Below, piece by piece: positions 1 through 64,000 of a stretch of 64,000 bases of DNA. The translations under genes and the position numbers were made by a program. Position 1 is the stretch's first letter; the number at the start of each line of letters is the position of its first letter. The stretch spans positions 165,430 to 229,429 of the IMG/VR virus record IMGVR_UViG_3300028676_000005. One strand, 5' to 3'. Origin of the DNA: a virus. Under the pieces are notes generated by a model that was not told the DNA's origin, ran no database searches, and saw only the letters and a list, made by a program, of their open reading frames with translations.

Positions 1-2
1 AC

Positions 3-1079
3 ATGCAGCATATGGAGAAGAACCACTTTAAACCGGTGGATGACACTTCGCGTCAAAAAGTTATGAATGACATTGCTAACTACTTCCACACTCCTCGCAG
101 TTGGTTGGACGTTAGTGACGATTCTAATAACTTCAAGATTGAAGCAATTACTGAACACGACATGGTTGTTAACCAAGCTGCTAACTGGCAGGATACCTTG
201 GCTGACTTCGTTGTGGACTTCATGCGTAAACATACTCGTGTAAACGAGCCTCTGTTGAACGCATTGGTCGAAGTAATTGTAAAAAACAAGAAGCTTTGGA
301 AGCCAGAAGGTAGTAAAGAAACTATCGCTGGTGATGAGGGTCAAGTTGTAAACATGTTGTTGGCTGACTTCTTTACTGCGGTTAAGGTTAGTTTCCCTAT
401 TCCGTCCAGCATTGAGTCTACTGACAAACTGAAGAACCAGTTGGAAGCTGTTGATGCACTGGTTACTAAGTGGATGGAGATTGCAAGTGGTGGGGCTATC
501 CTCACTGACATCGCTACCGGCCTTGGATTTACCGATGGCAAGGCAAGCGGTGAAACAATCCTCAAACATGTTAAAGCTTACTTTTACACCGAAGCATTTA
601 AACGTTACAACATTCCAATGCCATTTGACGATGTTGTCAATGATGGTAAGAGTGGTGGTATTGCTTCTCTGGTACATGGTATTATTCATCAGCAGGCTAA
701 CTCGCAAGAGTTCTTTGTTCAATACATGACCGAGAAACTCAAGAATGATAAATCATTCCTGAAGTCTCACAAGGCTTTGCTGGATAAGCTGCGCAGCGAC
801 ATTGATGAAGCCAGCGGCGAAGAAGAAGAAACTCAAGATGGTGGTTTAGACGGCGAGACTAGTCTGACTGGTGATGTTGAACCAGGTACTGGTGGCGATA
901 ACCTCGACGTTGATGCAGAACCTCCTGCTGAAGAAGAGGAAACTGAGGAGACTGGTGATACCAAACCAGGTACTGAAGAAGGCGAAGAAACTGGTACTGA
1001 TGAACCCGCTGACGACGGTAACTCTGGTAGCAGTGATCCAACTTCTCCAGACTACAACCCTTGGAAAGGCAAAAAATAA
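3..1079 (+). CDS. Hypothetical protein with long acidic disordered C-terminus (possibly 5'-truncated by window edge)
   Basis: I do not recognise the family. The visible product is 358 residues. Residues 1 to about 265 look like a folded, mostly helical domain. From about residue 270 to the end it is dominated by Glu, Asp, Gly, Thr and Pro (runs such as GEEEETQDGG), so it is probably disordered and strongly acidic, ending in the basic WKGKK. The first ATG is only two bases from the window edge and a second in-frame ATG lies at 12, so the true start may be outside the window. It ends just before a hairpin shared with the convergent gene at 1132. No enzymatic motif is seen. Acidic tails like this occur in phage scaffolds and DNA mimics, but nothing here decides between them. 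Confidence 0.6.
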   Translation: MQHMEKNHFKPVDDTSRQKVMNDIANYFHTPRSWLDVSDDSNNFKIEAITEHDMVVNQAANWQDTLADFVVDFMRKHTRVNEPLLNALVEVIVKNKKLWKPEGSKETIAGDEGQVVNMLLADFFTAVKVSFPIPSSIESTDKLKNQLEAVDALVTKWMEIASGGAILTDIATGLGFTDGKASGETILKHVKAYFYTEAFKRYNIPMPFDDVVNDGKSGGIASLVHGIIHQQANSQEFFVQYMTEKLKNDKSFLKSHKALLDKLRSDIDEASGEEEETQDGGLDGETSLTGDVEPGTGGDNLDVDAEPPAEEEETEETGDTKPGTEEGEETGTDEPADDGNSGSSDPTSPDYNPWKGKK

Positions 1080-1092
1080 AAGACTAGAGACT

Positions 1093-1124
1093 ACTACTCC
1101 TACCGCTTGCGCGGTAGGAGTAGT
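1093..1124. terminator. Bidirectional terminator hairpin
   Basis: A perfect 14-bp stem (ACTACTCCTACCGC and its complement) closes a TTGC loop. It is followed on the + side by ATATCTTTTATTT and lies between two convergent genes ending at 1079 and 1132, so it can serve both. Confidence 0.8.
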
Positions 1125-1131
1125 ATATCTT

Positions 1132-2043
1132 TTATTTGTTTACGTTTGCCAGAACCCAGTGGACATTTGGCATGTCTTTGAGATCGTGCAGCTCAGTTAC
1201 GGCGATCATGCCAGGAACTTGTTCTTCGGTTGCAAACAAGATCAAAGCGCTTTCGTTGTAGCCGAACTCTTCCGGCTCGTGCATTGTTGCCAGGTTGGTG
1301 ATGAACGCCATGAAGTTCTTGGCAAACTCTTGTGCGTCGCCGAAAGCTTCTGGCCAGTTACCGGCCTGAAACACGTTGTGCAAATGACCAACCACAGTTT
1401 CTGGTTTGATAGTTGCCGTTTCGTCGGTGTATTCCAGGATATCGGTGAGTTTCACTACCATTGGAAAGGTGGTAGGGATTTCGTCACCCTGGTCGAGTTG
1501 GACTTCGGTGGCGATCTTGTTCAAACGATCGAAGTCGATCTTGTGAAACAGGGCCATTGCTTCGTCAACTTCCACCGGCGTTGGTTCGAAAGTTTTGTTG
1601 ACGTACAGGTAAGCCCAGTACTGCGTCTTGGCGCCTTGCGCGGCATTCATGCTGGCGATGGAGTCGATGACGTTGTTGGTGTTTGGTGGTGCCATGAAGA
1701 AGATGCAGTTTTCGGAGAAAGCTTCTGCTTCGTTCATGTCCAGGATGTTCAGCAGTGTCGCGGTGATACGCTCCAACAGGTTTTCCAGCCGCAGGAAGTC
1801 TTTAGGCCAGTTACCGACCCGGCGGATATCTGCAAAGGCTTGTGCGATAACAGAGACGTCCACGTAGGGATGTCCGGTGTCACCACGTTCTTTGAAAAGC
1901 AGGCGGCCAGGAATGGTAATTGGAAAACTGTTAAAACGTGGGATCTCGCCAGTGTCCAGGAACGCGTCCAGGACCGGGCGGCTGAAAGTGAATACTTTCT
2001 GGAAATCTTCTTGGGAGGCAAACTTTGGTTGTGCATTTTCCAC
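1132..2043 (-). CDS. Hypothetical protein
   Basis: The product is 303 residues, soluble and acidic, with no membrane segment and no catalytic motif I recognise. The ATG at 2043 is preceded on the minus strand by AGGAG with good spacing (TCAGGAGAAACACCGTGG), so the start is well supported. It lies downstream of the small gene at 2119-2571, but an intrinsic terminator separates them. G/C in codon third positions looks moderately high, unlike the AT-richer genes further right. I cannot assign a function. Its position next to an early-type promoter candidate at 2615-2640 is compatible with an early, host-directed protein, which is inference only. Confidence 0.7.
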   Translation of the reverse strand: MENAQPKFASQEDFQKVFTFSRPVLDAFLDTGEIPRFNSFPITIPGRLLFKERGDTGHPYVDVSVIAQAFADIRRVGNWPKDFLRLENLLERITATLLNILDMNEAEAFSENCIFFMAPPNTNNVIDSIASMNAAQGAKTQYWAYLYVNKTFEPTPVEVDEAMALFHKIDFDRLNKIATEVQLDQGDEIPTTFPMVVKLTDILEYTDETATIKPETVVGHLHNVFQAGNWPEAFGDAQEFAKNFMAFITNLATMHEPEEFGYNESALILFATEEQVPGMIAVTELHDLKDMPNVHWVLANVNK

Positions 2044-2087
2044 GGTGTTTCTCCTGATTTAAAATCGTTGGTTTTTTACTAAAAAGA

Positions 2088-2107
2088 AAAGCCCCAGTTA
2101 GGGCTTT
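2088..2107 (-). terminator. Intrinsic terminator after gene 2119-2571
   Basis: On the minus strand AAAGCCC, a six-base loop and GGGCTTT are followed by TTCTTTTTAG. It sits 12 bases past the stop of the 150-residue gene and before the RBS of the next minus gene. Confidence 0.7.
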
Positions 2108-2118
2108 CCCGGATGGGA

Positions 2119-2571
2119 CTATTTGACGTCACGAGCTTTCCAAGCGTCATAACCTTCTTTTACTTTTGCTTGCAGCTCTGCCAGCTTTTCTGGAGATACC
2201 AGATCAACTGCTTGCAGCTTACCGTCGACCAGGAAATGGACGTCGGAGATGAAGCTTGCTGTGATGATGTTGGTGGATTGGTTTTCGTTGTAGTCGAGAA
2301 TGGATTGCTCCATGGTTTTGTCAAACTTCTCAACTACACCGCCGCAGCTATCACGGCTGATATGTGGCAGGTTGAACGAGTCGACGTACATCGCGTTAAG
2401 CGAGAAGTAACGCGCATCGTGCAGGCTAACGGTGAATTCTTTATTGCCGGTAACCAGTTTAGCGAGACCGAAGATATTGCGCATACCGCCGCACGCATGG
2501 TCATCTTTGCAAGAACCGGCGGAGGTGTTTACTGCGGCCAGTACTGCTGCGAAATTGTTAACTACTTGCAT
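2119..2571 (-). CDS. Hypothetical small protein, probable early gene
   Basis: The product is 150 residues, starting at an ATG preceded by TCAGGAGTTCTATC. No family is recognised; there is no transmembrane segment. It contains a Cys (KDDHACGGM) and a Gly-rich stretch near residues 18-32. It is a single-gene unit: a candidate promoter lies 43 bases upstream of its start (2615-2640) and a terminator follows its stop. A short monocistronic unit under an early-type promoter is how host-takeover genes are often arranged in large phages, but the role here is unknown. Confidence 0.65.
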   Translation of the reverse strand: MQVVNNFAAVLAAVNTSAGSCKDDHACGGMRNIFGLAKLVTGNKEFTVSLHDARYFSLNAMYVDSFNLPHISRDSCGGVVEKFDKTMEQSILDYNENQSTNIITASFISDVHFLVDGKLQAVDLVSPEKLAELQAKVKEGYDAWKARDVK

Positions 2572-2614
2572 GATAGAACTCCTGATTAGTAATCAAATGA
2601 TTTACTGTTGTTAT

Positions 2615-2640
2615 CTACCCAAGTAATATAGACTTGAACC
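2615..2640 (-). promoter_or_regulatory. Candidate early-type phage promoter
   Basis: Minus-strand element reading TTCA, then TCTATATTAC, then TTGGGTAG. It contains TATATTAC, which I recall as the phiKZ early promoter element. It aligns without gaps to the elements at 7891-7916 and 58226-58251 (16 of 26 positions identical in all three). It is 43 bases upstream of the ATG at 2571. Confidence 0.6.
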
Positions 2641-2666
2641 ATTTCAAAAGTTAAAACAATAGTGTA

Positions 2667-2700
2667 TAACTCTACTGGCCTTTGTGGGCCAGTAGAGTTA
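2667..2700 (-). terminator. Intrinsic terminator after gene 2708-5059
   Basis: A perfect 14-bp stem (TAACTCTACTGGCC and complement) around a six-base loop, a few bases past the stop of the 783-residue minus-strand gene, followed on that strand by TACACTATTGTTTT. Confidence 0.75.
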
Positions 2701-2707
2701 TTTACAG

Positions 2708-5059
2708 TCAATCAGTTTTCAACAGTACCAAAGGTTTTTCGGCATTGATGTGACGCAGTGTTGCCACGTTACGATCTTCGACGCTGTAGCTGAACAGCCA
2801 CAAGTGTTCGGTGCTGCTGAAACGGATCAGGTGATCACGATAACCAGTGAGGCAATCTTCACCCTCTACTTCTACCTGCACTTCTACCAATTGGAAGAGT
2901 TCTGGAAGAACACTACGTTTGATGTACTGTGCAACGTTTGTTTCGGCATGAATCGGACCGCCGTCGTTTACAACGTTAGCGATATAGAAATCGCGAATGA
3001 AGTAAACATTGTTGTCGTCTTTCAACTTGTCAATAGCTGACATGTTTTCCGGACTTTGGATGAAGCGGTTAACTTTGTGGAACATTTTGAGGTGACTGGT
3101 AATGTAGTTGTCAGCTTCACTATCAATCAGGATGTTCCAAACCAGGGCGTCTTTGCCACGCAGGTGATCATTGAGATCCTGAATGTCGTTAACGAAGTTC
3201 TTGATCTGAAGCTTGCCGCCACCGCCCTTACCTTCAAGAGCGTTGTAACCGCAGCTGTTTACCAGCCATTGGTTAGTGACATCAGTCAAACGACCGTTGA
3301 TGAAATCGGCCAGCTTTTCTGGGATGATACCTTGTTCAAAGTAATGACGCAACAGCGCACCGGCTTCCACCAAGTTTGGACGCACATCCATTTCGCTGTC
3401 GGCGAAGAGGAATGGTAGGTCCTGGAACAATCGGGTTTTGATTTCCGGGCGTTCTACTTCGTACACGTCCCAAGAGCTGACGTCAGTGAACACGCAAGCA
3501 GCTTGGCCTTTCAGGCTGGAAGTTACTTTGTTGGTGATCAGATTGATGTCGGCGAGGATTGCACGCGAATCAGTGGACACCACTGGATCAGATACAACAA
3601 TGGCTGGAGTGCCTTTGCCGTGTTTCTTGATCAGAGGGATTTTCACTACCAGGTCTTTGTCTGCGGCTTCTTCCAAAGATACTGGAACAATCGGCGGATA
3701 CGAATCGCCGTCTGCGCGCATTTTGTCGAGCGGTGGTAACAGGAGTGCTGGGTTCTGGATGAGGATTGGCACGTCAACGTTCTCCAAACGTACTGGGTAG
3801 CTAAACCAGCCATCATTCTTTTCCAGGTCGATGACAACTACGCGATAAATGTTGTGCGCAATTGCATGTTCTTGACGCTGGTCTGGATGCCGGCGGAACA
3901 CGCGCTGAATGTACTTCCAGTCACCTTCTGCCACGTAATAGTGGTTAGTCCGGCCGGTGAACTTGAAGTAGTGGTTCAGATCGAACGTGTGTTTGTTTTG
4001 TATGTCGAGATTTTCCAGATCGTTACGGAAGTTACCCCAAGTCATATTGACCTCTTCATGTTGTGGTTGGCTAGCGGCCTGATATTGGTGTTCTTGATAA
4101 CCACCGGTGTTGAACTCTTGTGCATTACGGCGAATCATTTCAAAAGTCTTTTGCAGCTCAATGTTTTGGCTGCTTGCATCTACCTTGCGGCCTGGTGTGA
4201 ACCCAAGGAATTCTGCATATGTATCTGGATCGTTAAGTCGTGCATATTCAAGCGGTGTACTGATACGTTTTACAAAGTCAAGCTGTTGATATGGGAAAGG
4301 TGCATCAAAGAAATCCCACATGATACTGAACTGCTCTTTGAATCTGTCCAGGTTGCTAAGAATATCTTCCAGTCGCTTTGGCAACCGATTAATCCAACCT
4401 TGACCTTTCTTGGTGTAGCAAATCCAGCTAAGGAACTCCAGGAGTAGCAAATGGCTAACAGCTAACTGCACACCATTAAAATAATCCTGCTGAGTCCACT
4501 CTTCTTTATTACTGCGACGCAACTCTTCGATCAGGATATAACCAAAGATAATCATACCCTGGTTTGCCACTGTCTTGATAAACTCAGGACGACGACTTAT
4601 CTCATCTACAAAGTCTTTCTTTATTGGATCTACCGCACCGGTGATGTTGTCGAGAATAAACGAGTCACGAACGGTGATGTAGTTGTGATAGAACAGCTTT
4701 TGTTCACGACGCATCATGAAGTTAAAGAACTGCACCATCGGGTACTCTGCCTTGGAGATGTAATACTCTTGGCTACCGGCATCAATCCCCCCACCGGCCT
4801 CCAACATCCCTGCTAGCACTTCGTTAGTTTCAATACCACCAGCACCAGTACGCCAGTTAAACCCGCCTACTGGTTGTCCATTGCGCTCAGCAGCACCACC
4901 CATGATTGCGCGGATAGTGCTGCCAGGGGCCATAGCACCTGATTGTACACCTAACGGTTGTTGCCCTCCCATACCACCAATACCACGATGCTGGGCTGGC
5001 GGGTTTGCGTTGTCCAGATTTACCCCAAACTGTCTAGTAGAACGCAGTGAATCACTCAT
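2708..5059 (-). CDS. Large protein of unknown function, probable virion or transcription-associated component
   Basis: The product is 783 residues. The first ~75 residues are rich in Gly, Gln and Asn (GIGGMGGQQPLGVQSG) and look disordered; the rest is a large globular protein with many aromatic residues and no catalytic motif I can name. A further Gly run (GKGGGGKL) lies near residue 600. Its ATG overlaps the stop of the upstream gene (5056-6714) by four bases, so the two are translationally coupled and probably act together. If that partner is really a beta-N-like polymerase subunit, this could be a polymerase-associated or co-packaged virion protein. That is inference; the sequence itself shows only coupling and size. 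Confidence 0.5.
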   Translation of the reverse strand: MSDSLRSTRQFGVNLDNANPPAQHRGIGGMGGQQPLGVQSGAMAPGSTIRAIMGGAAERNGQPVGGFNWRTGAGGIETNEVLAGMLEAGGGIDAGSQEYYISKAEYPMVQFFNFMMRREQKLFYHNYITVRDSFILDNITGAVDPIKKDFVDEISRRPEFIKTVANQGMIIFGYILIEELRRSNKEEWTQQDYFNGVQLAVSHLLLLEFLSWICYTKKGQGWINRLPKRLEDILSNLDRFKEQFSIMWDFFDAPFPYQQLDFVKRISTPLEYARLNDPDTYAEFLGFTPGRKVDASSQNIELQKTFEMIRRNAQEFNTGGYQEHQYQAASQPQHEEVNMTWGNFRNDLENLDIQNKHTFDLNHYFKFTGRTNHYYVAEGDWKYIQRVFRRHPDQRQEHAIAHNIYRVVVIDLEKNDGWFSYPVRLENVDVPILIQNPALLLPPLDKMRADGDSYPPIVPVSLEEAADKDLVVKIPLIKKHGKGTPAIVVSDPVVSTDSRAILADINLITNKVTSSLKGQAACVFTDVSSWDVYEVERPEIKTRLFQDLPFLFADSEMDVRPNLVEAGALLRHYFEQGIIPEKLADFINGRLTDVTNQWLVNSCGYNALEGKGGGGKLQIKNFVNDIQDLNDHLRGKDALVWNILIDSEADNYITSHLKMFHKVNRFIQSPENMSAIDKLKDDNNVYFIRDFYIANVVNDGGPIHAETNVAQYIKRSVLPELFQLVEVQVEVEGEDCLTGYRDHLIRFSSTEHLWLFSYSVEDRNVATLRHINAEKPLVLLKTD

Positions 5060-6714
5060 GCAATAGTTTCTCTAAATTTAAGGCGTCTATCAAACTGTTC
5101 ATAAGCCTCCTTAAACTTAGGGTTCAAGGCGGTTACTTTTTCGTTTATCAGATAGATGCTAGGTAGGAGATAACCCCGCCCATCTGGACAGGGAGAAGAT
5201 ACCTTCAAATGGCTGTTTACAAACAGCTGCGAGGTATGGATGAATGTCGAGCTGTCATTAGCATCGAAGTCACCTTTCTTCCTGTTACGAGACGAACTAG
5301 TAAACACCTTGTCCTGAGACATGCAACCCAGCATGTAGTCCACAAACGGAACGTCAGTCGGGGTAGCTTCCTGGATAAGGTTGGTATAACGTGCGTTGTC
5401 GATTTCTTTTGCATGGAACCGACTATTCATGAAACGTGAAACTTTCTTGTGGCTTAACTCTGAATTGTTCTTAATGTCGTGCTTAAAGCTGTTGGCTGCC
5501 GTGATGAGTTTGTCCATCGTGAATTCGACACTTGCCAGCTCTTTGTGAAACATTGTCGCGCGATCTGTTGTCTGAACAATCTCACTACGGTTAGTAATGA
5601 TGTAATTGAACAGATCAAAGATATTGCTGGCCATGATGTTCTGGGCCGCAAATCGTTTGATAGAGTCGTCATCCAGATACTCGTTGATCGAGATGAAGTG
5701 ATCATTCATCAGGCGCATGATGTATTCATTTGGATCGCCTGCTTTAACCGACGTACGGCCAATCAGGAGTTTCCAGTAGCTTGGATCGTCAATCCGGGAT
5801 TCGTCAAAGTAACTTGACATGCAATCCGCCACAAACTGTAAAGACGCTGCATACTGCAACCCAAGCGTGTTCAACGTAGTACGTTTACTAGACTTGTTAC
5901 GGATTGCTACTCCGTAATCCAAACTGATGAACTCGCCCAAGAACTTGGGATTGTTCGTGCTAGACTTGGTAATGATTTCCCAGCGGTCTTTAGCCTTGCA
6001 GTCACTAACTAGAGCTTCTACCGGGCCAAGCTCGTACTCACACTCCCCAAACATATCCATTGCTTTGCTAAAGCCCATGTCTGCGAACACGTACCAGGCA
6101 AGTAGTGGAGTTGGAACATTTTTACTGGTTATCTTCCGTGAGTTGGTAGGACTGTAGAACCGGTTGCTAGCAAGGTTAATACCTGCCGTCCGATACTTGG
6201 TCTGCCCACTGAGGTCAAACACATAATCATAGTTATAATGTTCAACACCAATCTTGAATTTAAAGCCCAAGACCTTAACAAACAGAGAACCATCTTTAGC
6301 AACTGGCAAACCTTTCTCTGCCAGAACCACTTGTAAACTGTAGTGCACCCCACGCAACCAAATGTCGCCATACCTGTCACAGTACGGAAGCATGGTGTAA
6401 GCATGCATCGGGATCATCTGCCCGCCTTTATCACGATACTCAAAGTTGAGCCGGACAGGGAACAGTGTTTCTTTGTGAATGTCGTACACACGGGTGCTGC
6501 TTGCGGTCAGGTAGCGAATATATTCGCGAGGGGACACCCGTACCACATTAAGGAAGAATACGCCTCGGCTTTCGATACTCTTAAAGATAGCCTTTAGAGA
6601 GTTTTCGTAATACCGCTGCACTCCTTCAAATTCCTTTAAGTGAAACCCATCCATCAGAGTTTGGTTAAAGGGTGGATACTCCGCTTTAATTGCATCGGCT
6701 ATCAAGTGAAACAT
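5056..6714 (-). CDS. Candidate RNA polymerase beta N-terminal-like subunit (tentative)
   Basis: 552 residues from the ATG at 6714, chosen because TGAGGTG lies six bases upstream; a TTG at 6726 is in frame but has no RBS. Between about residues 65 and 160 the protein reads like the start of bacterial beta: a short beta-rich stretch (LFPVRLNFEYRD), then IPMHAYTMLPYCDRYGDIWLRGVHYSLQVV, written here only as its key parts IPMHAYTML, GDIWLRG and YSLQVV, which parallel the '[22 protein letters not shown]' region of beta. No strictly diagnostic motif is present, so this is a suggestion. In phiKZ-like phages beta is split into N and C genes, and a beta C-terminal part occurs at 51038-53248. It is coupled to gene 2708-5059. 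Confidence 0.4.
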   Translation of the reverse strand: MFHLIADAIKAEYPPFNQTLMDGFHLKEFEGVQRYYENSLKAIFKSIESRGVFFLNVVRVSPREYIRYLTASSTRVYDIHKETLFPVRLNFEYRDKGGQMIPMHAYTMLPYCDRYGDIWLRGVHYSLQVVLAEKGLPVAKDGSLFVKVLGFKFKIGVEHYNYDYVFDLSGQTKYRTAGINLASNRFYSPTNSRKITSKNVPTPLLAWYVFADMGFSKAMDMFGECEYELGPVEALVSDCKAKDRWEIITKSSTNNPKFLGEFISLDYGVAIRNKSSKRTTLNTLGLQYAASLQFVADCMSSYFDESRIDDPSYWKLLIGRTSVKAGDPNEYIMRLMNDHFISINEYLDDDSIKRFAAQNIMASNIFDLFNYIITNRSEIVQTTDRATMFHKELASVEFTMDKLITAANSFKHDIKNNSELSHKKVSRFMNSRFHAKEIDNARYTNLIQEATPTDVPFVDYMLGCMSQDKVFTSSSRNRKKGDFDANDSSTFIHTSQLFVNSHLKVSSPCPDGRGYLLPSIYLINEKVTALNPKFKEAYEQFDRRLKFRETIA

Positions 6715-6726
6715 GTGACACCTCAA

Positions 6727-7863
6727 TCAGGAGAAGAGGAGTTTAAATCCTGTCAAGAATATACCGACCAGGCTACCTACGCCTTTAAGTAGCTCACCCC
6801 AGCCACTCAGGTTATTATGCTTCCTGGTATGATCAAGGGTAACTTTGGCATAGAACTCTTTATTACGCATTTCAAATTTATTGCGATCTGCTTCTTCTTT
6901 GCTGCTAATTTCCGAGCGAGAAGACTTATGAGCCGCAGCAGCTGCGTCCATTCTTAGTTTCTCTAATGCGTTCTTGTGATCTTGTTTCATGAACGTCATT
7001 TGGGTATTAGCTTCGTCTAGTTGTCTCTCCAGCTTGGACAGTTTAGCTTGTGCTTCACGCAACTCTTCAGACTTGCGCTCTAGCGCTTTAGAGATGTCCT
7101 TCAACTTGCCTTCAGCTTCAACATACCGTTCGGTGTTACCACCTTTAGTAGCCTCAGCCTTGTTCATGAACACGCCAAGCTTTTCGAGGGACTCTTTGTC
7201 CAAGCCATCGAAACTGTAAAATAGAATATCTGGTGAAGTATTACCGCTGTCAACTCCAACGTAGAGTCCGGCGTTAGTACCCGCGTCATGTTCTACTGGC
7301 ACTTCAGTAGCCTTACCGCCCAGGTTTACGTAATACGGATGTTGCGTTCTACCCGGATCATTTACATAAACACAGTAATATGCCATGCGACGTTTGCCGG
7401 TTGAATCTTTTAACGCAGTAAGGACATCCCCAATTGTTGCTTTTGGAACATTCATAGGACTTCTGGAAAGATAGCCGCTTCCACGATATAAAGTCATACC
7501 TAGCATTTCACTGTGAATGTATCCACCGTCTTCTGCTAAGTCTCCTGTTAACTTAACGTAGATTACCATGTTCATTGGCATGGTAGGAAAATAGGAGGCT
7601 CCCCGCCCCTTCTCTTCTTCCAGCTTTCCTTTGAATGCTTCCATCACATATTTGTCAAACTTTGTTGTTGCCTGGTCTGGATCAAATTCAATGCAGGTTG
7701 GAATAACCCCATTCATCCTGAGAACGACGACATCGCCAGTTGGAGAGTAATCAGCTTCTTTACGACGCTTGATAATGTAACTCAATCCACCTTTTATCTT
7801 TACGACAATGTCACTCGAAGAAGATCCATTAATAACTTCGCGCTCCAGCTTGAAACTATTCAT
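6727..7863 (-). CDS. Coiled-coil protein with C-terminal membrane-type helix
   Basis: 378 residues. The N-terminal ~230 residues form a beta-rich globular domain. Residues about 240-310 are a heptad-type coiled coil (KLKDISKALERKSEELREA onward), followed by a charged linker, then a hydrophobic C-terminal helix near residues 358-378 (GVGSLVGIFLTGFKLLF) that could anchor it in a membrane. The family is not recognised. It carries its own candidate promoter 28 bases upstream (7891-7916) and ends just before the RBS of gene 5056-6714, so it may lead that transcript. A membrane-anchored coiled coil made early could act at the host envelope or at a phage compartment, which is speculation. Confidence 0.6.
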   Translation of the reverse strand: MNSFKLEREVINGSSSSDIVVKIKGGLSYIIKRRKEADYSPTGDVVVLRMNGVIPTCIEFDPDQATTKFDKYVMEAFKGKLEEEKGRGASYFPTMPMNMVIYVKLTGDLAEDGGYIHSEMLGMTLYRGSGYLSRSPMNVPKATIGDVLTALKDSTGKRRMAYYCVYVNDPGRTQHPYYVNLGGKATEVPVEHDAGTNAGLYVGVDSGNTSPDILFYSFDGLDKESLEKLGVFMNKAEATKGGNTERYVEAEGKLKDISKALERKSEELREAQAKLSKLERQLDEANTQMTFMKQDHKNALEKLRMDAAAAAHKSSRSEISSKEEADRNKFEMRNKEFYAKVTLDHTRKHNNLSGWGELLKGVGSLVGIFLTGFKLLFS

Positions 7864-7890
7864 ATTCCAAACTACCTTTATTAGTATGTC

Positions 7891-7916
7891 CTACCTTGAT
7901 AATTTAGGTTTGAAAT
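7891..7916 (-). promoter_or_regulatory. Candidate early-type phage promoter
   Basis: Minus-strand element ATTTCAAACC-TAAATTAT-CAAGGTAG, 28 bases upstream of the ATG at 7863. It is nearly identical to the element at 58226-58251 (23 of 26) and related to the one at 2615-2640. Confidence 0.6.
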
Positions 7917-7955
7917 ATTCTTTGTGATTAGCAAAATGCAAAAAAAAGGAATCAA

Positions 7956-7987
7956 CTACCCCACTCCCTTTTAAAGGAGTGAGGTAG
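7956..7987 (-). terminator. Intrinsic terminator of the capsid gene transcript
   Basis: Twelve-base arms (CTACCTCACTCC on the minus strand with one G-U pair) around an eight-base loop, followed on the minus strand by TTGATTCCTTTTTTT. It lies about 110 bases beyond the capsid stop codon, after the folded element at 8017-8093. Confidence 0.8.
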
Positions 7988-8016
7988 AAGAGACCAGATG
8001 CAACTAACCTAAACGC

Positions 8017-8093
8017 GCCTCATCGACAGTGTCAAGAGGGGTACTAGGCAGGCCCCTCTAACAGACCGTAGTAGGTCGATGGAAGGATGAGGC
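8017..8093 (-). ncRNA. Structured 3'-UTR RNA element of the capsid mRNA (candidate)
   Basis: Begins at the base after the capsid stop codon. An 8-bp closing stem (GCCTCATC at 8017-8024 with GATGAGGC at 8086-8093) encloses a 7-bp hairpin (AGAGGGG 8035-8041 with CCCCTCT 8053-8059) and two short hairpins (GAC/GTC at 8025-8033 and GACC/GGTC near 8063-8076), i.e. a multibranch fold. It has no tRNA T-loop. A likely role is protecting or maturing an abundant mRNA, or release as a small RNA; this is inference. Confidence 0.45.
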
Positions 8094-10292
8094 CTACGGG
8101 TTTCCCGCTTCGATGGCGCCTTGGATGCCAGCCAGAGCTGGAGCCAGACCTTCGATGGCGATGCGCTGTTTTGCCAGCTTGGTCAGCAGACCGTTATCAC
8201 CCAGGAACTCTGCGGCGTCAGTGATCTTCAGCGAACCGATGATCGGGTTGAGCGCCCAGTGTTTGTAGGTAGGGATGGTCATGACCACACCGAAGTCCTG
8301 CTGATCACGAGTCACGTTACCTTGTACAACGATGTTCTCTTTCGAGACAACGACGCCGACACCGCCCAGTGGGTTGATGTAATCGGAAGTCGAATCGTTT
8401 TGGGTAACGATCAGGATCTCACCGATCTGGCTGTCGAAGTTGGTTTCGACGGCTTTCATGGTGGTCAGAGGACCCAGGGTACGAGCGTCGCCCAGACGGA
8501 GCAGGAAGCGGCACAGGTTCTGGTGAGCGATGATGTTCCACTTCGGAGAAGTAGCACCGCCGTATTCGGCGATCGCGGCGATACCGGACTTGGTAGTCAG
8601 GGCCGAAACGATGTCGCTGATTTCGTTGGTGAACACGGCGCAGACTGCTTCCAGCACACCGGTGCTGTCTTGGGTCGATACGACGTCGGCCAGGGTGATC
8701 TTGCGGTTTACTGCGGCAGCTTGCACGTAGTGCATGCCTGGCAGGACGTTGGAACCCTGGTTGTTCGAGACCACAGCATGGCCGTCGATGGAGGTGATGT
8801 ACGCCAGGTGCTCAGCAGCCATGTCGAACGCTTTACGCGAGCACTGGTTGTTGATCGCCACCGACATTTGCTCGATCGCGTAGTCCAGGGAGCCCTGGTT
8901 CACGTCTTGCTTGTCGATTGGGTATTTCACAGACACCGGGTCGCCACGTTTGACGGACAGGTGCTTGTCGGCATCGAACACTTCGATACGGTAGCCGAAG
9001 TTACCGCGCGAGTTGTTGGTCACGTTACCGGTGATTTCGATACCGGATACGGAACCGTTGGTCAGGGTGCGGAACAGTGATTTCTGAGCGTCATCAGCGC
9101 GATCACGAGTGATCACGTTACCGGTTGGGATGTGCTGGAGAGCAGTGATCGAAACCTGGCCGCCGTTCAGGCGCATGACGTTCTTTTGACGCTGGTAGTT
9201 GCCGTCCATCGACACGTCCAGCAGAGGGCGGTAGCCAGCTGCTTTCAGATCGGCGAACAGGGTCTCACCAACTTCCAGGCCGTCTTTGTCCTGTACAGCA
9301 AAACCGTTGTGACGGTTCAGCAGGATGGCCATTTTGCGGTCATCGGACGATTGGCCGTTCGAAGTCGGGATGAAGGTGTTGTTCGACATCGCCTTGGTGT
9401 TGATGAAGAACGTCTTGACAGTGCCCTTGATAGTAGCGGTCAATTGCAGAGTCTGACCGGTGAGCGAGTTGGACTCGATCTCGTCGGTAGCGGTGTACGG
9501 ACGCTGGCCAGGGGTTTCGCACAGGCCCAGGAAGTTCGGAATGACGCTCGGAACTTTCAGGAAGCTGGTCAGGTGGTTTTCGCGGCCCAGGGCATCAGCT
9601 TCCATGTAGGTAGCGGTCCATGGGGTACGGTCGGCGGCTGGAACGAACAGCTCGCGGGTGTCGTCGGTGTCCGACTCAGGGTACACAGGGTGTACAGCCA
9701 GGGCGGATTCGGCGAACATTTTGCCGGAACGCAGCAGACCGAAGATCGGTTGCAGTTCGGAGGCGGACTGCCAGGCGCTGTTGCCGTAAGCGTAAGTACC
9801 CAGACCAGCGGCACGAACCTTCATCAGGACGCCTTCGTCTTCGTAACGAACGGTCAGGGTGGCGAACAGTGCTTCGGCGCCAGGAGTCTGCAAGTGGCTC
9901 TGGGCGTTGAGGGCCATGTTCAGAGCTTTGACGGTGGTTTCCGAGCCTTCCCAGTTCTGCATCGAGAAGCCTTCCAGGCCATCGACGGTACCGTAGAAGC
10001 TTTCGGTACGTTCAACGATGTCTTTCAGCTCGCTCGGAGCAATGTTGGTGGTACGGCCGAACGAGGATTGGAACGCGGCGAAGTTCTTGTCGTTCAGACG
10101 AGTGGCCAGCATGCCATTCAGCGATTGGCTCTCAGCGCCTTGAACACGAGCCAGGTCGAACTTGCTCGAGAAGCCAGAAAAGTTTTCCTGGCCTTGCACC
10201 GCGGTCAACGATTCGTTCTTCAGTGCATCAGCGATCAGCTGAACAAGGTTACCCTCGTTCTTGAGACCCATCTTAATCTGTTTGTAAGCCAT
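8094..10292 (-). CDS. Major capsid protein precursor (phiKZ gp120-like)
   Basis: 732 residues, close to the ~750 of the phiKZ capsid protein, assembling the head shell. I recognise the overall sequence style of this family: a charged N-terminal region, then from about residue 141 the HK97-type body (ALFATLTVRYEDEGVL...). The sequence PGAE|ALFA puts a G-A-E processing site at residue 140, matching the S/A/G-x-E rule of the phiKZ prohead protease; a ~140-residue propeptide would be removed. Codon choice is markedly C/G-ending compared with its neighbours, as expected for the most abundant phage product. The RBS is AAGGAA inside a small palindrome (GGAATTCC). It is a single-gene transcript: AT-rich leader upstream, structured 3' element and terminator downstream. 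Confidence 0.85.
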   Translation of the reverse strand: MAYKQIKMGLKNEGNLVQLIADALKNESLTAVQGQENFSGFSSKFDLARVQGAESQSLNGMLATRLNDKNFAAFQSSFGRTTNIAPSELKDIVERTESFYGTVDGLEGFSMQNWEGSETTVKALNMALNAQSHLQTPGAEALFATLTVRYEDEGVLMKVRAAGLGTYAYGNSAWQSASELQPIFGLLRSGKMFAESALAVHPVYPESDTDDTRELFVPAADRTPWTATYMEADALGRENHLTSFLKVPSVIPNFLGLCETPGQRPYTATDEIESNSLTGQTLQLTATIKGTVKTFFINTKAMSNNTFIPTSNGQSSDDRKMAILLNRHNGFAVQDKDGLEVGETLFADLKAAGYRPLLDVSMDGNYQRQKNVMRLNGGQVSITALQHIPTGNVITRDRADDAQKSLFRTLTNGSVSGIEITGNVTNNSRGNFGYRIEVFDADKHLSVKRGDPVSVKYPIDKQDVNQGSLDYAIEQMSVAINNQCSRKAFDMAAEHLAYITSIDGHAVVSNNQGSNVLPGMHYVQAAAVNRKITLADVVSTQDSTGVLEAVCAVFTNEISDIVSALTTKSGIAAIAEYGGATSPKWNIIAHQNLCRFLLRLGDARTLGPLTTMKAVETNFDSQIGEILIVTQNDSTSDYINPLGGVGVVVSKENIVVQGNVTRDQQDFGVVMTIPTYKHWALNPIIGSLKITDAAEFLGDNGLLTKLAKQRIAIEGLAPALAGIQGAIEAGNP

Positions 10293-10380
10293 GGAAGGAA
10301 TTCCTTTTTAAGCGTTGGACGTTTAACAAATATATATATTTGTGTATCTACTACACATAACATACATATTGAAACGAGGT
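10293..10380 (-). promoter_or_regulatory. AT-rich leader/promoter region of the capsid gene
   Basis: This 88-bp gap upstream of the capsid gene contains, on the minus strand, several TATG/TATGT steps and the palindrome AAATATATATATTT. It lacks the three-site element found elsewhere, as would fit a different (late) promoter class. The exact promoter is not resolved. Confidence 0.35.
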
Positions 10381-10929
10381 TTAAGGGTTTTGATTGCCCA
10401 GCAGTTTGTAAACTTCAGCCATGGTGAACTCACCTACTTTACTGTCCACAATCGCACCGAAATGAGATTCCATGAAACCGTGAACATGCAAGATGGCCTC
10501 CAACAATGCACCAGAGAATGTTAGCGCAGAAGCCTTACTCCAGCTGGGCGGTGTTGTTTGGTTCTCGTCGTTAATAACAACCACGAGTTGATTACTTTTG
10601 AAAGAGCTGTATCCAAAAGATGTTGCGTCGGTAAACGCGGCGGATAAGCTTTTACTGTCGACACTATTAAATGCCGCTTTTAACATCTCACCTTCATAAT
10701 CTTTACTGAAGATTAAATCTGGGTCGAGCAAAGCAACACCGAGTTCTTTTGCAGCGCGGTATTGCATAGAAATGATTTGAGCAATTTCACCGTAAGTTGC
10801 CTTTTGATGATATGTCTCAATCGTCGATAAGTTGCTCAACGGAATGCCGACCTTAGCCAACAACTTAACCATAGAGTTGGTCAAGAAGAATACTTCGATC
10901 GGGGAACCGTTAGGTGTCCTGAGAATCAT
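10381..10929 (-). CDS. Hypothetical protein
   Basis: 182 residues starting at an ATG preceded by CCAGGAGTAACGCT. It is a soluble alpha/beta-looking protein with no recognised motif or membrane segment. It lies head-to-head with the DnaB-like helicase gene on the + strand, only 28 bases apart, so the two starts share one short divergent control region. It ends 88 bases before the capsid gene. The function is unknown. Confidence 0.6.
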   Translation of the reverse strand: MILRTPNGSPIEVFFLTNSMVKLLAKVGIPLSNLSTIETYHQKATYGEIAQIISMQYRAAKELGVALLDPDLIFSKDYEGEMLKAAFNSVDSKSLSAAFTDATSFGYSSFKSNQLVVVINDENQTTPPSWSKASALTFSGALLEAILHVHGFMESHFGAIVDSKVGEFTMAEVYKLLGNQNP

Positions 10930-10957
10930 AGCGTTACTCCTGGGGAGTTTGTTTTAA

Positions 10958-12490
10958 ATGAATGACTTACTGGTATTAGTCAAATTGCTTTCAGCAATGT
11001 ACCAAGCCAAGAAACTTAAAGATAAGGTTCTGCTAAAAGAACTGGAGGAGCTTTACGAGGAACTCCCACCGCCGCCACAGGAAGTGTTTGTCCAGAATAA
11101 AGAACTCCGTGACAGCATTAAAGCATCCGTACTTTGGCTCCTCAAAGAGCCTGACGATGAGCCGATCATAAAATTAGCACTTATGCAACGGGTTCGTCTG
11201 TTTTGTGTTGGTCAAGACGATATCAAACTTGCAATTGAAGACGGTCTGGAAGACTTTGACGACGACTTGATGACGCGTAAAGTAATCTACAAACAGATTA
11301 CCGATATCCGTCTGAGCTTTGAAGACAAAGGTTTCTCGGATAAATGGAAGCGGGCAACTAAAGCTTACTTCTACAAAGACATCCATGAAATTACAAAAGA
11401 CGACTGGGTAAAGTTATCCGATCTCATCAACGAACGCATGGGTACGTTGTACGAAGATAAACAGTCAGAAGTACTTTGCGAAATCAGCACCGAGTCGCCA
11501 ACTAGTTTCCATGAAGTTATTGCACTGGCAAAGAAAGAAAACAGTAAAGAAGGTATTATCAAAACTGGTATTCAGGCGCTCAATAAAGCACTGAGTCCGG
11601 ATGGTGGCTTTCGTCGTAGTAAGTTCTACTTGCTTAACGCACTGACTAACCGTGGTAAGTCGCTTACTGTAGCGCACATGGTAGCCTCTGTAGGGCTCTA
11701 TAACAAGCCTCAGTTGCGTAACCCGTCTAAGATACCGACTATCCTCTTGGAATCGGCAGAAGACACCATGGACCTTATTATCCAGCGTATGTATAAGCTA
11801 GCTATTACTGTTAACAGTGACAACGTTCCAGATTTCAACATTGCTGCTCAAGATGACATCGTCGAAGCTATTTGCAGTTGCTTTAAAGCAAATGGTTGGG
11901 TATTGATTATTAAGGTGATCGACTCCAACAAAGATGATTGCAATCAGATGTTTGACCGCATTCGTCGTATGGAACTCAAAGGCCACGAGATCATCTTCTA
12001 CGCCTATGACTACCTGGCTCTGCAAAACTTTGACAAGCTCCCTGGTGAGACTAAATCAGACAAGCTACAGTTGTTGTTCCGTAAGGTTCGTTCCTTCATC
12101 ATCAACCGCGGCATCTGCTTTATCACCCCACACCAGCTGAGTCCAGATGCTAAGAAGCGTCTACAAGAGTCTGATGAAGAATCAGAAGTTTACTTTGCTC
12201 GTGAAGTTGCTGGTAAGTCTTACACCGAGACTTCCACTAAAATCACCAACGAAGTAGACGTAGAGATTACCTTCCACGTTGCCAAGACGTCCTTTAAGAG
12301 TTACTGGACCTTCTGTATTGGTAAACAGCGTGGTGAAGGTTGTGCACCAGAAGATCGCTTTGCTATCTACGACATTGATCCAGTAATGGGGCTCCGTCAT
12401 GATATCAATGGTAAACCTCGTTTCAGGAGAAGTCTGCAGACTAGTCTGGACGATAATGGTAACGTGGTAAAAGACTTTGACTCTATCTAA
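10958..12490 (+). CDS. DnaB-like replicative DNA helicase (SF4, RecA fold)
   Basis: 510 residues. The N-terminal ~200 residues are helical (DnaB N-domain equivalent, with a PPPP break near 37-40). From about 205 the RecA core follows: a degenerate Walker A NALTNRGKS at 227-235; an H1a-like segment LLESAEDTMDLIIQRM that mirrors DnaB 'SLEMSAEQLVQRM'; a Walker B-like strand ending YAYDYLAL near 345-353 (compare 'IDYLQL'); and ITPHQLSPDAKK matching the DnaB 'LSQLNR' motif. It should unwind DNA ahead of the phage replisome. Its P-loop has N-R before GKS instead of a typical G-x-x-x-x-GKT/S glycine pattern. It starts divergently from gene 10381-10929 and ends at a bidirectional hairpin. Confidence 0.78.
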   Translation: MNDLLVLVKLLSAMYQAKKLKDKVLLKELEELYEELPPPPQEVFVQNKELRDSIKASVLWLLKEPDDEPIIKLALMQRVRLFCVGQDDIKLAIEDGLEDFDDDLMTRKVIYKQITDIRLSFEDKGFSDKWKRATKAYFYKDIHEITKDDWVKLSDLINERMGTLYEDKQSEVLCEISTESPTSFHEVIALAKKENSKEGIIKTGIQALNKALSPDGGFRRSKFYLLNALTNRGKSLTVAHMVASVGLYNKPQLRNPSKIPTILLESAEDTMDLIIQRMYKLAITVNSDNVPDFNIAAQDDIVEAICSCFKANGWVLIIKVIDSNKDDCNQMFDRIRRMELKGHEIIFYAYDYLALQNFDKLPGETKSDKLQLLFRKVRSFIINRGICFITPHQLSPDAKKRLQESDEESEVYFAREVAGKSYTETSTKITNEVDVEITFHVAKTSFKSYWTFCIGKQRGEGCAPEDRFAIYDIDPVMGLRHDINGKPRFRRSLQTSLDDNGNVVKDFDSI

Positions 12491-12513
12491 CTGAACCAAA
12501 GCGAACATAACCT

Positions 12514-12546
12514 ATACTCTCCTACCCGATAAGGGTAGGAGAGTAT
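12514..12546. terminator. Bidirectional terminator hairpin
   Basis: Perfect 14-bp stem (ATACTCTCCTACCC and complement) with loop GATAA between convergent stops at 12490 and 12574. AACC/GGTT bases extend it outward and a T-rich tract follows on +. Confidence 0.85.
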
Positions 12547-12573
12547 ATAAGGTTTATTTTGCATTTTCTTTTA

Positions 12574-12927
12574 TTAGCTAAACTCAATTACTGACTCGCG
12601 TGCACATTTGGCTTCGCCAATACCGATGGTAAAGTGAAGTCTAACCCCTGTCAATTTCCCTTCTTCAGTGGTTCTGGCGGAAGTCGTGACGTCGATTGTT
12701 ACCCCATCGTTTATCGATGTGAAGTCTCTGGCCGCTGTACCAGCACGATCCTCAAATTTCACAAGCATTTGCGCAAGGGTAAGATTAGTAAGCCCCAAGA
12801 CGTCTTGTGACAAAGTGATGGTCTGTTTAGTAACAGATGTAACAATCAAATGAGCCATGCTAGCTACATGTTCTTCAAAACTTCTTTCTACACTTGAAAG
12901 TTCTACATCAGTAGTCATGTTGTTCAC
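12574..12927 (-). CDS. Hypothetical small protein, possible tail/virion component
   Basis: 117 residues rich in Thr, Ser and Val with alternating hydrophobic pattern, so probably all-beta. No motif is recognised. The RBS is weak to moderate (CCAGGTGAACAAC before the ATG at 12927). It follows the probable baseplate gene 13051-14391 after a 123-base gap that holds a folded element (12937-13050). Position at the end of the 13-18 kb structural array suggests a small virion or chaperone-like protein; that is inference from context. Confidence 0.5.
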   Translation of the reverse strand: MNNMTTDVELSSVERSFEEHVASMAHLIVTSVTKQTITLSQDVLGLTNLTLAQMLVKFEDRAGTAARDFTSINDGVTIDVTTSARTTEEGKLTGVRLHFTIGIGEAKCARESVIEFS

Positions 12928-12936
12928 CTGGGTTCA

Positions 12937-13050
12937 TTATCAATAGGGAGGTCGCTTACGCTCCGCTATACAGAAATAGACCTAACCGTCCCCACCCGCT
13001 TCCGCAGATAGTTTTATCAAGTCTTATAAGCTACCTCCCTCAGTTGATAA
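12937..13050 (-). ncRNA. Structured intergenic RNA between two structural genes (candidate)
   Basis: Starts right after the stop codon at 13051. On the minus strand TTATCAA and AGGGAGGT pair with ACCTCCCT and TTGATAA at the far end, giving a 15-bp interrupted closing stem around ~80 bases. A second TTGATAA copy inside could pair with the same 5' arm, so two folds are possible. It is not a tRNA: no T-loop is present. It carries no T-run, so it is not a simple terminator. Confidence 0.4.
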
Positions 13051-14391
13051 TTACTTAACCGAGAACTCTTCAATACCAATAGTCAAAGACAACACGCTGT
13101 GCTCTCTGAAGATGGTGTTAACACTTTCAGTATCAGGTTGGTAGACAGTCCGCAGACCACCCACGCTACCTTCACGATACATCAATGCCTCACTACCACT
13201 CATGTAGTAATAACGAACTGGCATGCACGGATCAATGAGTGCTGCGTTAGAGTTGTGCCAGGACAACCCAGTGATACTTACATCGTTCTGAGCGTTCTCT
13301 GAAAGATGCTTGCAGAGGTTACCAGTCGGAGTCAATACCGTAGGGACCCACTCTTCCCCAGAAGCACGGCTGACCGTCTTGTACTCAGACAAGGAGTCTC
13401 CTCGCGTTGTTGCAGCGACACCCTTGTTGTAGTAACGACCTGTTTCGCCCATTGCCGCATCGACAGAGATAATCCTTTTACCAACGCCATGTTCCTGTCG
13501 GTCAATATCAGTAGTCTCACTGTTGTGGGCACCACCGGTTGAAAAGACAGTAATGGACTTGTCATCCATGATCCAGCTATTGTGCAGGGTGGGAAAAACG
13601 TTCTCTGGTAACCGGTATACGTTTAGTACTCGCCGAGCCTTCTCATAACGACCCATGCGGAACAATGGATAGACACGCCACAATCCCTTCCGGTAGTACA
13701 TACCTAGTCCGGTATTGTAGATGCCATACTCCTCGTTCATTTGAAGGAATTCCCCCAAGTCGATAAGACGGTTACCAAAAGGGATGACCACTTGCTTAAA
13801 TACCCGATCGTTATCAATTGGGTATTCGATGTCAACTCCTTTCCAGGCGTCAGGCCCGGTTAACCCCAGCTTAGATCCGCTCTCAGTTAACTTGTCATGG
13901 AGAACGTTATCCATGCTGGACATGAGGTAAATGTCACTGACAGGCTCGTTACGGATCTTGGCAAACCCTAACTCTAAGAGCTGGAAGTCTACCGTGATCA
14001 TGTTCATGTTATCTTTACTAGCCAAGTCGGCCAACGCACTGTGACCGCCTTGCATTTGAGGATCGTTTCCTGTTAAGGGGATCGCCCTGAACCGGTACTT
14101 GATCTGGCTAGCCTTCTCACGCTCCACAATCTCGATGATAAGGTTATCTCGAAAAGGAAGTATCTTGTTAGTGTAAACACCTGGTTGCGTCTGTACGCGG
14201 ATCGTAGCGTCGTCAGACCGACCACTAGTAAACAGACAGTTACGACTAAACCCCGAAGGCATGAGCAAAGGGATTTGGTCGTTAGGAGTTACCGCAGTAG
14301 CCTCCATCTGAAAGAGTCGTTCATTACGCTGGGTGTTTTCAACATAACGAACGAAATCTATCAGATTTTGTAAGGAACGGGGAGCTTCCAT
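13051..14391 (-). CDS. Probable virion structural protein (baseplate/tail)
   Basis: 446 residues, beta-rich, no transmembrane segment. Phrases such as VPTVLTPTGNLC and LIDPCMPVRYYYM near residues 365-405 resemble the 'defined-origin and conversion' style of baseplate hub proteins that set coordinates for a tail spike, but this is only an impression. It is the third of a tight run of minus-strand genes (17988 down to 13051) with short spacing, a typical phage morphogenesis operon. Start ATG at 14391 follows the stop of the upstream gene by three bases. Confidence 0.45.
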   Translation of the reverse strand: MEAPRSLQNLIDFVRYVENTQRNERLFQMEATAVTPNDQIPLLMPSGFSRNCLFTSGRSDDATIRVQTQPGVYTNKILPFRDNLIIEIVEREKASQIKYRFRAIPLTGNDPQMQGGHSALADLASKDNMNMITVDFQLLELGFAKIRNEPVSDIYLMSSMDNVLHDKLTESGSKLGLTGPDAWKGVDIEYPIDNDRVFKQVVIPFGNRLIDLGEFLQMNEEYGIYNTGLGMYYRKGLWRVYPLFRMGRYEKARRVLNVYRLPENVFPTLHNSWIMDDKSITVFSTGGAHNSETTDIDRQEHGVGKRIISVDAAMGETGRYYNKGVAATTRGDSLSEYKTVSRASGEEWVPTVLTPTGNLCKHLSENAQNDVSITGLSWHNSNAALIDPCMPVRYYYMSGSEALMYREGSVGGLRTVYQPDTESVNTIFREHSVLSLTIGIEEFSVK

Positions 14392-14394
14392 TTA

Positions 14395-15156
14395 TTAACC
14401 TGCTGTAAAGATCCAGTTGGGATTAGTAGCGTGTGCGTCTTCTTGTTGAAACAACGAATCTGAAGACTGCACTGCTTGCGGATAAAACATTTGTTGCTGC
14501 TCTTCGTAATTGAACGCACGTGGAGTGTACATTGGTGCGCCCATAGTGCCGCTTGGTGGCTCAAAGGCATCCAGGTGGCTGAAGAAGCTTAAATCGCCAA
14601 TACGGTGAGTATTGATTACGCTGTCGCCCAAAAAGAGCGCAGCAAAGCCTGCAAGGCCTTTACCGTTAAGTTCTGTTTCTTGCTCCAGCATCTTCTTGTT
14701 CGATTCACGATTCTTAAACGGTTTGATCCGTTTGTATTCGGTAAACAGGATGAACGCCAGGTTTTCTAATTTACGCAATTCGCTAAATTCAGGACGTTTA
14801 CATTCCGGTGCGTTTCGGGCAATTTCACACCAGAGTCCAATGAACTCTTGAATTGCATCATAGACCTCAACAATAGTCTTAGTCGGCTTTTCAAAATTAA
14901 AGTCATGAACTGACTCAATGTTGGTGAGCAGGTCAAAGATCTGTGGGATTTTGTAGCGGCGCTTTTGTCGAGTTGTATAAAAATCTGTGTCGTTGGAATA
15001 CCCCTCTTTGTGATAGCTAGGGCGGCTACGAATTTGATCCAAAGACATTAGTTTCTCAGGGGCAATCCAGACGTCGAAGAGTTTGAGGAAACAGATGTCA
15101 TACAACTCAATCAATCGTGCACGGACTTCGCCATAACGTTCGAGGGGCATAAGCAT
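14395..15156 (-). CDS. Hypothetical protein, probable tail/baseplate component
   Basis: 253 residues. The start ATG at 15156 overlaps the upstream stop as TAATG, with GGAG ten bases before it; a second ATG two codons on is also possible. The N-terminal two thirds are helical and charged (KRRYKIPQIFDLL), and the last ~55 residues are rich in Pro, Gln, Ala and Ser and look disordered. No family is recognised. Coupling to 15156-16463 indicates a shared complex. Confidence 0.5.
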   Translation of the reverse strand: MLMPLERYGEVRARLIELYDICFLKLFDVWIAPEKLMSLDQIRSRPSYHKEGYSNDTDFYTTRQKRRYKIPQIFDLLTNIESVHDFNFEKPTKTIVEVYDAIQEFIGLWCEIARNAPECKRPEFSELRKLENLAFILFTEYKRIKPFKNRESNKKMLEQETELNGKGLAGFAALFLGDSVINTHRIGDLSFFSHLDAFEPPSGTMGAPMYTPRAFNYEEQQQMFYPQAVQSSDSLFQQEDAHATNPNWIFTAG

Positions 15157-16463
15157 TACGAGGGTACTCCGATTTTGCGGCTAACGTTAATCAAAAAGAT
15201 AATGATACCGCCGTAGTAAAGCTGTTTAAGCTTAGGCAGCGCAAAGTATTCATCTTTGCAATACTTGAGGAGCGCCTTACGGTCGATTACTTTATTCTTA
15301 AGACTTTGATAGAGAATCTTCTCAAATGTTTCTTGAGGACTCCCATTGTAAAATTCTTCCGAAAACATGTAGGTGACTTTCTTTTCTGGTGCAGGACGCA
15401 GAATAGGGTAACCATCCATGTTGTAATAAGCTTTGGAAACCTTGTACTCTTCTGGGTCAGTCGTAATGAAATACCCAAACTTACTAGAGCGCAAGTTACC
15501 GTAGAGTCGAGTTCCGTTTAAACGGTCAACCCCGATCATAGCAGCTTCAGCGTTTTTGCACATTGGTAGCAGGTTAATGTCCCCACGCAGGATAACATCC
15601 CAAATGTTGACAACACCGTACGTACCAAGAGCACGCCCGCCATACTGGGTTGAGTAACGACCAATAACTGGGTAACCACCTCTCATATCAGGGGTGATGA
15701 CCGCAGACAGGAAATCCACCAAGTACTGGTCGTAGCAGTAAGTGCCACGGGTACCTGTTTGATCCATGGCCACTGGATAGGCAATGGTCTCTTCCGGACG
15801 CCACCACCAGTTACGCATAATCCAACTAGAGATGGTTTGTGTCCAGGAGAAAAGTTCACCCATTGTGTTGAAGTCATCTGGGTTAACCAGACCAACGCCG
15901 CCACTTAAAGCGGAGTCAATGGAATAAACCAATTCTTGCTGAACACGGCGTTCCAGTTCTTCAGCCCAGTCTTTCTGCAAGATACCTACCATGTGAATGG
16001 TAATGCGGTAGACCTTGTTTGCGGTGAACTCTACAATCTCTGGCTGCTCAACAAGTTGAAACAAACCAGCACGACCATCCGTAATCTCGGCAATAAACAC
16101 ATCACCACGAATTGGTGCTACATCGCAAGTAATCCAGCCGGAGTACATGGTAGAACTTTCACCCTTTTCAGGATTAAAGTTAAAGGCCCCATTACCTTCC
16201 AGTTTAATGATCAACTCACGGATACGTGTGTAAGGTTGATATGTAGCTGTGTTGTTTGGATCAAAAGGAGCAGGTTCTTCACTGCCGCGCAAACGCTGAC
16301 GGTAATACTCCACAACAACCGGGGTACCTTGCACCAAAGTAATGAGTGAGGTCTCTGGTTGATAGGCACCTTGAACAATGGAATGTTGATATTGTTCAGA
16401 GTAGATCTTTGGAGCTTCTGGTTGAGGAGGTATCACACTCCCCAGCGGATCAATGTCAAACAT
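15156..16463 (-). CDS. Probable virion structural protein (baseplate/tail)
   Basis: 435 residues from the ATG at 16463, chosen because GAGGA lies upstream (GAGGACGTGCGCA); an upstream in-frame alternative start at 16502 lies within the previous gene and lacks an RBS. It is mixed alpha/beta with many Tyr and Gly residues, a Trp cluster (MRNWWWRPEE) near residue 210, and a hydrophobic C-terminus. It overlaps the end of gene 16456-17988 by eight bases. I see no catalytic motif; size, composition and operon position suggest a tail or baseplate protein. Confidence 0.5.
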   Translation of the reverse strand: MFDIDPLGSVIPPQPEAPKIYSEQYQHSIVQGAYQPETSLITLVQGTPVVVEYYRQRLRGSEEPAPFDPNNTATYQPYTRIRELIIKLEGNGAFNFNPEKGESSTMYSGWITCDVAPIRGDVFIAEITDGRAGLFQLVEQPEIVEFTANKVYRITIHMVGILQKDWAEELERRVQQELVYSIDSALSGGVGLVNPDDFNTMGELFSWTQTISSWIMRNWWWRPEETIAYPVAMDQTGTRGTYCYDQYLVDFLSAVITPDMRGGYPVIGRYSTQYGGRALGTYGVVNIWDVILRGDINLLPMCKNAEAAMIGVDRLNGTRLYGNLRSSKFGYFITTDPEEYKVSKAYYNMDGYPILRPAPEKKVTYMFSEEFYNGSPQETFEKILYQSLKNKVIDRKALLKYCKDEYFALPKLKQLYYGGIIIFLINVSRKIGVPS

Positions 16464-17988
16464 TGCGCACGTCCTCAATAAACAAATACGCGTTAAGCCC
16501 AATAGAGGCCATGTAACGGTTAAAGTCGTAATCTTTCAATCCACGACCTTTATTGATACCTTTACAGATCTCTCTGGAATGTTCAGCCCAGGGCTTAGGA
16601 AGGTTAACCCAATCAAAGCCAGGAAACAGTCCTGGAAGCATGGCTTCGTCATCAGGGTTATGAAGCAGGTCCGTCCAAAACGAATCCTGATAATCCCTGA
16701 CAGCGAAATCGCACACAACCACAAGTCTGTATCGATTTGCCATGTTTGGAGCCGTCAGCAAGCTTACAACCCCTTCCTCGTCCATTTCTAAACGGTTAGG
16801 GTCTACTTGGATATCTTCCGACCAAACAGTAATGTAGAAAGGACTTTTAGATTGCTTAAACACAACGTCACGTCTGCGAATGATGTAGTTCTTGACTTGC
16901 TCATTCCAGCGGTATCCAGGGATCATAAAAATGTTCCCTAGTTTTTGTGTTTCGACGTTGGCAATCTTTAACCGTACTTGGATAATTGGTTGCAACCAAT
17001 CACCACCAGTAAACTTCCAAGGATCGTAATCTGGAAGTCTTAGGTAGTCGGTACCTTCCCCAGTGCGGGTGCCGGATATATGACGACCAAAGCTGTACTC
17101 AGGGTTTACCCGAATATTGAACTTCTTCTTAAACCCATCGTCTGGACGTGGAATCCAAACAGCCCGGATGTCATCTTGATAAACGCTAAGCGGGTATTGC
17201 AACTCCCAACCAACAAACTCGTTAAAATAGAAGTAGTAACTAAGTTCAACTTCGTATTTGCCAAAGACATCGGCATTACGGGATTTGCTCACTTTAGAAG
17301 ATTTAAAGTAAATACCTATTTCGTCCATGCTCATTGGTACGGCAAGACGCGAGTTCTTACCAGACTCATCACTTACATAAACAAACGGAACTTTGTGGTA
17401 TTGCTTAAACCAATCACTAAAACTAACCGGAGTGGTGTCCGGTTCATTCTTGAGATAAAGCTCGTGCAAATTAGAAAGCATAGCGACGATAGTGTTGTTA
17501 ACTGGTAAATGAACTACCGCACTAAAGTTAAACGCCACAGCCTGCTCATCTTGCGCCCGGTTAATACGACGCTGAAATTGATCGGCCTGCTTCTTTGAGT
17601 TGAAGTTTGCAATAACAGAAACGTTAACAACCAACCCACTCAAAGATGGGTAAATCATCGACGGCTCTTTGTGATTAGTCATCCACACAGGGCGTTCAGT
17701 CATTTCCCGACGCTGGTTAGAAAAGCCTGAGTTGAAATTAGTTTCTTCGAACTCTGCTTTAACAAACAACTTATTACGAAAAACGCCGTCTGTGTAAATG
17801 TTGGTACGAATCTGGTCAGAGGTATTACTACCAACCAGTTTAGCAATTTCATTGTTGCCGTTATAAAAGATCTCGGCTGTACTTTCCAAACCGTAGAACT
17901 TCAGCATACGGCGCAAGGAGTCATAGACCGCAGGACGAGTAACCGTCTTGTAATCTTCCTCTGACTGTACGGTTGCTCTTAGAAGCAT
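16456..17988 (-). CDS. Probable virion structural protein (baseplate/tail)
   Basis: 510 residues starting at an ATG preceded by AGAGGTGTGTT. It is first in the transcript running 17988 to 13051, immediately after a terminator (18012-18043) that isolates this unit from the inner-head block. The protein is beta-rich with many aromatic residues and charged loops and no membrane segment. A WKFTGGDWLQPIIQVRL stretch near residue 325-340 looks like a beta-sandwich core. No family is recognised; the role is inferred from context. Confidence 0.5.
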   Translation of the reverse strand: MLLRATVQSEEDYKTVTRPAVYDSLRRMLKFYGLESTAEIFYNGNNEIAKLVGSNTSDQIRTNIYTDGVFRNKLFVKAEFEETNFNSGFSNQRREMTERPVWMTNHKEPSMIYPSLSGLVVNVSVIANFNSKKQADQFQRRINRAQDEQAVAFNFSAVVHLPVNNTIVAMLSNLHELYLKNEPDTTPVSFSDWFKQYHKVPFVYVSDESGKNSRLAVPMSMDEIGIYFKSSKVSKSRNADVFGKYEVELSYYFYFNEFVGWELQYPLSVYQDDIRAVWIPRPDDGFKKKFNIRVNPEYSFGRHISGTRTGEGTDYLRLPDYDPWKFTGGDWLQPIIQVRLKIANVETQKLGNIFMIPGYRWNEQVKNYIIRRRDVVFKQSKSPFYITVWSEDIQVDPNRLEMDEEGVVSLLTAPNMANRYRLVVVCDFAVRDYQDSFWTDLLHNPDDEAMLPGLFPGFDWVNLPKPWAEHSREICKGINKGRGLKDYDFNRYMASIGLNAYLFIEDVRNV

Positions 17989-18011
17989 AACACACCTCTT
18001 TCATAAATAGT

Positions 18012-18043
18012 CTATAACGAGAGGGGCAACCCTCTCGTTATAG
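18012..18043 (-). terminator. Terminator between inner-head block and baseplate block
   Basis: Perfect 14-bp stem (CTATAACGAGAGGG and complement) with a GCAA-type tetraloop (TTGC on the minus strand), 13 bases past the stop at 18056 and before the RBS of the next minus gene. Confidence 0.75.
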
Positions 18044-18055
18044 TTACTAAACCAG

Positions 18056-18511
18056 TTACTTAGGCAACGCCTTTTTAAATGGTTCCAGATCTACTTCCCA
18101 AACTTTTGCTGCCTTGGGTTTCGAAGGAACCATGTCAAATGAAAGTGTGCCAATAAAAAGCAGGGAGCTATCCAGTAGCACCACACTAGCCAGTTTGCCA
18201 ATCTCAGCAGAACCAACTGGTGTGTAATCAACGTCTTTAAGGATAGGGAACCCATACAGTTTAGAGAACCGTTGGATAACATCATCCATAGGCTCACCGT
18301 TAACAACTTCCACAGTCAAAGGATAAGCACCCAACCGACTTACAACTGAAGTCTTTTCAAAAGGAATGGTTACCTCTTGACCCTCAGATCGAGAAAAGAC
18401 AACTTTGCTAGTAGTTGGACTTACCACTTCAGCGTTGATAAATTCACAGCCCACCGGCAAACTACCCAGCAGGATTTTAAGTTGTTGCGGGTGAATGGTA
18501 TCTTTGTTCAT
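18056..18511 (-). CDS. Hypothetical small protein, inner-head block
   Basis: 151 residues from the ATG at 18511, which overlaps the upstream stop as TGATG; a GTG one codon earlier is also in frame. Predominantly beta, no recognised motif, ends with a short basic tail (FKKALPK). Strict coupling to the inner-head paralogue 18511-19950 suggests co-assembly or a chaperone function. Confidence 0.5.
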   Translation of the reverse strand: MNKDTIHPQQLKILLGSLPVGCEFINAEVVSPTTSKVVFSRSEGQEVTIPFEKTSVVSRLGAYPLTVEVVNGEPMDDVIQRFSKLYGFPILKDVDYTPVGSAEIGKLASVVLLDSSLLFIGTLSFDMVPSKPKAAKVWEVDLEPFKKALPK

Positions 18512-19950
18512 CACTCAGTACCTTTTTTAGGTGGAGTTTTAGCTTTAGGGGCTTTCTCTTCACCAGCGCCAGCGTCGTTACCACCCTTGGTAAAGATCTT
18601 GGGGGTAATGCCTCTGATGGCTTTCTTAACACCGTTAACGATTTTCTTTTGGGCACCGGCCTGTGCCTTAACTTCTTTAAGCGCTTCTTTGGCCTTGGCA
18701 ATCTTGTCGCTTACATCAGTTTTGGTATTAGCGGCAACGTCTTTATTGTCACCGCTAGTACTTGATGCTTTGCTGTTAGATGCTTTGAGATCGTCTAGAG
18801 CTTTTTGGGCTTTAGCAATCTTTTCACCCAGTTTACCGCTTTTACCCAATTGTTTACTAAGAAATCCCGTAAGGCCATCGATGACACGACTACCATCACC
18901 AGCAGTATTGAGAGAAGAAACAATACGAGCCATGGCTCCGGTACTATCGGTAGTCTTCGCGAGCTGTAGGATTCCTGCTTTGGCGGCGTCATTAATCCGT
19001 ACCCCTTTATCCGTCATGGATTGGATGGCTTTCTTATTGTTCTCGCCAACTTCGGCGTTGTCCTTGACCTCCTCTTCGGCGGCTTCTGAACTGAACAAAT
19101 CAATGAAAGACTTGAGGGCATCACGACACCACTCATATGCTTTGGTTCCCATCTCTTTGATGGAATCCATTACTCCTTCTTCGTTACCTTGCAGCAAGCG
19201 CAGCTCAAGACTGTTAGCAAAGAACACACCGGCTGCGTAATGCGCCGCTGGGGTGCGCTTATTGTTCAACAGGTCTTCAAGCCCTTCCAACACCATTGTG
19301 GGGTGTTCCAAAGAGCAACCGCACTCACAGCCAGCAGTTTCGCTACACTCAACCCCAGCAACAAAATCAGGCTCTTCATCAAGGGCCAAACTACTGTAAT
19401 CACCTGGTGCAAATTCTTCAACCCCAGCGAGCATGCCATTGTGCGAAACAATAAACGTATCGACAATTTCCAACACACGTTCGCAGTAAGCAAACCGACC
19501 AATCAGGTAATGTAGATTATCGAGTTGATCAAGACCATCGAAACGCCCTTTAAGGTCCATGATGAGCGAGTTGGCTTCATCGATCCAAAGCTCAACACCA
19601 GAATCCTGATCTTTATCTTTACTGCGGTTACCCGCCGCACATGCCATGATAGCAATAGTGCGGAAATCTTCACGGATGCCATTTGTCATGTTGAGATGCA
19701 ACGTTACCAGGTAGCTGTTAAGCGCCTTGTTAACTTTCATCTCATTGGCATCAAAGTAAGCAATATCGTTAGACATTGCACTTAGTACTTGATAAGCCCG
19801 TTCCAAACGATCCTGGTCAGTTACCTCAGAATCTAAATCCATCCCTGCGTTACTAAACATCCGCCACAGGACTGGGTTACCCTCTCGCGTTGGATGTTCC
19901 TTAGACGAGAGGAGGAGACCCAATAGCTCCAATTCAAATTTAGCTTTCAT
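18511..19950 (-). CDS. Inner-head (inner-body) protein paralogue with extra N-terminal domain
   Basis: 479 residues. The central stretch AAGVFFANSLELRLLQGNEEG (key parts GVFFAN at 241-246 and LLQGNE at 252-257) matches the equivalent stretch GVLFANNMIPFSALQGNEG of the protein at 37771-38850, so they are paralogues. The G-N-E at 255-257 fits the S/A/G-x-E rule of the phiKZ prohead protease; cleavage would follow E257. Behind it is an amphipathic aromatic helix (AYEWCRDALKSFIDLF), then a long Lys/Ala/Ser-rich region ending in a basic tail. Unlike its paralogues it has ~220 extra N-terminal residues with a Cys cluster (C202, C208, C210, C212). It would be packed inside the capsid with the DNA. 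Confidence 0.65.
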   Translation of the reverse strand: MKAKFELELLGLLLSSKEHPTREGNPVLWRMFSNAGMDLDSEVTDQDRLERAYQVLSAMSNDIAYFDANEMKVNKALNSYLVTLHLNMTNGIREDFRTIAIMACAAGNRSKDKDQDSGVELWIDEANSLIMDLKGRFDGLDQLDNLHYLIGRFAYCERVLEIVDTFIVSHNGMLAGVEEFAPGDYSSLALDEEPDFVAGVECSETAGCECGCSLEHPTMVLEGLEDLLNNKRTPAAHYAAGVFFANSLELRLLQGNEEGVMDSIKEMGTKAYEWCRDALKSFIDLFSSEAAEEEVKDNAEVGENNKKAIQSMTDKGVRINDAAKAGILQLAKTTDSTGAMARIVSSLNTAGDGSRVIDGLTGFLSKQLGKSGKLGEKIAKAQKALDDLKASNSKASSTSGDNKDVAANTKTDVSDKIAKAKEALKEVKAQAGAQKKIVNGVKKAIRGITPKIFTKGGNDAGAGEEKAPKAKTPPKKGTE

Positions 19951-19958
19951 GAGTCACC

Positions 19959-20312
19959 TTATTTAGTTTTCAAAACCAAGACACCGGTGTAGATCGGCGA
20001 CTTAGTAATCTCTACATTGACAATGTTCGCATCACCGCTGAGAACCACTTCACTGACTGCCAGGTCGTCGATACCAAAGTAAGCAACCCATGCTTTAAAT
20101 ACAGCGGTGTAATCGGTAACATCTACTTCCTCGTAGATCTTCCCCGCAGGGATAACCTGGGTACCAAACAGGTTTTCCAGATTTACTTTCTTGACTACAA
20201 TTACTTCACTTTGTGTAACGATCTTAAACAAAGAACCGTTAACGTTAACAACACGCCCTGGGGTATCTTTGATGAACTGATCGACGATAAGAGCTTTGCT
20301 AATAACGGTCAT
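19959..20312 (-). CDS. Hypothetical small protein, inner-head block
   Basis: 117 residues, Val/Ile-rich and probably all-beta, no motif recognised. Its ATG overlaps the stop of the upstream inner-head gene by four bases (ATGA). A small beta protein behind an inner-head gene also occurs at 18056-18511, so each inner-head paralogue here may have a small partner; the two do not look obviously homologous by eye. Confidence 0.5.
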   Translation of the reverse strand: MTVISKALIVDQFIKDTPGRVVNVNGSLFKIVTQSEVIVVKKVNLENLFGTQVIPAGKIYEEVDVTDYTAVFKAWVAYFGIDDLAVSEVVLSGDANIVNVEITKSPIYTGVLVLKTK

Positions 20313-21385
20313 TTGTCTTCGCCCTCTTTCTTGGAAGGTTTGTCAACAGCTACAGTGGCTACTGACAAAGCGGAGTTAATAGCTTTGAAGAAAACAGTCT
20401 CCAAAGTCTTGATGTTTGCCATCGCCATGTTGACAATTTGTTTAGTATCGTCAGCAACCTTTTTGGCAGTGGCTGGATTATCAATCTCCAACTGTTGCCC
20501 TACAGCAATTGCTTTATTGAGCGTGGCGATTAACACATTTTCCAGCTCAGTAATTTCTTTAGTGTAATCACCAAAGTCATCATTAGTCTTGCTGATTGCA
20601 TTAATGGCGCCGTTAACCGAGCTAGTGGTAGCTTTATATTTCAAACCGTTGACGGCTTTAGTAATACCGGCAGTAGGCTTGGCAACCAGACGGCCTTTAG
20701 GGTTAACGGTCAGCGTAACACCGCCAACAAAAGCACCTGGCTTGACTACCTTACCAAGATTAGTAACAAACTCGGTCTCTGCATTCTTAAAGCCTTCAGC
20801 AGCATGACTGAGCTGGCCTTCGTTAATAGTCAGACCATTGATCTTCTGAACATATTCTTTAAGACACTTAATGTAACCAACACCAACTTCATTGATTGCT
20901 TTACCAACTTCAGCAACCTTAGTTGGAACCCAGTTGATGTCACTACCTGGCTTACCTGGGGCATTCCAAATAGCGGTGTAGTCTTTAGGGTAAAGAACAT
21001 CACCTTCCTTAACACCAACTTCTTTAACAACCTTGATGAGCTTTTCAGTGGCTTGATCGGTAGCACGTTTCTTGCTGGTAAAGAAACTGAAGAGCCATTT
21101 AAAGAACTTCTTAATGTTCTCAACCATGTAGGTTAGACCACTCTTAATGGTAGACCAAATGCCTTCGTTACCTGCAACGTCAGGAGTTACATGTTGGAGG
21201 TTACGCTGCAAGAACTGATAGTAGGCTTCCTTACCGGCAACCTCACCATTACCGTTGTACTCGTCGGCAAGTTCTTGTACATCGGCATCGCTTTCAACCA
21301 GCCCGGAATCAGGGTTGCTTGCTTCCCATACCTCTTTTACGGTTGGGGTGTTTACATAACGCAAATTAAGCACAGTATCGGACAT
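20309..21385 (-). CDS. Inner-head (inner-body) protein paralogue
   Basis: 358 residues from the ATG at 21385 (MSDTVLNLRY), preceded by CCAGGTATTTCTATC; an in-frame start at 21442 lies in non-coding leader with no RBS. The processing motif VAGNEG is at residues 70-75, followed by IWSTIKSGLTYMVENI and the hydrophobic aromatic FKWLFSFF, the same order as in the paralogues. Removing the first ~74 residues would leave a ~280-residue Lys/Ala/Val-rich mature protein. It is predicted to be internal to the capsid and perhaps ejected with the DNA. Confidence 0.65.
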   Translation of the reverse strand: MSDTVLNLRYVNTPTVKEVWEASNPDSGLVESDADVQELADEYNGNGEVAGKEAYYQFLQRNLQHVTPDVAGNEGIWSTIKSGLTYMVENIKKFFKWLFSFFTSKKRATDQATEKLIKVVKEVGVKEGDVLYPKDYTAIWNAPGKPGSDINWVPTKVAEVGKAINEVGVGYIKCLKEYVQKINGLTINEGQLSHAAEGFKNAETEFVTNLGKVVKPGAFVGGVTLTVNPKGRLVAKPTAGITKAVNGLKYKATTSSVNGAINAISKTNDDFGDYTKEITELENVLIATLNKAIAVGQQLEIDNPATAKKVADDTKQIVNMAMANIKTLETVFFKAINSALSVATVAVDKPSKKEGEDK

Positions 21386-21456
21386 GATAGAAATACCTGG
21401 CAATGAATAGAGGCGACCTATAGCATTTAAATAAAAATGCAAAAAAAAGAAATAGT

Positions 21457-21492
21457 AAATACCACCACCAGGTTTCCCCAGTGGTGGTATTT
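21457..21492 (-). terminator. Intrinsic terminator after gene 21510-22805
   Basis: Twelve-base arms (AAATACCACCAC and complement) around a 12-base loop, followed on the minus strand by ACTATTTCTTTTTTTTGC, a strong U-tract. Confidence 0.85.
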
Positions 21493-21509
21493 ATTTAGAG
21501 CAGACCAGC

Positions 21510-22805
21510 TTAAGCAGCGTTGCCGAAGCCGATGTGAGCGCTGACGCTGTCCAGGATAGCGCCGATACCGTTCAGCACGGTACGTTCTACGTTGGAAGTC
21601 ATCTTGGCGGCCAGGCCGTAGGTTGCTTTAACAACAGCAACTTTGCTTGCCACGTCGGATTTCTTGTCAGCGTCGCCGGCGGACAGGTTGTTCAGCTTGC
21701 CGATGATCTGATCGCGAGTAGTGTTGGTGAGCTGTTTGCTCAACTTGCTGTCGCGAGCAGCGGCGATACCAGCCTTGGCGTTGTCCAGGGCGGAGATCAG
21801 GCCGGACTTGTCGGCTTTGGCTTTGACTTCAGCGCCGGAAGTCAGTTTCTTGGCTTCTGGAGCTTTACCAACCGACACGGATACCGAGCGGATTGCCGAA
21901 GCAGCTTCAGCCAGGGTGGTGATCGAAGGATCGGAGAAGCTGGCAACCATGCGGATACCGGCCGACTGAGACAGAGCAACGTCTTTCGAACCTTGCTTCT
22001 TCTCGTTGTACTTGCCGAACGCGCGGGCGTCTTCCTTGATGCCGGAGACCAGTTCGCTGTAGGCGGATTTCACGCCTGCAACGGAGATGCCGTCGACTTT
22101 GGCAGCTTCAGCAACCAGAGCACCGATGCCTTTACCGATACCAGCACCGCCGGCGCCTTTGGTTTTCACGCCTTGACCGGTCAGGCCGGAAGTGGCGTAG
22201 TCGATATGGGCGTTCCAGCTACCCAGTTTGATCTTGTCCTTCAGCTTCGCGCCACCGTTGATACGGGTACGCAGGTTGGCTTCTTGCTTGGCCAGGCCGT
22301 CCAGCTTGTTGAACAGGCTGGTGAAGAAACCGATGATGACGTTGAAGATGTGCTTGATGAAGTTGACCGCGCCCGAGGCCCAGTTCTTCAGGGTTTCACC
22401 GATGGCTTCGATGCCGGAGCGAATGTGCATGTTGGCGGTAGCGGCGTCGGACATCGACTCAGCACCAACGCGGCCAGCTGCGAATTCGCAACCCAGTTTC
22501 TCGCCGAGTTTGACCATGCGGTTGTAGGTCGAAGCGGCCGACACGGAGTTGAAGTTGCCGGAGCTCAGCAGCGATTCCAGACCGTCAACGCATTCCTGCA
22601 CTTCTTCGACAGCTTCTTCCAGCTCTTCGACTTTGTCGACGAGTTGAGCGATTTCGCCGGTTTGCTCTTCGATAGCGGCGGTGGCTTCGGAGACTTCGGC
22701 CTTGATGGTGGCTTCGACTACGTCGCCCACTTCGGAGGCGATGTTCGATGCGGATTCGTCCAGGCCCAGTTCTTCGGCGCCCAGCAGCATGTCAAGTGGG
22801 TTCAT
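21510..22805 (-). CDS. Abundant inner-head protein
   Basis: 431 residues. An acidic N-terminal region with a coiled-coil-like Glu/Val repeat (about 28-80) precedes G-A-E at 114-116 (RVGAESMSD), a site of the S/A/G-x-E type. It is followed by an amphipathic aromatic segment (NWASGAVNFIKHIF then NVIIGFFTSLFNK) as in the other inner-head proteins. The remaining ~260 residues are Ala/Lys/Ser/Gly-rich and helical. Codons are strongly G/C-ending, like those of the capsid gene and unlike its neighbours, pointing to very high expression. RBS AAAGGAT, with its own strong terminator. I call it the most abundant internal protein by inference from codon use. Confidence 0.6.
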   Translation of the reverse strand: MNPLDMLLGAEELGLDESASNIASEVGDVVEATIKAEVSEATAAIEEQTGEIAQLVDKVEELEEAVEEVQECVDGLESLLSSGNFNSVSAASTYNRMVKLGEKLGCEFAAGRVGAESMSDAATANMHIRSGIEAIGETLKNWASGAVNFIKHIFNVIIGFFTSLFNKLDGLAKQEANLRTRINGGAKLKDKIKLGSWNAHIDYATSGLTGQGVKTKGAGGAGIGKGIGALVAEAAKVDGISVAGVKSAYSELVSGIKEDARAFGKYNEKKQGSKDVALSQSAGIRMVASFSDPSITTLAEAASAIRSVSVSVGKAPEAKKLTSGAEVKAKADKSGLISALDNAKAGIAAARDSKLSKQLTNTTRDQIIGKLNNLSAGDADKKSDVASKVAVVKATYGLAAKMTSNVERTVLNGIGAILDSVSAHIGFGNAA

Positions 22806-22856
22806 CTTGTAGATCCTTTTTCGTTAACGAGAGAAATTTGTGTGTTTGGAAACGTT

Positions 22857-23861
22857 TCACACGAAGACGCCCAGTACACCATGAATGTACCGGTCGGTAT
22901 AACAGACCACTCTTGGAGTGAATCCGCTATAAAATGCGAGAGCTGCTGGTTCACCACCTAACAACTTCTCTGCATCGTTCTGTGCGCTCTTACTAACACG
23001 TTCAAGTTGACTCATGTTAGTCTCAACGGTTTTAACCATCTCGCCCCAAGACTTGATAAAGCTCAGGTAACTTTCATAAGACTGCTTGAAGCGTTTGTGC
23101 ATAGCATTCACTTTATCCAGCTTAGTCAACAAATCGTTGATGTCAGATTTGGATACTGTGGCAGAACCCGCCGACCCCTCAGGTGAGTCTCCGTTCATAA
23201 GATACTTAATATCCGACGAATCAAAAACCATTACCTTACCGCCAGGAAGCACGTCACTGGAGTAGTTAGCCCCATCATGATGTGGAAAATTCATCCCTGG
23301 ATATTTGAGGTCTTCGTACTTATCGATTACTTTGTAAATGTCTTCGGTTGTTTTAACACCCTTGAGTTCACGCAACACCGCCATGCGTTTATCAAGGAAT
23401 GTTAGAAGATCCTTAGCATGTTTATCAACGTGCTCCAACGTTTCCAACAAGGTGTCCATATCCTTGCTGATAGTGGAGTGGTCGCCAGTACTAGTGATGA
23501 GTTTGACCTTGTCCTTAGAGAACTTGATCTCGTTATCGTCGTTCTTGGAAAACTGCGTAATGATCTTTTTAATGAGGACATCGTTGTCGCTAAAGGCACG
23601 GGTGAGCAAGTTGCCAGCACCGCCAAGTACATGAGCAAAGGCAGCTACTGTTTTACCACCGACCCATCCGACAGTAGTAAGAACACCACCGCCTAGGGAT
23701 TTCATACCTTCGCCTAACGTACCCAACACTTCCTGAAAGTCTTCGTTACCAGTCACTGCTTTATGAACCTGGATAGACAATGCTGAAACTTCTTGAGAGT
23801 GCTCAACAAGTTCAGCGTGGTTCTCCAGACCCTGTGCGTACAACATTCTCAGTTCGCTCAT
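22857..23861 (-). CDS. Inner-head-like virion protein
   Basis: 334 residues, RBS ACGGAG. It has TGNEDF at residues 37-42, again a G-N-E step, followed by a Gly-rich hydrophobic stretch (GGGVLTTVGWVGGKTVAAF) around 52-72 where the paralogues have an aromatic amphipathic helix. The rest is helical and charged. It is not as clearly homologous as the GNEG paralogues, but shares the architecture of a short propeptide, a cleavage-type motif, a hydrophobic segment and a long helical body. It is linked to the upstream gene by 11 bases. Confidence 0.5.
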   Translation of the reverse strand: MSELRMLYAQGLENHAELVEHSQEVSALSIQVHKAVTGNEDFQEVLGTLGEGMKSLGGGVLTTVGWVGGKTVAAFAHVLGGAGNLLTRAFSDNDVLIKKIITQFSKNDDNEIKFSKDKVKLITSTGDHSTISKDMDTLLETLEHVDKHAKDLLTFLDKRMAVLRELKGVKTTEDIYKVIDKYEDLKYPGMNFPHHDGANYSSDVLPGGKVMVFDSSDIKYLMNGDSPEGSAGSATVSKSDINDLLTKLDKVNAMHKRFKQSYESYLSFIKSWGEMVKTVETNMSQLERVSKSAQNDAEKLLGGEPAALAFYSGFTPRVVCYTDRYIHGVLGVFV

Positions 23862-23872
23862 ACCTAACTCCG

Positions 23873-25183
23873 TTATTGTGGAGCATTAGCGCTGATAGAC
23901 GTCTCACACAGTTCAATCAAGCCGTTAAAGACCAGCACCAAGTAATTGTTAACAGAGGCACGAGTGGTAAGCATTTCAGTCTGGTTGTGACGAACGATCG
24001 ACATGAAAGTCGACTGAACAATAGACTTAAGCTCATCATCCATTTGTGACTCGTAAATTGCTTTAACGATGTTGCTAAACTCAACATCATCAACACGATA
24101 GGTCTCCAGACCGTCAGCAGCCTTTTGCCACGACTTGAGCGTGTCTTTAAGCAGCTTAATGATGGAAGCGATATCGGTACTGGACAAAGTCTTAACAGCA
24201 GCCCCAATGCGCGGATAGCTAACTGGAGCGTTATTCTCGAAACCAACACGATCATGACTGATCATACCGGTAACGTATTCCTGAACACCATCGATATCAG
24301 TTGGTGAGTTGTTTACCTTCTCACGACGGATATCGAGGAAGAAGGCACCACCCATCAATTCCACCGACTGCTTAGCAACTGCTTTGCCTGTGGTGTAATC
24401 TTTATTTGGATAAGTGCAATCTTTAAAACGAGCCGAGACCAGTGTCTTAGGCAACAACAGAAAGCGCTCTTTACCTTCTTCTTGCCCAACACCGTCAAAG
24501 CCGCCAAAGTAGCTCATGGTGTTGTTCAGGAAGTTCTTATTGCTAAGCAGGTAATTAGAACTGAGTGCTGAGATGGTGTTGTTCAACTTGGTAACGTTAG
24601 TCACCCAGTTCTCATCCACCTTCTCGTTAACCTTAAACAGGTTAAACAGACGAGTCCCAAGCATGATCTCGGAAGTACCTGCTTTAAAGGTACCAGCCCG
24701 AGCAAGACGCTTTTCAAGAAACTCAACCTGCTCATTCAGGCTATCGATGCTTTCAGTGAATACCAGATACGATTCTCGGAAGATTCGACCAATGGAACTG
24801 GCATACTCTTTACCTTTACGGAAAAAGTCAGCCAGGAAGTTCTCACAGCCAGCCAGGCGCGTTTTAATGTACTCGGCAGGCATGAGTGTAAATCCAAGCT
24901 TTTCAACGCCCACAACGCTTCCTGCTTCGTCTACCGGAAGCTCGACATTCGAACGCTGTAGGAAGTTATCCATTTGGGTAGCGGTCGGGATGTCAATCAT
25001 CGACGGAGGCGTGGAGGTAAGCACCTTCTTGACAATATCGACACGGTCTTTACTGTCTTCCAACTTGTCTTGAAAGTTCTGAAGTTGCGCACCGTCGCGA
25101 GCCATCTCAACAAGTTGAGTAGACTTAACGGTGCTAATCAGCGCCATCTCAGCAGCAAGTTGCAGCTCATCATTGCTCTGCAT
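23873..25183 (-). CDS. Inner-head block virion protein of unknown function
   Basis: 436 residues from the ATG at 25183 (MQSNDELQLA), selected because GTGGAG lies nine bases upstream; a longer in-frame reading to 25240 would sit deep in the previous gene without an RBS. It overlaps that gene's end by 14 bases. Mostly helical with an aromatic amphipathic stretch (FLADFFRKGKEYASSIGRIF) near residues 115-135 like the inner-head paralogues, but without a clear G-N-E step just before it. It is probably part of the same internal capsid structure. Confidence 0.45.
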   Translation of the reverse strand: MQSNDELQLAAEMALISTVKSTQLVEMARDGAQLQNFQDKLEDSKDRVDIVKKVLTSTPPSMIDIPTATQMDNFLQRSNVELPVDEAGSVVGVEKLGFTLMPAEYIKTRLAGCENFLADFFRKGKEYASSIGRIFRESYLVFTESIDSLNEQVEFLEKRLARAGTFKAGTSEIMLGTRLFNLFKVNEKVDENWVTNVTKLNNTISALSSNYLLSNKNFLNNTMSYFGGFDGVGQEEGKERFLLLPKTLVSARFKDCTYPNKDYTTGKAVAKQSVELMGGAFFLDIRREKVNNSPTDIDGVQEYVTGMISHDRVGFENNAPVSYPRIGAAVKTLSSTDIASIIKLLKDTLKSWQKAADGLETYRVDDVEFSNIVKAIYESQMDDELKSIVQSTFMSIVRHNQTEMLTTRASVNNYLVLVFNGLIELCETSISANAPQ

Positions 25184-25682
25184 AGTAAGTAGCTCCACCC
25201 AGTAGCAAGAATATACGGCAGACGTCCACAGGACCAACACCCGCCATTAAACGAAACAGGTCGAAGTTAAACAACCGTGCCCCATCACGAAGGGTGCCGT
25301 CCAGTGTGCTCTCGGAGCGAGCGCCTGGGGTATACGTTGCTTCATGATAGTGAATGCCTGGACGCAGACGTTCTTCATGAATGTTGATGGAAGTCTTGAT
25401 AGTGAAGTGTCCTACTTTACCGTTGAGGTAATTCAGGATGTCACGTACCAGACCTTGGAGTGGGCTGTCAGCGTTAACACGCATCCAATCCACAAAGTCA
25501 CCGCCAGTCAAAACCTGCGCTGTACGGATGACTTCGATAGGAAGGTAGCCTTCCATAAGAACTGAGAAATCATTGAAGCTATCACGACGCAATGCCGATA
25601 GGTTACGGAACAGCGTGCTAGCTTCGGTCTCGGACACTTGGGCACCAATGTACCCATTGCCGGTATACCGGAAGTCAGTCAT
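25170..25682 (-). CDS. Hypothetical protein
   Basis: 170 residues, starting at a TAATG overlap with the upstream stop. Mixed alpha/beta, no motif recognised; the hydrophobic Leu/Gly-rich C-terminus (DVCRIFLLLGGATYYAEQ) may be buried or membrane-associated. It is third in a chain of four genes (27678 to 23873) that are all start/stop coupled, so the four products are probably needed together. Confidence 0.5.
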   Translation of the reverse strand: MTDFRYTGNGYIGAQVSETEASTLFRNLSALRRDSFNDFSVLMEGYLPIEVIRTAQVLTGGDFVDWMRVNADSPLQGLVRDILNYLNGKVGHFTIKTSINIHEERLRPGIHYHEATYTPGARSESTLDGTLRDGARLFNFDLFRLMAGVGPVDVCRIFLLLGGATYYAEQ

Positions 25683-26569
25683 TAATCGTAGTCCCGAATG
25701 ATAGCTTCGATGGTCGCTTCGTTACGAATGATCTTCTCTTGGTAGATCTCGATCTGGTGGTCGATTTGAGGATCGTTCGTGCCGTCACGTTTGTTGACCG
25801 CCTGGGAGATCTTCATGGCGTGAGTTTGGTTCTTTTTGCGCATGTTTTCAATGCGAGCCAGGTTGATATTCTTACGACCCAGACCAATCCAAAAGACTGG
25901 GTTCAGGTTGTGAATACCAAAGCCGCGATCGAGAAGATCGATGCTTTTCTTACCGGCAGTGCTTTCCAGCACACTCAACGAAACCTCGGAGACTTCCACG
26001 TCGGGAATCTTCTCCAGAGTTTGAACCATCAGACGACCACCTTTCAGCAGCTCTACAGTAAACTGCTTGTAGAAGTCCTGGGTACCCAACATCCATTTTT
26101 GATCGTGGACAGAAAGGTATTTGTTAGGATCGGCTTGGGATACCTGAATGGTCAACACCACGTCAACCAGCTTGTTCGAGTAATCAACCCAGAAGCTGAT
26201 GTATTCGATGAGGTTCATGATGTTGGCTTGACGCAGGGTAACTACCTGGCCATCCCAGATCTTGGTGCGATAGCTTTTGATCAGCTTATCGACACCAGGA
26301 AGGATGAAGGCAATGGCCGACAGGCCATACTGAATGGTACCCAGGGTTTCGCTGTTACGGAAACCTTTATCAGCTGCATATTTCAGGATGCTTTTGGTAA
26401 GCGTCCAGCTTTCAGCAGTCTGGTCGAAGGTAGCACCCAGGTTATTAGCCTTGATGTTTTCCAGGTTGGCGGTCAGGTCGTTGACACTAACCTGCAACGC
26501 TGCCATGAACGCGTAGAGCTCTTGATCAGTGAAACTACGTACCTTGCCAGTGTAAGACAAAATATCCAT
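25682..26569 (-). CDS. Hypothetical protein, probable structural component
   Basis: 295 residues, start ATG at 26569 coupled (TAATG) to the upstream gene. Helical, with a C-terminal charged region (YQEKIIRNEATIEAIIRDYD) likely to be a coiled coil. No catalytic motif and no membrane segment. It belongs to the four-gene coupled set that starts at 27678. Confidence 0.5.
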   Translation of the reverse strand: MDILSYTGKVRSFTDQELYAFMAALQVSVNDLTANLENIKANNLGATFDQTAESWTLTKSILKYAADKGFRNSETLGTIQYGLSAIAFILPGVDKLIKSYRTKIWDGQVVTLRQANIMNLIEYISFWVDYSNKLVDVVLTIQVSQADPNKYLSVHDQKWMLGTQDFYKQFTVELLKGGRLMVQTLEKIPDVEVSEVSLSVLESTAGKKSIDLLDRGFGIHNLNPVFWIGLGRKNINLARIENMRKKNQTHAMKISQAVNKRDGTNDPQIDHQIEIYQEKIIRNEATIEAIIRDYD

Positions 26570-27678
26570 TACATGCCTCCGTTGAGCAGTTTCACGAGGT
26601 CAGACAAATTGTTGCTACCGGAGTCTTTCTTGCTCTTGGTAGCGATGTCTTTACGAGTGTAGATTTCTGGACGAGCGTAGCCGTGGGTGTAGAACGTGAA
26701 AATACCACGGTCTTCATCAACAACAACGATGGTGTTGGCTTTAACAGCTTTGAAGATCTCGTTGCGAGAACTTTCATTGGAGAAGCGGCGGCCAATTGCC
26801 AGTTCCAGTTGTTGCGCTTTATCACTGGAGAAGATGAAGGTGTTAGCCAGGTTGTTAACCGAAACGATACCGGTACGCAAGGCAGCGACGCGGTTGTTGG
26901 TTTCAGCCTTCATTACTTCTTTGTAATAACCGGTCAGGTCTTCATTCTTGATCTTGAAGCGTTCCTTGACAATGTCAGAACCGCTGAGCAACTGAGGAAC
27001 AGTAATCTCTTTGGCAGCTACCATGTCCAGACGTGCAAACAACCCGTCTTCGATCTTGGCAGCAGAGAACACACGTTCCAGGCTCTTGTCATCCATCGGC
27101 ACCGGAATCTGACGGAAGGTGAGAGGGAACTCAAGATCTTTACCAGCTTCGGTAGGAATGGTGGCAATAACAGTACGACCCACAGCGAGAGGGGTGTACT
27201 CATTCAGGTCAGGCATGGTCTTGCCACCGACTTGAACGTAAGGAGTGAGTTCAGCTTCAGTTTTCTGACGCTGTTCTTTACTCTTAATGTTGGTGTCGAT
27301 TTTCTCGATACCAGCCAAAGACATTAAACCTGCGCGCTTAGGGTTGATGGAACCAATGAGGTTCTCAACCTTGACACCCATGCCCACAGAACTCTGCATT
27401 GCCAGGTGAGTCAGCGTTGCAACAATATCGCGAAGGTTGATGATTTGCATCAAATCGGACATGTATTCCTGGTGGATCGAAGAAGCCTCAATTACCACCA
27501 TTGGAGCAATGATTGTGCGGGCCGCGCTGGCCTGTACAGACGTGGTGGTAAGCACATTGTATGAACGCGTCAGGTTGTCTGCCACTTGGGCAGCGTCCTT
27601 GATATCCTTGCTGTCTGGGTAAAGTTGAGCACTCAACCCCATGAGCAGAGATCCCAGACTAAGTACGCTAGAGATCAT
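26569..27678 (-). CDS. Hypothetical protein with hydrophobic N-terminus
   Basis: 369 residues from the ATG at 27678, six bases after GAGGTG; a GTG at 27687 is in frame but would overlap that RBS. The N-terminus (MISSVLSLGSLLMGLSAQLY) resembles a signal peptide or membrane anchor; the remainder is soluble, mixed alpha/beta. It stands first in the coupled four-gene set and head-to-head with the + strand gene at 27711, with only 32 bases between the two starts, so both promoters must overlap there or lie inside coding sequence. Confidence 0.5.
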   Translation of the reverse strand: MISSVLSLGSLLMGLSAQLYPDSKDIKDAAQVADNLTRSYNVLTTTSVQASAARTIIAPMVVIEASSIHQEYMSDLMQIINLRDIVATLTHLAMQSSVGMGVKVENLIGSINPKRAGLMSLAGIEKIDTNIKSKEQRQKTEAELTPYVQVGGKTMPDLNEYTPLAVGRTVIATIPTEAGKDLEFPLTFRQIPVPMDDKSLERVFSAAKIEDGLFARLDMVAAKEITVPQLLSGSDIVKERFKIKNEDLTGYYKEVMKAETNNRVAALRTGIVSVNNLANTFIFSSDKAQQLELAIGRRFSNESSRNEIFKAVKANTIVVVDEDRGIFTFYTHGYARPEIYTRKDIATKSKKDSGSNNLSDLVKLLNGGM

Positions 27679-27710
27679 GAAAAACACCTCAAATTGTTAG
27701 GAACCGAATA

Positions 27711-28781
27711 ATGGCTGATAATCCGCTTAACGGGTGGTTCAACGGGACCCCTGGTAACGTAGCTCCATCTAGCGAACTAGGCAACGGCGGAATCGTCGAA
27801 GACTATTTCGATTACGCCTTCAAGGAAAACGGCGGCCCGGGTTATACCAGTTCGCTCATTAACTTGATGCGTGGAGCTCGTGTGCTGGGTCCAGGGAACC
27901 AATTGGTCCATATGCCCGACGACACCATAGGATTACTTTTCATGAGTCGTCCTTGTCTTAATTTGTCTGATGTAAACATTGCAGAGCATCCGCAACTGCT
28001 CTCATTAATAGATCCTCCTAAAAATAGTCTTAACGCATATGTCAAAGGATTGCTTGATCCGGTATGGGGAAGGTCTAATGGCGGGCAGGTAGAATTCCTT
28101 GATCCCTTCTATCCTTGGATTGCTCCGGTGTCCAATTTGATTAAGGTTGCATCTGGATTTCCTGACGTTAGCTTGGCGGTTAGTCGCTCTACTCCTGGGA
28201 TTCGTAAAGAGGTGTACCAGTATGTTTCTGGCATCCTTAAAGTCTTCTATGACTACGATATGAGCTTTACCTTTCATCCGGTTAAGCACAACTTATTGCC
28301 CTATATCTTTGACGTCTGGAACCACTACATGGACGGCGTGTCCAGCGGTGATGAAAACATGGAGCCTTATGCGGAGGCTTTGATCCAGAATTATCGTGAT
28401 TTCGATTCAACTGTTTTTACGATCATTTTGCAAAAGAACATGCGCAGCATTGCGGGCATTTATAACAACGGCTACGGCTGGGGTAATACTTTTCCGTCTG
28501 GTGCTTTTAGTGTTATCGACCGAACAACTGACAGCTTACGCGGTCAGGGTCAGGATGAACTGTCTATTAACTTCCCCTCGGTTGGTTTCCAATATAACAA
28601 CCTGGAAGTGGTGGACCGATTTAATCGGATCACTATTCAATTCAATCCTAATTTTCATCCATCAGTACGTGAACAGAATTATCGGTTGCTTAGCTTTGCT
28701 GAGTACTTTGCTGGTAACTACCACGCGTATCCATGGATCAATCCATTAAAGATGGAAATGGAATACTGGAGTGCTAAGTAA
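27711..28781 (+). CDS. Probable virion structural protein
   Basis: 356 residues, RBS TTAGGAA eight bases before the ATG. Rich in Asn, Gly, Tyr and Phe with few Lys, and beta/loop dominated, as in baseplate or fibre-adaptor proteins. Its stop overlaps the ATG of the 981-residue gene (TAATG), so they are coupled. The + orientation within a minus-strand morphogenesis region suggests an independently controlled unit. I do not recognise the family. Confidence 0.5.
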   Translation: MADNPLNGWFNGTPGNVAPSSELGNGGIVEDYFDYAFKENGGPGYTSSLINLMRGARVLGPGNQLVHMPDDTIGLLFMSRPCLNLSDVNIAEHPQLLSLIDPPKNSLNAYVKGLLDPVWGRSNGGQVEFLDPFYPWIAPVSNLIKVASGFPDVSLAVSRSTPGIRKEVYQYVSGILKVFYDYDMSFTFHPVKHNLLPYIFDVWNHYMDGVSSGDENMEPYAEALIQNYRDFDSTVFTIILQKNMRSIAGIYNNGYGWGNTFPSGAFSVIDRTTDSLRGQGQDELSINFPSVGFQYNNLEVVDRFNRITIQFNPNFHPSVREQNYRLLSFAEYFAGNYHAYPWINPLKMEMEYWSAK

Positions 28782-31726
28782 TGACCATTGAACAAGATCG
28801 TTTAATTGCTCTGGCGGATAACCCAGAGAGTGGTATCGATCAGCTCATCAACGAAATTGAAAACAACTGGTTTGACCGTAAGGTCAAGTTAAACAGTAAG
28901 ACCCACCCGGCCATTTTTGCTGCTGACCTTATCTTGGGTACTTCCTACGGGTTTCTTAACCGTGTGGATGATTCCATCAGCAAGGTTTTTGCGTCACACG
29001 CCAGGAACATTACCGACATTGCCAAGCACATGGGTGATGAAGAAAAGATTGGCTTGTTTGGTAATCCGAGTTCCTGTACGTTGGTACTGGGTATCCAGCT
29101 GGAGGCCTTTAACAGTCTCGCTAAGGATATGACGGTTACTGTTGGTAAGGTAACTACCACGTATAAAGTTCTTTTGTTTCCTAAGGACACAGAGGTTACT
29201 TTTAGCGGCTTTACCTTTGCCATTGAGAATGGTGTGCAGATTCGTTACAGTGATAGCTCTGGCTATCAAGTTCTTTATGACGAAAGCACGCCAAACCCAC
29301 AGGCCCCTATCAACGACAACGTTTTGCAGAAAGACTTCCGTGATACAGGTAACGGTAAACGTTTCTTGACTATTATGGTACCTTCTCGTCAGTTGAAATG
29401 CTTGGTTAACGAAGGCATCACTTCTAACGCGTCGTCTGGTTGCTCCGGTACTGTTAGCTATGGTGATAACCTGTATAACGTGCGGGCATTCTTGCGCCAG
29501 TCTAACTCCAACGTTATTCAAGAAATCCCTGTGTCGTTTGACCAGTATGTGTTTAACCAAAACCGAGTAACATTGGCGCTTGATGTAGACACGACTAGTC
29601 GGACGTTTAACTACGCCATCCCTGACGTGTATATTCAGAATGGCAGCGGTGTTGGTACATTGAGCATCTATACCTACGTTACTAAAGGTGTGGTCGATAA
29701 AGACTTCCGACAAGTCCCTCTTAACGAGGTGGCAGTTAACTACGCGGACTATCGCTTTGGTAGCGGGCGGCTGGGTCCTTACTCAGAAGGGCTGCGTAAC
29801 TCTGGGGCAATTGCCTGGAGCGTCTTTGATCGCACACGAGGCGGTTCTAACCCACGCCCGTTCTCTGCTATTAAGGAAAGCTTTATTAATGGCCAGCGTG
29901 TTCGTAATCTCCCCATCACTGAGAACAACCTTAGCGGTGTGGTAAACAATTACGGATACGACTCGGTTAAGTCAATTGACTTCATTACAGGTCGCCAGTA
30001 CGCTCTCACTAAAGAGCTTGCTAAGCAGACCAACAAGAACTTCTTCTCACCAATGGCATGCTTTGTTGGTAGCCATCTCACCTCGATTAATAACCTGGTG
30101 GGTAGTGGTGTTGTTCTTGATAACGGTAAGCGGGTTACTATTCCGCACAACGTACTGTTTGATGTGTCCGATTACACCACGCAACTGGTATCGTCCACAT
30201 TAAAAGAAAAGTACCTTGGTCTAGGTAATGAGGAATTGGTGGATTTAGTAGCCAACAAGACCTTGGTGTACACTCCGTTTTATTACGTGATGGACACCAC
30301 CAACAACCAGGCCGTGTTGCGCACTTACCATCTGGATGCTCCAACATTCCAGTATCAAAAGTTTGTTCAGGAAAACCCTGCTCTTGGCATCGACCTGTCT
30401 ATTGGACAGATTGATATGGTTCACCAAGATGACGGCTACCTTATTACTGTGGTTACCAAGTCTAGCAAAAGCTACAAGGACTTTGATAACTCAGAAGTTG
30501 GTGCGCAAATGTCGATGAACATTGTTGACTCTGTTGCATTGGCTAGCGTGCCTGGTGTGTTCTTTGGTATTGACCAAAATGGCGAGCGTATCTTCCAGTT
30601 TAAGTTGGACACTAAGTTTGACTTGGACGTTAGCGATATTCTTTACATTAACGGCATGACAATGTTTGGTCAGCCTCAGGTCAGTGTCGGTACTTCACTC
30701 GATACGTTGTTTACCTTTATCTTTACCATGGCTGGTGACCCTCGTCAAACAGACACCACTTCGGATAAGAAGATTGAGCAGTCGTTGTTCCCTAGCTCGC
30801 AAATTGCGATCATTGAGACTTCGTATGCTGTTAGCATTGGTAAACGTCTGGCTAACCTGTACAGCCGGATTCGTCCGCTGGTTGGTGAAGGTCAGTATCA
30901 GCATTACAATCAGGACATTCCTGAGCGTTACGCTGCTAACGTCATGGAGACCGATCCAGAGACGGGTAACTTGGTTTTTGATGAACAGGGTAACACCATC
31001 ATTAAACATCGCGCAGGCGACCCTGCGTATAACTCTAACGGCACCCCACGTTGGGCATACCGTAAAGGTGACTACGTACTGGATGCCAACGGTAACAAAA
31101 TCCTGGTAGGACCGCGGGAGTTGATTTACCACTTTGACTTCATTGGTTTTGATGGGGCGTTCTTCTTTAGTCGTGACGTTTATGATGCACAGTTTGCTAG
31201 TGCTACTAAAGCGTCGTTGGTTAGCGAAGTTGGTTCTGACATGGATTACTTTGATACGTTGGCTCTGGACCGGACTGCATTGTTCTTCCAGCCACGTAGC
31301 AAGATCGGTGGGCAGAAGGTTATCGTCAACAGTAACTACCAGAAATACTTGCGTCAGGATCTCACGTTCTCCATTGTGTACTACCTGACTCAATCTGGTT
31401 ACAAGAACCAAAACCTCAAAGACGCTTTGATCCAAGCTGCACCACAGCTTATCAACGGTGATCTTGAAGGAGCCACCACAGTGTCTGTTGCTGGGTTGGT
31501 TGATACATTGCGTAAGGCTGCTCCTGCCGATGTAGTGGGTCTTAAACTGAACGCGTTGGCCGGTGATACCACGGTTGACATTATCAGTAGTCAAGATGCA
31601 TTGACTGGGTTCTGTATTCGTAAGCTGTTGAAGTTAACTAGTGACCAGCTGTTGTCTGTTCAAGAGGCCATGGAAGTTTCCTTCATGCCGCACGACAGAG
31701 CAATGGTTGCCATTAGCCCCGTATAA
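28781..31726 (+). CDS. Very large virion structural protein, baseplate-like (tentative)
   Basis: 981 residues, the largest gene here. The N-terminal ~150 residues are helical; residues ~150-400 are beta-rich; the rest alternates beta-strands with aromatic loops. A stretch at about 725-775 has repeated short turns (DPETGNLVFDEQGN, DANGNKILVG) that look like beta-hairpin repeats. No enzymatic motif is seen. Size, composition and coupling to 27711-28781 fit a baseplate wedge or tail component, which is my preferred but unproven reading. It ends at a bidirectional terminator. Confidence 0.5.
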   Translation: MTIEQDRLIALADNPESGIDQLINEIENNWFDRKVKLNSKTHPAIFAADLILGTSYGFLNRVDDSISKVFASHARNITDIAKHMGDEEKIGLFGNPSSCTLVLGIQLEAFNSLAKDMTVTVGKVTTTYKVLLFPKDTEVTFSGFTFAIENGVQIRYSDSSGYQVLYDESTPNPQAPINDNVLQKDFRDTGNGKRFLTIMVPSRQLKCLVNEGITSNASSGCSGTVSYGDNLYNVRAFLRQSNSNVIQEIPVSFDQYVFNQNRVTLALDVDTTSRTFNYAIPDVYIQNGSGVGTLSIYTYVTKGVVDKDFRQVPLNEVAVNYADYRFGSGRLGPYSEGLRNSGAIAWSVFDRTRGGSNPRPFSAIKESFINGQRVRNLPITENNLSGVVNNYGYDSVKSIDFITGRQYALTKELAKQTNKNFFSPMACFVGSHLTSINNLVGSGVVLDNGKRVTIPHNVLFDVSDYTTQLVSSTLKEKYLGLGNEELVDLVANKTLVYTPFYYVMDTTNNQAVLRTYHLDAPTFQYQKFVQENPALGIDLSIGQIDMVHQDDGYLITVVTKSSKSYKDFDNSEVGAQMSMNIVDSVALASVPGVFFGIDQNGERIFQFKLDTKFDLDVSDILYINGMTMFGQPQVSVGTSLDTLFTFIFTMAGDPRQTDTTSDKKIEQSLFPSSQIAIIETSYAVSIGKRLANLYSRIRPLVGEGQYQHYNQDIPERYAANVMETDPETGNLVFDEQGNTIIKHRAGDPAYNSNGTPRWAYRKGDYVLDANGNKILVGPRELIYHFDFIGFDGAFFFSRDVYDAQFASATKASLVSEVGSDMDYFDTLALDRTALFFQPRSKIGGQKVIVNSNYQKYLRQDLTFSIVYYLTQSGYKNQNLKDALIQAAPQLINGDLEGATTVSVAGLVDTLRKAAPADVVGLKLNALAGDTTVDIISSQDALTGFCIRKLLKLTSDQLLSVQEAMEVSFMPHDRAMVAISPV

Positions 31727-31742
31727 AGAAATATAACCTTAC

Positions 31743-31776
31743 CTAACCCCTAGCCCTTTACGGGGCTAGGGGTTAG
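31743..31776. terminator. Bidirectional terminator hairpin
   Basis: Perfect 14-bp G/C-rich stem (CTAACCCCTAGCCC and complement) with a six-base loop between convergent stops at 31726 and 31788. Confidence 0.85.
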
Positions 31777-31787
31777 AGTAGGATTAC

Positions 31788-32525
31788 TTATTCGCCCATG
31801 GGCACTTCAAGAAGGCTGTTAATGTAAACAGCGTACAACTTGACAATCAGCACATCGGACTTGTAACGTTCCAATGCATAAGACATGTCAGCAATGCCAG
31901 TGCGTGAGGTATTACTCTCGCTGATCTCTGTAGACACATGCTCTTTCAAAAGAGTAGTAAAGCCTTCCTTCAGACTAGGGAGGAAATCCGTCATAAACAG
32001 ATAATCACCATCGTCCTCGATATGCTGTACTACTGGAATGTCAGACCAGCACTTGGCTTCACAAAGCTCTTCATAAGAGATACCCGTACAGTTATTCATC
32101 CCCCAGATAAAGAACAACGTGCGTTTACGGAACTCGTTGTAGAAGTCCGCTTTGGCTACGTCATTGGCACTGGCTTCAGAAATGTCGTGCAGTACCTTGC
32201 CCATGGCTCTGGAGATAAACTCGTCACCATCGAACAGGAAGGTTTGTGCCGCATCAGTACGACCAAAGAACTTGTCTACCACGGATTGGGGTAGGTTAGC
32301 CCATTTGATCATGCTTGCGTTAGCAGCCTCATCATAGGTAACAAGACCGGACAACAGGCGCTTACCTTCATGACTGTCACCAAAAATCGACTTGATGATA
32401 GCCCGACCAGCAGCCAAGCTCAAACCCTTGTTGAGTTCGTCCTGGATACTGATGATCGTTTCGTGAGCGTTGTCGATAGAAGCAACAGCGCTCATTGCTT
32501 TAGAGAGCAACTCGTCAATTGTCAT
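31788..32525 (-). CDS. Hypothetical protein, second inner-head block
   Basis: 245 residues, helical and acidic, no recognised motif. The ATG at 32525 overlaps the stop of the inner-head paralogue upstream (ATGA). It is the last gene of the 35840-to-31788 transcript, before a terminator. It is probably an internal or assembly protein by association. Confidence 0.5.
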   Translation of the reverse strand: MTIDELLSKAMSAVASIDNAHETIISIQDELNKGLSLAAGRAIIKSIFGDSHEGKRLLSGLVTYDEAANASMIKWANLPQSVVDKFFGRTDAAQTFLFDGDEFISRAMGKVLHDISEASANDVAKADFYNEFRKRTLFFIWGMNNCTGISYEELCEAKCWSDIPVVQHIEDDGDYLFMTDFLPSLKEGFTTLLKEHVSTEISESNTSRTGIADMSYALERYKSDVLIVKLYAVYINSLLEVPMGE

Positions 32526-34069
32526 ACTTTCTTACTCCAACCTACTTGCTTGGCAAAGTTGTTAAAGGAGGTCTTAACTTTAGCAACGTCGCCTTCAATA
32601 ACAACATTGAGGTTAGACGACAGCTTCTCCATAAACGTTTCTGCATCAGCTTCTTTAATAAACAACATGGGTGGTGGACGCCCCTTGGAATCGTGCAGAG
32701 GAGAGTGCCCGGCCGCCTTAGCGTCTTTGATGATAGCCATCATCGTGTCGATGTCACCAATCACGCCACTGTAGTAGTAAGCGTAAGTGCGGTTGTGCCA
32801 ATCGATAAGGTTCATTGCCTGACGCTGAACTGTGAGCATGGCCTGAGCAATGCTGTAGCAGAACTGCGAGAAGGTACGAACTTCAATAGTCAACCGCTGG
32901 TAATCAGCCAGCAATTTACGATCGTCAGGAACGTTAGGTGCCTGGAAGAAGTCGCTCATTGCTTTAATCTGGTCGGCATCGTTTTTGTCAATGGCTTTAC
33001 CCAAAGACTTCCAATCGATATTTTCCAGATCAATCTTCTTATCGGCAAGTTCTTGATAACGGCTCTTAAGGATTTGGATACCCAACAAGAGCCCTGGGGC
33101 GTCCTGCTTGATTACCTTAACCTTTTCAGTCTGAAGGGTAGCCTTCAGCTTACCGCGTACCTTGTCGAAGCCGTCAACCAGTTCTTCGTTGGTAAACTCA
33201 ATCTTGTACAAAGTGCTGTAAAGCTTTTGTACAAGTTCGGTCACACCAGTGGTGTCCAAGGACAGACGGGTTTCGTTAATAGCGGCCAGAACACGAACCA
33301 TCTCAGGGGAGTTAAACCCATGCAGAGTTTCACCACGTTGTTTACGAACACGAGTGGCCTCATATTCTTCCTTGATAACTTTCTTGAGGCGAGCAACGGT
33401 CTTGTCAACATCAGCGCTGACTGCGGCCATTTTGCCGCTAGCTTGTTGAAGTAGCGGCAATGCGTTGGTCAGTCCAGTGATAGCGTCTTGGTCTTTTTCC
33501 ATCTTGCTTTTAAGCAGGATGATTTGGAACTTAACGTTTTCACCAGGAGCCAGTTCACCTAAGTACTTCTCGAGGTTGTACTCAGCCTTAGGAAAACCAA
33601 GACCAGCCATGGTGTCGGCAAACTGATCATGAAGATCATCAAGCGATTCATTAATAGCCGCGGTGATGCGAGCACTTTTCTTGAAGCCAAAGAAAGTCTT
33701 GACCGTGTCAACAACCCAGTCAATAACCATACGAATGTATTTGATAATGCCTTCAACCATTCCTTTGAATTTGTCGGCAATATACGAGAACAAACCTTCA
33801 GAGCCTTGAAGTGCGTTACGCTCGGACGGAAATGGGTCATAGGACTCAGTACCGCTAAGACCAAGGTTACGTGCCAGGGCTTTAGACAGACGCTTAAGGG
33901 AGAGTTGTTCAAACCCCTGCATCATGTAAGTGCCTTCGTCCTGGTTAGTTTCCTTGTAGTACTCTTCAAGGTCTATACGCTGCTTACCGTCACCAGGGAT
34001 ATAGGAGTCAGTTGGAGCAGAGTTACCAAGTTGTTTATATCCATCGAGTGCCTCGGAAGGCTTACTCAT
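32522..34069 (-). CDS. Inner-head (inner-body) protein paralogue
   Basis: 515 residues. The motif ALQGSEGLFSYI at about 86-97 corresponds to ALQGNEGVFSAI of the 37771-38850 protein; G-S-E at 89-91 is an S/A/G-x-E cleavage site. It is followed by the aromatic amphipathic region (YIRMVIDWVVDTVKTFFGFK, 111-130). The mature ~420-residue remainder is helical and Lys/Ala/Glu-rich. The ATG overlaps the preceding gene's end by eight bases. Predicted location is inside the capsid, possibly co-ejected with DNA. Confidence 0.65.
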   Translation of the reverse strand: MSKPSEALDGYKQLGNSAPTDSYIPGDGKQRIDLEEYYKETNQDEGTYMMQGFEQLSLKRLSKALARNLGLSGTESYDPFPSERNALQGSEGLFSYIADKFKGMVEGIIKYIRMVIDWVVDTVKTFFGFKKSARITAAINESLDDLHDQFADTMAGLGFPKAEYNLEKYLGELAPGENVKFQIILLKSKMEKDQDAITGLTNALPLLQQASGKMAAVSADVDKTVARLKKVIKEEYEATRVRKQRGETLHGFNSPEMVRVLAAINETRLSLDTTGVTELVQKLYSTLYKIEFTNEELVDGFDKVRGKLKATLQTEKVKVIKQDAPGLLLGIQILKSRYQELADKKIDLENIDWKSLGKAIDKNDADQIKAMSDFFQAPNVPDDRKLLADYQRLTIEVRTFSQFCYSIAQAMLTVQRQAMNLIDWHNRTYAYYYSGVIGDIDTMMAIIKDAKAAGHSPLHDSKGRPPPMLFIKEADAETFMEKLSSNLNVVIEGDVAKVKTSFNNFAKQVGWSKKV

Positions 34070-34463
34070 GACCGGAGTCCAACTCTTTGACCAGGTAGCC
34101 GACCAGAACAGGGAATGACGCCATGTTGCTTACGTCAATACCGCTTTCGCTGACGCTGGTAAAGCGTTTAGAGCAAGGCAGTGCACCGGAGCTTGCCATG
34201 GTACCCAATACCAGATTAACACGCGTCAGCACGGTCTGGTGGATCAGAGGAGCATTGATCGGCGAAACAGTGTTCCACTTGTCCAGCTGTTTCCAGAACT
34301 TTTTATCGTTCTCTTCACTGAGGCTACCGCCAGCAGCAAAGATCATCGAGCAACCTGCACGGATGTAGGCTTCGCTAAGCAGCGAGCTTTGCTCGAATGG
34401 GCACAGAACACCGGCTTCGGTCAGTTCTGCTTTTACGTCCAGTGCGTGGGCGAGATGAGACAT
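34062..34463 (-). CDS. Hypothetical small protein, second inner-head block
   Basis: 133 residues, helical, with three Cys residues and a Gly/Ser turn (FAAGGSLSEE). No motif recognised. It is sandwiched between the metallopeptidase-like gene (34476-35840) and the inner-head paralogue (32522-34069), overlapping the latter. It may be a partner or inhibitor of the peptidase; this is only a positional suggestion. Confidence 0.45.
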   Translation of the reverse strand: MSHLAHALDVKAELTEAGVLCPFEQSSLLSEAYIRAGCSMIFAAGGSLSEENDKKFWKQLDKWNTVSPINAPLIHQTVLTRVNLVLGTMASSGALPCSKRFTSVSESGIDVSNMASFPVLVGYLVKELDSGHE

Positions 34464-34475
34464 GGGTGTAACTCC

Positions 34476-35840
34476 TTATACTAAAGTTTGTAGACGAGCA
34501 GACAATACGTTCAGCTCACTGTTAAGAAGAGCCTGTGTAAAGTGCTCGGTTTCGGTTTTCTTGAAATCGTTACCACTAAACAAAGAACCAAAGAAACGAC
34601 GAATAACGTTATTCTCGTACCATGGTTTAAGTTCAGCATTAATAGACAGAAACTTTTCAATGTCGGTAATGAGTTGAGATCTCTCTTTAACCGGCATATC
34701 TTTAACTTCTTTCAGCTTGGCGATCATCTGGCGGACAGCGTCTTCAAAGCGGCGGTGTGGTGCGTTGTATACATCAGCATAACCGATGTAGAAGTACCCC
34801 ATCACAGTGCTGAGCAAGAACGTAATCAACATACAGATCAAAATACCCGGCACACCAAAGCCTAGCACCAACAGCGCAGCAATGGTCGGAGCAAAAGCAA
34901 TAGTCGTAAAGACCGTGCAAAGAATCCCGGCCATCAGACTTGTTAGCGCAATAGTGATAACACCTTGGTCTACAGCGGTACCAACAGCGGCCACCAGAGC
35001 TTTACCACAACCCATACGAATTGCATACAGGTCTGCCACCACTTCACTGCTCATGGTGGTCACACCAATGCTCAGAGCGCGACTACTATTACGGCGAGCA
35101 ACCAACTTGTTAAAGTACATGATCAAACTTTCGTCGGTGTTCTTGCTGGCAATCTCTTTCAGCTCATTGATGCTTTCAGGGGTTTCATGCAGAAGTGCGT
35201 TCATGTCCTGGAGAACTGCGACACGCTCATCATCAAGTTTGCGAGAGCGGAAGAAAGCCAGACCGGCCTTTGCCGTGAAGTTGTCCATAGCCGTGGTAGC
35301 CATAAGTGCACAGCCGCCGTAACAGTGTCCCAGCTCATGGGTAATCCCCGCAGCCAGGAGTTCCTCAAGAGGCGACCCAAACTTTTGAATCTTATCGCTG
35401 GAAAAGGTTGTCTTGATATCAGTCCCGATCTTGAAGGTAATCGGAAGGGTGGCGTAACCACCGTGCACTTTGCCAGTGCGATAATCGACATGACCTTTGA
35501 ACACTTTGTCCTTGCTAGCCACAAACCATTTGTACAAAGTGGTTTCGGTGTTCTTTAACAACGCGTCTACGTTGGCACTGTTAAAAACGTGGTTAGGCGA
35601 AAAGAAGCCAACGTCAACCGCAAGGTTACTACCTTCATGAAATTCGATTTTGATGTTGCTGAAGTTAGTAAACTCTTTAATGATATCTTTGATCTCATTA
35701 GCACAGTTAACTGACAAGGTGCCCTGCTCGTTAATGTTTTCTTTCAGCATGTTTGACAACTTTACATGGAAGTCATCGTTCTGAAAATTAATGAGTTCCA
35801 ACCCTTCAACTCGTCGGGTAAGAAAATCCATGGAAAGCAT
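34476..35840 (-). CDS. Membrane-spanning zinc metallopeptidase (gluzincin-like) in the inner-head block
   Basis: 454 residues. HELGH at 168-172 is a classic HExxH zinc site; ~95 residues later SSEVVADLYA supplies E266 and the following A-D, the E-x-x-A-D arrangement of M48-type gluzincins. Two long hydrophobic stretches follow (about 292-316 and 317-350), so the enzyme is likely an integral membrane protein with its active site before them. The start is the ATG at 35840, six bases after AAGGTGG; a second ATG follows three codons on. It leads the 35840-to-31788 operon, whose other members include an inner-head paralogue. A peptidase that is packaged and ejected, or made late to act at the envelope, are both possible. 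Confidence 0.65.
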   Translation of the reverse strand: MLSMDFLTRRVEGLELINFQNDDFHVKLSNMLKENINEQGTLSVNCANEIKDIIKEFTNFSNIKIEFHEGSNLAVDVGFFSPNHVFNSANVDALLKNTETTLYKWFVASKDKVFKGHVDYRTGKVHGGYATLPITFKIGTDIKTTFSSDKIQKFGSPLEELLAAGITHELGHCYGGCALMATTAMDNFTAKAGLAFFRSRKLDDERVAVLQDMNALLHETPESINELKEIASKNTDESLIMYFNKLVARRNSSRALSIGVTTMSSEVVADLYAIRMGCGKALVAAVGTAVDQGVITIALTSLMAGILCTVFTTIAFAPTIAALLVLGFGVPGILICMLITFLLSTVMGYFYIGYADVYNAPHRRFEDAVRQMIAKLKEVKDMPVKERSQLITDIEKFLSINAELKPWYENNVIRRFFGSLFSGNDFKKTETEHFTQALLNSELNVLSARLQTLV

Positions 35841-35871
35841 AGGTAGCCACCTTTTAATTTTTTAACTGGGT

Positions 35872-35887
35872 CGCTATGAATATAGCG
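35872..35887. other. Small hairpin in divergent leader
   Basis: CGCTAT-GAAT-ATAGCG lies in the 76-base gap between the divergent peptidase (minus) and polymerase-like (plus) genes. It could be an operator or an mRNA leader hairpin of the + gene. Confidence 0.3.
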
Positions 35888-35916
35888 CAAATTCGGCATA
35901 AAATGCAGGATCACTC

Positions 35917-37707
35917 ATGACAACCAATAACACCCCCATTATTGCCAAAGTATGCAAGAGTGCTGGTTATAGTGTGCATAACAAAGATCGCGGTCGTGAT
36001 CTCCTGTGTGCGAAGATTACGAACATCCATGAAGACGGTGGGCGGACTAATTCGTTTATCGCAATCGAGAACTACAAACAACCTTTTTCGATTGTTAAAG
36101 ACTTCAATCGTCAGTTTAAGCAACACAAAGATTACATCAAAGATACCATGGTTCGTGAGTATAACTTACCACGGTGTAAAATTCCTTTTGAGGTTAAGAA
36201 ACAGCTATACGGTGCAGCTGACTATAAAGCCACCATGCGCGATGCAAAGAACGAGCAGTATGTGTTTGGTTTAGACCAAACAACACCAGTTCACTTTAAG
36301 CGTCGGTTCTTTGAGAAGTATGGCGAGTATCAACAGAAAGAAGCTTACACGGTAGCGGCGTTTGACGTTGAGACCGATATGCGTAAACCTGGTAAATCTA
36401 TCATCATGGGTAGCGTCACCATGAAAGAGAAAGGTTACTGGGCTGGATTACGTGGTTGGTATGACGAGGATAGTGATGAAACTATCTTAACCAAGCTTAA
36501 AGAATCAGAAGATAAATATCTTGCTGAACACGTAGCTCGTCGTAAATGCAAAATTGTTTATGAATTGTTTGACACTCCTGGCCAGGTTGCCGCAGCGTGT
36601 ATTGCTAAGTTTCATGAGTGGGAACCAGATTGGGTTGCCAGCTGGAACGCTGCGTTTGATATGGAAGCTTGTGAAGAAGCGTTAGTCGCCGAAGGTTATA
36701 ACCTAGCTGACGTGTATTGTGATCCTCGTGTGCCACCAGAGTTTCGTTCATACCTCTATAACCCTGGTCGTACTCACAAGGTTAAAGAGAACGGTGATCG
36801 TACTCCGCTAGAACCTCAAGAACGTTTTCCATCCATTCAGTGCCAAGCTACTTGGAAGTGGTTGGATGCAATGTCCGGTTACGCAATCAAGCGTTTCTCT
36901 GACGGTAAGTTGGAAAGCTACAAACTGGCAGACATCTCTGTTCGTGAAGGTGTGCCTGGCAAGATCTACACCGAAGAAGGCCGTAAGTGGGGCGAAGGTT
37001 CCGGTCAGTGGCATCGCAACATGCAGCGCGAGTATAAGTATCTTTATTCTTCTTATAACGTCGGTGACAACTGGCCTATTGAAGAGATTAACGAAAAGAC
37101 AAACGACTTGTCGCTGTCTATTCCAATGTTGTTACGTTACTCGGAATACTTCAACTTTGTATCCCAACCTAAGCTCATCTCTGACACGCTTAGCTTTGTT
37201 GCTAAGGAACACGGTTACGTTTGGGGTAGCACTCCTAACAAACGTGATACTTACTTCAGCGATCGTCTACCAACACTCAGTAACTGGATTGCACTGCTCG
37301 ATACCGAGAAGACTGCCGATCTTGGTGCATTCCTGTTTGAAGGTCTTGATGACGTTCGTAGTAATGGTCGAGGCGCTACTTCTGACCTTGACGTTACTGG
37401 TGCGTACCCAACTGCAACTGTTACTGGTAACGTTAGTAACGCGACTACGATGATGGAAGTATATCGTATTCAAGGTGCAGACGCCGATCAGCTTCGTGAG
37501 ATTGCAGTTAACTATGCGAGCAGTCCTTCGGCTAACGCTATTGGTCTGTCGCAACATCTGTATCGTTTCCCATCGGTTGGTCAGATGGTTAACATCTTTG
37601 AGAAAGCTCTTGCTGAACTGGGCCTCGAAGAAGATCTGTACGAACTGCAACAATCGGCTAACGATAAAGAAAAAGACGCTGTAGAAGAAGTTAAAGAGGC
37701 TGCCTAA
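35917..37707 (+). CDS. B-family DNA polymerase-like protein: exonuclease domain plus palm motif A, lacking motifs B and C
   Basis: 596 residues. The 3'-5' exonuclease motifs are clear: Exo I AAFDVET (D150, E152), Exo II SWNAAFD (N244, D248), Exo III YNVGD (Y380, D384). A palm motif A-like TSDLDVTGAYP follows (D490/D492, Y497, P498; compare DxxSLYPS). The protein then ends about 98 residues later without a K-x3-N-S-x-Y-G fingers motif or a D-T-D-S palm motif C, which full enzymes (800-900 residues) carry. The end is a real stop followed by a terminator, and the next gene is on the other strand, so it is not a local frameshift. The rest is expected in another gene elsewhere, or this acts as an exonuclease. 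Ends with an acidic helix. Confidence 0.7.
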   Translation: MTTNNTPIIAKVCKSAGYSVHNKDRGRDLLCAKITNIHEDGGRTNSFIAIENYKQPFSIVKDFNRQFKQHKDYIKDTMVREYNLPRCKIPFEVKKQLYGAADYKATMRDAKNEQYVFGLDQTTPVHFKRRFFEKYGEYQQKEAYTVAAFDVETDMRKPGKSIIMGSVTMKEKGYWAGLRGWYDEDSDETILTKLKESEDKYLAEHVARRKCKIVYELFDTPGQVAAACIAKFHEWEPDWVASWNAAFDMEACEEALVAEGYNLADVYCDPRVPPEFRSYLYNPGRTHKVKENGDRTPLEPQERFPSIQCQATWKWLDAMSGYAIKRFSDGKLESYKLADISVREGVPGKIYTEEGRKWGEGSGQWHRNMQREYKYLYSSYNVGDNWPIEEINEKTNDLSLSIPMLLRYSEYFNFVSQPKLISDTLSFVAKEHGYVWGSTPNKRDTYFSDRLPTLSNWIALLDTEKTADLGAFLFEGLDDVRSNGRGATSDLDVTGAYPTATVTGNVSNATTMMEVYRIQGADADQLREIAVNYASSPSANAIGLSQHLYRFPSVGQMVNIFEKALAELGLEEDLYELQQSANDKEKDAVEEVKEAA

Positions 37708-37712
37708 GCAGC

Positions 37713-37750
37713 TATAACCCCCTACCCCAGTGATGGGGTAGGGGGTTATA
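37713..37750. terminator. Bidirectional terminator hairpin
   Basis: A 15- to 16-bp perfect stem (ATAACCCCCTACCCC and complement) around AGTGAT, between convergent stops at 37707 and 37771. Confidence 0.85.
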
Positions 37751-37770
37751 TGTTTGCGCCGTGGTAAAGC

Positions 37771-38850
37771 TTACAGACCAAACATTTCCAACAGTGCTTT
37801 GTGAGCACCGCGCAGGCGAACGTTGGTAATCTCGATCAGCTTGGCAACCTTAACCGCTTGGTTGACCAATACACGCAGAGCATCAATTTCGCTTTTCAGG
37901 GCAGCCTTATCTTTGGCATCTTTGGCTTTCTTCATACGGTCTTCAGTTTTAGTGAGGACAGCTTGGAGAGCACCTTTCTTGCCATTGAAGTCATCACCCA
38001 AAGTCTTCATTGCTGCGACGTTGGCGTTGATGGCTGTACCGAAAGCGATTACTGCACTTACTTCTTTGGCAGTTGCCACTTTCTTAACGATTGGCTCAAA
38101 AGCAGCGTTCTTAACAATGACCTTGTTAATCAACGCTTCCATTTCGATCAGGATATCCGCAGCAGGGTGATCGCTACCGGTCATCTTGTCGTTGGCTGCT
38201 TGAGCCTTAGGCGAATCTTTGTTAACAATGCTGATGAAAGCCTTGTGAGACCCTTCTACCAGATTGACTGCCTTAACAATTTTATTCTGCGCTGTTTTGT
38301 TCAGCGTAGGAAGCTTCTTAAGAGCGGCTTTAATAGCAGCACGCTTCTCTTGAGGAGTCTTCGCTGACTTCAACGCATCAGCAGTAGCCTTGTCACCACC
38401 TTCTTCTGCGAGCTTAGCCATCTTCCCGGCTTGGCTACTAGCCTCCGCATCGGTTTGGGTACCGTCAGCGGCTTTCTTGGCCTTGTCGTTACCTTCATCG
38501 ATTTCTTTCTTGGTGGTTTCTGCCACTTCGGCGTTGTCACGGCTGAAGAAGAAGTTCCAGATGCTTTTGATGGTACCGACAATCCAATCCCACGCAGCCT
38601 TGAAGCCATCGCCAATAGCACTGAACACACCTTCGTTACCCTGGAGGGCTGAGAAAGGGATCATGTTGTTGGCAAACAGCACACCTTCGGCAACACGTTG
38701 GTTAGGAGTGATCTTGATGGACTCGCCACCTGCAATCGCATCCATCTGATCGACTGAGTCATCCAGGGAGTCGATCATTACATTTACAATCGGAAGATCT
38801 GGCACTACAAACGTAGCGCCATCCGCTTCATATTCGGCAACTGGGATCAT
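37771..38850 (-). CDS. Inner-head (inner-body) protein paralogue
   Basis: 359 residues. GVLFANNMIPFSALQGNEG at about 56-74 ends in the G-N-E processing motif (71-73), followed by VFSAIGDGFKAAWDWI and the aromatic segment IKSIWNFFFS. The body is Lys/Ala-rich and helical. It is the clearest match to the protein at 18511-19950 and a good type member of the family in this window. It lies alone in a separate block from its paralogues, so the family is dispersed over ~20 kb. Confidence 0.68.
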   Translation of the reverse strand: MIPVAEYEADGATFVVPDLPIVNVMIDSLDDSVDQMDAIAGGESIKITPNQRVAEGVLFANNMIPFSALQGNEGVFSAIGDGFKAAWDWIVGTIKSIWNFFFSRDNAEVAETTKKEIDEGNDKAKKAADGTQTDAEASSQAGKMAKLAEEGGDKATADALKSAKTPQEKRAAIKAALKKLPTLNKTAQNKIVKAVNLVEGSHKAFISIVNKDSPKAQAANDKMTGSDHPAADILIEMEALINKVIVKNAAFEPIVKKVATAKEVSAVIAFGTAINANVAAMKTLGDDFNGKKGALQAVLTKTEDRMKKAKDAKDKAALKSEIDALRVLVNQAVKVAKLIEITNVRLRGAHKALLEMFGL

Positions 38851-38875
38851 TGCAATTACTCGGTTAGCCAGTTAA

Positions 38876-39799
38876 TTACTTAACCAGGGTGTTGAAGAAC
38901 TTGGTGAGGTTTTCTTTGCCTTTGGCAGTCGGGAGACGACTAACAGGGAAAGCGATGTCAACGCTAGTGCGCAGACGATGACGATTAGCCCAGTTTGTAG
39001 CAACGCGGGTCAGGAAGGTGAAATAAGCTTCGTAACCTTCAATGGCGTTAGCTGGGTATTTGCCTTTAATGCTTTGCAGGAAGCGATACGCGCCGCCATC
39101 ACGGAACAAGTTCACGTCTTGCAGGATCTCAGCCAGGATAGCTTTGGTTACCAGCACGTACTGTGGGTAGTCCAGAGTCAGAGAAGCCCCGACGGTATCA
39201 ATCCAGGTAACCTGTTCTTCAAACAGTTCTTGCTTGTCACGGAACGCCAGCGTGCCGCGCACAAACTTCATGTGCTTTTCCAGGCGACGCAGCATGATCG
39301 TGGTAACGGCGGTGCCGTCTTCAGTAATCATTTCACCGGCCAGAACTTTGGCTGGGTCTTCAACCAGGCTGGCTTCACCCGAATCTTCTTCGCGAGCGAC
39401 TTGAAGAGAAGGAGGTACTTCAGTAGGGGTTGGTGCTGGAAGGCCCTGATTGATAGGCTGAGTAACTTCCGGCTCTTGAACAGTGCTCTCTTGCACAGGG
39501 GGAACGTATTCGCCCTGGTTGCCATCAACGGCAGGGTGGGTAGGAGCATCGCCTTCTACAACAGGCTTGGCTTCGCCATCGTCGACAACGTTGGCTGGAT
39601 TTGGGGCGGCTGTCAGCGTACCGAGGCTGTTAGGCGCGTCAAGGTCAGCGCTTTCGAGGATCAGCCCTTTAGCTGGCTCTGTAGTGGTATCAGCCTGATT
39701 GACTTGTTCTTCAGGGGTAACCTTTGGGGTTTGTTGACCCTGTTGTGGTTGTTGGCCTTGTTGACGACCATTGTTGTTGCGATTGCTGTTATTGCTCAT
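38876..39799 (-). CDS. Hypothetical protein with disordered Q/N/P-rich N-terminus
   Basis: 307 residues. The first ~135 residues are Asn, Gln, Pro, Thr and Glu rich (NNNGRQQGQQPQQGQQ) and look disordered; the C-terminal ~150 residues form a helical domain with no recognised motif. RBS GCGGAG. It is separated by a terminator from the upstream gene, and its leader carries TGATTAGCATAAAAT, resembling a stretch near 7925. The role is unknown; low-complexity tails are common in abundant phage DNA- or RNA-associated proteins. Confidence 0.55.
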   Translation of the reverse strand: MSNNSNRNNNGRQQGQQPQQGQQTPKVTPEEQVNQADTTTEPAKGLILESADLDAPNSLGTLTAAPNPANVVDDGEAKPVVEGDAPTHPAVDGNQGEYVPPVQESTVQEPEVTQPINQGLPAPTPTEVPPSLQVAREEDSGEASLVEDPAKVLAGEMITEDGTAVTTIMLRRLEKHMKFVRGTLAFRDKQELFEEQVTWIDTVGASLTLDYPQYVLVTKAILAEILQDVNLFRDGGAYRFLQSIKGKYPANAIEGYEAYFTFLTRVATNWANRHRLRTSVDIAFPVSRLPTAKGKENLTKFFNTLVK

Positions 39800-39857
39800 G
39801 GGAAAATCTCCGCTTTTCGAAATATGTTTAATCGCTTGCTGATTAGCATAAAATACC

Positions 39858-39882
39858 CCCTGCCTCCATAAAGGAGACAGGG
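39858..39882 (-). terminator. Intrinsic terminator after gene 39893-40345
   Basis: Minus strand CCCTGTCTCC-TTTAT-GGAGGCAGGG (one G-U pair), then GGGTATTTTATG, 11 bases past the stop at 39893. Confidence 0.7.
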
Positions 39883-39892
39883 AGGACCTTAT

Positions 39893-40345
39893 TTACATTT
39901 TTACTTTGTTTGGATCAATACCAGCTTTCCTAAGTTCTGCCTCTTGTTCAGGCGAGAGCTTATTCTTGCTGCTTCTTTCGGCTTTGGCTCTGAGGTCCGC
40001 ATCCGTCTTTTCACGCTTGCTAAGCCCAGAAGAAACACCAGCCAAAAACTCTTCGATAATGCAGTTAGGTAACGTCAGGTAACTTTCAGGGGGGATTATT
40101 GTCCCCAGCTTATGATAACCGTAGTGTTCACTAACTTGATTCATGGACCATGGATGGAAGAAATCATGCTCTTCCGGGTACCAGGCCGCTGAGGAGTATG
40201 GTGTCTTTTTATCAGGGGTGTAAAGTTCAAAGTTAATATCAACTAATTCCTTTTCCCTGAGAATTAGAGTCTCTGGAAGAACTGACTCTAAAGAATGACC
40301 AAGCAATGCTTTGGTAATACCTTCATGCACTCTTCCAAAGGCCAC
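39893..40345 (-). CDS. Hypothetical protein
   Basis: 150 residues. No ATG fits; the reading frame most plausibly opens with GTG at 40345, shortly after AAAGGA, with spacing on the short side, so the start is uncertain. The C-terminus is basic and highly charged (RAKAERSSKNKLSPEQEAEL), ending DPNKVKM. An aromatic patch with several His and Pro residues (WYPEEHDFFHPW) lies near residues 57-68. No family recognised. It follows the Cys-pair protein by 23 bases. Confidence 0.5.
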   Translation of the reverse strand: MAFGRVHEGITKALLGHSLESVLPETLILREKELVDINFELYTPDKKTPYSSAAWYPEEHDFFHPWSMNQVSEHYGYHKLGTIIPPESYLTLPNCIIEEFLAGVSSGLSKREKTDADLRAKAERSSKNKLSPEQEAELRKAGIDPNKVKM

Positions 40346-40368
40346 ACGTCCTTTACTGTTTAGGCGGT

Positions 40369-42051
40369 TTATTCCGAGAGGGCTTTTACCCTTGCGTCGA
40401 GTCCGTCGGTCGCTTCCGCCATCAGCAGCAACTGGACGTGGGTAAAAAAACTCATGATTGGGTCGATAGGGGTGTACCCAAACTTACGATCCTTGATGTT
40501 TTCTGGATCTTCCAGATCTTCACGAGCCTTCTTACATTTAGGGCAGACAAAGTTGTTGATACCGCAGAACGACTTCGACAAGTACGGAGTCTTGTTGAAG
40601 ATGGCCGACGTAAGACGACTGTTGAACTGAGAGGAATCTTTGATAGCTTCCACCAGGCCCAGGTTGAAGTCGTCTTGGTCTTTGGCATTATCACGCGACA
40701 GAACGGTGTCCGGTTCGTCAGTGGCGGTATTGCCAACGGCAACAAACTTGTCAATCCAGTGAATGTATTCGGTGGCACCCAGGGAGGTATAGATCATATT
40801 GCGTTGGGTGTCGAATTCTTCTGGATCGAGAACTTTGGTACGCAGATCTTGCAACTCGCCAGATACACGAGCGCTGAAATAATCAAACGTCTGGAATGCG
40901 TTGGCCAACGACGGGGAACCCAGCTCGAAGTAAATCGAATCGTCGTCGTTAGACACACGGGTAGATTCCAGGCCAAACTTAGCACCTTTAATCAACGCCA
41001 TGGTTTCTTCGATAGTGTAGGTAACCTTGTGGTTAAACAGGTTGCCGTATGCCGCCGATTCTTCCGGGGTGTCATGCATGTCACGGTGATGAGCCAGACG
41101 TTCAGCGTCTACTAGCTCAAAACCTTCCCAGTCGCACTTAGGCGAAGCACACACCAGATGCATGTGAACACCTTTGTTGGTGTAAGCACGCAGCAGACCA
41201 ATGGTCAGGACGTCGATATCAGTCCAACGGATGACCGAACTCAGCTGGCGGAAATCACCAATGTTGCTTACGCTGGAGTAGGTGATACGTTTGGCGATAA
41301 AGTCCCAGATAACACGACCAGCAGCAATACGAGCCAAAGTGGCCGAGTTGTTGTTGACACGACGCACGTAACCTTTAATAGCGTTACGGATATCGTTGAT
41401 CAGGTTACCCATGTCCATTTTGCTAGGACGCAGGATAGACAGCTTAACGAAGGAGTTACGCAGCTCGATGTCGAACACCAAGCGCCCGTCTTCGGAGTTG
41501 ATCACGCGACGGCGCATGATATCCGAGTCCTTCATGTTCTTTACGTCACGCCCTGGCTTACGACCAGATACGTCAGGTGTGATTACGCCACCGCGATCGC
41601 AGAGGTTGGAAATGTGATCTTCTCGAATGGCACCGGATCGCATACGAAGATCATCAAGGAACTCCGAATAGAAGGCGACCATTTTGCCGGCACGTTCTTC
41701 AAGGGCATCAGGGGCAATTGAAGGATAGTGCTCAGCAGCAAAGCTTTGCCATTCTTCTTCTTTCTTGCGCAAGGCTGGGAGGTAATCATTATTGCGTTCA
41801 ACCATTTGACGGAGAGTGATCATCTCGATGTAGGGTTCCATCAAAGCGTTCGAATGCTTACGAGACTCTTTGCTGTTACCCAAGAAGATAGTCATGAAAC
41901 CATCTTCTTTCTCTTTATCGGTGAGTGGACGAATCACAACAGTTTCCGGCGGCACATGGTTAACCATGGGCGTGTTACCAGGAGTGTGCAACTCGTTATG
42001 TTTGGCGAAGGTCTTTTCGACCGGTACGCCCTGATTGGTTTCGTCAGTCAT
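40369..42051 (-). CDS. Virion-associated candidate with two Cys pairs (zinc-ribbon-like)
   Basis: 560 residues from the ATG at 42051 (MTDETNQGVP), ten bases after AAGGAA; an in-frame TTG at 42060 is too close to the RBS. C301-x4-C306 and C503-x2-C506 could jointly bind zinc; C496 is nearby. The rest is helical with no catalytic motif. T4-type baseplate-hub assembly proteins (gp26/gp51 family) also carry Cys pairs, so a baseplate role is a weak possibility. It follows gene 42066-42851 by 14 bases, in one operon. Confidence 0.45.
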   Translation of the reverse strand: MTDETNQGVPVEKTFAKHNELHTPGNTPMVNHVPPETVVIRPLTDKEKEDGFMTIFLGNSKESRKHSNALMEPYIEMITLRQMVERNNDYLPALRKKEEEWQSFAAEHYPSIAPDALEERAGKMVAFYSEFLDDLRMRSGAIREDHISNLCDRGGVITPDVSGRKPGRDVKNMKDSDIMRRRVINSEDGRLVFDIELRNSFVKLSILRPSKMDMGNLINDIRNAIKGYVRRVNNNSATLARIAAGRVIWDFIAKRITYSSVSNIGDFRQLSSVIRWTDIDVLTIGLLRAYTNKGVHMHLVCASPKCDWEGFELVDAERLAHHRDMHDTPEESAAYGNLFNHKVTYTIEETMALIKGAKFGLESTRVSNDDDSIYFELGSPSLANAFQTFDYFSARVSGELQDLRTKVLDPEEFDTQRNMIYTSLGATEYIHWIDKFVAVGNTATDEPDTVLSRDNAKDQDDFNLGLVEAIKDSSQFNSRLTSAIFNKTPYLSKSFCGINNFVCPKCKKAREDLEDPENIKDRKFGYTPIDPIMSFFTHVQLLLMAEATDGLDARVKALSE

Positions 42052-42065
42052 GACTGGCAAGTTCC

Positions 42066-42851
42066 TTAGTTAACGTCTTTGGCTTTATCGGCGTTCAGCA
42101 GTTCGTCGAGGTCGTCTTCACCGGCGGTAATCAATTCACCATCCACAGTGGCTGGCTCGACCAGGTCGGGTTCCGATTCCAGATCCAGACCTTCGGTAAG
42201 ATCAGGAGACAACGTGGCGTACAGAGGCGCTACGGTCTGCATACGCTGATCGTGGAACACCATGCTGAGTTGCATTTGATTCAGACCAGGTTCACCATGT
42301 TCTTTGTAGTAGTTTTCGATGAGGTCCTGGTGCGGCTTGATGGTGCCATTGAAAACGGTAGAGGCCGAATCGCGGGTAACTTCAATCATGGTTTCCATGA
42401 AACTGATGTACACGTCAGCAAATTGCTCGAAGCCCAGACCTTCTTCTATCAGGATTTGGATTGCATTAACGTCTTCGGCAATCTTTACCACGGCCTTGTC
42501 AAAGGCAGTAATCGCGAGAGTATCGCTTTCGGTAAAGACAATAGTACCTTCTTTATTCAAACGGTCGGCAACTTCGATGACCGCGTGAACAGGGATTACC
42601 AGGTCGAGACCCTTAACCAGGGTTTCGATGACTTGTTTGTTGGTCGGTGCTTCGGCGGTAGAACCGGTGTTTTTAACTTGCTTGTGATACTTATGCAAAG
42701 TTGCAAGAGCGCCGTTGTTAAACAGCTCGGTTTCGAGCTTCTTATCGAACTTGGCAGCCAGTTGCTGCGGTGTCTTTTTCTTACCGGCAGATTTCTTGCC
42801 CGCTTTACGTTGGATACGTTTTGCGGCCATTGCTTGGTTTTTAGTGCCCAT
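42066..42851 (-). CDS. Hypothetical protein with basic N-terminus and acidic C-terminus
   Basis: 261 residues. Residues 8-40 are very basic (AAKRIQRKAGKKSAGKKK), a likely nucleic-acid-binding or disordered arm, followed by a helical domain and an acidic tail (about 225-261). No family is recognised. It starts back-to-back with the + strand pair at 42890 across a 38-base gap, and is followed closely by 40369-42051. A polarised charge distribution like this is seen in assembly and scaffold-type proteins. Confidence 0.5.
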   Translation of the reverse strand: MGTKNQAMAAKRIQRKAGKKSAGKKKTPQQLAAKFDKKLETELFNNGALATLHKYHKQVKNTGSTAEAPTNKQVIETLVKGLDLVIPVHAVIEVADRLNKEGTIVFTESDTLAITAFDKAVVKIAEDVNAIQILIEEGLGFEQFADVYISFMETMIEVTRDSASTVFNGTIKPHQDLIENYYKEHGEPGLNQMQLSMVFHDQRMQTVAPLYATLSPDLTEGLDLESEPDLVEPATVDGELITAGEDDLDELLNADKAKDVN

Positions 42852-42889
42852 GAATGCTATAGTCCTAATTAATCCAGATGGAGAGTGTT

Positions 42890-43867
42890 ATGCTCATCAC
42901 AGCACAAGAGGCTGTACTGCTTGAACAAGACGAAGATATTGCCTCATCGGTTATCGGAGGGGCATGGGATCTTTTCAAACGATCGATACCGGAACCTCAG
43001 TCCAATATCTTGGTAAATGCGTTAAATTTTATCCTGTTGGCAGACCGCAGCGAAGTTAATCTGGACGACCCTAACAGTTTAGATAATCTTGATATGGATG
43101 ACCTCATGGGTCGACCAACGTCATTCTTACCAATTCAAATTAACAACTTACTCGTAGATGAAATGATCGACATCTCCTCCAAGAAACTTCACGTCTACGA
43201 TATGGTTATCGAAAACGTGTTGTACCTCTTGAAGAAAATGGGGTTTACTATTGACGAGGATCAAGTTACGACACAAAGTCTGCCGCATCTCTGTAAGATA
43301 GGTCACTTCTTTTACGACATGCAGGGTTATCAAGACCTCATAGGTATTGCGGCAACGTTGGAAAGTAAGGACGTTGATCCAGTAAGTCGGTTTATTCTGG
43401 TGTTGCAACGTTACCTCGGTGAGGATACCGACATGAGCGCTTATGAGAGCCTCATTGAAGACGTTACTGAAGTAACCCTTATGGCCATCAAAGATAGCCT
43501 TGAAGGCGGCGACGCTGGCGATAGCGGACTTCCTGCTGGCATTATTAAACGTGTACGGGCTAACGTTGAAACTATTAAAGGTACACTGGCCCACACCCAC
43601 GTTCTTTCTAACGGTCAGTTAGGCGGTAGCGTGGAAAGCTTCCTGGGTTTCTTTCAGGGTGAGCTTAAAGCCATTCAAGATAACCTTGAAGGTGAAAACA
43701 TCACTAAGTACATTAAAGAGCTTATTGGGATCTATCTCATTAGTGAGGTTAACACTCCCAACATTAAAGAGGCTCTTCTCAGAACTGCACACGAACTGGT
43801 ATCGGATTTCCTTACCCTTACCAAATTAGAATCCCTCATCAATGGGTTGGTACTAACCGATGACTAA
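42890..43867 (+). CDS. Hypothetical protein coupled to a beta-prime-like subunit
   Basis: 325 residues from the ATG at 42890, chosen because GGAGAG lies just upstream; the in-frame ATG at 42878 has no RBS and would include it. Helical and acidic, no motif recognised. Its stop overlaps the ATG of the beta-prime-like gene by eight bases, so the two are made in equal amounts and may form part of one polymerase. In phiKZ-like phages, RNAP genes can be accompanied by non-canonical subunits; whether this is one cannot be told by eye. Confidence 0.5.
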   Translation: MLITAQEAVLLEQDEDIASSVIGGAWDLFKRSIPEPQSNILVNALNFILLADRSEVNLDDPNSLDNLDMDDLMGRPTSFLPIQINNLLVDEMIDISSKKLHVYDMVIENVLYLLKKMGFTIDEDQVTTQSLPHLCKIGHFFYDMQGYQDLIGIAATLESKDVDPVSRFILVLQRYLGEDTDMSAYESLIEDVTEVTLMAIKDSLEGGDAGDSGLPAGIIKRVRANVETIKGTLAHTHVLSNGQLGGSVESFLGFFQGELKAIQDNLEGENITKYIKELIGIYLISEVNTPNIKEALLRTAHELVSDFLTLTKLESLINGLVLTDD

Positions 43868-45155
43868 GTTAGAGTATCTTAAACATTGGCTAGAGGTAAA
43901 GGGGTACGCTGCCAAGGCGGCACTCCAATCCTTTATTTCTATCCAATTAGAAGATGAAGACAGTTCAGGTGCCTTTAAGAAGATTGAGCATGCCGTCTTT
44001 ATTGAAGGCGGTAAGTTCCACGCGTTTGTTGATGGCAAACAGGTAACTATTGAAGGCGATGTAAACCTTCCCTTTTATCACAACGATGACTTCATTAAAG
44101 TACCTGCTGATTTCCACCCAGTATTGCAGGGCAAGAACTACGTCACTACCTTTGGTCTGTTGATCTTCAACATTATTCTTTTCTGGGAAGTGTTCGGTAA
44201 AAAGGTTGACTATGTAAACGAAGAGTTTACGTCCAGCTTTATCAAGAAGACCATTGAGCGGCTCATGGTGGATAACCCTAAAGAAGGGGAAACCGTTCCG
44301 GAAGACAAAGCTTCTGTAGATGACTGCCTCAAGTTTACTCGTCACTGTAATTACCTGGAAGGTCTTGGTACTTACTTTGTTAAGCCTGGTGGTATTGACG
44401 CGTTGACCGCTAGTCCTAAAGTTCTTAAGCGTAAAGCAGAACTCTTTGCACAACTTAAGAAAGACGGTAAGCTCAATGATCCAGTTGCGTTTACTAAGGT
44501 TATTAAAGAGCTGGTAGATCTTGACCGTGAAGAAATGCTTAATGGCCCAAGTGCCAACTTCTTCATCAATGATAAGTTCATCTCTAACGCCCGCAAACGT
44601 ATGTTCATTGCGTTTGGTATTGAGCCGAAGGGCGATGGGTGGGTTGGTCTGTCGATGTCCCTGGACGAAGGCATGGACCCTAACGAGATCGTTGCCTACA
44701 TTAACACGGCAGTGGCTGGTAGTTACTCTCGCTCGATGTCTACTGGTGAAGGTGGTGCTCAAGTAAAAGGCATCCTTAAACTTGTTGGTCGTCGTAAAGT
44801 AGGTAGCCCTGACTGTGGTACTAAACTTGGCGAGGCTCGCTATATCCACGAAACCTTTGGTCGTCGTTGGATTGGTAGTTTCTATTGCAAAGGTACCGAA
44901 GGGGTTCTCATCACTAAGGATAATCTGCCAGAACTTATTGGCAAGACTCTGTTGATCCGCTCCCCAGCGTTCTGTGCTGAGAGTGAAGGTAACTTCTGTG
45001 TTAAGTGTTGTGGTGAAGGCTTGGGCAAACTTGCTAACCGTCTGAGTGCCGAGGTTGTTCGTATTCCTACAACAGCCATGCTTACTCGAATGAAAGCAGC
45101 TCACATTGCTGGTGCAAGTACCGTTGTAATGGATCTTGCTATTGCAATCAAATAA
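43860..45155 (+). CDS. RNA polymerase beta-prime C-terminal-like subunit (candidate virion RNAP)
   Basis: 431 residues. The C-terminal third has the bacterial beta-prime order: SGSY..MSTGEGGAQVKGILKLVGRRKVG, here given as its key parts TGEGGAQVKG and GRRKVGSPDCG, then RSPAFC, GNFCVKCCGEG and a trigger-loop-like MLTRMKAAHIAGAS. C319, C372, C380 and C383 reproduce the four-Cys zinc site (DCGT, RSPxxC, GxCxxC) of beta-prime. The protein ends about 20 residues into the trigger region, much shorter than the 669-residue beta-prime C part at 49018-51027, so the window encodes two different ones. As phiKZ-like phages carry a virion and a non-virion polymerase, and this one lies among structural genes, I assign it tentatively to the packaged enzyme. 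Confidence 0.65.
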   Translation: MTKLEYLKHWLEVKGYAAKAALQSFISIQLEDEDSSGAFKKIEHAVFIEGGKFHAFVDGKQVTIEGDVNLPFYHNDDFIKVPADFHPVLQGKNYVTTFGLLIFNIILFWEVFGKKVDYVNEEFTSSFIKKTIERLMVDNPKEGETVPEDKASVDDCLKFTRHCNYLEGLGTYFVKPGGIDALTASPKVLKRKAELFAQLKKDGKLNDPVAFTKVIKELVDLDREEMLNGPSANFFINDKFISNARKRMFIAFGIEPKGDGWVGLSMSLDEGMDPNEIVAYINTAVAGSYSRSMSTGEGGAQVKGILKLVGRRKVGSPDCGTKLGEARYIHETFGRRWIGSFYCKGTEGVLITKDNLPELIGKTLLIRSPAFCAESEGNFCVKCCGEGLGKLANRLSAEVVRIPTTAMLTRMKAAHIAGASTVVMDLAIAIK

Positions 45156-45176
45156 AAGCAAAAAAATAAACATGAC

Positions 45177-45212
45177 TAACCCTCCTAGCCCCGTAAAGGG
45201 CTAGGAGGGTTA
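45177..45212. terminator. Bidirectional terminator hairpin
   Basis: Perfect 15-bp stem (TAACCCTCCTAGCCC and complement) with a six-base loop between convergent stops at 45155 and 45225. Confidence 0.85.
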
Positions 45213-45224
45213 TGCCAAAACAGG

Positions 45225-45791
45225 CTAACTGGTTTTCATGGAAAAGGTGTTAGGGTCAAAACTATTAAGGCTTATTGGGGTAGGCTCCAACATAGAGGCC
45301 AAAACGTTGTTCTGTTCCAATGCGCTTTCAGCATGTCCATACAGACAGTAGACAATGCAACCCTTGCCATGGATAGCGTTGAAATGGAAACCTGAAACAA
45401 TAGCAGGGTCAGTAAAGACACTGCCAAGGCCCAGAATTGTTGATATGTCATTTGCCGCTTCAATCGAATGAATAGCGAGGTTCAGACGAGAGACCGCCAT
45501 TTCGTGGTTATCAGAATTGTAGCCATAGTTGGCTTCATCAATCGTGATACCATTTGCCTGATCAAGACTCTTGGTCACCTCAAGCATGTATTCTGCTGAA
45601 GTGTCCAATTGGTTCTCAGGATACTCGTTAACAAACTCAGCGCTTTCGAGTACCGATACAGCATCAGGAGCAGCCGCCACCAAGATGTTCATAATGGCTT
45701 CGATTACCAGAAATCCAACAAAGTCATTACTTACGTCGCTATACAACTCTTCTTGAGTGCTGGGGTCGATCTTAACAACGAAGTTATGCAT
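45225..45791 (-). CDS. Hypothetical protein
   Basis: 188 residues, acidic and helical, no motif recognised. Start ATG at 45791, five bases after the previous stop. It is last in a three-gene run (46623, 46195, 45791) of small proteins downstream of the helicase. These may be virion or replication accessory proteins. Confidence 0.5.
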   Translation of the reverse strand: MHNFVVKIDPSTQEELYSDVSNDFVGFLVIEAIMNILVAAAPDAVSVLESAEFVNEYPENQLDTSAEYMLEVTKSLDQANGITIDEANYGYNSDNHEMAVSRLNLAIHSIEAANDISTILGLGSVFTDPAIVSGFHFNAIHGKGCIVYCLYGHAESALEQNNVLASMLEPTPISLNSFDPNTFSMKTS

Positions 45792-45796
45792 TAGGA

Positions 45797-46195
45797 TTAA
45801 TCCTTACGCAAATCGATAATCAGCTGGATTCCAGTCAGGGTGGTATTGGTAATCTGGAACATCATACCCTTATAAGGAACCAGGGTATTAAAAGCGTCTT
45901 GCACGTACTTGTTTTGTTCAAACATTTTGAAAGCTGCCGACAGTTCTTTGGCCTCGCTTTCAATAAACTCGCTAATCTTCTTCGCTGTCGTGTAATGCGG
46001 CGGCGGAGTGATGTACAGTTGAATGAACGACTTCGATGGGTCCTCGAAAGTAACACCGGTCATAATGGAACGAATGCGCAGTTCCAACAGCTTCTGAACC
46101 AGGTGATAGTAACGACACTCTTCGATCCCGGGGGTAGGAACAGTAAGAGTAACTACTTCTTGGGCAACAGAAGGAGCAAAGGGAGTATGGCTCAT
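45797..46195 (-). CDS. Hypothetical small protein
   Basis: 132 residues. It begins with a Pro/Ser/Thr-rich arm (MSHTPFAPSVAQEVVTL), then an alpha/beta domain with a PPPHYTT turn near residue 70. The ATG overlaps the upstream stop (ATGA). No family recognised. Confidence 0.5.
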   Translation of the reverse strand: MSHTPFAPSVAQEVVTLTVPTPGIEECRYYHLVQKLLELRIRSIMTGVTFEDPSKSFIQLYITPPPHYTTAKKISEFIESEAKELSAAFKMFEQNKYVQDAFNTLVPYKGMMFQITNTTLTGIQLIIDLRKD

Positions 46196-46623
46196 ATCAG
46201 GGTACCTCCAATGAGTACTACAATGTTGTCTTTGTTTATTTTGGACAACACGCTGGTTATATTTAAAAGCAGATAAGCCGCGTCAATATCTGGCTGGTTA
46301 TCGGTAATCAGATCTTCGAAACGTTTACGCACTGAGGTGTGGTAATCAAGCCGATGGCCAATAGGGTCTTTAGAAAAGGAGCGGGCTTCTTCCTCACTAA
46401 GGAAATTAGCTGTTTCCACTTCACCGTCTTGGTCGTACAGAAGCTCGGTTAGAGCGCTATGATACCAACTATCACTTAACCCCTCCTCGGTGTTAATAAA
46501 GTCTGTCAGAAAGAGATCTAAGGAGCTTTGAATTGCTTTAACAACTATGTTGCTACAACTACCAATACCCTCTGATCGAAGTATCAGTGTTGCTGTACCA
46601 GGAACGGCTCGGTTATCCGCCAT
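46192..46623 (-). CDS. Hypothetical small protein
   Basis: 143 residues, acidic, helical, no recognised motif; begins MADNRAVPG. It follows the helicase stop by 30 bases and overlaps the next gene by four, so it is in the same minus-strand transcript. The function is unknown. Confidence 0.5.
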   Translation of the reverse strand: MADNRAVPGTATLILRSEGIGSCSNIVVKAIQSSLDLFLTDFINTEEGLSDSWYHSALTELLYDQDGEVETANFLSEEEARSFSKDPIGHRLDYHTSVRKRFEDLITDNQPDIDAAYLLLNITSVLSKINKDNIVVLIGGTLI

Positions 46624-46653
46624 ACCAAACCTCGTAAGGTAACACTCGCGACA

Positions 46654-48963
46654 CTACTGCATCGCGAGGTCAGATTGAAGTACTCTAAACGATTTCTGTT
46701 TAGCTGCAAACGCTACCCGTCGTTTGTCCATACACTCGCCATGTTTGGGAATGTCCACACAGACTGGGAAGATAAAGCGCGCATCACAACGACCGCCAAA
46801 TTTACCTAACAGGTTACGAACACGACCAGCCATCTGTTTGTTCCGTTGTGTGGAGAAAACAGTGTGGAAGGAAATGGCTGTGATCAATCCTGGGATGTCT
46901 TTACCGGTACCGCAGCTACCTGGGGTGGTTATCAGATTTTCGTGCTCCATGTACTTCTTAGGAGTCTTTTTATCCAATGTTCCCAGGAACGTGTCGAAGT
47001 CTTCACCCGGGTAACGCTCCCGGAACTTCTCTTTCATAAGCAGCGCCATTTCAATCAGAGTAAAGAAGAAGATACATTTAGTACCAGGCTCCTTTTGATC
47101 CAAATAAAACATACGATACATTTCGTCGGCTAACTCAAAGTAGAAGTTAGTCAACGCCTCGCTCTTAAGTATAGACTTCTCCAGTGCGATATCATTGTAA
47201 CTACCGAACTGTTGAGATTGAATCTTGTACTTACGAACATCCATCTGATAAAGATAAGCGACAAAGTCAATGTAGTTCTCAGGTTCTGGTTCTTTAAGCC
47301 GGATTGCGATTGGTGCCATCCTGAGGTACATCTTGTTCATGAATGGATCGTCACCTTTTAAGGTAGCCGACAGCATGAACGTTTTAGCTACGTTACCATA
47401 AAGCATAGACAAGCATACTTCATGGAACGACTCATGACTCTCGTCGATCACACGCAGCCCAGGGGCTATCTTAGCGATGACAGTGTCAAGGCATGGTAAG
47501 TTACCATCCTTTCGCTGCGCCCGCATGTACGTGCTTATACGAGTAATAGGAAGGATAATTAACTTAGGCTCGATCCGCCCATCATTAATAATGTCTCCCA
47601 ATCTTGGTAAATCAGTAAACTCCCAAATCAATACGTCTTTTGCAGCAACCTCAAACATTTCTGCTAGGTCTTTCTGCCAGATAGGGATGTAACGTGGCTG
47701 AATAGTAATCAATGTTCGCTTGCCAAGTTTCATCATGGCAAACAACGACATATACGTGTTGTGTGTCACAATGAAATCGTCGGTAATGTAAAGCCGACTT
47801 GGGTGAGCAATAGAAATGCAACGAACTGGCTCAGATATTTTAAGATCCTCGATTGACATGATTGCCAACTCGGGAACTTCTAGTCTGACTAACTCACCAG
47901 CACGCTTCTTGTAAATTGGATCACTAAACAGATCTTCTGGTCGTGAGTACCAGACGGTCATCCAATGACCCGTGTCACCGTCTTCATGACCGTGATACAG
48001 CGCTTTACCGCCTAAACTGCGAACAAGGTATTGTACTTCTTCTAATTCTTCCTTATCGTCACTACGGAACCCTAGGTAGCGATCGTCAATAACCATGAAG
48101 CCATTAGTCATCAATGAACGCAATTTGTTTAAACGCTGCTTGTTACTTCCGTACCGATGATCGAAACCTTCTTCAATATTCGGCACACGTTCTGATTTGC
48201 ACAGTGGTATTGTTACACCAGACAGGCGCCCTTTAGTGTCTTGTAGCTCCAGCAACATCCTGGTACTAAAGACCTTACGGAAATCACCAGGCTCAGCCCC
48301 AGGGGCTTCTTTGCCATGATGATCAAACACATCCCACATATGGTCGAGTCCCACATCAACAGACCGGCCATCTTCAAACTTTACACGATACAACTGTTCC
48401 GTGTCTTGTGGGTACACACCGGTAACGTAAGTGACCGATCCATCCCAGGCGATTACTTTATCGCCTTTAACCAATTCGCCCATGGTAGTCCAGCCACCAG
48501 GGATTTTTACTTTGGCATACAACGGCTGAGATTTACCACCACCAGTAGGAGCCGCGTTAACTTTCAACGCACCTGGCTTTAACTGATAGTCAATCCATTC
48601 ATGTTGGTGCTCTCGAGGAGTCTTAAACTGCTCTTTGATGGCAAACTCTACGTCTACCCCAACAATCTCTGGTTCTTTCTTTAAAACGATCCTGGCTTCG
48701 TTATAACCACGATACTTGGCCAGGTTGATCAGATCCTTGAGGATCGAAAGCGGCATGCGGTATTCAGTGCGATCGTTATTAGTGCGGGCAAAGACGTGCG
48801 TCGGTACCCAGCGCTTTTTACGACTGTTAGGGATTGCCTCTTGACCGAACTTGGTTAATTCAGTTCGACAATAGGGTCTTAATACTTGTGCTTCAAACTC
48901 ACCGTAGAAATCCTTTACGATGATGTAGTTGTTTGCAACACTTATAGTTGCGACAGAACGCAT
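46654..48963 (-). CDS. SF2 DNA helicase (UvsW/RAD-type) interrupted by an intein
   Basis: 769 residues as translated; about 511 after protein splicing. Extein motifs: Walker A AAPTGGGK|T (141-144, then T403), DEAH-type box VIDESH (507-510), motif III SAT (532-534), a GTGKDIPG segment near 686-692 and motif VI QMAGRVR (710-716). This is a complete superfamily 2 core, likely used for branched-DNA or replication-fork remodelling. An N-terminal ~120-residue domain precedes it. The intein (residues 145-402) splits the P-loop between K and T, so the helicase is inactive until splicing. It follows the beta-prime C-terminal gene after a hairpin-containing spacer. Confidence 0.82.
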   Translation of the reverse strand: MRSVATISVANNYIIVKDFYGEFEAQVLRPYCRTELTKFGQEAIPNSRKKRWVPTHVFARTNNDRTEYRMPLSILKDLINLAKYRGYNEARIVLKKEPEIVGVDVEFAIKEQFKTPREHQHEWIDYQLKPGALKVNAAPTGGGKSQPLYAKVKIPGGWTTMGELVKGDKVIAWDGSVTYVTGVYPQDTEQLYRVKFEDGRSVDVGLDHMWDVFDHHGKEAPGAEPGDFRKVFSTRMLLELQDTKGRLSGVTIPLCKSERVPNIEEGFDHRYGSNKQRLNKLRSLMTNGFMVIDDRYLGFRSDDKEELEEVQYLVRSLGGKALYHGHEDGDTGHWMTVWYSRPEDLFSDPIYKKRAGELVRLEVPELAIMSIEDLKISEPVRCISIAHPSRLYITDDFIVTHNTYMSLFAMMKLGKRTLITIQPRYIPIWQKDLAEMFEVAAKDVLIWEFTDLPRLGDIINDGRIEPKLIILPITRISTYMRAQRKDGNLPCLDTVIAKIAPGLRVIDESHESFHEVCLSMLYGNVAKTFMLSATLKGDDPFMNKMYLRMAPIAIRLKEPEPENYIDFVAYLYQMDVRKYKIQSQQFGSYNDIALEKSILKSEALTNFYFELADEMYRMFYLDQKEPGTKCIFFFTLIEMALLMKEKFRERYPGEDFDTFLGTLDKKTPKKYMEHENLITTPGSCGTGKDIPGLITAISFHTVFSTQRNKQMAGRVRNLLGKFGGRCDARFIFPVCVDIPKHGECMDKRRVAFAAKQKSFRVLQSDLAMQ
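47758..48531 (-). mobile_element. Intein in the helicase P-loop, with degenerate homing-endonuclease region
   Basis: 258 residues (145-402 of the precursor). It starts at Ser145 (SQPLYAKVKIPGGWTT), with a block-A-like GDKVIAWDG, a block-B-like VDVGLDHMWDV whose His replaces the usual T-x-x-H context, and ends with block F/G ISIAHPSRLYITDDFIVTHN followed by Thr as the +1 nucleophile. Between them, LRSLMTNGFMVIDD at about 281-294 and EVQYLVRSLGG look like one worn LAGLIDADG repeat. At 258 residues it is longer than a mini-intein (~135) but too short for a full two-motif endonuclease. Splicing should be intact; homing is probably lost. Confidence 0.85.
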
Positions 48964-48990
48964 TCAATATCCTCTTTACATAGGGGGGTG

Positions 48991-49015
48991 GGTACCCCCC
49001 TTGCGGGGAGGCACC
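48991..49015 (-). other. G/C-rich hairpin upstream of the helicase gene
   Basis: On the minus strand GGTGCCTCCCC-GCAA-GGGGGGTACC forms a ~10-bp stem with a GNRA tetraloop and one G-U pair, three bases past the stop at 49018. No U-tract follows, so it may be an RNA-processing or stabilising element rather than a terminator. Confidence 0.4.
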
Positions 49016-49017
49016 TA

Positions 49018-51027
49018 TTACGTTACCCCGTGCTGGAAGAAGGTTTCCAATGGACTGGACTGACGATCTTTTACCAGGAAGGTTTTAACGTTGCTGAGAA
49101 CAGTCTGTTGACCCTCAGCAATGAGCATGGTACCAGCACCTCGGTTCTTCACACACGTCATAAAGTTCTCAAAGTACTTTGGACCAGTACCCCAAGTTAG
49201 CTTATACGACAGATTGGCTGGATCTTTACACAGCAATGCAGCCAGCATGATTTCCGGGTGTATGATGTTAATGCCCTTAGTTTCCTGGGCGATGAGTGTC
49301 CAGAACTCGGCCAGCACTTCACCAAAGATCTTGGGAGTTACTGGTTGCGATTTCCAGGCGCTGTTACGCTTGTTGAACGTCAAGAAGTTTTCTACACGAC
49401 TGCGGTGAGCATCCAAGCCTTCCCGTGTAAGTGGGAGTACAAAGATTGGAGCTTTAGCCGACCAGCCATCCAGATTGACTGCAATGTGTTTCTTATCGAG
49501 AACTTCCCAGCCTTTGTCCATAAGGAACCGCAGGAACTCCAACGAGAACCGTGAGGTACGTGAGGATACAGAAGTTTGAGCCGAATGTTGTTGGATAGTT
49601 TTACCACCCACCATTACGTCTTCGATCTCATACTGGAACGTAACGTCAGCAAAGTAAGGAAGTTTATCAATCCCTACTTCGTCGAGTACGTCTAGCGAAC
49701 GCAAGTCAGCTAGGTCGCGGACCATACTTGACTTGAGAATTAACTTAGTATCTTTTACGCACATCTCTGGCTTGAGGAAGATTTTGTCTCCATCAGAGGT
49801 CAGGATCTCACGGTCCTTGTTAGCTACCACGAACCGGCGACTTACAGCATTTCGGATAAAGTGCTTAGTAGAAAGCATCTTCTGACCAAGCGGGTTACAA
49901 ATGGTTGTCGCAGCAAACATCCCGAGGTTTGCGTCTCGAGCCATGATGACGTTGTACGGGATAGAACCTTTCATGGCTCCCACACACTTACCACACGGCA
50001 TGCCATCCACACCAGCCGTACAGAAAGCAATACTGCGGAAACGAATGGTCTCCCCAGTTTTAATCTCAAGTACGTTTGTATGGTCAATCATTCTTTCGCT
50101 ACCGTCATCCATCAGACGGTATTTGCCTACGCAGGCTAGTGCCAGCTCAGCGCTAGGAATGTACATCTCAACCAGCTGGTTGCTACCACAGTCGACATCA
50201 TGAAGAATGCCTTTGACCACAGCAGTTGCTAAGTGAGTTTTACGGTGAAACCATTCGGAGTCTTTCAGCCCACGGCCGTTAGAGATCAAGCTCATACCGG
50301 ATGATTTACCATCACCCAACACGTCTACTTGGTCCACGATGCCTTCGGCGTAGTTACTCATGATTGCGTTTGGTAGGATCGCGTTACTCAGGTCAAATAC
50401 GTTAGCACGTAAAACTGCCAACTGATATGCCTGGTTAACACTCACGCCGCCTGTGCGCGTCATCAGTGCAACGGTATTATTGATCAGACTTTCGTCATTA
50501 CGAATATGGTCGCTAAACATGTTTTCGCCATCATCGATGGAGATCTCACGATTGCGTACCTTTCTTTGTATTTCGATAATGCCTGGGTTCAGCATTAACT
50601 CATCCACGCATTCAGCGCGAGCAGAGATAATGGAACGTTCGGTCATTACCGTGATCATGTTGTTAAGCTTGGCTTGCCAAGCGTGGATCAGTCGCTTGTT
50701 GTGATCGTTCTCAACTGGGTTAGGTAAGTCTCCCTTAATACCGAGGATGTAATCCAACGGAATCTTGAGAGTTCTGTCATTGTAAACAATGTTCCGGTGT
50801 TTCTCTTCACGAGGAGACGGGACCAATTCGTCAATGCTGTACGGGACGTCGTTATACTTACGGTGAATCAACAGGCCTTGCCAGGTTAGCATCAACGCAT
50901 ATGAATCAGACTTGGCTTTGCGGCCAGCGTCATCAACAACGTCAACCGCCTTTCGGATGTTTCGCCAACGGAGAATATCCTTTTCCGTTAAATTGGCGAA
51001 GTACCGAAGATTTACTTCCATTGTCAT
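49018..51027 (-). CDS. RNA polymerase beta-prime C-terminal subunit (phiKZ gp74-like, non-virion RNAP)
   Basis: 669 residues, close to the ~680 I recall for phiKZ gp74. Motifs in order: a SGMSLISNGRGLKDSEWF segment with HLATAVVKGI, matching the 'GARKGLADTALKTA' region before the zinc site; C280 (DCGS), C336 (RSIAFC), C345 and C348 (PCGKC) as the beta-prime four-Cys zinc site; then ANLGMFAATTICNPLGQKML, shown here by ANLGMFAATT and NPLGQK, corresponding to '[21 protein letters not shown]', the bridge/trigger-loop start. RBS AAGGG seven bases before the ATG. It follows the beta C-terminal gene by ten bases, so these two polymerase parts are made together. Confidence 0.82.
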   Translation of the reverse strand: MTMEVNLRYFANLTEKDILRWRNIRKAVDVVDDAGRKAKSDSYALMLTWQGLLIHRKYNDVPYSIDELVPSPREEKHRNIVYNDRTLKIPLDYILGIKGDLPNPVENDHNKRLIHAWQAKLNNMITVMTERSIISARAECVDELMLNPGIIEIQRKVRNREISIDDGENMFSDHIRNDESLINNTVALMTRTGGVSVNQAYQLAVLRANVFDLSNAILPNAIMSNYAEGIVDQVDVLGDGKSSGMSLISNGRGLKDSEWFHRKTHLATAVVKGILHDVDCGSNQLVEMYIPSAELALACVGKYRLMDDGSERMIDHTNVLEIKTGETIRFRSIAFCTAGVDGMPCGKCVGAMKGSIPYNVIMARDANLGMFAATTICNPLGQKMLSTKHFIRNAVSRRFVVANKDREILTSDGDKIFLKPEMCVKDTKLILKSSMVRDLADLRSLDVLDEVGIDKLPYFADVTFQYEIEDVMVGGKTIQQHSAQTSVSSRTSRFSLEFLRFLMDKGWEVLDKKHIAVNLDGWSAKAPIFVLPLTREGLDAHRSRVENFLTFNKRNSAWKSQPVTPKIFGEVLAEFWTLIAQETKGINIIHPEIMLAALLCKDPANLSYKLTWGTGPKYFENFMTCVKNRGAGTMLIAEGQQTVLSNVKTFLVKDRQSSPLETFFQHGVT

Positions 51028-51037
51028 GTCACGGCCC

Positions 51038-53248
51038 TTATTGTGGGGATTGACTATCTTCTTTCAGGATAGCGTTAAGGGTTTCGTCTTGAAGCATTTC
51101 TGCCATCACATGTTCAGGCACAAAGTTATCGGCTGATCGATCTTCAGGAAGCTCTGCACGAATTGTCCAACCAGAGTCAGACAACATGTCCATGGACATT
51201 TGCACGGCTCGGTTATAGATGTACTCGTCAGGCTTAACCAACAGGTCAATGTTAAACGAATCGTTTGCACGAATGATGCGACGAGTTACCCTGGTACGCA
51301 ACTCCGGGGAGTTAGCCAATGCCAAGTTCTTATTGATTTCCTGAGCACCGGCCTGGCTAGCAGTCAGACGAGCCTCAGTTTCACCTTTGTTACGGTTAGG
51401 CTTGTTTTGCAGGAAGTCTGCATATTTGTACATGTCGTTTGGTTTAGCGGGCATACCAAACATGTTGGAGAGTGGCATTGCTTGCGCACTCATATCTGTA
51501 CCGAACTTATCCAACAACATGAAGTGCTGGTTAGTCATGAGTACAGGGTTGTCGCTTTCTACGTTTTCCCCAAGACTATCGTAGAAGGTAATCTTTTCTG
51601 GTTTATAGGAGTAGACCTGGCGCAGTGCACGAATGATGGCAACACCATACAGCTTGGTGTTACTAACAACTTGGACACTGATTTGTGTCTTAGCGGTGTA
51701 ATCAATGTACTCTGCAATTACAGCATCACCTACCACTGTCCGTTTAACCAGCTCAGCAAACTCTGGGAAACCGGTCTCGAAGAACTTCATCAGTGTGGCG
51801 AAAGCTTCGGCGTACTTACCTTGCTTACGCAGGGCAACTACTTCTTTATGAACGCGAACGTTAATAAAGTTAATACTTTGTTCCAACAACATCGAGAAGA
51901 TCTGCCGACGGAATGCCGGGATGTTGTTAATAACGATATCTGCATAGGTGCCGTCTGGTGCACGAGGTGCCATCCATTGCGGGATGATTCTTACGATTAC
52001 ACCTTTGTCGCCGTTCATACCAGTCATCTTGAACTTAGCACGAGCGACCACGTTTTCACGCAGGATTATGTTTACGGTCCAGTCTTTCAACTTGGAACGC
52101 TTGATGCCACGGAACAGTGTGTTGATTTTACCCAGTGGGCTACGGGTATAACTGGCGGACGCCATACGCAGGAAAGTATCCAGCTGGTTAGACACTGGAA
52201 TGTCCAGGTCATTGTTAGCAGCCAGCTTTTGGTTATACCAGCGGATTACGCTGTTCCACATGTCGTTCTGACGACGTTCGTAACGATCCAGTTGTTTGGT
52301 ATGGGTTTGCTCAATGTGGTCCGTAGAGCGGTTATTAGAGCGGTCCTTCATACGCTCGCTGATTACTTCCACCGACATTACCTCTGCATCCACTGGGGTG
52401 CGGAACAGAATGTCATGGTTGATGTCAGGAGTACGCAGTGCTTTCTTGGTCAGTGTGGTGAGAGCCGTTTTGCTGTTACGCTTACGGAAACCCATTACAA
52501 TGCCGTCTGCACGAATACGTTCGCCAGATTCTGGCAACGCCTTTGGATCATCGTCAGTACCATACAGCATCAAAGGAACTACTTCATCTTCGTTCCAGCT
52601 GTGGCTGCGCAAGTGTTTAAACATGCACATCAGCTTTTGAGATGCCGCTACGTCGGTAATGGCGATACCGTCCTCTTCGGTGTAGTGGAATGAACCGGCG
52701 CAGGTTACCAGGTCAGTACCAAATAGCCATTCTTTGGTATCACTGATACGAGGACTTTGACCAAAGATAGTGCCTTTAGGGAATCGGGCACCTTTCTCAA
52801 TACGACCCATTACTTTCTGGTCGTACACATATTCAAAACCGATATAAGTATTCTGTGTATTGTATTTAGGTAGTTCCAAAACGTCATAAGCATTGAGCTC
52901 GTCGTTCTTAAATACCAGCCACATGGCACCCCATTTGTCAATGATGTCCCCAGAAGGGCTTGGGGAGTTTACAAAGAAGACTTCTTCAACCACCATGTTA
53001 CTAGGTGCTTCAATGCGACGCGCACCTTTTGCATATTGGTATTCTGCACCAGTGATGATCTTGCGTTTAGAACGACCATTGGTGTCTACGGATTTAGGGA
53101 TCATGTTACCAACCATGTACATACGGGTTGGTGATGAAATCCATGGGAAGCATACAAGGTTAATACCGACGCCTTGCAGCTCTGGGTCCATTTGGTTGGG
53201 ACGTTTTAAATATTCGAATTGTTCCGGTAAATTGTCAAAATCAAGCAT
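51038..53248 (-). CDS. RNA polymerase beta C-terminal subunit (phiKZ gp123-like)
   Basis: 736 residues. YTEEDGIAITDVAAS at 189-203 matches beta 'YNFEDSILVSERVV'; KMTGMNGDKGVIV at 407-419 matches beta 'KMAGRHGNKGVIS', the active-centre region that holds catalytic-site lysines; and LTASQAGAQEI further on parallels the 'GGQRFGEMEV' C-terminal segment. The N-terminal half of beta is absent and must come from another gene, as in all phiKZ-like split polymerases. RBS TAGGAGTGGG. It leads directly into beta-prime C (49018-51027). A weaker version of the three-site promoter element lies upstream near 53281-53306. Confidence 0.82.
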   Translation of the reverse strand: MLDFDNLPEQFEYLKRPNQMDPELQGVGINLVCFPWISSPTRMYMVGNMIPKSVDTNGRSKRKIITGAEYQYAKGARRIEAPSNMVVEEVFFVNSPSPSGDIIDKWGAMWLVFKNDELNAYDVLELPKYNTQNTYIGFEYVYDQKVMGRIEKGARFPKGTIFGQSPRISDTKEWLFGTDLVTCAGSFHYTEEDGIAITDVAASQKLMCMFKHLRSHSWNEDEVVPLMLYGTDDDPKALPESGERIRADGIVMGFRKRNSKTALTTLTKKALRTPDINHDILFRTPVDAEVMSVEVISERMKDRSNNRSTDHIEQTHTKQLDRYERRQNDMWNSVIRWYNQKLAANNDLDIPVSNQLDTFLRMASASYTRSPLGKINTLFRGIKRSKLKDWTVNIILRENVVARAKFKMTGMNGDKGVIVRIIPQWMAPRAPDGTYADIVINNIPAFRRQIFSMLLEQSINFINVRVHKEVVALRKQGKYAEAFATLMKFFETGFPEFAELVKRTVVGDAVIAEYIDYTAKTQISVQVVSNTKLYGVAIIRALRQVYSYKPEKITFYDSLGENVESDNPVLMTNQHFMLLDKFGTDMSAQAMPLSNMFGMPAKPNDMYKYADFLQNKPNRNKGETEARLTASQAGAQEINKNLALANSPELRTRVTRRIIRANDSFNIDLLVKPDEYIYNRAVQMSMDMLSDSGWTIRAELPEDRSADNFVPEHVMAEMLQDETLNAILKEDSQSPQ

Positions 53249-53336
53249 GGTCCCACTCCTAATAAAACTTTATACTAGCACACACTGATGATATAGGTTC
53301 AAAAAAGTATAACCACTCCATTATAGAGATTAAGTC

Positions 53337-53666
53337 ATGCCAATTGGTTCTATTCGTAATAGTGCAGCTAATGCCGTCTTTTTTACTCCAGAATACAAAA
53401 CTCTTGTTCGGTCTCTTAAAGAAATTCTGGTAAAAGAAGCTCAATCAATTCCTGTTGTTAATGCTAACGAGCGATACGCTTACCGTTACGACTTTTACAG
53501 ACTTCTCCGCAGTTTAAAGATTCCTAGTCATATGTACTGGACGGTTGCATTTCTTAACGGTGTTACTGATCCGACCAAGGATAACAGTAGCATTATTGAA
53601 GTTTTGAACATTAGCGAAGAATCAGTACTCCGCGCTATATCACGAAGTAATACACGGGAAGGTTAA
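53337..53666 (+). CDS. Hypothetical small protein
   Basis: 109 residues, basic and helical, no motif recognised. A single + strand gene divergent from the beta C-terminal gene and convergent with 53728-55191; its start ATG has GAGAT upstream (a weak RBS). The small solo unit resembles a regulatory gene, but no DNA-binding motif is obvious apart from a possible helix-turn-helix-like stretch EVLNISEESVLRAISRSN near residues 88-105. Confidence 0.5.
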   Translation: MPIGSIRNSAANAVFFTPEYKTLVRSLKEILVKEAQSIPVVNANERYAYRYDFYRLLRSLKIPSHMYWTVAFLNGVTDPTKDNSSIIEVLNISEESVLRAISRSNTREG

Positions 53667-53683
53667 AAAACAATTAATAGTAA

Positions 53684-53715
53684 CCAGTACTCCAGCCTTG
53701 CGGCTGGAGTACTGG
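53684..53715. terminator. Bidirectional terminator hairpin
   Basis: Perfect 14-bp stem (CCAGTACTCCAGCC and complement) with loop TTGC, between convergent stops at 53666 and 53728. Confidence 0.85.
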
Positions 53716-53727
53716 ATTATTCACGCA

Positions 53728-55191
53728 TTAATAAACTGGGTTATCGAACTGGTTACCAGTAACGATACTACCACCGCTGGATGCTGCCGGAGCTTGTGGT
53801 TGCATCATACCGCCAGCCATTTGCATCATCATCAACTGTTGAGGGGTCAGACCCATCATTGCCATCATTGGGTTCATTGCCCCAACACCAGGTACGGATA
53901 ATCCTGGGATACCGGAGTTTTGTGGAACCGCCGATACGTCATTACGCTGCAACATGGTGCCTGCACGAGTACAGGTATAAACAACCTGCGAGTTAGTCAG
54001 GGTGTTCAGTGCGTAGTGACGGATCTGATTGGCGTATGGATCGATCTCGTAACGCAGGTAACGGTCACCGGTGATCATCGGTGGTGGTGTTACAACAAAA
54101 CCGTCAACAACGCCAGTCATCGGCATACCCATTTGCTGGGCATTGGTAACTTGGTGTTGTTGCAGTTGATTTTGCTGTACCGCTGGTTGTTGATGGTGAT
54201 TCGACGTAACCGAGAACATGTTGGCCATGCCGTTCATGGCATTGGTACTTTCGGCCGCTTCGTCCTGGGTGTTGTGGGTGTTGTAGTCCAGAGAAGGAAC
54301 CTGACGATACAACGTCGGGAGTTCTTCCATCTGCTCGGTCCAGCTCAGATCGATTGGATAGATACCCAACTTATCGAAGTCACCACGGAACATGTTCTGG
54401 ATTCGGTTCATTTGCTCGGCAATCTGCTCGAAGCAACCGAAGTAAGAGATCATGCGGGATGCCGACGAGTTGGTTGACTCGTAGCTTGCACTTTCTGGAT
54501 CGGTTACAGCCGGGATGATTACTTGGAACAGGTGAGCCAGCAACTTCAGGGCGCCACGAGAAACAGACACACCGTTCAGTTCGACAGTCTGGTTGTCGGC
54601 CTGGCCTTCGCTTTGAGAGAGACGTTTGATGATCTCGCTGTACATTGGGAAGACGGGCTTGGTTTTGTGGTAAACCTTGCTACCGCCGCTAGTCTGACTA
54701 CGACCGGCGCCTTTGGAAACTTTCAGGTGAATGAAACGGGTGTCGATACCGTTGTCATCGATCTCGACGGTGAACCGGGCCATGATGCTTTCCAGCTCAT
54801 CGATGGTCTTCTTCTTGGCCGCTTTGAGGGGTTCCAGGATGTTGAGGATGTTCTGGTTCCAGTTACGCTTTTCTTTGCCGGCAGCGATGCTTGCAAGGAT
54901 CGGAGGATACTTCTTAAACAGCTCCAGCAGTTTGATACCGACCATGCGACGGATGATCTTGAAGATCTCGGTCTCTTTACTGGTGATATGTTCACAGCCT
55001 GGGTGGAAGAAGACCTTGTCCGAAGTGTCATTGGATTCCAGAACTTCGGTTACGGGCAGGAACAGGAACATGCCGTCCACACGAATGTCGATTTCCTTAT
55101 TGCCTACCGACAGTACAATCTGACTGTTGGGTTTGACGATACCGCCAATCGCCATGAGGATTGCTTTGTACAACTTGTTGAGATCGTTCAT
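53728..55191 (-). CDS. Hypothetical protein with Gln/Met/Pro-rich low-complexity tail
   Basis: 487 residues. Residues 1 to ~320 are a folded, mainly helical domain with a basic patch (KEKRNWNQN, LKAAKKKTIDE). From ~330 on it is rich in Gln, Asn, Met, Pro, Gly and Ala (HHQQPAVQQNQLQQHQ; QQLMMMQMAGGMMQPQ), a prion-like or phase-separating composition. I recognise no family. It is in the run with 55205-56638 and 56654-58201 behind one promoter candidate. Such tails occur in nucleoid-like and compartment-associated proteins; any link to the phage nucleus is speculation. Confidence 0.55.
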   Translation of the reverse strand: MNDLNKLYKAILMAIGGIVKPNSQIVLSVGNKEIDIRVDGMFLFLPVTEVLESNDTSDKVFFHPGCEHITSKETEIFKIIRRMVGIKLLELFKKYPPILASIAAGKEKRNWNQNILNILEPLKAAKKKTIDELESIMARFTVEIDDNGIDTRFIHLKVSKGAGRSQTSGGSKVYHKTKPVFPMYSEIIKRLSQSEGQADNQTVELNGVSVSRGALKLLAHLFQVIIPAVTDPESASYESTNSSASRMISYFGCFEQIAEQMNRIQNMFRGDFDKLGIYPIDLSWTEQMEELPTLYRQVPSLDYNTHNTQDEAAESTNAMNGMANMFSVTSNHHQQPAVQQNQLQQHQVTNAQQMGMPMTGVVDGFVVTPPPMITGDRYLRYEIDPYANQIRHYALNTLTNSQVVYTCTRAGTMLQRNDVSAVPQNSGIPGLSVPGVGAMNPMMAMMGLTPQQLMMMQMAGGMMQPQAPAASSGGSIVTGNQFDNPVY

Positions 55192-55204
55192 TCAACTGCC
55201 CTTA

Positions 55205-56638
55205 TTAATTGATATATTCGCGAAGATTGTTCAGGAAGTTTACCGCATCATTAACACCGGTTTCAGTACCAGCGATGTTCGGACTAGTCCGACAGATGTA
55301 GTATGTCGCATTGGTGTAATTTTGCATGGTCTGTTCGTCGCCATTGAAGAACAGTTCCACACTGGTCTCACCAAACAAAGAGCAGGTAACAGAAATGTTT
55401 ACGATGGTACGCTGATGTTCATAACCAGTGTTGAACTTGGTGTAGAACTTATCTTTAAACAATTGCGTAAAACGTTCCAGCCGGTTAATGGCATATGGGT
55501 CCTGGTCGGAGATCGACATGAACTCACCGGTTACCAGCTTAACGCCATCTTCATCCATGAAACCGCCGAACTCTGCCACGTTGTTAGTAGCAGCAAATAC
55601 GACGTGGGTCAGACCGGCACGGATTGCCAAGTCAGCACAGAGAAATGCGATTTCTTTTGCTGTGGACTCGATGATAGTAGTAGCGCCGTAAGCGTAAGAC
55701 ATCGCCACGTTGTCTACTTCGTCGAACAGGTTAGCGTTCAACATACGGTCGTCGAGTACATCTGTAAAGTTTTCGAAGACGCTGGCAATCTCGCCCAGAG
55801 TAAACCCTTCAAAGCCTTTATAGTGCCAGGTGCCAGTAGCAACAGCCATAGCACGGAAGAACTCGTTATCCGATACCAGCTGCTCAGCCATGGAGTTGGC
55901 GTAGATGCTGCCGGATATACTGTCTTCAATACCCATGCCGCCAGTAACGTCATCATGCATCACGTTACCAGCAATTTTCAACAACTGTTTAGCGTAATGT
56001 GTGCTGTCCATGTTTTGCGTTTTGGAGATCAACAACGCGTTGGACAGGTCAGCGGTAGCGTTACCGACATAACCGGCTTGGCGACCTTCTTGTTCAGTAG
56101 AGATGTATCCCAGCACCTCGTTACCGATGTCGATAGGACGCATTGAGCGCAGTTTCTTACCAGTGTTTGGATCACCGAGCAGGAACTGTGCCGAGTTGTT
56201 TACTGTTTGACGAACATCAGGCATCCCAGTCATATCACTGATGCTGGTGATGTCAATACTCCAGGTGCGTACTGGAACAAAGCGAGTAGCCGGATCGATA
56301 CCATCTTCGCGGGCTTCACCGCCTGCGAGGTAGCCAAGTACGATCAGCTCTACTTCTTTAAGTGCACTTACCATTACAGAAAAACGAAGTCGGCAGAGAC
56401 CACGGCGCATGTTGAAAGTATCTTCAATCTCTACAGCGCCGCGTGGCTGAACAGTAAGACCGCCAGATTGACCGGCGATATCATTGATCATGCTTTCTAC
56501 CAGACCGCCACGGTTAACCTCTTGGATCATGAGGTCTACGTTTTGCGATTCCAGGTTGAGCTGATTGTGACGATGAAAATGTACGTGGTTTGGGTTGCCG
56601 ATGCCCATTGTTACGTCGCGTAGTACGATGTCTGCCAT
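55205..56638 (-). CDS. Protein of unknown function, nucleic-acid block
   Basis: 477 residues, soluble, alpha/beta, acidic; the start ATG at 56638 is preceded by AAGGAA (TAAGGAATGTAAGAA). Several Gly-rich hydrophobic segments (TTIIESTAKEIAFLCADLA; GLTHVVFAATNNVAEFGGF) suggest a compact globular oligomeric protein. No catalytic motif recognised. It sits between two other unknown proteins of ~500 residues under the 58226 promoter candidate. I considered the phage nucleus shell protein but see no specific support. Confidence 0.5.
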   Translation of the reverse strand: MADIVLRDVTMGIGNPNHVHFHRHNQLNLESQNVDLMIQEVNRGGLVESMINDIAGQSGGLTVQPRGAVEIEDTFNMRRGLCRLRFSVMVSALKEVELIVLGYLAGGEAREDGIDPATRFVPVRTWSIDITSISDMTGMPDVRQTVNNSAQFLLGDPNTGKKLRSMRPIDIGNEVLGYISTEQEGRQAGYVGNATADLSNALLISKTQNMDSTHYAKQLLKIAGNVMHDDVTGGMGIEDSISGSIYANSMAEQLVSDNEFFRAMAVATGTWHYKGFEGFTLGEIASVFENFTDVLDDRMLNANLFDEVDNVAMSYAYGATTIIESTAKEIAFLCADLAIRAGLTHVVFAATNNVAEFGGFMDEDGVKLVTGEFMSISDQDPYAINRLERFTQLFKDKFYTKFNTGYEHQRTIVNISVTCSLFGETSVELFFNGDEQTMQNYTNATYYICRTSPNIAGTETGVNDAVNFLNNLREYIN

Positions 56639-56653
56639 TTCTTACATTCCTTA

Positions 56654-58201
56654 TTAAGCGTTAACTTTTCTAATGAGGGTCATGAATTCGGTCTTGATTG
56701 CGTTTTCTAGATCAATCGAGAACAAATCCCCAGCGGAGACCCGGTCGTAAATTGTTTCATTTTCCAGTACACCGTATTCCAAGTTAGAACGCCAGATACC
56801 TTGACCGAGGGAAGTCATGAACGCGTCTGCGTTAAGGATAGCTTCGTTGTAACCACGGTTCTCACTGTTACGAGATTGCACGTCACAGATAGAGGACAGA
56901 TAGTTCTTGTCTTCATCAGTTAAACGCAACCCGTCTGCAAGGGAACGGATACCAGTCGGGTCTACTTGTGCGCCCAATACACTTGGTAGATAAGTGAACC
57001 CCATTTCGCTCAGCTTCACTTGGGCCAATGCAATGGCTGCCGTAATCTGAGTATAGCTGCAAGCTTCCCATATAAAGGAAGAGACATCACCCGAGTAAAC
57101 GAGCATTAGCAACTGGTGTACGTGTTCGTGCAAATCAAAGTCCCAGTTAACCGGGAGGTTGTCATACACTTTTTCTACAAGCTTTTCATTCTTGATATTC
57201 AAAGCTAAGCACTGGTATTTAAACCGGTCTACAAAGCGAGGCTTATCGGTCTCGTCAAACAAACCAAAGCTAAAGAACTCAGCATCAGCTTCTTGGTCGG
57301 CTTCTTTAGTCTCGGCCGTAATACCATACTTATCCAATGACGATCGTTTATCTTCGTCATCACCGCCTGGTCGGCTTTCTTTTGCCTTGAATACAACGCT
57401 GTTCTCATGCTGACGAACTGCACCGTTAATACCGTTGGCAATATTCTTGTCTTTTTCTGTTTCAGGAATTACTGCACAGCACAACCTGTCAAAGATCGCG
57501 CTATACAAAACTTTCTTAATAAATGTCTCGCTGCCCCCGCCACCATCAATTTGAGTTGGAAAACCTCGTTTATCAAAAGAATGCTTAAAGTAGGTTTCCA
57601 GTTTCTTCCAACCTGGCATGCTGGTAATCAGTATGTTGCTACTCAGCAGTTCACCACACACGATCTCGCTGTAACCAGCACCCATGATTTGATCGAAGCG
57701 ATTAAGCAGACCAAAGATGATTGGATAAGTTGCTCGTGCCACAAACGCCAGCTTAACCAGGTTTACATAGTCCTGATCAGTAATAGTTGTTTCAAGTGGG
57801 TAGTCCCCTTTACTGGATGCCTCGCTTAAGTTACGCGGGATTACCAAGTGTTCGGAGTTTTGGATATACCCGCAGTACTTACTGATGTTGATCATATCCA
57901 AGATATTATCAACGATTGGTTTGAGCTGACTGATCTCATTGTTATAATCGTAAAACTTACCGAACTCGACAATGTGATGAGCTTTGCTGTAAAGCTTAAA
58001 CAGTTTGATCTTTTCTTCTGTGGTAAGTACCGCTTCCACATACTGGTTAAGACATAAGAAAAGGTTGTTCTCTACCTCGTCAGAAATCTTTTCCAGTTGT
58101 ACTTTGGACTTACCGTTAAACAGGACCATTTGGTCATTAAGATTTACAACAATAGCTTTAATGCCCTTTTTACCGCTACGACGAGTGTCGATTGAGAACA
58201 T
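56654..58201 (-). CDS. Protein of unknown function, first gene of a promoter-led operon
   Basis: 515 residues, helical, many Leu/Ile/Tyr, with a charged low-complexity loop near 275-310 (KAKESRPGGDDEDKRSSLDK). No family recognised. In length and position next to polymerase genes it resembles the non-canonical fifth subunit of the phiKZ non-virion RNAP (gp68, ~520 residues), but I have no motif to support that. A strong copy of the 26-bp promoter element lies 24 bases upstream of its ATG. Confidence 0.45.
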   Translation of the reverse strand: MFSIDTRRSGKKGIKAIVVNLNDQMVLFNGKSKVQLEKISDEVENNLFLCLNQYVEAVLTTEEKIKLFKLYSKAHHIVEFGKFYDYNNEISQLKPIVDNILDMINISKYCGYIQNSEHLVIPRNLSEASSKGDYPLETTITDQDYVNLVKLAFVARATYPIIFGLLNRFDQIMGAGYSEIVCGELLSSNILITSMPGWKKLETYFKHSFDKRGFPTQIDGGGGSETFIKKVLYSAIFDRLCCAVIPETEKDKNIANGINGAVRQHENSVVFKAKESRPGGDDEDKRSSLDKYGITAETKEADQEADAEFFSFGLFDETDKPRFVDRFKYQCLALNIKNEKLVEKVYDNLPVNWDFDLHEHVHQLLMLVYSGDVSSFIWEACSYTQITAAIALAQVKLSEMGFTYLPSVLGAQVDPTGIRSLADGLRLTDEDKNYLSSICDVQSRNSENRGYNEAILNADAFMTSLGQGIWRSNLEYGVLENETIYDRVSAGDLFSIDLENAIKTEFMTLIRKVNA

Positions 58202-58225
58202 AGCGAGATTACCTTTTGTCTGTTA

Positions 58226-58251
58226 CTACCCTAATAATTTAGGTCTGAAAT
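58226..58251 (-). promoter_or_regulatory. Candidate early-type phage promoter
   Basis: Minus-strand element ATTTCAGACC-TAAATTAT-TAGGGTAG, 24 bases upstream of the ATG at 58201; 23 of 26 positions match the element at 7891-7916. A terminator (58272-58303) lies just upstream, so this starts a new transcript. Confidence 0.62.
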
Positions 58252-58271
58252 TCTCTTGCAAAGCATAAAGG

Positions 58272-58303
58272 TTAACCTAGGCGGGATATCCCGCCTAGGT
58301 TAA
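58272..58303 (-). terminator. Terminator after the SSB-like gene
   Basis: Perfect 14-bp stem (TTAACCTAGGCGGG and complement) around ATAT, nine bases past the stop at 58313; followed by CCTTTATGCTTTG. Confidence 0.75.
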
Positions 58304-58312
58304 TTCACGTAT

Positions 58313-59035
58313 TTAGAAATCAACGTCGTCGAATTCGTTATCGAAGTTCGAGTTGGACTGGTTAGGGTTGGTTGGACGCTGTACAGCTGCGCCGCCGCCG
58401 GTGCCTTCACGAGGTTTTGGTGGCTCGTAGCCTTCCAGCTCCATGCGATCCAGAACAGGCTGGTGGAACTTGATCCAGCTACGCACATACATGCGCGACA
58501 TGACGCCCAGGTCTTCCACGGTTTCGCCAGCGGTGTTGCGCACCAGGATTACCGATTGGTTTGGACCTTTGAAACGGGTCTTGACTTTGTAGTCGCCCTT
58601 GCTGTAGCCCAGGGTGATGATGCCGTCGGCGTCGCGGATGATCGTCAGCGTGATCTGCGTGATCGGAGCATCGGACATGCGGCTGGCGCCACCGGTACGG
58701 ACGAACTGGTGTTTCTTGACGACCAATTGCTTGGTGCCGAATTCCGGGTTGTTCGTGGCTTCGAGCAGCGCTTCGAACAGGATGTTGCGGTGGTACATGT
58801 CGAGTTCGACTTCTTTGTGCGGAGACTTCGCACCTTCTTTGAACACGCCATCGGAAATCTTCAACACCACTTTACCGGCGTTGGTCAGTTCCCACATGAA
58901 CTGCGCAGGGTACTTCCCGCCTTCCATCGGAGCATCCGACGCAGGGTGCGGCATCCGCCAGTCGTTCAGGTACATCTTTTTACGAGGGGTAAAGACTGGA
59001 CGATCACCACCGCCACCGTTGTTGTAATTGCTCAT
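58313..59035 (-). CDS. Single-stranded DNA-binding protein candidate (acidic C-terminal tail)
   Basis: 240 residues. Architecture matches SSBs: a Gly-rich N-terminus, a ~190-residue beta-rich domain with aromatic and basic residues (KYPAQFMWEL, LTIIRDADGIITLGYSKGDYKVKTRF given by its parts), then a Gly/Pro/Asn linker and an acidic tip FDNEFDDVDF, strikingly like the bacterial SSB tip DDDIPF that recruits partners. Codons are strongly G/C-ending, as in the capsid gene, so it should be very abundant. It precedes the SF4/SF2 helicases' functional needs and lies near the SbcD-like nuclease. I infer SSB from architecture rather than a specific OB-fold signature. Confidence 0.6.
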   Translation of the reverse strand: MSNYNNGGGGDRPVFTPRKKMYLNDWRMPHPASDAPMEGGKYPAQFMWELTNAGKVVLKISDGVFKEGAKSPHKEVELDMYHRNILFEALLEATNNPEFGTKQLVVKKHQFVRTGGASRMSDAPITQITLTIIRDADGIITLGYSKGDYKVKTRFKGPNQSVILVRNTAGETVEDLGVMSRMYVRSWIKFHQPVLDRMELEGYEPPKPREGTGGGAAVQRPTNPNQSNSNFDNEFDDVDF

Positions 59036-59103
59036 GACGTTTCCTTATTTCAAAAAATGTGTTTGAGTGTTATAAATATGGTTCGCAGTACTAATAAACT
59101 TTT

Positions 59104-59394
59104 TTACTTATCCACGTATTCTGGCATTGGTTCGCCAGAGAAATGGGCTTCAATAGCTTCTTTAAGCCATTGACGGTGCCCTGGTCCACCGTGAGCAATC
59201 TTGTCAAACAATTCAGGGATACGCTTGATAATGTCCACAGCAACCTGGAAGTCACCTGTAGGGCATGTATCATCACCGCTACCGGCTACACCGGCACAGT
59301 ACTCAATGTTTCCAACCAGGACGTTTACCTTTTCACCAAAGGTAGCGTCTTCGTCAGGGTTATTAAGCATTTTGTATTTATCAAATGTCGACAT
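59104..59394 (-). CDS. Hypothetical small protein
   Basis: 96 residues, acidic, with two Cys residues (AGVAGSGDDTC). RBS AAGGAA ahead of the ATG at 59394. No motif recognised. A 68-base AT-rich gap separates it from the SSB-like gene and could carry that gene's own promoter. Confidence 0.5.
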   Translation of the reverse strand: MSTFDKYKMLNNPDEDATFGEKVNVLVGNIEYCAGVAGSGDDTCPTGDFQVAVDIIKRIPELFDKIAHGGPGHRQWLKEAIEAHFSGEPMPEYVDK

Positions 59395-59404
59395 GACAAA
59401 TTCC

Positions 59405-60202
59405 TTAGAGCATTAGCATCAAACCACCGCGTTCAATACCTGGCGGTAATCCAGCTATAGTAGAACGCACCCTTGACATTGATGTGGCAGATGACCAGTT
59501 ATGTTCGTCGGCTAATCGTTTGACTACCTCCCGGATACCAGATGAAGATGCTTTGAAGTTAGTTGAGTTATCTCCAAACACCTGGATAGTTAAACGGTTA
59601 AGTGGGATACCCATCAGCTTCTTGCCGTTAGTCAATTTCGTATACCAATCCGGATATGCTTTAAGCACTCCTGTATAAGACTCTAACAACTTAAGCCTGG
59701 TTACCCCACTCGTTTCGCACAAATCCACAGGGTGGTGCGTCAATACAATCCCGTTGCCGCCAAAAGACGGCATACCGACATCGGTCTTAACAATAAGCTT
59801 TTCATATTTCTTTTGGACCGCTTCGCAGACTTTGAAGATAATCTTCTCTTCTTCAATCTGTTTTTCAGTACCCTTTAGAGGATCTTTAATATCAGCCTTA
59901 GGGTACTTGCTAGCGATCCCTTTATACGTTGGGAAGTAAACAATCATCTTTACTGGACGACCGTTACGGTGGGTTTCAACATATTTAGCCAAAAACGTAA
60001 TATCACCAGCTACGTCTTTGGTAAGTTGCTCCACATCATTAAATTCAGCTTCTTCCCGAGTATAAGACTCCCTGGCATTACGCACCAGGGTTCTCAAATT
60101 AAACAGAACCTCATCAACGTTACGGAAGCTCTGTAGGGTTCCTGCCTCAAGACACAACGACGTACCCACAGAAATACCGAGCGCACCTACTGAACGTGTC
60201 AT
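59405..60202 (-). CDS. Protein of unknown function coupled to the SbcD-like nuclease
   Basis: 265 residues, alpha/beta, basic C-terminal half (TKLTNGKKLMG; IREVVKRLADEHNWS). Its ATG overlaps the nuclease stop (ATGA), so they are co-produced. THHPVDLCETSG near 155-166 and Gly-rich turns are notable but not diagnostic. It may be a nucleic-acid-handling partner, inferred from coupling. Confidence 0.5.
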   Translation of the reverse strand: MTRSVGALGISVGTSLCLEAGTLQSFRNVDEVLFNLRTLVRNARESYTREEAEFNDVEQLTKDVAGDITFLAKYVETHRNGRPVKMIVYFPTYKGIASKYPKADIKDPLKGTEKQIEEEKIIFKVCEAVQKKYEKLIVKTDVGMPSFGGNGIVLTHHPVDLCETSGVTRLKLLESYTGVLKAYPDWYTKLTNGKKLMGIPLNRLTIQVFGDNSTNFKASSSGIREVVKRLADEHNWSSATSMSRVRSTIAGLPPGIERGGLMLML

Positions 60203-61326
60203 AGGAACTCCGATAGTACCTTAAGAGCCTCTGCTTCGGAGACTCCATATTTATTTAGCCCAGTTGCCACACTTTCTACCGCAAGTATGTTATCTGGCAA
60301 ACTAGACTTGGTTAAAGAGATACCGTTATACACGTCAGTGCTAAACAGAACCTCATCGACTAATTCATCCGCATTCTTTTCGTTCTCTGCTTTAATACCG
60401 TAATCGGGATACTCTTTGCTAAGCATCCCAAGTACTGGGTTTACTACTAAAGCAGAACCGCCCATTACCCTGATTTGAGAGTGTCTAGGTAGTTTCTTCC
60501 TTTTAACAAAATCATGAAACTTAACGATTAACTCTTCTGCGGTTATTTCACCATTGACCTTGAGGGTGACATATGGGAGCGCATTCTTGTTCTCCCAGAA
60601 ATTGGCACTGAATTTATTGTTCTTTAAGTCAAAGTCAACAACGTATCCGCCTTTAGGGTGTTCTTCCCCATGGCGTGTACGATCAAAAGATCCGGACGTA
60701 TATAAATAGCCGGACTGGACTGGGGTATGGATATGACCAGCCAAAATACACAACCTGACAATAGACGACCAACGTTCTAAGTTGTGTGCCTTATGTCTTA
60801 CCTTAGTAGGTAACTGGAACTCGAAAGCTCCATGGAAGTGGATCATGTCGACTTTATCTAAACCGGTTTCACTTAATACGGCAAGTGCCCGTTCCCAGAT
60901 TTCGTCGGGTGTTGCAGTCCCCATGTTGTCCGGGACGTACATAACAGTAAGCCCGTCGAGATGTTCATAGGTTTTGATACACAAGGTATCAATGTACTCT
61001 ACTCGCATACCTTCAGGAGCCAGGTTCAGGAAGTGTTTAGGCTGTTCCCAGTCGTGAGACGAAGTACCGGCTAACCACGTTACTTGAATGGCTGGGTTGA
61101 GCTTGTAGGCCTCGTGAAGAAAGGCTTTGGCCCATTCAAACACCAGGTGTGTATCAGGGTGGGGAAGTTCGACCATACGTTCAAAGAAGTCACCACCAAA
61201 AGACACCATATCCACATTGGCCAGGTCGTGCTCCTTACGCAAGAATCGGGTAAGGTTATTCAGGATATGTGGTGTTGGAGTTGTCTGGTGAAAGACATGT
61301 TGATCAGAACTCCATAACAAACGCAT
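60199..61326 (-). CDS. SbcD/Mre11-like metallophosphoesterase (recombination nuclease subunit)
   Basis: 375 residues, the size of SbcD and T4 gp47. Calcineurin-type motifs: SSDQH (D8, H10), FGGDFFER (D46), a 'GNHD' position reading GTSSHDW (H91, D92), FHGAF (H164-H166 region), AGHIHTP (H198, H200), then SGSFDRTRHGEEHPKGGYVV, here cited as GSFDRTRHGEE plus KGGYVV, which mirrors SbcD 'GSLSRLDFGEE..KGF'. It should cut or process DNA ends as a Mn2+ nuclease with an SbcC/gp46 ATPase partner that is not in this window. The Asn of GNHD, normally a metal/phosphate ligand, appears replaced by Ser. Confidence 0.8.
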   Translation of the reverse strand: MRLLWSSDQHVFHQTTPTPHILNNLTRFLRKEHDLANVDMVSFGGDFFERMVELPHPDTHLVFEWAKAFLHEAYKLNPAIQVTWLAGTSSHDWEQPKHFLNLAPEGMRVEYIDTLCIKTYEHLDGLTVMYVPDNMGTATPDEIWERALAVLSETGLDKVDMIHFHGAFEFQLPTKVRHKAHNLERWSSIVRLCILAGHIHTPVQSGYLYTSGSFDRTRHGEEHPKGGYVVDFDLKNNKFSANFWENKNALPYVTLKVNGEITAEELIVKFHDFVKRKKLPRHSQIRVMGGSALVVNPVLGMLSKEYPDYGIKAENEKNADELVDEVLFSTDVYNGISLTKSSLPDNILAVESVATGLNKYGVSEAEALKVLSEFL

Positions 61327-61346
61327 GTAAACTCCCCATTAATCAA

Positions 61347-62132
61347 TTAGCACGCATTAGGATCGTAGTCCGGTTCATTATTACCGGCAGCCGCTTTTTC
61401 TGGACTGGTTTCTGCTCCAGTACCAAAGTCAACGTCATACTGACCTTTTACAAGCTTGTTAATCAGTTCTTTTTCTTCGTTGGACACAAACTCATTGCGA
61501 TGAGCTTTATACAAAACAGGGCGAGCAGCGCTCAGCTCATCAAGAGAGATAGCCTTGTTGTTGATATTTTCATAAATGAAGTAAAGCTGTTGTTCAACCA
61601 GGGGAACAATACCTTTTGCTTCGTAATACCAAGGCGATACCAGTTCGGTGATGGTACGTTGTTTAACGTCCTTCAGAGCGTTCTTGGACTTACCTGCCAG
61701 GGCAGCACTAGCCATTGGGTCGCCTTGGCGCTGACCGTCGTTAGCGATCATCTTGATGGCATGTTCGATCTGACGGAAAGCTTTGAATTGCTCAGGGCCC
61801 ATGTTGTTAGAAGACAGGGGTGGGATGATCAGGATAGGCTTATGTGGTTTTTCATCAGAGACAACCATTACTGACTGGCTGCCGTCTTCTGAGATTTCCA
61901 TCCACTGGGCTACCGGAAAATAGTTACGACCGTTGCTAATGCCCAAAGCAAACGGTATCAACCAGTCACTGATAAAGCGACTTTCCAAAATGACAGCCTT
62001 GACGTTAAAGGGAACTTCTTCACCTTTAGCTGTCATCATGCGCTTACCGTCGATTTCGGTGACGGTGTAATCTTTCAGCCAACCGAAAGCTTCTTCGATA
62101 ATCGCTGCCTTGATAGCCTTTTCTTCACTCAT
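61347..62132 (-). CDS. Protein of unknown function, nucleic-acid block
   Basis: 261 residues, mixed alpha/beta with a C-terminal acidic, low-complexity tail (GAETSPEKAAAGNNEPDYDPNAC). Its ATG overlaps the upstream stop. No motif recognised. Placed directly before the SbcD-like gene in the same transcript, it could be an accessory replication or recombination protein. Confidence 0.5.
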   Translation of the reverse strand: MSEEKAIKAAIIEEAFGWLKDYTVTEIDGKRMMTAKGEEVPFNVKAVILESRFISDWLIPFALGISNGRNYFPVAQWMEISEDGSQSVMVVSDEKPHKPILIIPPLSSNNMGPEQFKAFRQIEHAIKMIANDGQRQGDPMASAALAGKSKNALKDVKQRTITELVSPWYYEAKGIVPLVEQQLYFIYENINNKAISLDELSAARPVLYKAHRNEFVSNEEKELINKLVKGQYDVDFGTGAETSPEKAAAGNNEPDYDPNAC

Positions 62133-62536
62133 TTCCCCAGCCTCATTTTGTCAATTTCTCGGTAGAACTCACCGGTAATTTCGATGGAACGTCCTAGATC
62201 ATACGCCGTGCCGTCAATAATTACTTGAATGTCAATCTGCACGGTGTACAACGTCTTGGTATTGTTGATGTACTTGTACGTAACTGCCACGTTACGCTGG
62301 GAGGACAACTCGCCAAAGTACTCCTCCAGCTCTTGCTTAGCCTTTTCTACCAGGGTATCAGGAGTGCGGCTAAACTTCATAAACAGATAAAAGAAACTTG
62401 GTACCTTATCGAGCACCTTACCTTGGTTACGACGACTGATAAGCCAATAGCTAAAGTGTCTGGCTATCGCTTCAACTGGAGATTGTACCTCCCAGCCCAT
62501 TTCAGTTGTCATGGTGCCTACACAAAAATCTGCCAT
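62129..62536 (-). CDS. Hypothetical small protein
   Basis: 135 residues, helical N-half and beta-strand C-half (TYKYINNTKTLYTVQIDIQ); no motif recognised. It starts after a terminator (62593-62625) and leads the coupled run 62536 to 59405. RBS is weak (AAATAGG). Confidence 0.5.
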   Translation of the reverse strand: MADFCVGTMTTEMGWEVQSPVEAIARHFSYWLISRRNQGKVLDKVPSFFYLFMKFSRTPDTLVEKAKQELEEYFGELSSQRNVAVTYKYINNTKTLYTVQIDIQVIIDGTAYDLGRSIEITGEFYREIDKMRLGK

Positions 62537-62592
62537 AACAAATACCTATTTCACAAGGGTGATTTCGTAAAATCGAAAAAAAAATAAAAGAA

Positions 62593-62625
62593 GTAACTAG
62601 GGGGAGAGTTTCCTCTCCCCTTAGC
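62593..62625 (-). terminator. Terminator after gene 62629-63240
   Basis: GGGGAGAG-GAAA-CTCTCCCC hairpin on the minus strand, extended by TAGCTA/TAGTTA-type bases, followed by ACTTCTTTTATTTTTTTTTCG, a strong U-tract. It separates the beta-prime operon from the 62536 run. Confidence 0.85.
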
Positions 62626-62628
62626 TAT

Positions 62629-63240
62629 TTACTCAACAACTGGTTCTTTGTCACTTTTGATATCAAACATGCCTTTAGCACGATGGTAATCAGTAGCACT
62701 CCAAGTCTTATGAATGTTCACAAGGTCTCGGAAGCCCAGACGGTTAGATCCGGAGTCGATGTAGTGGGTATGGTCAGCTTTGTTCTTACCTTCAACTTGT
62801 TGGATGTTGAGAACACCGTCCATAGCTTTACGGTAATACGCGTTAGACGCGCCCACACCAGAGCAAAGTGAATGCAGACTATCGTACCCCAGGATCTTGC
62901 CATCGAGAAACGCCTGCATGTGAAGCGGGTTAGCCATGATGTAGTTTGGCATCAGCCCTTGAGCGTTCATGATCGCGTCTGCGGTACCCAAGTAGCCAAT
63001 CTCAAACCGACCTACGTGTTCACCATCATCGTCGGCCCCAAAGCGCTTACTGAACTCCCAGGCACGACTATTCAGGAAGTTAGTAAACCCATCCATGATT
63101 TTAGTTGCTTGGTTAGCCAACCATCCACCGGCAGATTGGGCTTCTGCGATGTTCTTGTTAACATAGGCTGCGTTCTGCTGCATCTGGCTATCCGTAAAGC
63201 TACCAGATGTGGCAAAAGCAAACGCGTGGGCACTGTTCAT
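62629..63240 (-). CDS. Protein of unknown function following the beta-prime N-terminal gene
   Basis: 203 residues, with its own RBS (TTAGGAGTAATAG) before the ATG at 63240. Residue content is mixed; a short Asp-rich stretch GADDDGEH near 69-76 and His-rich phrases (ADHTHYIDSG) are visible but not diagnostic. It does not look like a continuation of beta-prime. Co-transcription with the polymerase subunit (13-base gap) suggests an associated factor. Confidence 0.5.
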   Translation of the reverse strand: MNSAHAFAFATSGSFTDSQMQQNAAYVNKNIAEAQSAGGWLANQATKIMDGFTNFLNSRAWEFSKRFGADDDGEHVGRFEIGYLGTADAIMNAQGLMPNYIMANPLHMQAFLDGKILGYDSLHSLCSGVGASNAYYRKAMDGVLNIQQVEGKNKADHTHYIDSGSNRLGFRDLVNIHKTWSATDYHRAKGMFDIKSDKEPVVE

Positions 63241-63253
63241 CTATTACTCCTAA

Positions 63254-64000
63254 CTATGCCGCAATAACGTGTTGGTGCATCAGCGTATTTAGGTTGATCA
63301 GGTTGGTTGCTGTTTGACCAGCGTAGTCACCCACTTTGAATGGAGTGTTACGATCCATTGCCTGGTGGTGGCCCCAGCCGCCGTACGCTTTTGCTTTGGA
63401 CTCATTGTCCATGCACCAAATGGTAAACTCGTTGTCGCCATCAAAGTCCGCGTTCTGGATTTTAACGCCCAGGATAGGAAGCTTGATACTTTCGTCCAAC
63501 AGATCACGGTTGATCTCTGGATGGAACGTACGCAAGCTCAGATACTCAATAGACGGGTTACGACCAGCCTGAATGAGCATACTGCGTTCTGCTTCCATGC
63601 GTGCAAAGAAGCTATCGATCAGTGGATCGATTTTGTAAGCTGCTTCCTTAATACGCTTCGCCGCCATGTTGGGGGTGTGACCATTGCGGTACAGGAAGCC
63701 TTTGATGTTGATTTCAAGTTTAGATAGCGCCATCTTCCAAGGGATGATCAGCACGTCAGGATCGATGATCCCTGTTTGAGACGTAATGATCGAGCGCCCA
63801 GTAAATGGTAACGAACCTGAGGCACAGTGTTTACGGTTAATACCGTGTTTCTCAAACAGTGCTTTAGGGTTGTTAGTAGAACAGTATTGCTCAGCCAATT
63901 CGATCAGTGTTTTACCAATCGTTTCAGCGTTCTTCAGCTTGTCGCCGTCACTCAGCTTGTTACACACGTTAGACTTGAGGGTGTCTACCATGGTGACATA
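63254..64000 (-). CDS. RNA polymerase beta-prime N-terminal subunit, C-terminal part (cut by window edge)
   Basis: The frame stays open to the window edge, so the 5' part is missing; ~248 codons are visible. Counting from the ATG at 63991, SLPFTGRSIITSQTGIIDPD (60-79, key GRSIIT) matches beta-prime 'FSGRSVITPDP'; KMALSKLE (86-93) matches 'PKRIAMELFE'; GRNPSIEYLSLRTFHP (143-158) matches 'NRAPTLHRLGIQAFEP'; and NADFDGDNEF (180-189) is the catalytic NADFDGD whose three Asp bind Mg2+. The gene stops 58 residues later, so beta-prime is split shortly after the active-site loop, as in phiKZ non-virion RNAP. Partner: 49018-51027. Confidence 0.88.
   Translation of the reverse strand, partial: YVTMVDTLKSNVCNKLSDGDKLKNAETIGKTLIELAEQYCSTNNPKALFEKHGINRKHCASGSLPFTGRSIITSQTGIIDPDVLIIPWKMALSKLEINIKGFLYRNGHTPNMAAKRIKEAAYKIDPLIDSFFARMEAERSMLIQAGRNPSIEYLSLRTFHPEINRDLLDESIKLPILGVKIQNADFDGDNEFTIWCMDNESKAKAYGGWGHHQAMDRNTPFKVGDYAGQTATNLINLNTLMHQHVIAA

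Follow-up and report, generated by a model that had tools for sequence, protein, structure and literature searches.

A probable class 3 intein with a dead half-endonuclease in the Walker A loop of a jumbo-phage helicase

Results

An interrupted helicase gene in an Elvirus-like phage

The DNA analyzed here, called the window, is a stretch of 64,000 nucleotides of IMG/VR record IMGVR_UViG_3300028676_000005 and forms the final 64 kb of a 229-kb viral contig. An open reading frame on its minus strand, at 46654-48963, encodes 769 aa and contains the features below (window coordinates, strand, description; a slash within a P-loop or splice-junction motif marks a splice junction).

46654..48963, (-), helicase precursor gene; 769 aa, predicted spliced product 511 aa
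48532..48963, (-), N-extein, residues 1-144; its last residues are the Walker A sequence AAPTGGGK
47758..48531, (-), probable class 3 intein, 258 aa, residues 145-402; recognized from empty sites, signature residues, PDB and Foldseek matches and an AF2 model
48493..48531, (-), Block A, SQPLYAKVKIPGG; position 1 is Ser, not conserved among related inteins
48328..48369, (-), Block B, GRSVDVGLDHMWDV; His64 (B:10) and Trp66 (B:12, the W of WCT), both invariant in 61 inteins
47875..48177, (-), remnant of half an endonuclease, about residues 119-219 of the intein; the first LAGLIDADG half has been deleted and the second is present without its catalytic Asp
48085..48126, (-), worn LAGLIDADG motif 2, KLRSLMTNGFMVID; LLQGL(L/M)DTDG in full-length relatives
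47782..47829, (-), Block F, PVRCISIAHPSRLYIT; Cys238 (F:4, the C of WCT), the predicted initiating nucleophile, invariant in 61 inteins
47818-47820, (-), Cys238 codon, within Block F
47758..47781, (-), Block G, DDFIVTHN; Thr256 (G:5, the T of WCT), penultimate His257 and terminal Asn258, invariant
46657..47757, (-), C-extein, residues 403-769; its first residue, Thr403, is the Walker A Thr and the predicted +1 splicing nucleophile
47431-47445, (-), Walker B motif DESHE, within the C-extein

PHROG identifies the host gene as phrog_16, "DNA helicase" (E 2.2e-37). PHROG matches to a DnaC-like helicase loader, a DNA primase and terminases fall largely on the intein and were discarded as not indicating homologous host genes. 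A helicase profile run against PDB sequences found no helicase and gave only a weak match, to FANCM (E 0.036), and the host protein was therefore identified by its fold. The AF2 model of an intein-free orthologue (pLDDT 89.2) matched XPB/TFIIH (1.4e-16 to 1e-13) and T4 UvsW (2.9e-12) in Foldseek, and the strand-loop-helix surrounding APTGGGKT in this model is consistent with a true Walker A motif. With a RecA-like fold, Walker A (GGGK/T) and Walker B (DESHE), the host protein is, as judged from the modeled fold, an XPB/UvsW-like SF2 helicase.

The helicase gene adjoins multisubunit RNA polymerase genes (phrog_3015, 3295 and 2962), and the nearest isolates to the window phage are Elvirus EL and its relatives; GXNNE2 is classified as Chimalliviridae, Elvirus. 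One mark of the Chimalliviridae (nucleus-forming phages), multisubunit RNA polymerases with a helicase orthologous to that of Elvirus, is present, and by sequence the window phage is an Elvirus-like jumbo phage.

GenBank records (L105 and others) label the helicase variously as terminase large subunit, DarB-like antirestriction protein, DOD-type homing endonuclease and replicative helicase, and the intein-free helicase of GXNNE2 is still annotated "terminase, intein-containing". The mixed annotations probably arise from similarity driven by the shared intein, which would also account for the frequent mis-annotation of the helicase as a terminase. A separate peculiarity concerns the intein-free orthologues L130, L132, L133, L134, L159 and L155, in which the residue following the Walker A Lys is Gly in place of Thr/Ser (GGGK-GYM, GVGK-GWL), giving an unusual P-loop.

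The insert is precisely absent from intein-free orthologues

The insert is preceded by ...AAPTGGGK and followed by TYMSLF..., which places its junction between the K and T of the Walker A loop. Four intein-free orthologues from IMG/VR contigs (L004-L007; 509-511 aa) align over their full length with the window helicase (identities of 66-74% for the N-extein and 76-82% for the C-extein) and lack exactly the 258 residues. The empty site is exact at the protein and the DNA level, with a seamless DNA junction, and removal of 258 residues from 769 leaves 511, exactly as many as the empty homologue L004 has. The preliminary description had placed an intein at 47758-48531 inside AAPTGGGK/T, and the absence of exactly residues 145-402 from L004-L007 bears this out to the base.

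In a sequence comparison with PDB, the insert scored best against the inteins 6rix (1.3e-9), 6riy (3.4e-9) and 6bs8 (1.6e-8). Structure prediction of residues 145-402, one of the checks that the preliminary description had proposed, yielded a confident AF2 model (pLDDT 92.9, pTM 0.90) whose Foldseek matches are inteins: the 6rix, 6riy and 6bs8 entries together with LAGLIDADG inteins, with the class 3 entries at ranks 1 and 3-8 (seven of the top eight). The Hint and LAGLIDADG profile searches proposed alongside it did not deliver, as Pfam and NCBIfam searches of the 769-aa precursor gave no Hint, no LAGLIDADG and no confident helicase match, and searches of the whole phage genome with LAGLIDADG_3 (PF14528) and HNH_3 found no endonuclease while control genomes gave matches. 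The base composition of the intein (GC 0.46) and exteins (0.44-0.45) does not indicate a recent arrival.

A chance origin of the insert's features is excluded. There is practically no prospect that the insert is an ordinary inserted domain, for which its intact reading frame is the sole point, as such a domain would break the Walker A motif, the insert carries splice motifs and matches inteins in PDB and Foldseek searches, and homologues lack it precisely.

Signature residues point to class 3 splicing

Class 3 splicing starts at CysF:4 and needs no position-1 nucleophile (PMC4031507; PMC5222942), and the WCT triplet, B-block His and HN end have been described for Mycobacterium smegmatis DnaBi1 (PMC6195587). 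In an alignment of 61 inteins the invariant columns include H64, W66, C238, T256, H257 and N258. Position 1, by contrast with these, is Ala in 40, Cys in 4, Ser, Phe and Pro in 3 each, Gln, Glu and Leu in 2 each, and Met and Val in 1 each. The window intein has Trp at B:12, a Cys residue at F:4 and Thr at G:5 before His-Asn, and its closest solved relatives are class 3. It does have a Ser at position 1, yet this residue is not conserved in its relatives, consistent with the "not required" status of position 1 in class 3 inteins (PMC5222942). Because the WCT signature is complete, position 1 is variable and class 3 inteins need no nucleophile there, the first nucleophile is most likely Cys238, with Ser1 a bystander. 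Of the splice-junction residues that had been described as looking intact (Ser1, penultimate His, terminal Asn and +1 Thr), His257, Asn258 and the +1 Thr are in place, but a nucleophilic role for Ser1 does not fit the WCT signature and the variability of position 1.

The Ser at position 1 is also what a class 1 intein would offer, with Ser1 forming the N-terminal ester and Cys238 incidental. This reading is very unlikely, as all three WCT residues are present and do not vary among the 61 relatives, position 1 is Met in the closest relative (the EL helicase intein, hel1) and Ala or other residues elsewhere, Block B reads G-x-x-H instead of T-x-x-H, and the best structural matches belong to class 3. 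We conclude with high confidence that the window harbors a class 3 intein whose endonuclease is dead.

One helicase site in four states

The helicase site is found in four states: empty, with a full-length intein of 344-364 aa, with a half-endonuclease intein of about 248-258 aa, and with a mini intein of about 197-231 aa. Intein presence and absence require at least 12 changes on the host tree (58 rows). In the host-gene tree the window lies among intein-free phages (L126, L121, L125 and L124), followed by L129, which has a 254-aa intein. In the intein tree the window intein is sister to that of the EL helicase (98/96); full-length alleles lie nearby, and L129 and its kin lie elsewhere. Strict co-descent of intein and host gene would place EL outside a group formed by the window intein and those of L129, L131 and others; this topology is mildly rejected (p-AU 0.018, a test limited by long branches). 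With the host-gene topology rejected at this level, the window intein has probably been exchanged horizontally or goes back to the sorting of old alleles.

A single origin of all half-endonuclease inteins is rejected (p-AU 1.3e-6), as they do not form one clade; changes between the full and deleted states number at least 8 on the intein tree. The edges of the deletions also differ, with the L129 clade retaining DPYxxG and DRI around the gap and the window and EL inteins not. By these sequence comparisons, the half-endonuclease state arose several times. The deposited records of Salmonella phage SA002 (L106), phage vB_PQ1 (L097) and the HHBS8 polymerase gene (L114) show the intein-bearing genes split into several ORFs, which reflects either sequencing frameshifts or real splits.

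The preliminary description saw in the insert a former mobile element, which these data support, but one that had become fixed in an essential gene. Fixation does not hold, since the intein is absent from the closest host-gene relatives, and a homologous intein distinguishes two Elvirus strains, EL and GXNNE2, whose helicase flanks are 97.7% identical; GXNNE2 is precisely without it. EL (L226, 44708-50170) has adjacent inteins, about 1.8 kb apart, in the RNA polymerase beta' gene (rpo, endonuclease motifs intact) and the helicase (hel1, dead); GXNNE2 (L225) precisely lacks both within DNA that is 97-99% identical and retains its terL and hel2 inteins. Co-conversion with the polymerase neighbor is a plausible route for the dead intein in Elvirus, and the joint absence of the pair from GXNNE2, which keeps the hel2 and terL inteins, is what it would produce. 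That such hitchhiking is what lets the dead hel1 intein persist there is nonetheless quite improbable, as the pattern comes from a single intein-minus haplotype and would leave persistence in the window phage unexplained: its beta' subunit (669 aa) has no intein, so the route is inapplicable to it. Elsewhere in EL, the putative transposase gene ORF037 (L226, 8046-9188) coincides with an alignment gap relative to both GXNNE2 and HHBS8 and is apparently an EL-specific insertion.

Two further inteins in the window genome

The genome to which the window belongs has three inteins at K/T sites, in two helicases and the terminase. Those outside the helicase gene described above are as follows.

G000:C1:76911-77660, second-helicase intein (L095), 250 aa, GSGK/A...THN/T; class 3-like, LAGLIDADG motifs ruined
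G000:C1:22355-23239, terminase large subunit intein (L096), 315 aa, QQGK/F...THN/T; class 3-like, LAGLIDADG motifs ruined

Most of the near-complete relatives searched contain inteins in ORFs of matching size. Insertion at the K/T position of P-loops in phage ATPases was already known (PMC5050341). The three K/T inteins, found in the window genome and in several relatives, invite the idea of a conditional switch, in which a redox, metal or DNA signal would slow splicing and thereby time helicase activation, possibly gating two helicases and the terminase together; oxidative stress does inhibit the P-loop class 3 intein DnaBi1 (PMC6195587). By analogy such control may be imagined, but we regard it as unlikely, as close relatives manage without the hel1 intein and a homing element would choose the same sites for their conserved DNA.

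The half-endonuclease remnant and its conservation

Full-length alleles of the helicase intein (in ZK_P1, FishSpeaker, D6, AerS_266, Proteus 10, LucasX, Haymo and others) have the motifs (M)DPYxLGxLLGDG and L(L/M)DTDG. In the window intein motif 1 and its half-domain are wholly absent and motif 2 reads LM-TNG where full-length relatives have L(L/M)DTDG, so that the two motifs with catalytic acidic residues of an active LAGLIDADG endonuclease are lacking. Within the focal set, motif 2 keeps its DTDG in 11 of 11 full-length alleles, whereas every allele with the deletion, those of the window phage and EL included, has lost it. A motif count over all collected inteins, made with regular expressions and hence approximate, is close to two-state: inteins of at least 334 aa mostly have both motifs and nearly all have motif 2, whereas those of up to 315 aa have lost the motif 2 DxDG in all but L017 (299 aa) and L019 (273 aa). 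The latter two are shortened class 3 inteins whose motif 2, LLDTDG, is intact and whose deletions may be recent.

The remnant contains no frameshift and no stop, and its pLDDT in the AF2 model is mostly 84-97, falling to about 80 near residue 215. Selection on it was measured in a sister lineage with 252-254 aa inteins (L136/L137/L140 and others) and in two Elvirus strains. In the sister lineage, codon-aligned Nei-Gojobori dN/dS of the remnant is 0.026 among four close contigs, 0.083 for L136 versus those and 0.203 among L147/L148/L167, compared with 0.068, 0.100 and 0.156 for the N part of Hint in the corresponding comparisons and 0.07-0.09 for the exteins, values that are rough as pS is high (0.44-0.69). 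These ratios indicate that the dead half-endonuclease of the sister lineage is clearly constrained by purifying selection, similarly to the splicing domain. For the window intein, a search for closer relatives found only an identical contig and EL, at 42% identity. Between window and EL the remnant is 36% identical and the Hint parts 52% and 58%, indicating that the remnant diverges faster but is far from random.

The simplest reading is that the remnant most likely has a structural role in the splicing fold, by analogy with the degenerate endonuclease of MjaTFIIB, which is reported to be needed for efficient splicing (PMC6801210), a precedent set by one archaeal intein. Alternatively, the half-endonuclease may be neutral baggage without a role, carried by an intein on its way to a minimal form. 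This is possible, if not what we expect, and for the window lineage itself it is a serious rival, as the selection figures come from the sister lineage. The faster divergence of the remnant between window and EL would suit it, as would the smaller alleles (197-231 aa) among the relatives, which show that in other backgrounds the intein can do without much of the remnant; the 197-203 aa alleles, however, appear to retain a piece of a helix-(A/S)xGG element. Against neutrality also stand the low sister-lineage dN/dS (0.026-0.203), the 251-254 aa length retained across a clade with marked extein divergence, the retention of the second half by several independent lineages, and the undamaged frame and confident model. 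The single worn LAGLIDADG-like repeat noted in the preliminary description is real and is the second, with its Asp lost; simple decay fits poorly with purifying selection in the sister lineage and the confident fold.

Discussion

Proposed mechanism and significance

We infer splicing and its chemistry in the window phage from the sequence. Cys238 of Block F would attack the peptide bond Lys144-Ser145, the N-extein would be transferred to Thr403 (+1), Asn402 would cyclize, and an acyl shift would connect K to T, restoring the P-loop; the products would be an active helicase of 511 aa and the excised 258-aa intein. Before splicing, the precursor would not be expected to bind ATP normally. With its first LAGLIDADG half gone and the catalytic Asp missing from the second, the intein would be unable to home by itself, leaving its movement to ordinary recombination between co-infecting phages. 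The half-endonuclease would persist because the splicing fold has come to include it, linking the two Hint lobes as a brace; for the window phage we lean only slightly towards this brace role, the least certain part of our best explanation.

An intein whose endonuclease has become useless is expected to lose that domain and shrink to a minimal splicing domain. What is new here is the recurrence of a half-endonuclease state and its conservation, not the location in a P-loop. A broader proposal, which we consider doubtful, is that class 3 splicing in jumbo phages has repeatedly, and in independent events, come to depend on a domesticated dead half-LAGLIDADG domain, such that a non-mobile yet selected intein would gate ATP binding by the helicases and, through the other K/T inteins, by the second helicase and the terminase. 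The natural series of alleles at one site makes the role of dead endonuclease domains in inteins directly testable, and phage class 3 inteins provide material for protein engineering.

Comparison with known systems

The best sequence and fold matches of the window intein are M. smegmatis DnaBi1 and M. chimaera DnaB1 (6bs8, 6rix, 6riy), with which it shares the WCT triplet, B-block His and HN end; like DnaBi1, it is inserted in the P-loop of a helicase. DnaBi1, however, is 139 aa long, has no endonuclease domain, starts with Ala and resides in DnaB, whereas the window intein has Ser at position 1, 258 aa, half a LAGLIDADG domain and an XPB/UvsW-like SF2 host. The helicase intein of Pseudomonas phage EL (ORF040), its sister in the intein tree, occupies the same gene and K/T site and likewise has the first endonuclease half deleted and the catalytic Asp lost; it is 248 aa long, 42% identical to the window intein and has Met at position 1. 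Unlike the window phage, EL has an intein in the neighboring RNA polymerase gene as well, and the endonuclease motifs of that intein are intact. The full-length class 3 helicase inteins of Raoultella phage VB_ZK_P1, Shewanella phage FishSpeaker and Aeromonas phage D6 share the site and the splicing motifs but are 351-364 aa long, with GDG and DTDG motifs, and are presumably active homing endonucleases.

Outside this gene, the mycobacteriophage TerL1-a inteins represent the classic K/T P-loop insertion in a phage ATPase (PMC5050341), although their host is a terminase rather than a helicase and they belong to a different phage group. The Methanococcus jannaschii TFIIB intein is similar in that a dead endonuclease domain is kept, and efficient splicing there is reported to need it (PMC6801210). 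That intein is archaeal, while the window intein keeps only half of the domain, for which we propose a comparable role.
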